Below, piece after piece: positions 1 to 22,028 of a stretch of DNA of 22,028 nucleotides. The stretch is from a virus. Positions within the stretch are counted from its first letter, which is position 1, and every line of letters starts with the position of its first letter. The stretch is taken from IMG/VR virus record IMGVR_UViG_3300042559_000137, positions 1 through 22,028 of that record; one strand, written 5' to 3'. A model generated the notes under the pieces. That model was not told the DNA's origin. It ran no database searches and saw nothing but the letters and a program-made list of their open reading frames with translations. The translations under genes and the position numbers were made by a program.

Positions 1-11
1 TTTTTTCCAAA

Positions 12-27
12 GAGGAAGTATTTCCTC
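12..27 (-). terminator. possible hairpin terminator after the protease gene
   Basis: A perfect 6-bp inverted repeat (GAGGAA / TTCCTC, 4-base loop) lies about 25 bases past the stop of the subtilisin-like gene. On the minus strand it is followed by only three T residues before GG, so it is a poor intrinsic terminator; it may be a transcript-end or RNA-stabilising hairpin instead. The surrounding 51 bases show no gene. Confidence 0.3.
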
Positions 28-51
28 AAATAATATAAGTTTTATCATACA

Positions 52-1719
52 TTATGGTTTACCGATGTTACCACTGTATAAATAGTTGGCCATATCTGCA
101 GTGCCCACACTTACGTCCGCATGGGGAGTAGAATCTAAATCTTCCAGAATATTTCCAGTAATTTCTTCTGCATCAGTAATATAGAAGAAAACAGTGGATA
201 CTTCTGTTGAGTAATTCGTAATCTTGGAAATAATCAACTCAATTTTTTCGAACTCATCTTCAGGTAATACAGTAGGAATATTGACGAGAAATCCACCTGA
301 TTCTGGGTCCAGTTGAACAAAACTTTCATACTTTTGTTTTTGTGTAGCATCCAACCATTGCATAGTATATGTGATATTATCACCAACAACAGTAGTAACA
401 TGACTGAATCCTAAAGAACCAGTATCCATTACAATCTTAGGAGTAGAACTACTCAATGTTCCAAGATAATATTTGTTGTCCCCTGAAAAATCACCGTTGA
501 TAATTTGAACAATCTTATTTTGATTACTGGTAAAGTTTTCTCTGTTAAACAGAATAGAACCCTTAACTGAGATTAAAGATAAAAGATTTAAAACTTCAGC
601 ATGAGTTGGCGGAGATGTAGAAATTGATTGCATCAATGCTGCTGCAGCAGTAACATATGGTGCAGCGAAAGAAGTACCACTTACTCTCGCATAAGAACCA
701 CTTATCGAAGCAACATCTACATCAACTCCTGGCGCAAAGATGTCGAGGGTTTGTCCATACGGTGAAGTTGCAGATGCATCTGCTGCTGCAGTAGCAGTAA
801 ATCCTGCGACAATATCATCATCATCAATAGCACCAACAGTAATAACTTCAGGCATACCCGCTGGAGTATAATTAGAGACATCATCTGCTCCATTACCAGC
901 AGAACAGACAACAATGCAACCTACCGAAATTGCACCAAGGAACTTGTTTCTCAAGAAAGGACTGTATGGAGTCGCCCAGCTAGCATTGATTGTTACGTTT
1001 TTAGATGGATTATTTTGTTTAAATTGTTTGATCTCATCCAGAACACCACCTAACTGAAGAATCGTAGGTTTTGTATCATTGTCGAATACTTTATAGTTAT
1101 AGAGTGTGACGTTTTGCGTAATACCTACCTTTTTACCAGCGATACAAGAAGCAACTGCAGTTCCGTGACCTTGATTATCTGCGTAAGAACTATAGGATAA
1201 CTTACCAAAGTTTACAATCTCAACACCTTGAAGTTCGGCGTGAGGATTAATACCAGAGTCAATGACAAAAACTGCTGGTTTATTTGTTGTATTAATATCA
1301 AATGTATTGAATTCTTTGAACGGTCTAAAGCGGTTAGAGACTCTGCGCCTTGCCCAATCATTCGGTGTCGTGATTGATGATCCTGAAAGTTGTGACAGAA
1401 GTTTTATTTCAGTGTCTGCGCAATCAATATTACCAGAGCAAGCATCGTAAAATCCAATAGGATCGGAAGTCTCTACTACTGAATACGATCCTGCAGTCGA
1501 GACTACAGTATGTTCTGGGCATCTAGATAAATCTGCAGTCGGAACAATGAGTGTTATTGGTGACGCATCATACGAAACTTCCGCACCAGGATAACGCATT
1601 GCGTATGTGAATAGATTTGCATCAACAGTAATACTGGTTGAATCTTGACTTGAACGCCCAACTTTACTGGCGAAACTGTTTCTTTTTTCTGCAGTTTCAA
1701 AGAGAACATTAAACGACAT
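52..1719 (-). CDS. subtilisin-like serine protease (peptidase family S8)
   Basis: 555-residue protein with a complete S8 catalytic set. Asp154 sits in VIDSG, His185 in GHGTAVAS, the oxyanion Asn276 in SAGNG and the nucleophile Ser350 in SGTSFAAP. The catalytic domain spans about residues 145-375. It is preceded by about 140 residues with no recognised motif, which could be a propeptide or a docking region, and followed by about 180 residues of apparently beta-rich sequence. I see no clear signal peptide, so the protein is more likely intracellular or virion-associated than Sec-secreted. The ATG overlaps the stop of the upstream PP-loop gene (TAATG) and has an AAGGAA ribosome site; a T4-late-like AATAAATA lies 29 bases upstream. 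It is the last gene in the window. The substrate is unknown: virion protein processing or breakdown of host surface protein are both possible. Family call is firm, role is inference. Confidence 0.93.
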   Translation of the reverse strand: MSFNVLFETAEKRNSFASKVGRSSQDSTSITVDANLFTYAMRYPGAEVSYDASPITLIVPTADLSRCPEHTVVSTAGSYSVVETSDPIGFYDACSGNIDCADTEIKLLSQLSGSSITTPNDWARRRVSNRFRPFKEFNTFDINTTNKPAVFVIDSGINPHAELQGVEIVNFGKLSYSSYADNQGHGTAVASCIAGKKVGITQNVTLYNYKVFDNDTKPTILQLGGVLDEIKQFKQNNPSKNVTINASWATPYSPFLRNKFLGAISVGCIVVCSAGNGADDVSNYTPAGMPEVITVGAIDDDDIVAGFTATAAADASATSPYGQTLDIFAPGVDVDVASISGSYARVSGTSFAAPYVTAAAALMQSISTSPPTHAEVLNLLSLISVKGSILFNRENFTSNQNKIVQIINGDFSGDNKYYLGTLSSSTPKIVMDTGSLGFSHVTTVVGDNITYTMQWLDATQKQKYESFVQLDPESGGFLVNIPTVLPEDEFEKIELIISKITNYSTEVSTVFFYITDAEEITGNILEDLDSTPHADVSVGTADMANYLYSGNIGKP

Positions 1720-2636
1720 TAGATTTCCTTAATTTTTTGTTTCAATATATTTATTCGTGTTGAAATCTCAGGAGCGACAGTTATAGGATTATTTGTGTAA
1801 AATCCAGCAAAATTTCTAATTGGTTTGCGAAATTGTTTTTCGAAAGTCCACCCATCGCCTGTCATCTCTTCATAATATTTCTTTATGGTTTCAAATCCAT
1901 TGTATTTTTGCTCTTGAGGTATTACATCATACCCCATAGTTTTATAACTAAGAATCTTTGACTCGTATCTATGCATTGCATCGGTAGTACTAACATATGG
2001 CGTAAATATTGTTGCCATCAAAGAAAGTCTCCAATCCTGTAACCAAAAACTACCTATAATTGGAAAGTTTATTTCTTGTGAGTATTTACACCAGTCAGTT
2101 TCTTCTTTCGTAGGTGTATACCATGAAAAATCTGTGAATTGTGTTAAGTTATTACCACCGAAAATAGCAGAGGTATATCCTAGGTCTTTCAATTTTCCTG
2201 CCAGATATAAATGCACTGCGAATTGTGGACTTGAGATTTTATACTTGGTGGCAAAATCATATAACTGATTGTTTAAAAACCATATAACATCCAAGTCAAT
2301 TAAACGTGGAGTTATGTTTCGAGTCTCACAAAACTTTATAGCATGACTGACATCATGTATATTATGATCATCTAGGAAGTTAAATATCACAACTTCAGGC
2401 GTAACTCCTGCATACAGGAAGGTATCTACAACAGTTTGACTATCTATACCACCACTAAGACATACAGCAGGTCGATTGCCAACTGAAGATGGTAGATTCA
2501 TTACTGCAAGTTTACAATTTTCTTCTAGTGTTGCTGAATAAGCAACGTCCAGCATTTCTTCTGTGATGTTTACATTCCAGACCATATCGGTATCTGTAAA
2601 TGAAACAGAGATCCAATCATCTAGAGTGCCTTGCAT
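1719..2636 (-). CDS. PP-loop ATP pyrophosphatase, asparagine-synthase-like
   Basis: 305 residues with the N-type ATP pyrophosphatase signature SGGIDS at residues 61-66, preceded by a hydrophobic strand (RPAVCL), as in asparagine synthase B, argininosuccinate synthase and QueC-type enzymes. This family adenylates a carboxylate or carbonyl using ATP and releases pyrophosphate. The wording SGGIDSQ and the lack of the zinc-binding cysteine cluster expected of QueC make the asparagine-synthase branch the closest fit. The N-terminal glutaminase domain of true AsnB is absent: only about 60 residues precede the P-loop and the protein does not begin Met-Cys. It would therefore need free ammonia, another amine donor or a partner. 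The gene is coupled by TAATG overlaps to the unknown gene upstream and the subtilisin-like protease downstream, so the two enzymes are probably made together. Substrate unknown. Confidence 0.75.
   Translation of the reverse strand: MQGTLDDWISVSFTDTDMVWNVNITEEMLDVAYSATLEENCKLAVMNLPSSVGNRPAVCLSGGIDSQTVVDTFLYAGVTPEVVIFNFLDDHNIHDVSHAIKFCETRNITPRLIDLDVIWFLNNQLYDFATKYKISSPQFAVHLYLAGKLKDLGYTSAIFGGNNLTQFTDFSWYTPTKEETDWCKYSQEINFPIIGSFWLQDWRLSLMATIFTPYVSTTDAMHRYESKILSYKTMGYDVIPQEQKYNGFETIKKYYEEMTGDGWTFEKQFRKPIRNFAGFYTNNPITVAPEISTRINILKQKIKEI
1748..1755 (-). promoter_or_regulatory. T4-late-like promoter box (AATAAATA)
   Basis: The minus strand reads AATAAATA, 7 of 8 matches to the T4 late promoter TATAAATA, 29 bases upstream of the ATG of the subtilisin-like gene. 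Spacing is like that of the two perfect boxes at 11539-11546 and 17577-17584. It lies inside the 3' end of the PP-loop gene, so it would allow the protease to be expressed separately late in infection. Confidence 0.45.
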
Positions 2637-3181
2637 TACTCAACACGCCATGACGTTGTGTTCAATTTAATATTCGTTGGCCAATCACCCTCGGTAAATG
2701 ACTTATCATGGAATCTCAACTCATTTGTTGGCATGATACAAAGTCTGCCATTGTCTAGTTCTATGAACATAAACTCTTTAGACTGCGAGGGATGCATACT
2801 GTAACCATCGTTCATGGGAATGGCAGTAAACAGATACCGACCAAACTCTCCAGTGCTGCGTATCTCTGCTCGCTGAGTGTTTAGATAATCATATCTAACA
2901 ACTGAGAACTGATCACCATAGCAATCCCATACCTGTGTATCATCAAGTCTCCAAAATGGCTCTGGTTCTGCAGAAAATGCCAAAGCATGCGGCGGAACAC
3001 TGCGCCAGACGGCACCACATTCTAACATAACATGACACCCCCATGAGTGTCCAGGTTTTGAATGTAATGCAAACCAGATACAAGGTTCGAAAGTATATGG
3101 TCCTACACCCTTACGAATGAACGAGGAGTCAACCCAACAGTATATATGATGTGGGATGTTTCCCGAACCAGTATAAAGCAT
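2636..3181 (-). CDS. conserved phage protein of unknown function (181 aa)
   Basis: I do not recognise a domain. The 181-residue protein is rich in Trp, Tyr and Phe and carries seven scattered Cys (residues 15, 34, 49, 55, 87 and 148 are the clearest), with segments such as GHSWGCHVML and VWDCYGDQFSVVRYDYL. There is no signal peptide or membrane helix; the aromatic pattern suggests a compact beta-rich soluble fold. Its wording reminds me of an uncharacterised protein of marine T4-like phages, but that is recollection. The ATG overlaps the stop of the 88-residue gene upstream, and its own stop overlaps the PP-loop gene start, so it belongs to the same translationally coupled row that begins with the primase. 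Confidence 0.7.
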   Translation of the reverse strand: MLYTGSGNIPHHIYCWVDSSFIRKGVGPYTFEPCIWFALHSKPGHSWGCHVMLECGAVWRSVPPHALAFSAEPEPFWRLDDTQVWDCYGDQFSVVRYDYLNTQRAEIRSTGEFGRYLFTAIPMNDGYSMHPSQSKEFMFIELDNGRLCIMPTNELRFHDKSFTEGDWPTNIKLNTTSWRVE

Positions 3182-3447
3182 TACTCGACTTCAAACTCTT
3201 TGACTGTTTGGAACTGCGCCTTACTTACGAAACCAATGCCCAATAGAGTATCTACTCGATTAGATGCATCAGCATAATCAATATATGTGCCATCATCGAA
3301 CCACCACCAGCGATCTAGACCAAGAATCCAACGTGGTTCGCGGCGATACTCGACCAACCACTTACCATCTGTTCGATGAATACGTAACTTTGTAATTCGA
3401 ATATGGTCAAACTCTACACCATATTCGTTGGCGACTAACTCGCTCAT
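3181..3447 (-). CDS. small conserved phage protein of unknown function (88 aa)
   Basis: 88 residues, basic and aromatic, with a striking run of three tryptophans in LDRWWWFDDGTYIDY near the middle and a C-terminal segment GFVSKAQF. No known domain recognised. I place the start at the ATG at 3447 rather than at a GTG four codons upstream: this ATG has an ideal GGAGG ribosome site five bases before it, and it overlaps the primase stop in the classic ATGA arrangement. It is therefore translated directly after the primase. Co-translation hints at a replication-related or early role, but nothing in the sequence shows it. Confidence 0.75.
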   Translation of the reverse strand: MSELVANEYGVEFDHIRITKLRIHRTDGKWLVEYRREPRWILGLDRWWWFDDGTYIDYADASNRVDTLLGIGFVSKAQFQTVKEFEVE

Positions 3448-4478
3448 ACTTTCCTCCACATGGCATACTTTGCTTTTGCCGATAGACCGTTGAATGTATT
3501 ATGATTTATAATACTCTGAATTTCATCTGTTGTCATTCCATTTTCAATCATCTCATTAATATCTTTTCCTGGAACATCTGGCCAGATAACCATCTTATAT
3601 CCCATATCAATATACTTATTCATCAACTTACCAACATCTCTGTTCTTTGGTTGGTTATCGAAAATAATTGTTATGTTTTCTTTTGGGATCGGGAGTTGAT
3701 CAATCTTTCCGAAAGAGGTTCCAGCACAAGCAATAGAATTATGCAGAAAAAGGGAGTCAAGAGGCCCTTCGACGACGAATACTTCTTGCGTAGGGTCGAC
3801 CTTATCCAATCCAAAAATCGAGGGCGCATCTTCATCTACCTTAATGTTAATATAACGAAGTGACTCGCCTCTGATTCCGCGAAGGCTAACAACAAGTAGT
3901 TTGCCAGTGCCATCAAAAAAAGGAATCGCGAGTCTCGGTTCCGATGTAATAATCGATTCTTTGTATTTGTCATTAAGTTGTATGACATCTTTAACATTAG
4001 GTATGAAATACAACCGATCAAAAGCATCGCGAGGAATTTTGCGGTTAATAGCATATTGGACTGCCTCATTATCATCTGGTAGTGTATCGAGACGATCCAT
4101 AATCGAGTCGATTAGTTTTGGTTCAGGTTTCTTTGTAAACTTTGGTTCTTCAAACTTAAGAACTTGTTCGACATTCTTATGTGCATTGGCACGACCATGC
4201 CCACCATCAGCATAACGCTCAACGACATACTGACTGTATTGGTTGGGATCAAAGTTCTTCAGGAAGGTTCCGAAGTGATGACTAGCGCCACATTTGTGAC
4301 ACTTGTAATACAGATCCTGCTTACCACGATAGAAATACCCACGTGCTCGTTTCTTATTACGCTGTGAATCACCACAGAGGGGACATCTGCAGTTGAATAG
4401 ATCCTGTGATTTTTTCTTGAAGTTCTCGAGGCGATGCGCGATCGCGTTCAGATACTTGATGTCAATATATAAACTCAT
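3444..4478 (-). CDS. 61: DNA primase, T4 gp61-type
   Basis: 344 residues, the size of T4 gp61. The N-terminus has the zinc-binding module of DnaG-type primases: Cys32-x2-Cys35 (CPLCGDS) and Cys60-x2-Cys63 (CHKCG), separated by a basic loop. The TOPRIM catalytic core follows: a motif with acidic Glu237 in VFVVEGPLDSLF, then Asp274 in IIFDNQ, then the acidic patch WPDVPGKDINEMI (Asp301, Asp306). It synthesises short RNA primers for lagging-strand replication, acting with the gp41-type helicase encoded at 19362-20750. In T4 genes 41 and 61 lie close together; here about 15 kb of head, lysis and accessory genes separate them. A GAGG ribosome site sits about 12 bases before the ATG, within a small hairpin. 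The stop overlaps the next gene (ATGA). Confidence 0.93.
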   Translation of the reverse strand: MSLYIDIKYLNAIAHRLENFKKKSQDLFNCRCPLCGDSQRNKKRARGYFYRGKQDLYYKCHKCGASHHFGTFLKNFDPNQYSQYVVERYADGGHGRANAHKNVEQVLKFEEPKFTKKPEPKLIDSIMDRLDTLPDDNEAVQYAINRKIPRDAFDRLYFIPNVKDVIQLNDKYKESIITSEPRLAIPFFDGTGKLLVVSLRGIRGESLRYINIKVDEDAPSIFGLDKVDPTQEVFVVEGPLDSLFLHNSIACAGTSFGKIDQLPIPKENITIIFDNQPKNRDVGKLMNKYIDMGYKMVIWPDVPGKDINEMIENGMTTDEIQSIINHNTFNGLSAKAKYAMWRKV

Positions 4479-4490
4479 AATATAGTTATA

Positions 4491-4503
4491 CCTCGAAACG
4501 AGG
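4491..4503 (-). promoter_or_regulatory. small hairpin covering the primase ribosome site
   Basis: Minus-strand CCTCGTTTCGAGG is a perfect 5-bp stem with a 3-base loop in the 39-base gap before the primase gene. Its 3' arm contains the only Shine-Dalgarno-like GAGG for the primase (12 bases from the ATG). If it folds it could lower primase translation. No T run follows, so it is not an intrinsic terminator. Function is inference. Confidence 0.3.
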
Positions 4504-4517
4504 GAAAAGTAAAGCTT

Positions 4518-4985
4518 TTATTGGATAAATTTCATAAGCAATGGAAGTATCTTGGTGATGATAGCACCGATGACAATACCACCACCTATCATAAGATACT
4601 TGGTTTTTTCCAATTTGTCAATACGATTTTTATTTTTTTCTTCTTCTTTATCAACAGAACCCTTGAGGTCTCTGATAGCAGCAAGCATCTTGTCTTCAGT
4701 TGACTGAATCTTTGCTTCAAGTTCACGAGTCGTTGTTGTGATACGCGAATGTAACTCGGCGTTACTTGCCTTGGTTTCTTGTCTGTGCACTTCTAAACTC
4801 TCATAAATGTCTTCGTTGACTGTTTCTTGTGCGTCGAGTTTAGTTTCATGGACAGCGAGCATCTTATTGATGCAGTTGGAAACATCACCAATCTTTTCGA
4901 TGGCGAGATCGAGACGACTGAACACGACCTGAATTTGCTTCAGATCGTGCTCAATTACCGCGACTTTTGTTTCCAAAGATTCCAA
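4518..4985 (-). CDS. tail-anchored coiled-coil membrane protein, XhlA-like
   Basis: 155 residues: a long helical, charged coiled-coil region (about residues 5-127) ending in RIDKLEKTK, then one strongly hydrophobic segment (about 130-150, LMIGGGIVIGAIITKILPLL) and a short tail. This is the topology of the XhlA hemolysin/holin-associated family of phages, which acts at the inner membrane with holin and endolysin; the family match is by shape and wording, not by alignment. The start is a TTG at 4985 with an AAAGG ribosome site 8 bases upstream, directly touching the stop of the EF-hand gene. It lies in a row with the endolysin and a two-helix holin candidate, supporting a lysis role. A structural or membrane-anchoring role remains possible. 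Confidence 0.7.
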   Translation of the reverse strand: MESLETKVAVIEHDLKQIQVVFSRLDLAIEKIGDVSNCINKMLAVHETKLDAQETVNEDIYESLEVHRQETKASNAELHSRITTTTRELEAKIQSTEDKMLAAIRDLKGSVDKEEEKNKNRIDKLEKTKYLMIGGGIVIGAIITKILPLLMKFIQ

Positions 4986-5156
4986 TTACTTCGCCTTTGG
5001 TTTGCGGACTTTTTTTACAACTGCCTTGACTTCTTTGACCTTTGCTTCTGCCTTGTCAACTGCTGCAGTAATCTCAGCGAGATCGACCTTGCCGTCCTTG
5101 TTAGCATCAACAAATCCGAAGAGTTTCTTTAGTGCGTCTTTAATTTGATTTAGCAT
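4986..5156 (-). CDS. single EF-hand calcium-binding mini-protein (56 aa)
   Basis: 56 residues starting at the ATG at 5156, chosen because GGGGA lies about 7 bases upstream and because it follows the endolysin stop by four bases; a longer reading would run back into the endolysin gene. The protein carries a textbook EF-hand loop, DANKDGKVDLAE (residues 17-28), with Asp/Asn/Asp at positions 1, 3 and 5, Gly at 6, Asp at 9 and Glu at 12. An amphipathic entering helix (NQIKDALKKLFGFV) and an exiting helix flank it, then a Lys/Ala/Val-rich tail ending RKPKAK. It has no signal peptide or membrane helix. Sitting between the endolysin and the XhlA-like protein, it may regulate or assist lysis in a calcium-dependent way, or bind calcium for another purpose; this is inference. 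EF-hands normally pair, so it may dimerise. Confidence 0.85.
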   Translation of the reverse strand: MLNQIKDALKKLFGFVDANKDGKVDLAEITAAVDKAEAKVKEVKAVVKKVRKPKAK

Positions 5157-5160
5157 ATTC

Positions 5161-6342
5161 TTATCCCCATGCTGCGTATTGTTTAGTTTTCTTGATACGG
5201 TCATCTAGACCATGCGTCCCACCGTTTACACGACGAGTAATCTGACCGATAACTGCATCAGTTACACCCTTGTCAGCGATTGCGAATAGACCGTTCTTAT
5301 TGAAGAACCACAGTGCTGATTCGAATGCTAGTTCAGTTGCGACGATGTCTGGATTTGTCAGAACATCAGGACGTTTAATGTCCTTGGCGAATGCAGTATA
5401 GTTATCCTTACCAGTCAACTGGATCGGACCACGACCACGGAACTTATATCCATCGCCTGAAGATTCTGGACCATTGCCCATACGATTAGCATAGACCTTG
5501 TTGGCAATCTTTTCTGGTTTGCGAGCATATCCAGCAGTCGATGCGAGTGTTGGGAAATACTTCTTGAAGATACCATTCAGACCCTTGTCTGAGTAGTTTA
5601 GATTCTCAGAGAATACCTTAAATCCACCTGACTCGTGAGCACACTGTCCGAAGAAGTGTGCTGCTTGAGCAGTCGACAACTTGAAGTAATCTTTTGCTGC
5701 CTTAAATGTTCCTGGACCCCACTTACCATCAGCGCCGACACCACACTTCGCTTGAAGTGCTGCCATTGGACCAAGACCTGTTACAGCAGGAGGTGCTGCC
5801 TTCGGTGCTACCTTAGCAACCTGAGCAACTGTTTCTAGAACAGGAGCACCTGCTTCTTTGGTTGTGCTTGGATCGAAGTCCTTAACAGGAGTATACTTTG
5901 TGCCACCTGCCTTAGACTTAGTAGCAACCAGACGCTGCTTGCGGTTTCCGCCTTCTTTCTTGATTGAAGCATGTACCCAACCAGAGTTCTTATCACCAGC
6001 GGCATAGAATTCTAGGATGACTTGGTCAAACTCTAGATTGTCAGCAACCCAGTCAGCAACCTTCTTATTGTCAACACCCTTTACTTCAAAGTCAATCGCT
6101 TGACCATTAACGTGCTGGGAAGTTGCCGAACCACCAACTGCCTTATTGACAAGTGGTGCACGATACGAAGAGTTGATTGTTACTGGACCAAACTTGGCAC
6201 GAACAGGTTCGAGAATCTTTTCGCAGCAGTAGCGCATGTTCTCAATGTGTGCAGGAGTTGGTGTGTTAGGAATGCCAAGACGCTTTGCGGTTGGCGATAC
6301 AATCATTTCTGCGAGAGTAAAATGTTCAGTTAGTTGTGTCAT
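5161..6342 (-). CDS. modular endolysin: M15 peptidase fused to GH19 muramidase/chitinase-like domain
   Basis: 393 residues with two cell-wall hydrolase domains. Residues 1-126 are a peptidase M15 domain of the D-Ala-D-Ala carboxypeptidase type: zinc ligands His77 and Asp84 in SQHVNGQAIDF and His124 in GWVHAS, plus SSYR at 58-61. An Ala/Pro-rich linker (about 150-190) leads to a short peptidoglycan-binding-like segment, GVGADGKWGPGTFKAA (201-216). Residues from about 222 onward are a glycoside hydrolase family 19 domain, with the catalytic Glu237 in CAHESGGF and the substrate-cleft motif GYKFRGRGPIQLTGKDNY. The enzyme should cut both peptide and glycan parts of peptidoglycan. No signal peptide, so release needs a holin; the neighbour upstream (6353-6808) is a candidate. 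Ribosome site AAGGAG. Members with only one domain are commoner; the double architecture is notable. Confidence 0.93.
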   Translation of the reverse strand: MTQLTEHFTLAEMIVSPTAKRLGIPNTPTPAHIENMRYCCEKILEPVRAKFGPVTINSSYRAPLVNKAVGGSATSQHVNGQAIDFEVKGVDNKKVADWVADNLEFDQVILEFYAAGDKNSGWVHASIKKEGGNRKQRLVATKSKAGGTKYTPVKDFDPSTTKEAGAPVLETVAQVAKVAPKAAPPAVTGLGPMAALQAKCGVGADGKWGPGTFKAAKDYFKLSTAQAAHFFGQCAHESGGFKVFSENLNYSDKGLNGIFKKYFPTLASTAGYARKPEKIANKVYANRMGNGPESSGDGYKFRGRGPIQLTGKDNYTAFAKDIKRPDVLTNPDIVATELAFESALWFFNKNGLFAIADKGVTDAVIGQITRRVNGGTHGLDDRIKKTKQYAAWG

Positions 6343-6352
6343 TATCTACTCC

Positions 6353-6808
6353 TTAGAATGGACCGAAGTCGTCGTCGCTGTCTTTATACTTGTCGACCGC
6401 TGCCATCAGTTTGATTTCAGTGTCTGCTTCGATCGACTCCGCCTTGGCATGTTCAGTATGCGCTTCGGCGATATGTTTATAGTCAGTCTTGCCCATTTCT
6501 TGGACCTTGACGTTAGGATCGAACTCAGAAACTTTCATGTTCATCATGGTAGCAAACGCACCAACGAAGGCACCAACAATCATCGAGAATGCTGGACCAA
6601 TAATCTTGAAGATCTCATTGTTATCGATCATTGCGTTTGGCATAAACAATCCGATCAACATCATGATCACAACTGAAAGCATGATAGATCCCAGCGTAAT
6701 CGCTGCCATCTTCATGATCATGATCTGGACTTTACCCTTTTCGATCTCTAGTTTTTCTAGAGAGTCGATATTGTTAGATACCTTTACGAAATCCAATAAT
6801 CCCTTCAT
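6353..6808 (-). CDS. two-helix membrane protein, candidate holin
   Basis: 151 residues with two hydrophobic segments, about residues 29-56 (rich in Met and Ile) and 67-90, joined by a short loop PNAMIDNNEIF. The first 28 residues and the last 60 are charged and soluble, the tail ending in an acidic stretch (KDSDDDFGPF). Two membrane helices with both termini probably cytoplasmic fits a class II holin, and the gene lies directly before the endolysin (10 bases apart), the usual holin position. The long charged tail (about residues 91-151) is larger than in most small holins and could regulate timing or bind the endolysin. Hole formation is inferred from topology and position only. Confidence 0.6.
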   Translation of the reverse strand: MKGLLDFVKVSNNIDSLEKLEIEKGKVQIMIMKMAAITLGSIMLSVVIMMLIGLFMPNAMIDNNEIFKIIGPAFSMIVGAFVGAFATMMNMKVSEFDPNVKVQEMGKTDYKHIAEAHTEHAKAESIEADTEIKLMAAVDKYKDSDDDFGPF

Positions 6809-6809
6809 A

Positions 6810-7358
6810 TTACTTCCTTCTTACCAATACAGGAGAACTTGAGTTGTTCTTCTTTTTATATTTTTTCTGTTGTCTTTTGGTGATTCCAGGTTCTGCTTGG
6901 TTTGGTTTGGTTGGATGCGGAATACCAATCCCAGCAACTCCACCACCAGCAACACCCATCTCTTCCATAAACTGTTTAAACGAACTAATCTTTCCTGCCT
7001 CTAGTTCTTCGGCGAGGTCTTTAACGTCTTGGCGTTCTTGTGTCATATAAAATACTTCCTCTAATACGTCATCATCATATTCTATCTGTTCCCTTACTAG
7101 AGCAACTGCAGTAGCAAACGATAGGAAGTTCTTATTTTCCAGCGGAATCTTTTCAATGATTCTTTTTAATCTAAATACCATTCTATGAAGCAAACTATAT
7201 GCCTCTTGTTCTTCCGTGGTATTTATCTCATTCTCTTTCTTCAATCGATTACCATGCTTATCAATCAACCCCAGACGAAATGCATCTTGTTGATCGAAAG
7301 GTGTAGTCAACAACCTTAGAATTCGATATGTTATTAGTGCATCTACAAATCTAGACAT
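6810..7358 (-). CDS. conserved T4-like marine phage protein of unknown function (182 aa)
   Basis: 182 residues, mostly helical. The N-terminus (MSRFVDALITYRILRLLTTP) and DAFRLGLIDKHGNRL resemble a protein I recall as widespread in marine T4-like phages and cyanophages, usually unnamed; no function is established to my knowledge. Residues 125-135 (SSFKQFMEEMG) look like the capsid-targeting motif found at the N-terminus of T4 internal head proteins, here placed internally, followed by a Gly-rich linker GVAGGGVAGIG and a very basic tail (KRQQKKYKKKNN). This suggests a head-associated, possibly processed protein, but that is inference. Its start overlaps the previous gene by 8 bases. Confidence 0.72.
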   Translation of the reverse strand: MSRFVDALITYRILRLLTTPFDQQDAFRLGLIDKHGNRLKKENEINTTEEQEAYSLLHRMVFRLKRIIEKIPLENKNFLSFATAVALVREQIEYDDDVLEEVFYMTQERQDVKDLAEELEAGKISSFKQFMEEMGVAGGGVAGIGIPHPTKPNQAEPGITKRQQKKYKKKNNSSSPVLVRRK

Positions 7359-7713
7359 TAAGTTCCCTTAATCTTGTAACTATGTTGTGGTCCAAGTTGA
7401 CTTCAACCATAGAACTACTTGTCATTCTGTTGAGAAACACGAGGAATGTTTTCAAGTAGTGCCAATATTTTTCTTCTATTTTATAAAACAGCATCTTAGT
7501 TGCCGCATTACCAAACACATTATATAAAACAATTATATGATTTAATATCAAACGCTCGTTCAAGACATCAGTTTTTTCATATCTCTTAAACAATCGTTTG
7601 ATATATTTAAATCTCTTTAGGTCTTCTTCTAAATCAGGCATCCCATTACAACTGGGATTGTCATAATTTTTTATCGCGTAAATCAAGAAGGTATCATTAT
7701 TTAAATCAAGCAT
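7351..7713 (-). CDS. conserved T4-like phage protein of unknown function (120 aa)
   Basis: 120 residues, helical and rich in Tyr, Phe, Leu and Arg. The segments LIYAIKNYDNP, LKRFKYIKRLFKRY and ERLILNHIIVLYNVFG recall a small protein that I remember as very well conserved across marine T4-like myoviruses next to the 182-residue family found downstream here. No domain, signal or membrane segment is evident. The fixed pairing with its neighbour suggests the two act together, possibly in virion assembly; the function is not known. Confidence 0.75.
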   Translation of the reverse strand: MLDLNNDTFLIYAIKNYDNPSCNGMPDLEEDLKRFKYIKRLFKRYEKTDVLNERLILNHIIVLYNVFGNAATKMLFYKIEEKYWHYLKTFLVFLNRMTSSSMVEVNLDHNIVTRLRELNV

Positions 7714-7714
7714 A

Positions 7715-8167
7715 TTATGTTACAGTCGCTGTTCCCCCAAGGAAATACCAGTTCCCTGCCAAGAATATTAGAGTAGCAGTATCACCTGCCGAGTTAAAGA
7801 CAATCGAAGAGTGACCAATATTAGAATTGATTGTCAATGCATGATTAGCATTGTTGCCGACCATCACAATAACCTTAATCTGACCATCTACACCATCAGG
7901 AATAGTCAAAGTTCCTGCACCATCTGGTGAGTTGATTCTTGTTACTAGTGTAGAAACGCTGATGGCACCAGCAGAAGTTAATGTCTGCACGGTGCCACCA
8001 AGAATCAGATCGTCTTGTAAAACTACGGGAACTGGAATGCCACCAAATAAATTGGCAACAGTAACCTTATGATCGTATGGACTTGTCGCTGGTTTCACGA
8101 GATACAGGACATCGGTCGGTGAGACCGATGTCGCTGCAATCATGGCGGTTACTTTACTGTCTGCCAT
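7715..8167 (-). CDS. virion structural / appendage-type protein (150 aa)
   Basis: 150 residues, Gly/Thr/Ala/Val-rich and beta-type. The N-terminus MADSKVTAMIAATSVSPTDV is of the kind seen at the start of phage tail-fibre and appendage proteins (an Ala/Thr-rich adaptor such as MADxKISALTxAxxLxxxD). The remainder (TVQTLTSAGAISVSTLVTRI, TLTIPDGVDGQIKVIVMVG) has the regular short-strand pattern of a small beta-sandwich or fibre-tip domain. No enzymatic motif. It follows the 522-residue virion protein after six bases with an AGAGGA ribosome site. A capsid decoration or receptor-contact role is likely but unproven. Confidence 0.65.
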   Translation of the reverse strand: MADSKVTAMIAATSVSPTDVLYLVKPATSPYDHKVTVANLFGGIPVPVVLQDDLILGGTVQTLTSAGAISVSTLVTRINSPDGAGTLTIPDGVDGQIKVIVMVGNNANHALTINSNIGHSSIVFNSAGDTATLIFLAGNWYFLGGTATVT

Positions 8168-8173
8168 TAGTTA

Positions 8174-9742
8174 TTAATCCTCTGGGAATTCGATGTCATC
8201 AGCAGCATCACTAGTGATACCGTTCTTAGACAGTGCAACCAGAACTTCATACTGGATACGACCAGCATGAGCACCTGTTAGAACCTTACGCTTTACCCAA
8301 CCAGTGTGAGAAACTGCACCAGATTCTGCGTTGTCAACACCTTGGTTTACACCGAGCGCTGCATTAGCAGTTGCAGTTGTTTTACCAACAACATCAAAAT
8401 ACTGAGCATTGTTACCCGTTCCAGAAATTAGAACAAGAGTGTATGGTTTGTATGTCAAACCAGTTGGTGTACCCGCTGTTGTTGTCAAAGCACTGCCATC
8501 TTCACCCGTTAGAGTGAACCCAGTCACAGATGGCGAAGTGCCTGTAACAGCAGAGACAGTATAGATATTTCCTGATGCATAACCAGAAATAGTACCAGTT
8601 CCACCTAGTGTTCCAGTAATCACAATACGATCACCAGCAGCTAGAGTTGTTGCGGTGCAAGTAAACTCACCAGCAGTACCAGAGATGGCAACACCAGCAA
8701 GAGCAGTGCGACCAGCAGCAGCAGAGGTAGAAGCAGCAAGACGGAACAGACCAGTTGTGAATCCAGCAGCAGAAACAAAGTAGGATGTTGCGTTTGATAG
8801 ACCAGTAATAGCAGTACCACCACCGTGATAATACTTGATTTCATCAGCGGCAACCAAACCATGCGAGGCATATGTAAACTTTTCTTCAGCAATAGTTACT
8901 GCCGAAGTTGCAATAGTGCGGCGAGGAACATCAATTGATACTGTTGGTGCAGTTTCATATGATGAACCATTGTTAGTTACAGCGATTGCGGTAACTGCAC
9001 CACCAGAAATGGTTGCAGTAGCCGCAGCAGAGGATCCACCACCACCAGAGAATGCTACAGTTGGAGTTTCAGTATAACCCGAACCACCTTGGATCAGAGC
9101 AACCGCCGAAATATAACCACCTGATTGGTCGCCGTGAATTTCAGTGCTTCTTACACCGAATACTTGTGTCGATTCAAAGTCAGTCGTTGAAATCGAAGCA
9201 ATTGATGTTGGTTTTTCATTGACTGTATACTCTTCCGCAGAAAAGGCAGTAAGAGTTGTTCCTGGATTTGCGTTAATCACTGTAGCAGATGTGTCACTTG
9301 CAATAGCAGTCAAAATCATTTCTTGGTTACCAACGCGAACAACCTGACCAATTTCATTATCCGTCTCAAAAAACGTATCAGTTCCAGTAAGTGTTCCGCG
9401 ACCAAGCGAAAGCGGTACTGTGAAAGTATGCGATGCACCAACACCATCAGTTGAAGCAACAATGGTTGGAACATTATGAAGTGCATTTGCTTCTGACGTT
9501 GCGACGCTGAAAGTATTAGCAGTAACATTAGTTACATAGTAGGTGCTACCTGAAGTCAGACCAACTACCGAAGTTCCGCCACCGTTTGCATATGCAACAG
9601 GATCGCCTAGTTGGAATGGATGACCTGCTGAAGTATACACACCAGCGGCATGACCTGTAGCAGCATTGAAAGTGATAGCAGGTGCAGTAAGAGTTACTGT
9701 ACCGTCTGATGATGCATTATCTGATTTACCCCATGCGGACAT
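8174..9742 (-). CDS. large beta-rich virion structural protein (522 aa)
   Basis: 522 residues, low in charge and rich in Thr, Ser, Ala and Gly. The N-terminus MSAWGKSDNASSDGTVTLTA and C-terminus (HAGRIQYEVLVALSKNGIT, ending in an acidic DIEFPED) match a virion protein type I recall from T4-like cyanophages. Internal repeats are visible: a module with HPFQLGDPVAYANGGGTSVV and TYYVTNVTANTFSVA (about 38-85) recurs as HGLVAADEIKYYHGGGTAIT and TSYFVSAAGFTTGLFRLA (about 293-341). Residues 219-270 hold two copies of a GGSGY-TPTV type repeat common in phage and bacterial surface proteins. Probably an exposed head or tail decoration protein. The ATG overlaps the upstream stop (TAATG), with GGGAG as ribosome site. 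Confidence 0.75.
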   Translation of the reverse strand: MSAWGKSDNASSDGTVTLTAPAITFNAATGHAAGVYTSAGHPFQLGDPVAYANGGGTSVVGLTSGSTYYVTNVTANTFSVATSEANALHNVPTIVASTDGVGASHTFTVPLSLGRGTLTGTDTFFETDNEIGQVVRVGNQEMILTAIASDTSATVINANPGTTLTAFSAEEYTVNEKPTSIASISTTDFESTQVFGVRSTEIHGDQSGGYISAVALIQGGSGYTETPTVAFSGGGGSSAAATATISGGAVTAIAVTNNGSSYETAPTVSIDVPRRTIATSAVTIAEEKFTYASHGLVAADEIKYYHGGGTAITGLSNATSYFVSAAGFTTGLFRLAASTSAAAGRTALAGVAISGTAGEFTCTATTLAAGDRIVITGTLGGTGTISGYASGNIYTVSAVTGTSPSVTGFTLTGEDGSALTTTAGTPTGLTYKPYTLVLISGTGNNAQYFDVVGKTTATANAALGVNQGVDNAESGAVSHTGWVKRKVLTGAHAGRIQYEVLVALSKNGITSDAADDIEFPED

Positions 9743-11514
9743 TAATTGTCTCCCTTTTTAAATTCTAGATCTACGTGATTGAAAAATTCTTTTCGTTTCG
9801 ATTCATCAAGTTCCGAGGGAGACTTGATGCCATATTCATTAAGTGCAGATTCAAATGCAGTCTTATATGACTCGTTCATTTTCTTTACTGCATCAATATC
9901 TTCTTTAGTCAACTTCTTGACTGCAGTTTCGATGCCCTTGTGGCGCTTCGATAACTTCTTCTCCAGCGGATTATTTGATTTATACGGAGTCGATGAAGAA
10001 ATTGCTGTTCCGTCCTTTATACCGCTTCTGTATGAAGTCATGTCAATAGAGTCTTTTGCTTTATTGATGTAGCGACCAAGTGTTCTTTTTGAAACCTCAT
10101 CGACCTGTTCGACTTCTTCCTTGGCAAGATTCTGACGTAAACTCTTGTAATGGCGAATCGCAGTTTTGCGCTCAGAAGATCCAGATGGTGTCTTTATGAG
10201 ATCCGCATACGCTTTTTTGATTTCTGGAGTAGTATTACCTTCATCCAGTTCAACATCTTCCTTAGTCATCTTAGATTTATTCATCGATTGAATTCTACTC
10301 AACGCTTGAGCAGCAACCTTTTTGCGAGTTACTGAAGAGTGCACCGAAGATGGGAAATGCGTATTAACTGCAGATTGAATAGCAGTATGGATACTGTCAT
10401 GCTTACCTGCTCTGACATGTAGATGTGCGGTTTTTGCTACATCTGCCACTGATGCTTCGGTAATCTCGACTTCTTCTTTGGTCAGTTTATCAACTGCTCT
10501 TTTGATACCTGTTTCGCGGTTCTTACGAAGACGCTCTGCTTTATCATAAGTGTGTTGGTTAAATCTTTTGCCGAAGTGTCCTGTTTCACTGTCACCTTGG
10601 TAAGCAGCGATTTTTGTCAGAGGAACATTCTTCGGGGACATTACATTCTTTGGTTGCTCAGCACCAGATGCTTTCTTAACATAAGAACCAAGTGTTGCCT
10701 TTGAGATCTCATCGACCTGCTCAACATCTTCCTTGGTAAGTTTCTTAACTGCAGTTGAAATGCCTCGTTCGCGCTTACCAATAGTGTCAAAGTTTTTCTG
10801 AGATCTTTCGTCTTTAGCAATCTTCAACCCAGCAGTAACACCTTGGGTGCCAATCTTAGTTGCCGCTTTCTTGATGTAGCGACCCATAGTTGCCTTAGAG
10901 AGTTCGTCGATTACCTCGACTTCTTCATTCTTCTGAGCATTCATTGCTTTCTTAGCAAGGTGCTTAGCAACGTTCTTTACTGGGTTACCATACTTGTCTT
11001 TGCGCTCGCCGACTTTTCTATATGGACCTTCGAATGGCATTTTTTCTTCATTCATCTCACCTTGCATATAGTTGCTTGCGGTTGAGATATAATCTTCTGC
11101 CAAAGTAATCTTAGACTGCACCCACTCAGGGAGATTGGTGTCATCAGAAAGCATGTCATGCATACGTTGCGAGTTAGCAATGATTGACTTCAGTTGACCC
11201 ATTGCCATGTCGCCTTCGTAGTCATACTCTGTCTTTTCTTTTGCTTCGGTCGCATATGACTTGGCACCAGCACGTGCCTTATTGAATACGGTATCATCAC
11301 CGAGAACAATGAACATCATCGAACTGATGAACATGTTCATTACATCACGTTCAGCACCCTGAAGTGACATACCAGCATGCATTCTAGAAATGGCACGCTT
11401 CAACAGTGGCAGCGAACTTGTTGGCATCAGACCAGCACGAACCAACTGGTCGAGTCTACCGTCCATATCCATCGCTTCAGTCATGGTTGACCTGATAACT
11501 TGTTCTAGTCTCAT
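9742..11514 (-). CDS. modular repeat protein, probable processed head-interior protein (590 aa)
   Basis: 590 residues built from short modules. Residues 15-80 are helical. Residues 91-155 (TEYDYEGDMAMGQLKSI, NLPEWVQSKITLAEDY) form a module I recall from many aquatic phage proteins. A repeat then occurs three times: [LIV]SK-T-G-Y-KKA, a variable basic stretch, then GI-AV-KLTKE(D/E). Copies cover about residues 197-263, 264-348 and 467-539. Each copy begins after an acidic junction: VIDE204, QVDE269, QVDE473; the other junctions read ITE353/A and LDE425/G. The last two fit the T4 gp21 prohead protease rule (Leu/Ile-x-Glu before Ala/Gly). The C-terminus (PSELDESKRKEFF) is also a familiar phage tail segment. 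I infer a head-core or internal protein cut into basic peptides in the head. ATG with GAGGAA site, 25 bases after a TATAAATA box. Confidence 0.75.
   Translation of the reverse strand: MRLEQVIRSTMTEAMDMDGRLDQLVRAGLMPTSSLPLLKRAISRMHAGMSLQGAERDVMNMFISSMMFIVLGDDTVFNKARAGAKSYATEAKEKTEYDYEGDMAMGQLKSIIANSQRMHDMLSDDTNLPEWVQSKITLAEDYISTASNYMQGEMNEEKMPFEGPYRKVGERKDKYGNPVKNVAKHLAKKAMNAQKNEEVEVIDELSKATMGRYIKKAATKIGTQGVTAGLKIAKDERSQKNFDTIGKRERGISTAVKKLTKEDVEQVDEISKATLGSYVKKASGAEQPKNVMSPKNVPLTKIAAYQGDSETGHFGKRFNQHTYDKAERLRKNRETGIKRAVDKLTKEEVEITEASVADVAKTAHLHVRAGKHDSIHTAIQSAVNTHFPSSVHSSVTRKKVAAQALSRIQSMNKSKMTKEDVELDEGNTTPEIKKAYADLIKTPSGSSERKTAIRHYKSLRQNLAKEEVEQVDEVSKRTLGRYINKAKDSIDMTSYRSGIKDGTAISSSTPYKSNNPLEKKLSKRHKGIETAVKKLTKEDIDAVKKMNESYKTAFESALNEYGIKSPSELDESKRKEFFNHVDLEFKKGDN
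9898..10926 (-). repeat. three copies of a protein-level repeat inside the 590-aa gene
   Basis: Copies at about 10726-10926, 10471-10725 and 9898-10116. Each encodes an acidic VE-x-x-DE junction, SK-T-G-Y-KKA, a variable middle, and GI-AV-KLTKE. The first two are in direct tandem; the third follows two other modules. The ends of each copy are well conserved and the middles are not, a sign of module duplication with a free-changing core. Confidence 0.75.
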
Positions 11515-11538
11515 TAAGTGTTCCTCTAATCTTTTATC

Positions 11539-11546
11539 TATTTATA
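11539..11546 (-). promoter_or_regulatory. T4-like late promoter (TATAAATA)
   Basis: The minus strand carries a perfect TATAAATA in the 32-base gap between the Dps-like gene and the 590-residue gene, 25 bases before its ATG. T4 late promoters consist of just this -10 type box, read by host polymerase with phage gp55, gp33 and the clamp. It would drive the 590-residue protein and the virion genes that follow. Confidence 0.75.
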
Positions 11547-11984
11547 TTACTTTGAGGTTGCGCGAAGCATCCACATGTGCTTTGCATGAACATCAAGTCT
11601 TTCCTCGAGGAGATTTACTAGACCTCTGTTACCTGCTGTATCTGCCATTTTATGTGCAGTATTCAATGCTTCTACTACTGCAACGTTGGATTCAATCAAG
11701 TCTTGAAGCATCGACGGGACACTGTTACCATAGATTGATGAGTCTTTAATTGTTGCAATACTTGACAAGGTATCCAAACCATATGGAGCATACACATCTA
11801 ATGCACGAATCTCTTCAGCAATCTTATCAATCGCAGCAAATAGTTCTTCATAGAGTGTTGAAAAGAAGTCATGCAACTGAGAGAAGTCTTTACCCTCTAC
11901 GTTCCAATGATGACCTTGTGCTTTGAGATACATCGCAAAAGTATTTGCGAGTACTATCTTCATTGATGTGCTTAGTTCTTCCAT
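11547..11984 (-). CDS. dps: Dps-family ferritin-like protein
   Basis: 145 residues, a single four-helix ferritin-like domain. The Dps intersubunit iron site is recognisable: His26 (GHHWNVEG), His38 (QLHDFF), Asp53 and Glu57 (AIDKIAEEIRALD) stand at the right spacings. The fifth usual ligand, an Asp four residues after the second His, is Ser42 here, so ferroxidase activity may be altered. Dps proteins form 12-subunit shells that oxidise and store iron with peroxide and may coat DNA. The N-terminus is short, without the Lys-rich DNA-binding tail of E. coli Dps. In the infected cell it could protect replicating or packaged phage DNA from Fenton damage, or capture iron. Similar phage-encoded Dps proteins exist in cyanophages, as I recall. 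It lies between the head-interior genes and has no capsid-targeting leader. Confidence 0.88.
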   Translation of the reverse strand: MEELSTSMKIVLANTFAMYLKAQGHHWNVEGKDFSQLHDFFSTLYEELFAAIDKIAEEIRALDVYAPYGLDTLSSIATIKDSSIYGNSVPSMLQDLIESNVAVVEALNTAHKMADTAGNRGLVNLLEERLDVHAKHMWMLRATSK

Positions 11985-11985
11985 G

Positions 11986-12273
11986 TTAACAATTCCATTT
12001 TCTTAGTGCTAGTGCCTTGCGAGTCGGACGACCCTTTTCATCTTTCATTGGTCCATCAACGCCAGACATTCTAGCACAGAAAGACTTACGACGACCTGCT
12101 GCCTTACTACCTGCCTTCAGTTTTGATGGAGGAGTAGTAACTGGTGCCTGCAGATTGCTGCCATATTTGTTGTTGTAATGGTCGCGACCCTTCTGCGTCA
12201 GACCACCAGTAGAACTCTTATGACCCTTACCGTCAACTGCTGCTTCAGTAATAAATTGTTTGAAAGATAGCAT
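11986..12273 (-). CDS. small basic protein with capsid-targeting-like leader (95 aa)
   Basis: 95 residues. The first eleven, MLSFKQFITEA, closely resemble the capsid-targeting sequence of T4 internal proteins (MKTYQEFIAEA type), including the Ile-x-Glu/Ala junction cut by the gp21 prohead protease; cleavage would fall after Glu10. The mature part is basic, with GLTQKGRDHYNNKYGSNL, then KAGSKAAGRRKSFCARMSG and a C-terminal block KGRPTRKALALRKWNC. Two Cys are at about 69 and 95. That body recurs, as I recall, in many uncharacterised proteins of aquatic phages. I infer a protein packaged with DNA in the head and possibly injected. The ATG overlaps the stop of the 727-residue gene (TAATG). Confidence 0.75.
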   Translation of the reverse strand: MLSFKQFITEAAVDGKGHKSSTGGLTQKGRDHYNNKYGSNLQAPVTTPPSKLKAGSKAAGRRKSFCARMSGVDGPMKDEKGRPTRKALALRKWNC

Positions 12274-14456
12274 TACTTTTTCTTTCTTGTTCTGCTGTTC
12301 TTAATTCTGGATTGCTCCAGTTTACGAACTGCTGGCATGACTCTGACAGATAGGCGAGCAACCATTGGTGCCATACGCTTTATCTGTGCTTCGAGGCGTG
12401 TCTTTTCAGCAGAAGATACTGAAGAAATATCTCTATTGCGCAGTAGTCTCTTGTAAACCATACGACGAGCAGCACGAACTGATCTCGATTTAAGTTTTTC
12501 TGGTGAAGACACACGCTTGATTGCAATATTTCTTGCCATCATTCGACGACTCTTAGTGCGCATCGCATTGAATTTTTTCTTGAGGCGACCAGAAGGTGTA
12601 ATACCTTCCTCTAGATCTTCACCCTCATCTTCTTTTTCAGGTGTCTCATCATATTCAATTTCATCTTCGTCATAGAGATCTACTAAGTCATCCCATGAGA
12701 GAGCAAGAACATCTGCTTCTAGTTCTTTTTCAAATGCTTCTTCGTCGAAATCTTGAAAGCGAATGTCTTCATCATCATGCGAAATTACTGGTGAGATCTG
12801 ATCACCTGAACCCTTGTGCGCTTCATAGGAATCAACGTGGTGTGTTCCCATTTCAGCAGTGTCGCACATCTGGCAGCAATCAGGTGTCCCGCAATTCTCA
12901 TGCGCTTCTTCAGCAATAGTCTTCATAAATTCTGAGTGAGATTTATGAGCACGCTTCTGTAGTGCTTCTTTTTCAATAGAAGTCTTGGCAGAGTTATACT
13001 TCGACATGAAAATGTCAGCATGATTGGGAGCAATCGTATGATGCTGACCATCTTGGAAGTGGACCTTGGATCCAATGCTTACTGCTTTACGCAGTTGCAT
13101 TACAAGGTGCGGTGCTTCCTTTGCCTTTTCTGCTTCTTTTTTCTTAGCAAGAGTTTTCTTTGCTCTTGCAATATTCTTTGGATCTGCTAGTGTTTGTCTA
13201 ACCTTTGCTTGGAATTTAGCACGTGCTTCAGCACCCTTGGCAGAGATCTCAGCAAGATAACCTTCCTTGATACCACCGCAATACTGTGTTGTTACATCAT
13301 CGTAACGTGGATCGAAAGTTGGGATCTTGTCTGCTGCCATTGATTCTTGTCCAGGAGTCATAGCAGCATACTTCTTGCGTAGTTCTGGGCGACCCCATTC
13401 ATTGCTCTTACCGAGTTCTTCTTTGACATTACCCTTAGTATCAAACTTCTTAGGTTTTCCACCCTTTGCTTTGAACGCAGCAATTGCATCTGCAGTTGAG
13501 GTTGAAGATCCAGGCATCACACCCTTTTTCTCTGCTCTATCCATTGCTATATACTGCTTTCTTGCAGCGAATGGATCTTTGCCTGCTTTGCGATAGTTAT
13601 TGTATTCGTCAACCTGCTCAACTTCTTCTGGAAGCACGGAAGACTTAGTAACCTTTGACTTGAACATCTTATGATCAACACCGACTCTCTTAGCAGCAAC
13701 CTTGTGAGCATGAGCAGTGTTCTGTGCCTTAACGTGAACAGAACCAGCAGCGACTGCTTTACCAGCGTGTTGCTTAGGGAAGTCTACCTTCCACATACCG
13801 TATGCTTCTTCAAGTTCAACTTCTTCGTGCATCTCTGGTTTATATTTCTTTTTGAATTCAGAGAATCTGCTGGTGATGTTTTTGTCAGTTGGATTATCAG
13901 CGATATGGCGACCATGGGGAGAGTCTAGGAAATGCTTCACCATTACGTTTGGTTTCTTCGCATCTTGAAGATGTCCAGCATCACCCACCAGTTTCTTAGC
14001 ATAACGGTGCATGGCGGAATATCTCTTATCTTTCTCAGCATCGTCGCGTGCTTCGACAGTACCATGGTAACCATAACCCTTGTTACCTGAAGTAACACGA
14101 GTCAATGCTTCTTCGATCTCTAGCACCTTGGCATTCAATGGTTTGCGACCTTCTTTCTCAGTTGCTTTTTTATATGCAACATCCATATCTTCGTCTTTGT
14201 CACTCTCTTGTGGTTTCAGACCAGGATTTGGATGATAACCATAGTCACCCTCTTCTGGGAATCCCTTTCTAGGATACTCCTTAGAATCTGCTTTTTCTGC
14301 AACTACTGCCTTTGCTTTGGCAATAATATCGGTTGCTTCAGGCACACAGTTAGGAACCTTGCGTCCACCCTTCTTCTTCATGCCTACCATTTCGTATCCC
14401 TTCCAGCAAGGATCGTCTTGTTTTCCAGGTTTCCCGATATACTTTTTTTCTGCCAT
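12273..14456 (-). CDS. long modular head-interior-type protein (727 aa)
   Basis: 727 residues made of unlike short modules, with no enzyme motif seen. In order: DPCWKGYEMVGMKKKGG (15-31), a block common in aquatic phage proteins; PEEGDYGYHPNPGLKPQ; a histidine-rich module about 128-200; a module beginning AYGMWKVDFPKQHAGKAV (218-285); a basic region; a Cys/His cluster ENCGTPDCCQMCDTAEMGTHH (520-540); a very acidic stretch 561-617; and a strongly basic C-terminal domain 618-727 (RLKKKFNAMRTKSRRMM, then RKLEQSRIKNSRTRKKK), likely DNA-binding. Junctions LEIEE116/A, VELEE217/A and DLEE617/G fit the gp21 cleavage rule. I infer a scaffold or internal protein that is cut during head maturation, releasing the basic C-terminus onto DNA. 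Coupled to the i-spanin stop by TAATG. Confidence 0.72.
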   Translation of the reverse strand: MAEKKYIGKPGKQDDPCWKGYEMVGMKKKGGRKVPNCVPEATDIIAKAKAVVAEKADSKEYPRKGFPEEGDYGYHPNPGLKPQESDKDEDMDVAYKKATEKEGRKPLNAKVLEIEEALTRVTSGNKGYGYHGTVEARDDAEKDKRYSAMHRYAKKLVGDAGHLQDAKKPNVMVKHFLDSPHGRHIADNPTDKNITSRFSEFKKKYKPEMHEEVELEEAYGMWKVDFPKQHAGKAVAAGSVHVKAQNTAHAHKVAAKRVGVDHKMFKSKVTKSSVLPEEVEQVDEYNNYRKAGKDPFAARKQYIAMDRAEKKGVMPGSSTSTADAIAAFKAKGGKPKKFDTKGNVKEELGKSNEWGRPELRKKYAAMTPGQESMAADKIPTFDPRYDDVTTQYCGGIKEGYLAEISAKGAEARAKFQAKVRQTLADPKNIARAKKTLAKKKEAEKAKEAPHLVMQLRKAVSIGSKVHFQDGQHHTIAPNHADIFMSKYNSAKTSIEKEALQKRAHKSHSEFMKTIAEEAHENCGTPDCCQMCDTAEMGTHHVDSYEAHKGSGDQISPVISHDDEDIRFQDFDEEAFEKELEADVLALSWDDLVDLYDEDEIEYDETPEKEDEGEDLEEGITPSGRLKKKFNAMRTKSRRMMARNIAIKRVSSPEKLKSRSVRAARRMVYKRLLRNRDISSVSSAEKTRLEAQIKRMAPMVARLSVRVMPAVRKLEQSRIKNSRTRKKK

Positions 14457-14968
14457 TATTTTTTCGCTTTCTTGTTTAGTTCGTCGATCGCTGTCTTGTT
14501 ATCCGCAATCCATTTCTGAAGAGCAATCAATTGCTCGGAGTTTGCTTGACAGGTTGCGTAGTTTCCGACGATGGTGAAGAGGGCATCAGTGTCTTTAAAC
14601 CCTGAGGAGGACGCATCAGCACTTCTGGTGGCGTCGGCATCACTGCCTGTGGCACTAATGTCGTGCGTGAACACCCACCCATTAGAAAGCACAGACTGAC
14701 TAGGCACAACAGTTTTAGCGGCATCGCGGTAGACATATTCTTTTTCCCTAATTGTATTTACACGGTCAACATATTGAGTCACCACTTCAGTGGAGATCTC
14801 TGAATTTTTCTTTTCCATATCTGCAGTTAATGTTGCATTCTTAGCAGCAAATCTTTGCAGTTCCACCTCAGCATAAGCGGATCCCTTCATGTAACCATAA
14901 ACAAAGACACCAATAAATGCTGCAGCAATAGCGAGCAACTTATATGGCAATGGAATCATTCTGAGCAT
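14456..14968 (-). CDS. i-spanin (Rz-like inner-membrane spanin subunit)
   Basis: 170 residues from the ATG at 14968, chosen over an in-frame TTG five codons earlier because GAGGG stands 8 bases before it. There is one N-terminal membrane helix (about 8-27, YKLLAIAAAFIGVFVYGYMK) and then a helical, charged, coiled-coil-like periplasmic domain (about 33-85), a Ser/Asp/Ala-rich middle and a helical end (QLIALQKWIADNKTAIDELNKK). That is the topology of Rz-type i-spanins, which link inner and outer membrane with an o-spanin and fuse them as the last step of lysis of Gram-negative cells. The identification rests on this topology together with a lipoprotein gene nested in another frame (14527-14736). 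It sits about 8 kb before the endolysin, apart from the rest of the lysis genes. Confidence 0.85.
   Translation of the reverse strand: MLRMIPLPYKLLAIAAAFIGVFVYGYMKGSAYAEVELQRFAAKNATLTADMEKKNSEISTEVVTQYVDRVNTIREKEYVYRDAAKTVVPSQSVLSNGWVFTHDISATGSDADATRSADASSSGFKDTDALFTIVGNYATCQANSEQLIALQKWIADNKTAIDELNKKAKK
14527..14736 (-). CDS. o-spanin (Rz1-like outer-membrane lipoprotein), nested in the i-spanin gene
   Basis: 69 residues in a different frame, wholly inside the i-spanin gene. Lys8 precedes a hydrophobic signal (LLCLVSLCFLMGG) and a lipobox-type Cys22 in FLMGGCS, expected to be lipidated and sorted to the outer membrane. The mature part is short and proline-rich (PTPPEVLMRPPQG), as in lambda Rz1. 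An AGGGA ribosome site lies about 9 bases before the ATG; an internal ATG four codons on (14724) lacks one. With the i-spanin it would form the periplasm-spanning complex. Fully nested Rz1 genes are typical of lambda-like phages; T4 itself has overlapping but not nested spanin genes. The combination of signal, lipobox and proline content makes chance unlikely. Confidence 0.85.
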   Translation of the reverse strand: MSTAMPLKLLCLVSLCFLMGGCSRTTLVPQAVMPTPPEVLMRPPQGLKTLMPSSPSSETTQPVKQTPSN

Positions 14969-14991
14969 ATCAATTTCCCTCAATTATCCTA

Positions 14992-14999
14992 TATTTATT
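14992..14999 (-). promoter_or_regulatory. T4-late-like promoter box (AATAAATA)
   Basis: Minus-strand AATAAATA, one mismatch from TATAAATA, in the 32-base gap before the i-spanin, 23 bases ahead of its ATG. Position matches the perfect boxes at 11539-11546 and 17577-17584, so it is a plausible late promoter for the spanin and head-interior genes. Confidence 0.5.
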
Positions 15000-15000
15000 C

Positions 15001-15822
15001 TTATGAATTTGCTATCAATAGAATACTATATTCACAAGACGCCGCAGTACCAGCGTTCGCGGCAATCATCGTAACATCTAAGTCTGTTTTCTCTGGCAGT
15101 TGCAGAGGAACAGCGAACGTATAATCAAAAGTTGATTGATAAAGCAAGAATGTCATGGCACGATTGAACGATCCACCATATAATCTATACTTGAAATACC
15201 CTGTTCCGTCCTGACCCTTACCAATATTAGCAGTTCCCTGCATCATATATGCAGTGTATCCAGCAGGAACAGTGTATTGTGCACCTTGCCCGATACCGTC
15301 GCCAGCAGCGATATGTCCGACTGTTGAACCATTTCTTTCGAGGTGAATCTCACCTGCGTTGCTAGTAGAACTACTATTATATCTTACAGAATTGATACGG
15401 ATAAATGAACCAGATGTCACAACAGGAGTTGTTCCATTTAACGTAATTGTTTCTGTCTGTGTCGCCCATGTGGTGGAATTTAGACCACTGATTATAAGAG
15501 AACCAGTGTCACTGGCAGAAGAACTGTAACAACTTAGTGTTCCACCTGCACCCCACCCAGACCAAGGATAAATTACAGAGTGTGACCAGAAACTTTCCTC
15601 GACTCCATTAGAAAATGCAGAATTGACACCTGTCTTAAAAATACCAGACATACCTGACACTAGACCACGAGCAATGTTCAATCCGAATGTGCTATTCTCA
15701 GAGACGGCAGCACCACCTGCTTGTGTGACAGGTAGAGGATTAGCAGTTGTTACGAGTTCACCATCGGATGTTACAAGACCGTGGGTCTCATAGAATTCGT
15801 CATTCGCTCTAATCTGTGCCAT
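15001..15822 (-). CDS. beta-rich virion structural protein (273 aa)
   Basis: 273 residues, Gly/Ser/Thr-rich with alternating strand pattern and almost no charge clusters. Segments such as TWATQTETITLNGTTPVVTSG, RINSVRYNSSS, VGHIAAGDGIGQGAQYTVPAGYTAYM and FAVPLQLPEKTDLDVTMIA have the look of phage capsid-decoration or receptor-binding jelly-roll proteins; I recall comparable wording in cyanophage virion proteins. There is no signal peptide or enzyme motif. The N-terminus MAQIRANDEFYETHGLVTSDGELV is probably an anchoring part. It follows the adenylyltransferase-like gene after one base, with an AGGA ribosome site. Exact virion position unknown. Confidence 0.7.
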   Translation of the reverse strand: MAQIRANDEFYETHGLVTSDGELVTTANPLPVTQAGGAAVSENSTFGLNIARGLVSGMSGIFKTGVNSAFSNGVEESFWSHSVIYPWSGWGAGGTLSCYSSSASDTGSLIISGLNSTTWATQTETITLNGTTPVVTSGSFIRINSVRYNSSSTSNAGEIHLERNGSTVGHIAAGDGIGQGAQYTVPAGYTAYMMQGTANIGKGQDGTGYFKYRLYGGSFNRAMTFLLYQSTFDYTFAVPLQLPEKTDLDVTMIAANAGTAASCEYSILLIANS

Positions 15823-15823
15823 C

Positions 15824-16435
15824 TTAAATTCCTAGAAACTGTTTGAATGAAAATGACTCTTGGATTCCAAGACCACGTCGAACATCTTTATACATCTCAC
15901 GTTTATGTGCAGTTGACATAGAACTTGGTGCCATTGAATGAAATGTTTTCTCATCACCAGAAGATGCCGCCTTGCGCATCTTAGTAGCAGATGCACCAGC
16001 GACACCTTCATCAGCATCAGTTCTGGTTCCACCAACTGTCTTGACTTTGATCGAATCAAAATTGAAATGACCATGGCGACCTTCGACATTATTATACTTG
16101 TGTATTAATGTGTGATATTCATGTGCTCTATCAGATCCAGCATGAACAACTAGATTCTTGACACCTTGACTGTGTAACTTAGACAAGTGATGAAGCAGAG
16201 TTGGTGCACCCTTACCCAATGCTTCGACATTCGCAGCAGGAAATGCTCTCTTAAGATGCTTGACTTTAAGATCTGGAGTCAGCGGATTCTTATTGCCATC
16301 ATGCGTTGCAGTAGTAAGGATTGTATGGTGTGCATTGTCTTGCCTTGCAGCATTAAGAACATGATTGATCATCAGCGCATGACCAGCATGAACAGGTGCA
16401 AATCTACCTATTGTCAAGTGATGAGTTTCGCTCAT
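15824..16435 (-). CDS. NMN-adenylyltransferase-like nucleotidyltransferase
   Basis: 203 residues with the signatures of the HIGH-type nucleotidyltransferase superfamily: GRFAPVHAGH (10-19) binds ATP, GSDR (100-103) and GASATKMR (147-154, equivalent to the ISST-R motif) complete the site. The family transfers AMP or CMP from a nucleotide triphosphate to a phosphate-bearing substrate; among it, the NadR/NadM nicotinamide mononucleotide adenylyltransferases are the closest by motif and size. It would thus make NAD+ or a related dinucleotide. The C-terminal SFSFKQFLGI is reminiscent of a capsid-targeting leader but is at the wrong end. Its ATG overlaps the stop of the ligase-like gene (TAATG), so the two products are made together. 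Substrate is not shown by the sequence. Confidence 0.85.
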   Translation of the reverse strand: MSETHHLTIGRFAPVHAGHALMINHVLNAARQDNAHHTILTTATHDGNKNPLTPDLKVKHLKRAFPAANVEALGKGAPTLLHHLSKLHSQGVKNLVVHAGSDRAHEYHTLIHKYNNVEGRHGHFNFDSIKVKTVGGTRTDADEGVAGASATKMRKAASSGDEKTFHSMAPSSMSTAHKREMYKDVRRGLGIQESFSFKQFLGI

Positions 16436-17550
16436 TATCCTCTGCTCGCTCTTAAGATTTCACTACGTGCACGATTCGCAGCGGAGAATCCTTCGCGGTC
16501 AACAATCTTCAGACCATTGTGGACATATCCTTCACCACCTGATGCAGCACCACCAATTGATGTGCGGAAACCACCTGCTCCAGAAGAATCGATTCCTCTA
16601 GCAAGGTGGTTAGTTGCTTGTTGTAGGTGGTGGTGGATTTCAAATGTATTATAGAATTGTTTTTGGTTCTTAGAGACATGATCAATCATGTCATCCATTA
16701 TCTTTTTCTTAGCAGTTTTTGTCTTTTCCGTCTTGACAGCATCAATCTTTTTCTGATGCCACTTGGCAAGATAACCTTTATACCCCTGTGCCGAGGGTGT
16801 CTCGTTAGAAGTAAGAGTCGAATTGATATACTGTCTAAGAGTTTGCTCGTGTCCAACATGATGATCATGACTATGCGATGCCATCATTTGTTCTGCCTTT
16901 TTCAGATGTTCATCTGCTTTAGACTTATATTCTTTCGGGATTTTGTTTTCGTCATTAGAAACAAGGTGCTGAACAAGATGAACATCAGGATGATTGTTAA
17001 ATCCTGCTAGACTTGCCAGCGGTTTGGCACCAGAGGAAGTTAGTTTGCTATGAATTACAGCACTTACTTTAGATTTGGCAAGTGCTTTACCCTCAGGACT
17101 ATCAGCGTCTGTGTCATATTTAATTGTGTTTGGTGTGTGAGAGATGACGCCGTTCTCATGCTCTCTAGATTCTCGATCTGACATGTATCCGCCCTGATAC
17201 TCGCCTGGAGTATGCGGAATAACTTTAGGAAGATGTTGTAATAGTAATCCCAGAGGTTTAGCGAGGTATGGTTTGTGACCATGCTGCTTTTCAATATCAT
17301 CTTGGGAGAAATTGTAGGAAGAACCTGTTCCCTTATACTTAACACCGACTTTACCGTCTGCTCTTCGAATAACATTGAATGACATTTTGTCATCAATCTT
17401 ACGAGTCATGCTTGGTGCTTTACTCGAAGAAACTTGCTTCAGAGTTCTTAGTGCATGTTTTGCTGCTTGTGGACCATCGAATAATCTATCGGATGGATGC
17501 TCAATGTGAAGAATTGCTGCTTCGGAAAGAAATGATATGAAACTTTGCAT
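16435..17550 (-). CDS. phage protein with capsid-targeting-like leader and ligase-like motifs (371 aa)
   Basis: 371 residues. The start MQSFISFLSEA resembles T4 capsid-targeting leaders, with a Leu-x-Glu/Ala site after Glu10. After it I see a motif order like covalent nucleotidyltransferases (DNA/RNA ligases): Lys51 in TRKIDDKMSF (motif I, K-x-D), GEYQGGYM at 116-123 (motif III place), SHTPNTIKYD, and, after a long Lys/His-rich insertion (about 200-315), EGYVHNGLKIVDREGF at 340-355 (motif IV Glu-Gly and motif V Lys348). It resembles an uncharacterised family that I recall in T4-like phages, where motif I reads KWDGAPA. Here the Gly of K-x-D-G is Asp, so activity is uncertain. TATAAATA stands 26 bases upstream and GGGA serves as ribosome site. 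The gene is coupled to the adenylyltransferase-like gene. Gene is firm, function tentative. Confidence 0.7.
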   Translation of the reverse strand: MQSFISFLSEAAILHIEHPSDRLFDGPQAAKHALRTLKQVSSSKAPSMTRKIDDKMSFNVIRRADGKVGVKYKGTGSSYNFSQDDIEKQHGHKPYLAKPLGLLLQHLPKVIPHTPGEYQGGYMSDRESREHENGVISHTPNTIKYDTDADSPEGKALAKSKVSAVIHSKLTSSGAKPLASLAGFNNHPDVHLVQHLVSNDENKIPKEYKSKADEHLKKAEQMMASHSHDHHVGHEQTLRQYINSTLTSNETPSAQGYKGYLAKWHQKKIDAVKTEKTKTAKKKIMDDMIDHVSKNQKQFYNTFEIHHHLQQATNHLARGIDSSGAGGFRTSIGGAASGGEGYVHNGLKIVDREGFSAANRARSEILRASRG

Positions 17551-17568
17551 AGGGTTCCCAATATAATG

Positions 17569-18312
17569 TTACCCCCTATTTATAACAATTTCTTCCCATG
17601 GAAAATTCAACTTGGTGTCTGTGTGCACAATAGATTCCCTTTCAAACCGTGGAGTATATATTAACATATTCTCATCATCGTAAACTGGTATCGTAATAGT
17701 GTCATCAACTTGTGCTTTTCTACCGCCACGACGACAGGTTAAAATCAACCAATCTAAATTATGTTTTTGATATTTACGCCCAAGATGAGATAAAAGTTCA
17801 CGATCTCCATAATGAAAAGGCACGAAGGATTCATCATATCCACCAGAATCTAAGAATAGTTTTCTCGGTATTAGAAATTGATTTAATGCCATATACGTGT
17901 CTCCTCGACCATGAAACTTGGCATTAAGTTCATACCAAGAATCAAGATCGAGGGTTTCGGTCTGTAATCTTTTAAGATCAGATGGTTGTAGTGTGTAGTC
18001 TATGTCCAGAAACAATAACCAGTTAGATTGTGCTAGTCTTGCGCCAAGATTGCGACAACCATGACTGTTAAATCCAATATCTTCAGTAACTTTATACAAT
18101 GAAAAATTAATATTATCATTTAATGTATGTTCTCTAAGAACATTTTCTGCAGGTTCTATTTGAGAACCGTCATCAAATAATATAATATTTACTGGAGTAT
18201 TAAAGTAATTCCATCTCTCTATTTGTGTTTCGAGGTGGAGTCTTTCATTGTAATACGTTTGAATTATTGTTATATTATTCCGCAACAATTCCCGCCATCT
18301 CCTCGGAGGCAT
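17569..18312 (-). CDS. family 2 (GT-A) glycosyltransferase
   Basis: 247 residues with a GT-A fold pattern: ITIIQTYYNE near the start (14-23), NIILFDDGS (42-50) for nucleotide-sugar binding, GCRNLGARLAQSNWLLFLDID with the metal-binding DxD at 103-105, and the acceptor-side GGYDESF (157-163) and YGDREL (168-173). It transfers a sugar from a nucleotide sugar; targets could be phage DNA bases, virion protein or host surface glycan, which the sequence does not tell. The ATG at 18312 overlaps the upstream gene by 38 bases and lacks a ribosome site; a TTG at 18288 or 18285, preceded by AGGAG, would remove only 8-9 residues and may be the true start. No membrane segments, so it is cytoplasmic. Confidence 0.85.
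   Translation of the reverse strand: MPPRRWRELLRNNITIIQTYYNERLHLETQIERWNYFNTPVNIILFDDGSQIEPAENVLREHTLNDNINFSLYKVTEDIGFNSHGCRNLGARLAQSNWLLFLDIDYTLQPSDLKRLQTETLDLDSWYELNAKFHGRGDTYMALNQFLIPRKLFLDSGGYDESFVPFHYGDRELLSHLGRKYQKHNLDWLILTCRRGGRKAQVDDTITIPVYDDENMLIYTPRFERESIVHTDTKLNFPWEEIVINRG
17577..17584 (-). promoter_or_regulatory. T4-like late promoter (TATAAATA)
   Basis: Perfect minus-strand TATAAATA, overlapping the end of the glycosyltransferase gene and 26 bases before the ATG of the ligase-like gene. It separates the accessory genes from a late operon of ligase-like protein, adenylyltransferase and virion protein. Confidence 0.75.
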
Positions 18313-18646
18313 CTACAACAGTCAAGTCAGTCGCAGGAAAGTCAACCGATTCGGTCAAGTGATACTGCATGTATTCATTATGAGTCATTGTTTCCTCAAC
18401 ATACAGTTGCCAACCAGAAAGAGTTTCATGAAGTTGTGGATAGTGATTCTCGATAAGATGTCTCTTAGAATCCATAACCTTGCCAATCTCAGGTAGTGTC
18501 GGTTCATAATCAAACCTAGCAATAATGTATTCTTTACCACCAGATGCTCTCCACAGAGGCATATCTTCTGTTCCTGCATTAGTCCACACCAACGTGGTTG
18601 CAACCAACTTCAATTTCAATTCTTGTGTTTCAGTTTCTTCAGTCAT
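18275..18646 (-). CDS. small protein of unknown function (123 aa)
   Basis: 123 residues, acidic, starting MTEETETQELKLKLVATTLV and containing DMPLWRASGGKEYIIARFDYE and GKVMDSKRHLIENHYPQLHETLSGWQ. No domain recognised, no signal peptide or membrane segment. It is the first protein gene after the tRNA, with an AAGGA ribosome site 6 bases from its ATG, and its 3' end overlaps the glycosyltransferase gene. It may be read from the sigma70-like promoter ahead of the tRNA. Confidence 0.7.
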   Translation of the reverse strand: MTEETETQELKLKLVATTLVWTNAGTEDMPLWRASGGKEYIIARFDYEPTLPEIGKVMDSKRHLIENHYPQLHETLSGWQLYVEETMTHNEYMQYHLTESVDFPATDLTVVDASEEMAGIVAE

Positions 18647-18667
18647 AATCTATCCTTGTTTTAAAAA

Positions 18668-18744
18668 TGGTGATGCCAGTAGGATTCGAACCTACGACCT
18701 AGAGCTTAGAAGGCTCTTGCTCTATCCAGCTGAGCTATGGCACC
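18668..18744 (-). tRNA. tRNA-Arg (anticodon UCU)
   Basis: 77-nt cloverleaf with a 7-bp acceptor stem (GGTGCCA / TGGCATC, one G-U pair), D-arm with AGCTCAGCTGGATAGAGC, anticodon arm AGAGC-CTTCTAA-GCTCT giving anticodon TCT, T-arm with GGTTCGAATCC, discriminator A and an encoded CCA. It reads AGA and AGG codons, often rare in bacterial hosts and useful to AT-rich phages. A sigma70-like promoter lies just upstream. Confidence 0.96.
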
Positions 18745-18756
18745 AATTACTATTCA

Positions 18757-18785
18757 ACTATACTATACTTATTACGAGAAGTCAA
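18757..18785 (-). promoter_or_regulatory. sigma70-like promoter for tRNA-Arg
   Basis: On the minus strand TTGACT (18785-18780) and TATAGT (18762-18757) are separated by exactly 17 bases; each hexamer has five of six consensus bases. The -10 box ends 12 bases before the tRNA 5' end. The -35 box overlaps the TGA stop of the dioxygenase gene. It is probably a host-read early promoter for the tRNA and possibly the genes after it. Confidence 0.7.
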
Positions 18786-19372
18786 GTCTTTTCTCGAAAT
18801 CTATCTCGTTCAGGGTAAACAAACCATCCTGTTGCAATATATTTTTTCCCGACTAGATCTGGATTTGCTCGATGAACATGAGTGTATGCAGCGGGCCAAA
18901 TAACCAGTGTTCCAGCAGTAGGCGTGAATGCTAAATCCTGATATTTAAATTCGGTTTTCCCGCCTTCTTCAACATCATTCAAGTATAACATCCAAACTGC
19001 AAATCTTATTGCAGATTCTCTTCCCGAACCTTGTTCATGATGCCATCGATGAAATCCTCCGCCCGTCTCAGAGCGCTGGAATTTCCATCCTGGCGACAAA
19101 ACCTCATACACTGATTTTCCAGTCGATGGATATTTGGTATTATACTTGCGCCATGCACGTGCCAACGCTTCCATTATCTTATCTTCTGATGGTTTCAATG
19201 AACCATAACAACTGGTAAATATATTCCAGTCTGTCCTAGACGCATCATCAGACAACACACAACTATTCCCAGGATCTGGGCGTGAAATAATATCATCGAC
19301 TCTATCACATGCCTCGGCGCATTCCTCGGCAGTCAATACGTTCGGATATAGTTCTATAAAATTAGAAGTCAA
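18782..19372 (-). CDS. 2-oxoglutarate/Fe(II)-dependent dioxygenase, prolyl-hydroxylase-like
   Basis: 196 residues from a TTG at 19372. Iron ligands are visible as His-x-Glu (H111, E113, in FHRWHHEQG) and a distal His167 in HVHRA, with Lys177 ten residues on (GKKYIATGWF) to bind 2-oxoglutarate; TLVIWPA precedes the distal His as in prolyl-4-hydroxylase-type enzymes. Such proteins are common in T4-like cyanophages and hydroxylate protein or nucleic-acid targets, mostly unknown. Glu in place of the usual Asp in the iron triad is allowed in the family but unusual. An in-frame ATG at 19432 would overlap the helicase gene by 71 bases; I favour the TTG, which overlaps the helicase stop by 11 bases and has GGGAG about 10 bases upstream. 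The stop overlaps the tRNA promoter. Confidence 0.85.
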   Translation of the reverse strand: MTSNFIELYPNVLTAEECAEACDRVDDIISRPDPGNSCVLSDDASRTDWNIFTSCYGSLKPSEDKIMEALARAWRKYNTKYPSTGKSVYEVLSPGWKFQRSETGGGFHRWHHEQGSGRESAIRFAVWMLYLNDVEEGGKTEFKYQDLAFTPTAGTLVIWPAAYTHVHRANPDLVGKKYIATGWFVYPERDRFREKT

Positions 19373-20750
19373 ATTTAGACAACTCCCTCGTACGAGATCC
19401 AGATGGAGTCCGCTCAAAAACAGGAACAGCATCTTGTCCTGAATCGGTGATACCTTGTTGAGCAGACAACTCTAGATCGAACAGTTTCATTTTCCCACGG
19501 TCAATACCAACCATGAACCTTTTATTTATAGCAGGGTCATTATACCGATTCTTCAACTGCTTGACCATAAGTTGCCCCATGTTCTCAAGTTCTTCCGTCG
19601 AGATTAGAGCAAACATCAAGTCAGCAGTTGCTGGTAATCCGAATGACTCCGAAGTGTCAGTCAAGTCAACATCACTGTTTGCATATCCACCACGAGTAGT
19701 TTGAGTGGCAGATACAACAGGAAGGTCAAACTCAACTGCGAACCCACGAAGTTCTTCAGCGATTGCCTTCACATATGTATAAGAGTTTACACCAGCACCT
19801 GCTTTAAAACGACTGGATGCACAGATGTTAAGATAATCTACGAAGATAATATCAGGAGCAAAGTTGCGCTTCAGTTGCAGTTCGTTTAGTAGTGCTTTGA
19901 AGTGACCGACATGCGCACTGGCAGTTGGATACTCCTTGATGATCAACTTACCTTCAGTCTTTTTCTTAATCTTATCGATACGATTATCGAACATGGACTT
20001 GGACAGATCTTTAAGATCCTGGATATTAACGTTCATCAAGTTGGCATCGATGCGTTCAGCGATGCGTTCTTCTGCCATTTCCATGGTGATATACAGAACA
20101 TTCTTACCTTGCCCCAGCGCACCTGCTGCCATGTGACACATGAACAGCGACTTACCAACGCCAGTGCCAGCAAGCGCAATGTTTAGCGTCTTATTTGGCA
20201 GACCACCATTAGTAATCTTGTTGAACATGTCAAGATCGAACGGCAACTTGTTCTCAACACGATGGTAGAAGTCATAACGTGATTCCGAGTTGTCAAGATA
20301 ATCATGCCCAACGTTATTGTCGAAACAAACACTCAACGCATCCTGTAGAATAGAAGGAATACCATCTTGAGTGTGTTGCTTATCATCACCATCGATAATC
20401 TGAATCGACTGCATGATTGCATTGTAAACTGCCTTGTCCTTACAGAACTTCTCAGTTTCTTCGAGCAACCACTTGGCATTCACATCAAGAGAATCATCTA
20501 GATGTGTCAGTTTTTCATTGATATTTTTAAAATCATTTTCGTTTATGCTACGGTCATTCTGCACCGCAATTTCAATTGCTTCAACTGACGGAAGCGAATT
20601 ATACTTCTCGATAAAATCTTTTGCGTAATTGAAAATCTTACGCTCGGAAGAATCATGGAAATATTCTGGTGTTATGAATGGTATAACTTTACGAGCATAG
20701 TCTTCATCAGAAAACAACTTACTCAGTATAATCGTCTCGATCTTCTGCAA
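19362..20750 (-). CDS. 41: replicative DNA helicase, T4 gp41-type (DnaB superfamily)
   Basis: 462 residues, the size of T4 gp41. An N-terminal helical domain (ETIILSKLFSDEDYARKVIPF, TPEYFHDSSERKIF) is followed by the RecA-like hexameric helicase core: Walker A AGTGVGKS (194-201), catalytic Glu224 in YITMEMAEER, Walker B DIIFVDYLNI with Asp305, and the sensor SATQTTRGGY with Gln350. It unwinds DNA 5' to 3' on the lagging strand and works with the primase at 3444-4478. The start codon is TTG at 20750: AGAGGA lies 8 bases before it, and the protein then begins in register with gp41 relatives. It overlaps the zinc-knuckle gene by 32 bases. Confidence 0.94.
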   Translation of the reverse strand: MQKIETIILSKLFSDEDYARKVIPFITPEYFHDSSERKIFNYAKDFIEKYNSLPSVEAIEIAVQNDRSINENDFKNINEKLTHLDDSLDVNAKWLLEETEKFCKDKAVYNAIMQSIQIIDGDDKQHTQDGIPSILQDALSVCFDNNVGHDYLDNSESRYDFYHRVENKLPFDLDMFNKITNGGLPNKTLNIALAGTGVGKSLFMCHMAAGALGQGKNVLYITMEMAEERIAERIDANLMNVNIQDLKDLSKSMFDNRIDKIKKKTEGKLIIKEYPTASAHVGHFKALLNELQLKRNFAPDIIFVDYLNICASSRFKAGAGVNSYTYVKAIAEELRGFAVEFDLPVVSATQTTRGGYANSDVDLTDTSESFGLPATADLMFALISTEELENMGQLMVKQLKNRYNDPAINKRFMVGIDRGKMKLFDLELSAQQGITDSGQDAVPVFERTPSGSRTRELSKFDF

Positions 20751-20949
20751 TTTTTAAATCCTCTATCTCATCATATTCATGTGCAATTTTAATGCAACAT
20801 GGTTCACAAACAAAGACCTCGTACTCGAGACCATCATCAATACCGTGAAGGCAAATAGCAGGGTCATTCTTTTTCAGAACGACCCCACATTGATCACATA
20901 TCTTGATTGTCGTATTCTTCTGAAATATCTTCATCAGAAATGTCCACAT
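20719..20949 (-). CDS. small Cys-rich (zinc-knuckle-like) protein (76 aa)
   Basis: 76 residues from the ATG at 20949, selected because an ideal GGAGG lies six bases before it; a GTG two codons upstream has no such site. Two Cys pairs, Cys18-x2-Cys21 (ICDQCG) and Cys48-x2-Cys51 (VCEPCC), probably bind one zinc ion; Cys33 and His35 (ICLHG) might add a ligand. The C-terminus is acidic. It overlaps the uvsX end by 56 bases and the helicase start by 32. In T4 a small gene (40) also lies between uvsX and 41, but I see no similarity to gp40. Being inside the recombination/replication row, it may bind nucleic acid or a replication protein. Confidence 0.75.
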   Translation of the reverse strand: MWTFLMKIFQKNTTIKICDQCGVVLKKNDPAICLHGIDDGLEYEVFVCEPCCIKIAHEYDEIEDLKIAEDRDDYTE

Positions 20950-21964
20950 TATCACCCTCCATCATTTGTCCATTACCCATGCGATAACGATTCTCAATCC
21001 ATTCGCCGAACGTCGGATCGGTAAGAATCGGCATCCAGAACTCTTTGTTGTAGGTGTCATTGAGACGATACTTCTTTTCTTCACCAACACGCTGGTACCA
21101 ACCATTGCTTGGTTTTACGACGTGACCAGATGCCAACGAAATATCCAACAGACCAGACCATTTACTGATACCACCCTCAAAGGTAACTTCAATAGGGATC
21201 TTTGACTTCTCGCGAACATAACGAGACTTCTCGACGTTAATGATAAAGTTGTAACCAACTACCTCAGTGCCAGACTTCTCTTGCTGGCGACCGATAATGA
21301 AGATATTATCAGCAGAGTAATAGATACCAGTACCACCAGACACGATTGCCTTCGGGAACATACCGATTTCCATGTAAGTATGATTGACCACGACCATAGG
21401 AATATCCTTAATGGTAAGGTGTGGGGTGATCATACGGAACAGTGACTTCATCTGCTTGGCGCGAGTCATGTCAGCAACTGACTTACCATCAAGCGCATCG
21501 TCGACTTCCTTCTTCGATGCCAAGTTACCAACAGAGTCAACAACAATCATAACGTTATCGCCACGCTCAAACTGATTAATTTGCTGCATGACATCATGCT
21601 TCAACTGTTCAATGTCAGTGATTGGTGTATGAATTACCATGTCAGTATTGATACCGAAATTCTCAAAGTATGACTGCGGTGCACCAAACTCCGAATCATA
21701 GAACAGAATGACACCGTCGGGATACTTGGTCTGGAAACTCTTAACCAGCATCATAGCAAACGCTGTCTTGAAATGCTTTGATGGACCAGCAAAGACAGTC
21801 AATCCTGGAGTCAATCCTCCATCAAGTTTACCTGACAGGGCAACGTTCAAAGCAGGAACTGATGTTTGAATCAGATCCTTAGTGCTAAACAACTTACTCT
21901 TAGAGAGAACATTAGTCTCCTTAATGGTACTGTTCTTTTTAATTTTATCGATTAGTGCATTCAT
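20894..21964 (-). CDS. uvsX: UvsX, RecA-like recombinase
   Basis: 356 residues from the ATG at 21964, chosen because AGAGGA stands 9 bases ahead and because it overlaps the upstream stop (ATGA). The Walker A is of the UvsX type, GPSKHFKT at residues 60-67, unlike the GPESSGKT of bacterial RecA; Walker B is NVMIVVDSVGNL with Asp143; VVNHTYMEIG and VSGGTGIYYSAD form the DNA-loop region. It polymerises on single-stranded DNA and drives strand exchange for recombination-dependent replication and repair. The C-terminus is acidic (EGDNVDISDEDISEEYD), as in many RecA-like proteins. The order 43-uvsX-41 is that of T4-like cores. An earlier in-frame Met 14 codons upstream is less likely. Confidence 0.95.
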   Translation of the reverse strand: MNALIDKIKKNSTIKETNVLSKSKLFSTKDLIQTSVPALNVALSGKLDGGLTPGLTVFAGPSKHFKTAFAMMLVKSFQTKYPDGVILFYDSEFGAPQSYFENFGINTDMVIHTPITDIEQLKHDVMQQINQFERGDNVMIVVDSVGNLASKKEVDDALDGKSVADMTRAKQMKSLFRMITPHLTIKDIPMVVVNHTYMEIGMFPKAIVSGGTGIYYSADNIFIIGRQQEKSGTEVVGYNFIINVEKSRYVREKSKIPIEVTFEGGISKWSGLLDISLASGHVVKPSNGWYQRVGEEKKYRLNDTYNKEFWMPILTDPTFGEWIENRYRMGNGQMMEGDNVDISDEDISEEYDNQDM

Positions 21965-22028
21965 GTAAACATATCCTCTAACGTGGCAACTGGTTCTGTA
22001 TTCCAACCAATGCCTTCTACAATTTGTT
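21961..22028 (-). CDS. 43: C-terminal end of a gene, probably T4-type DNA polymerase gp43 (partial)
   Basis: Only the last 21 codons are in the window, reading QIVEGIGWNTEPVATLEDMF then Thr and a TGA that overlaps the uvsX start (ATGA). The ending, a GW motif followed by A-T-L-E-D-M-F, looks like the sliding-clamp-binding tail that closes family B polymerases of T4-like phages (T4 and RB69 gp43 end in similar S-L-x-x-x-F peptides), and gene 43 commonly precedes uvsX. With so little sequence this remains an inference from position and tail. Confidence 0.55.
   Translation of the reverse strand, partial: QIVEGIGWNTEPVATLEDMFT

Follow-up and report, generated by a model that had tools for sequence, protein, structure and literature searches.

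A 56-residue protein with a single EF-hand loop is encoded beside the endolysin gene in the window, which is the whole analysed stretch of 22,028 nucleotides of the virus record IMGVR_UViG_3300042559_000137 (IMG/VR), from a T4-like phage. This raises the questions of whether so small a gene is real, whether it belongs to the lysis machinery, and what an EF hand might do there. Lysis timing is set by holins together with small regulators, the known signals being membrane depolarisation and, in T4, superinfection acting via antiholins. If a separate EF-hand protein is conserved in a lysis module, a divalent ion becomes a further possible input to this timing.

The EF-hand mini-protein gene

The preliminary description of this DNA had reported a 56-residue gene with a perfect EF-hand loop, and both gene and loop hold up. 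Residues 17-28 fit the PROSITE pattern PS00018 (12-residue loop with acidic or other oxygen ligands at positions 1, 3, 5, 9 and 12 and Gly at position 6). Nothing else in the window fits this pattern in any of the six frames, and it arose in 1 of 10,000 composition-preserving shuffles of the protein (1e-4). EF-hand models of Pfam match the protein with E-values of 5e-5 to 7e-4 overall, the best being EF-hand_5 (4.9e-5) and EF-hand_1 (7.8e-5). Both scores lie just under the gathering cut-offs (23.0 vs 25.9 bits and 22.4 vs 25.4 bits, respectively), and the protein of the close relative L058 passes that of EF-hand_5 with 26.1 bits. EF-hand proteins also head the phmmer matches among PDB sequences (SCaMC-1, 1.2e-6), and the AF2 model, of low confidence (mean pLDDT 59), consists of a helix at residues 2-16, a loop, and a helix at residues 26-50.

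Across 13 distinct 56-codon versions, the gene has a dN/dS of 0.069, indicating strong purifying selection. The constraint is strongest not in the loop (0.067) but in the amphipathic N-terminal helix (residues 2-16, 0.007), the tail being the least constrained part (0.16). A chance ORF or chance motif at this position is ruled out by the dN/dS, the shuffle rate and the single match in the window. The plus-strand reading of the same interval is broken by stops, and a 72-residue version from a start at 5204 was dropped because the extension overlaps the end of the endolysin gene and relatives share the ATG at 5156.

The protein resembles EF-hand domains (Pfam EF-hand_1/5/6) in its canonical 12-residue loop (D1, N3, D5, G6, D9, E12) and predicted flanking helices, but differs from EF-hand and dockerin proteins in being a single unpaired hand in 56 residues, with an amphipathic anchor, a basic tail and Pfam scores below the gathering threshold. 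Single loops of the dockerin type are matched by distant relatives (Dockerin_1, 9.7e-10 in L068), but no cohesin context was seen here, and the window protein has no Dockerin_1 match, one loop only and no dockerin repeat pair. Binding of Ca2+ at physiological levels is moderately likely.

The lysis operon of the window

The EF gene lies on the minus strand in the order g6810-TM2-endolysin-EF-DUF7201, which is followed by a gp61-type primase (Table 1). Its ATG is 4 nt past the endolysin stop, and its own stop abuts the DUF7201 gene, which has a TTG start that aligns with an ATG in the relative L006. The position between the endolysin and a membrane protein was correctly given in the preliminary description; the sole evidence for the XhlA-like label that it gave the latter is a weak match to the PHROG 'hemolysin' family phrog_937 (1.3e-4, C-terminal half only), and the family assignment is DUF7201.

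Table 1 Features of the lysis operon, the EF-hand mini-protein and the spanin locus of the window
Feature	Position	Strand	Evidence or remark
Conserved operon gene of unknown function, upstream end (g6810)	6810..7358	minus	phrog_18642
TM2, two-TM hairpin protein, candidate holin	6353..6808	minus	151 aa; TM 37-55 and 69-87; upstream of endolysin
Endolysin, M15 peptidase + GH19	5161..6342	minus	393 aa; Pfam Peptidase_M15_3 4.3e-19, Glyco_hydro_19 7.5e-11; PHROG endolysin 2e-62
EF-hand mini-protein gene	4986..5156	minus	56 aa; translation MLNQIKDALKKLFGFVDANKDGKVDLAEITAAVDKAEAKVKEVKAVVKKVRKPKAK*; EF-hand matches; conserved in relatives
Putative membrane-surface anchor, amphipathic N-terminal helix	5109..5156	minus	residues 1-16; hydrophobic moment, dN/dS, AF2 helix 2-16
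EF-hand loop DANKDGKVDLAE	5073..5108	minus	residues 17-28; PS00018 match
Basic C-terminal tail KKVRKPKAK	4989..5015	minus	residues 48-56; charge of slot proteins
DUF7201 coiled-coil protein	4518..4985	minus	one C-terminal TM (131-149); PF23831, E 7.3e-15
gp61-type DNA primase	3444..4478	minus	downstream of DUF7201; phrog_47 5e-76
i-spanin (Rz-like)	14456..14983	minus	phrog_8821 'Rz-like spanin' 2.7e-8; separate locus in window clade, 8 kb away
Probable embedded o-spanin (Rz1-like lipoprotein)	14527..14736	minus	out-of-frame ORF inside i-spanin gene; lipobox LMGGC

The Bacillus PBSX lysis module consists of XhlA, a coiled coil with a C-terminal TM, the two-TM holin XhlB, and a peptidoglycan hydrolase. 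The present operon is similar in that DUF7201 is like XhlA, the adjoining TM2 is like XhlB, and a peptidoglycan hydrolase is present, but the XhlA similarity of DUF7201 is the weak phrog_937 match and TM2 has no holin match. We know of no EF-hand member of the XhlA/XhlB module, and a search of the open literature on XhlA/XhlB returned no result.

The placement of DUF7201 directly before the gp61 primase in the window (3444-4985) is found in many T4-like phages, and the adjacency also occurs in Kyanoviridae and Emdodecavirus isolates. The PHROG family phrog_451 matches both DUF7201 and the primase, suggesting a fused or mis-joined family. In sister phages the EF gene is preceded by the i-spanin homologue. 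In L276 the o-spanin homologue, a lipoprotein with weak matches to Rz1-type PHROGs (best 2.1e-4), has a gene of its own, which immediately precedes the EF gene. Elsewhere in the window, a 2OG-Fe(II) oxygenase gene (18782-19432) overlaps the 3' end of a helicase-like ORF (19362-20750).

Linkage to lysis genes across relatives

A scan of viral contigs with the EF protein gave 37 loci, 31 of which (L001-L031) belong to close relatives that, where long enough, have the order g6810-TM2-endolysin-EF-DUF7201-primase. Viral contigs were also searched with the endolysin, TM2 and DUF7201 as seeds and the neighbours inspected. With all loci pooled, including some from EF-seeded scans although the seeds were mainly neighbouring genes, 56 of 85 distinct TM2 genes share their cassette with an EF-loop mini-gene. 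Thirty of these have the arrangement TM2-endolysin-EF-DUF7201 and 24 have spanin-EF-TM2(-DUF7201), while TM2-EF-endolysin (L195) and spanin-EF-TM2-endolysin (L276) occur once each. The occurrence of the mini-gene beside spanin and TM2, or TM2 and endolysin, in gene orders other than that of the window bears out the earlier suggestion that it belongs with lysis genes. Because the pooled loci come partly from EF-seeded scans, the cleanest count is that of the TM2 scan (n = 82, L195 and L196 added), in which the EF gene is present at 64 loci and missing from 11 of the gp43-TM2-endolysin type, while the other 7 break off within the endolysin region. To deal with redundancy among contigs, each distinct DNA sequence was counted once; the lineages are still not independent.

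Counts of loop residues in a motif-selected set were not treated as evidence of conservation; proteins were instead picked by gene order alone, regardless of motif. The preliminary description had named absence or unlinking of the gene in close relatives as grounds against its proposal; this check did not refute it, and all 29 distinct intervals between endolysin and DUF7201 carry the EF loop. The slot between spanin and TM2 has it in 24 of 27 distinct cases, the exceptions being L136, L292 and L289, the last with no gene in the slot. At DUF7201-primase loci without TM2, an EF-loop gene was found in 0 of 45 cases in the flanks examined, several of which are short, and in the phage of locus L107 the endolysin stands alone, with spanin-EF-TM2-DUF7201 about 26 kb away on the same contig. 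These two results indicate that the EF gene tracks TM2 and not the endolysin or DUF7201.

It is thus very likely that the EF mini-protein is part of the lysis module, and in uncultured T4-like relatives it probably represents a small component of the lysis machinery that had escaped description. Every lysis-linked member was found on an uncultured contig. A tblastn search of 50,697 phage records (INPHARED) with the EF protein and three relatives gave either no match or an unrelated match to a Lactobacillus tail protein. No EF loop was present in the regions examined near DUF7201 in the Pelagibacter phages HTVC008M and Mosig, the Methylophilales phage Melnitz-3, Caulobacter phage Cr30, S-TIM5 and Sinorhizobium phage phiM12. 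No description of the mini-protein was found in Pfam, PHROGs or NCBIfam.

The EF protein of L094 is about 40% identical to that of the window, while its TM2, endolysin and DUF7201 neighbours are 91-97% identical, which suggests allele exchange. In L006 (5187-7374) and L137 (6215-8616), two receptor-binding or fibre-like genes are inserted within the lysis operon, after the EF gene in the former and before it in the latter, and the first inserted genes of the two share a similar N-terminus (VEKLGGRNV.EYVGNAG).

TM2 as candidate holin

TM2 is a candidate for the holin of these phages, being a small two-TM protein of the lysis cassette that lies beside an endolysin or spanin in most loci. Searches of Pfam, PHROGs, NCBIfam and BFVD gave it no significant holin-family match, the nearest signal being a weak one to Phage_holin_3_6 (E 0.011) for the homologue in L282. 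The AF2 model, of low confidence (62), has two long helices (17-55 and 63-88); a BFVD fold search found one uncharacterised phage protein of 80 residues, and a scan of genome contigs found one distant match, on an Armatimonadetes MAG contig. Two distant homologues in unrelated phages nevertheless stand in lysis cassettes: in MW202520, Rz/Rz1-like genes and an annotated lysozyme flank an unannotated 73-residue ORF, and in L282, a MAG contig, a 78-residue ORF adjoins genes for an M15 peptidase and a GTA_holin_3TM holin. Conservation of the EF-hand protein in the lysis module would single out TM2 as the likely holin of a large, uncultured group of T4-like phages whose lysis genes lack annotation.

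TM2 of the T4-like phages is extended at its C-terminus by an acidic part with a mean net charge of -7.0. In the window protein this tail is long and ends in DDDFGPF, and 74 of 74 distinct proteins end in [DE]DxGP[FH]. About 20 TM2 genes, on contigs that are fragments, stand in the gp43-TM2-endolysin arrangement with the EF gene absent nearby, and the 58-kb contig of locus L124 has no EF-hand match anywhere. These TM2 proteins still have the acidic DxGPF tail, indicating that the tail does not serve the EF protein solely. Near TM2 in L292 (3439-3678) and L194 (1523-1774) is a hydrophobic protein of 79-83 residues (GSPSSKR...GITGAEKFAPK) without a family match, possibly a second holin-like protein.

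Architecture and topology of the mini-proteins

The mini-proteins follow a constant plan of a putatively membrane-binding N-terminal element, an EF loop, a helical Lys/Ala-rich stretch and a Lys/Arg-rich basic tail. Most members have an amphipathic helix as the N-terminal element, that of the window protein with a hydrophobic moment of 0.59 (shuffle mean 0.25; 1% of shuffles reach the observed value). In L184 and L195 its place is taken by a clear TM helix. One EF loop is usual and two are rare, as in L195. The slot homologues of L136 and L292 keep the helix and basic tail but have no loop, so that calcium is not essential to every member of the family.

Among 37 distinct slot proteins, the last 12 residues have a mean net charge of +6.2 and a minimum of +4, and the EF mini-protein lacks a signal peptide. 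Under the positive-inside rule, basic segments of membrane proteins stay on the cytosolic side, so that the combination of basic C-terminal tail and N-terminal anchor suggests an EF loop facing the cytosol and not the periplasm. Residence at the membrane surface on the cytosolic side is accordingly fairly likely from these sequence features. The preliminary description had pointed to the high calcium of the periplasm and the cell exterior and to a lysis factor that senses membrane leakage; calcium sensing in the periplasm, together with the contact to the GH19 domain for which it proposed a test, now appears less likely than cytosolic action on membrane proteins.

A possible role in holin regulation

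A tentative model, the best of the readings considered although as a whole slightly less likely right than wrong, is that the EF mini-protein is a dedicated small accessory of a TM2/DUF7201 holin system, acting in the cytosol with an ion as modulator. The N-terminal helix would hold the protein against the inner membrane from the cytosolic side, where the EF loop would bind one divalent ion, most likely Ca2+, at the membrane surface. The Lys/Arg tail would contact an acidic partner, most plausibly the C-terminal tail of TM2, a contact suggested by the opposite charges of the two tails, and the coiled-coil, tail-anchored DUF7201 would be the third member of the system. The mini-protein could then be a cytosolic holin regulator, either antiholin or trigger helper, although the direction is speculative. 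At low cytosolic Ca2+ it would tune TM2, and once the membrane leaks, Ca2+ entering via early lesions might change the helix-loop-helix and synchronise the final opening. That the protein modulates the holin in a Ca2+-dependent manner is doubtful on present evidence, and the full version, in which a calcium-gated micro-protein reads the first Ca2+ leak and opens the two-TM holin synchronously, is unlikely; if true, it would represent a widespread feedback trigger of lysis in uncultured T4-like aquatic phages. Several findings run counter to the model: single EF loops are often weak binders, L136 and L292 have no loop and L289 has an empty slot, about 20 TM2 genes lack a nearby EF gene yet keep the acidic tail, look-alikes occur away from lysis genes, TM2 has no holin-family match, and both AF2 models have low confidence.

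The same lysis accessory could instead carry a structural metal, the loop being a permanently filled Ca2+ or Mg2+ site that folds the tiny helix-loop-helix and senses nothing. The joint purifying selection on loop and helix agrees with this, as do the loop-less L136 and L292, which are expected if the loop is one shaping option among others, and the resemblance of distant relatives to dockerin-type loops, which are structural Ca2+ sites. In the cytosol, however, a weak Ca2+ site would be mostly empty before lysis, although filling by Mg2+ is possible, and the reading is somewhat unlikely overall. It is rather improbable that the anchored EF-loop/basic-tail protein is a general type recurring in many contexts, its lysis position being mere operon neighbourhood. 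Such proteins do lie by SOD/UvsE/Fe-S, RNase H/PhoH or Dps genes on contigs without a TM2 or M15 endolysin match, but they share little with the lysis-linked proteins beyond the loop and a Lys-rich tail and may be convergent, and the link to lysis outlasts several rearrangements, including one in which the endolysin has moved away.

Two further readings, each very unlikely, connect the protein with its other neighbours. An AT-hook-like tail (RGRKPKAK) might bind DNA, the protein and DUF7201 together keeping the primase or phage DNA at the membrane, in keeping with the strongly basic tails and the adjacency of DUF7201 and gp61 primase in many phages. This is at odds with the absence of the EF gene from all 45 DUF7201-primase loci without TM2, with its place between TM2 and endolysin in L195, where the stretch examined has no primase or DUF7201 match, and with the lack of an AT-hook family in the Pfam scans. 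Alternatively, the mini-protein might bind or regulate the GH19/M15 endolysin by way of periplasmic calcium after the membrane opens, as its position directly after the endolysin in the window clade would allow; in L006 it even stays with the endolysin, two genes apart from DUF7201. Most close endolysin relatives of the other clade nevertheless have no EF gene alongside, the endolysin is mostly elsewhere in the 24 spanin-EF-TM2 slots, and the missing signal peptide and basic tail favour the cytosol.

Among known systems, the T4 antiholins RI and RIII are small proteins that tune the holin, RIII acting on the cytosolic side, and neither has an EF hand. The mini-protein would likewise be a small T4-like phage protein that tunes a holin, but no sequence similarity to RI or RIII was seen in the family searches and only the mini-protein has an EF hand. 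Calcium also enters phage lysis through the EF-hand-like sites of CHAP endolysins, which are situated inside the enzyme, whereas the present protein is separate and enzyme-free. Open literature that pairs EF-hand, endolysin and holin is largely concerned with endolysin domains, and no description of a stand-alone EF-hand lysis protein was found in it. In the MetSV paper, the EF-hand gene is that of the host and a lysis role is argued against (PMC9694453).

Other EF-loop proteins of T4-like phages

The view that single EF hands of this quality are uncommon in phages is partly right, since similar anchored proteins with single or double EF hands occur far from lysis genes on other T4-like contigs (L032, L034, L037 and L064-L069). 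As these look-alikes share so little with the lysis-linked proteins, common descent of the two is uncertain.

A second EF/dockerin-like loop (DANKNGK[IV]DGHD, DVNHNGKLDAQD) occurs in a protein of 127-265 residues encoded in L198 (1052-1435), L199 (1012-1422) and L203 (856-1314), which belong to the window clade, and in L201 (1083-1880). In the window-clade contigs the gene is flanked by a portal-like and a prohead-protease-like gene, a position that corresponds to gp67/gp68 in T4. In the other clade, a protein of 83-105 residues with EF-hand motifs is encoded near the endolysin on the opposite strand, adjoining an HSP20 gene, in L200 (1271-1522), L103 (5238-5489), L118 (5427-5687), L141 (6737-6988) and L276 (6142-6459); its signal-peptide-like N-terminus suggests that it is possibly periplasmic.
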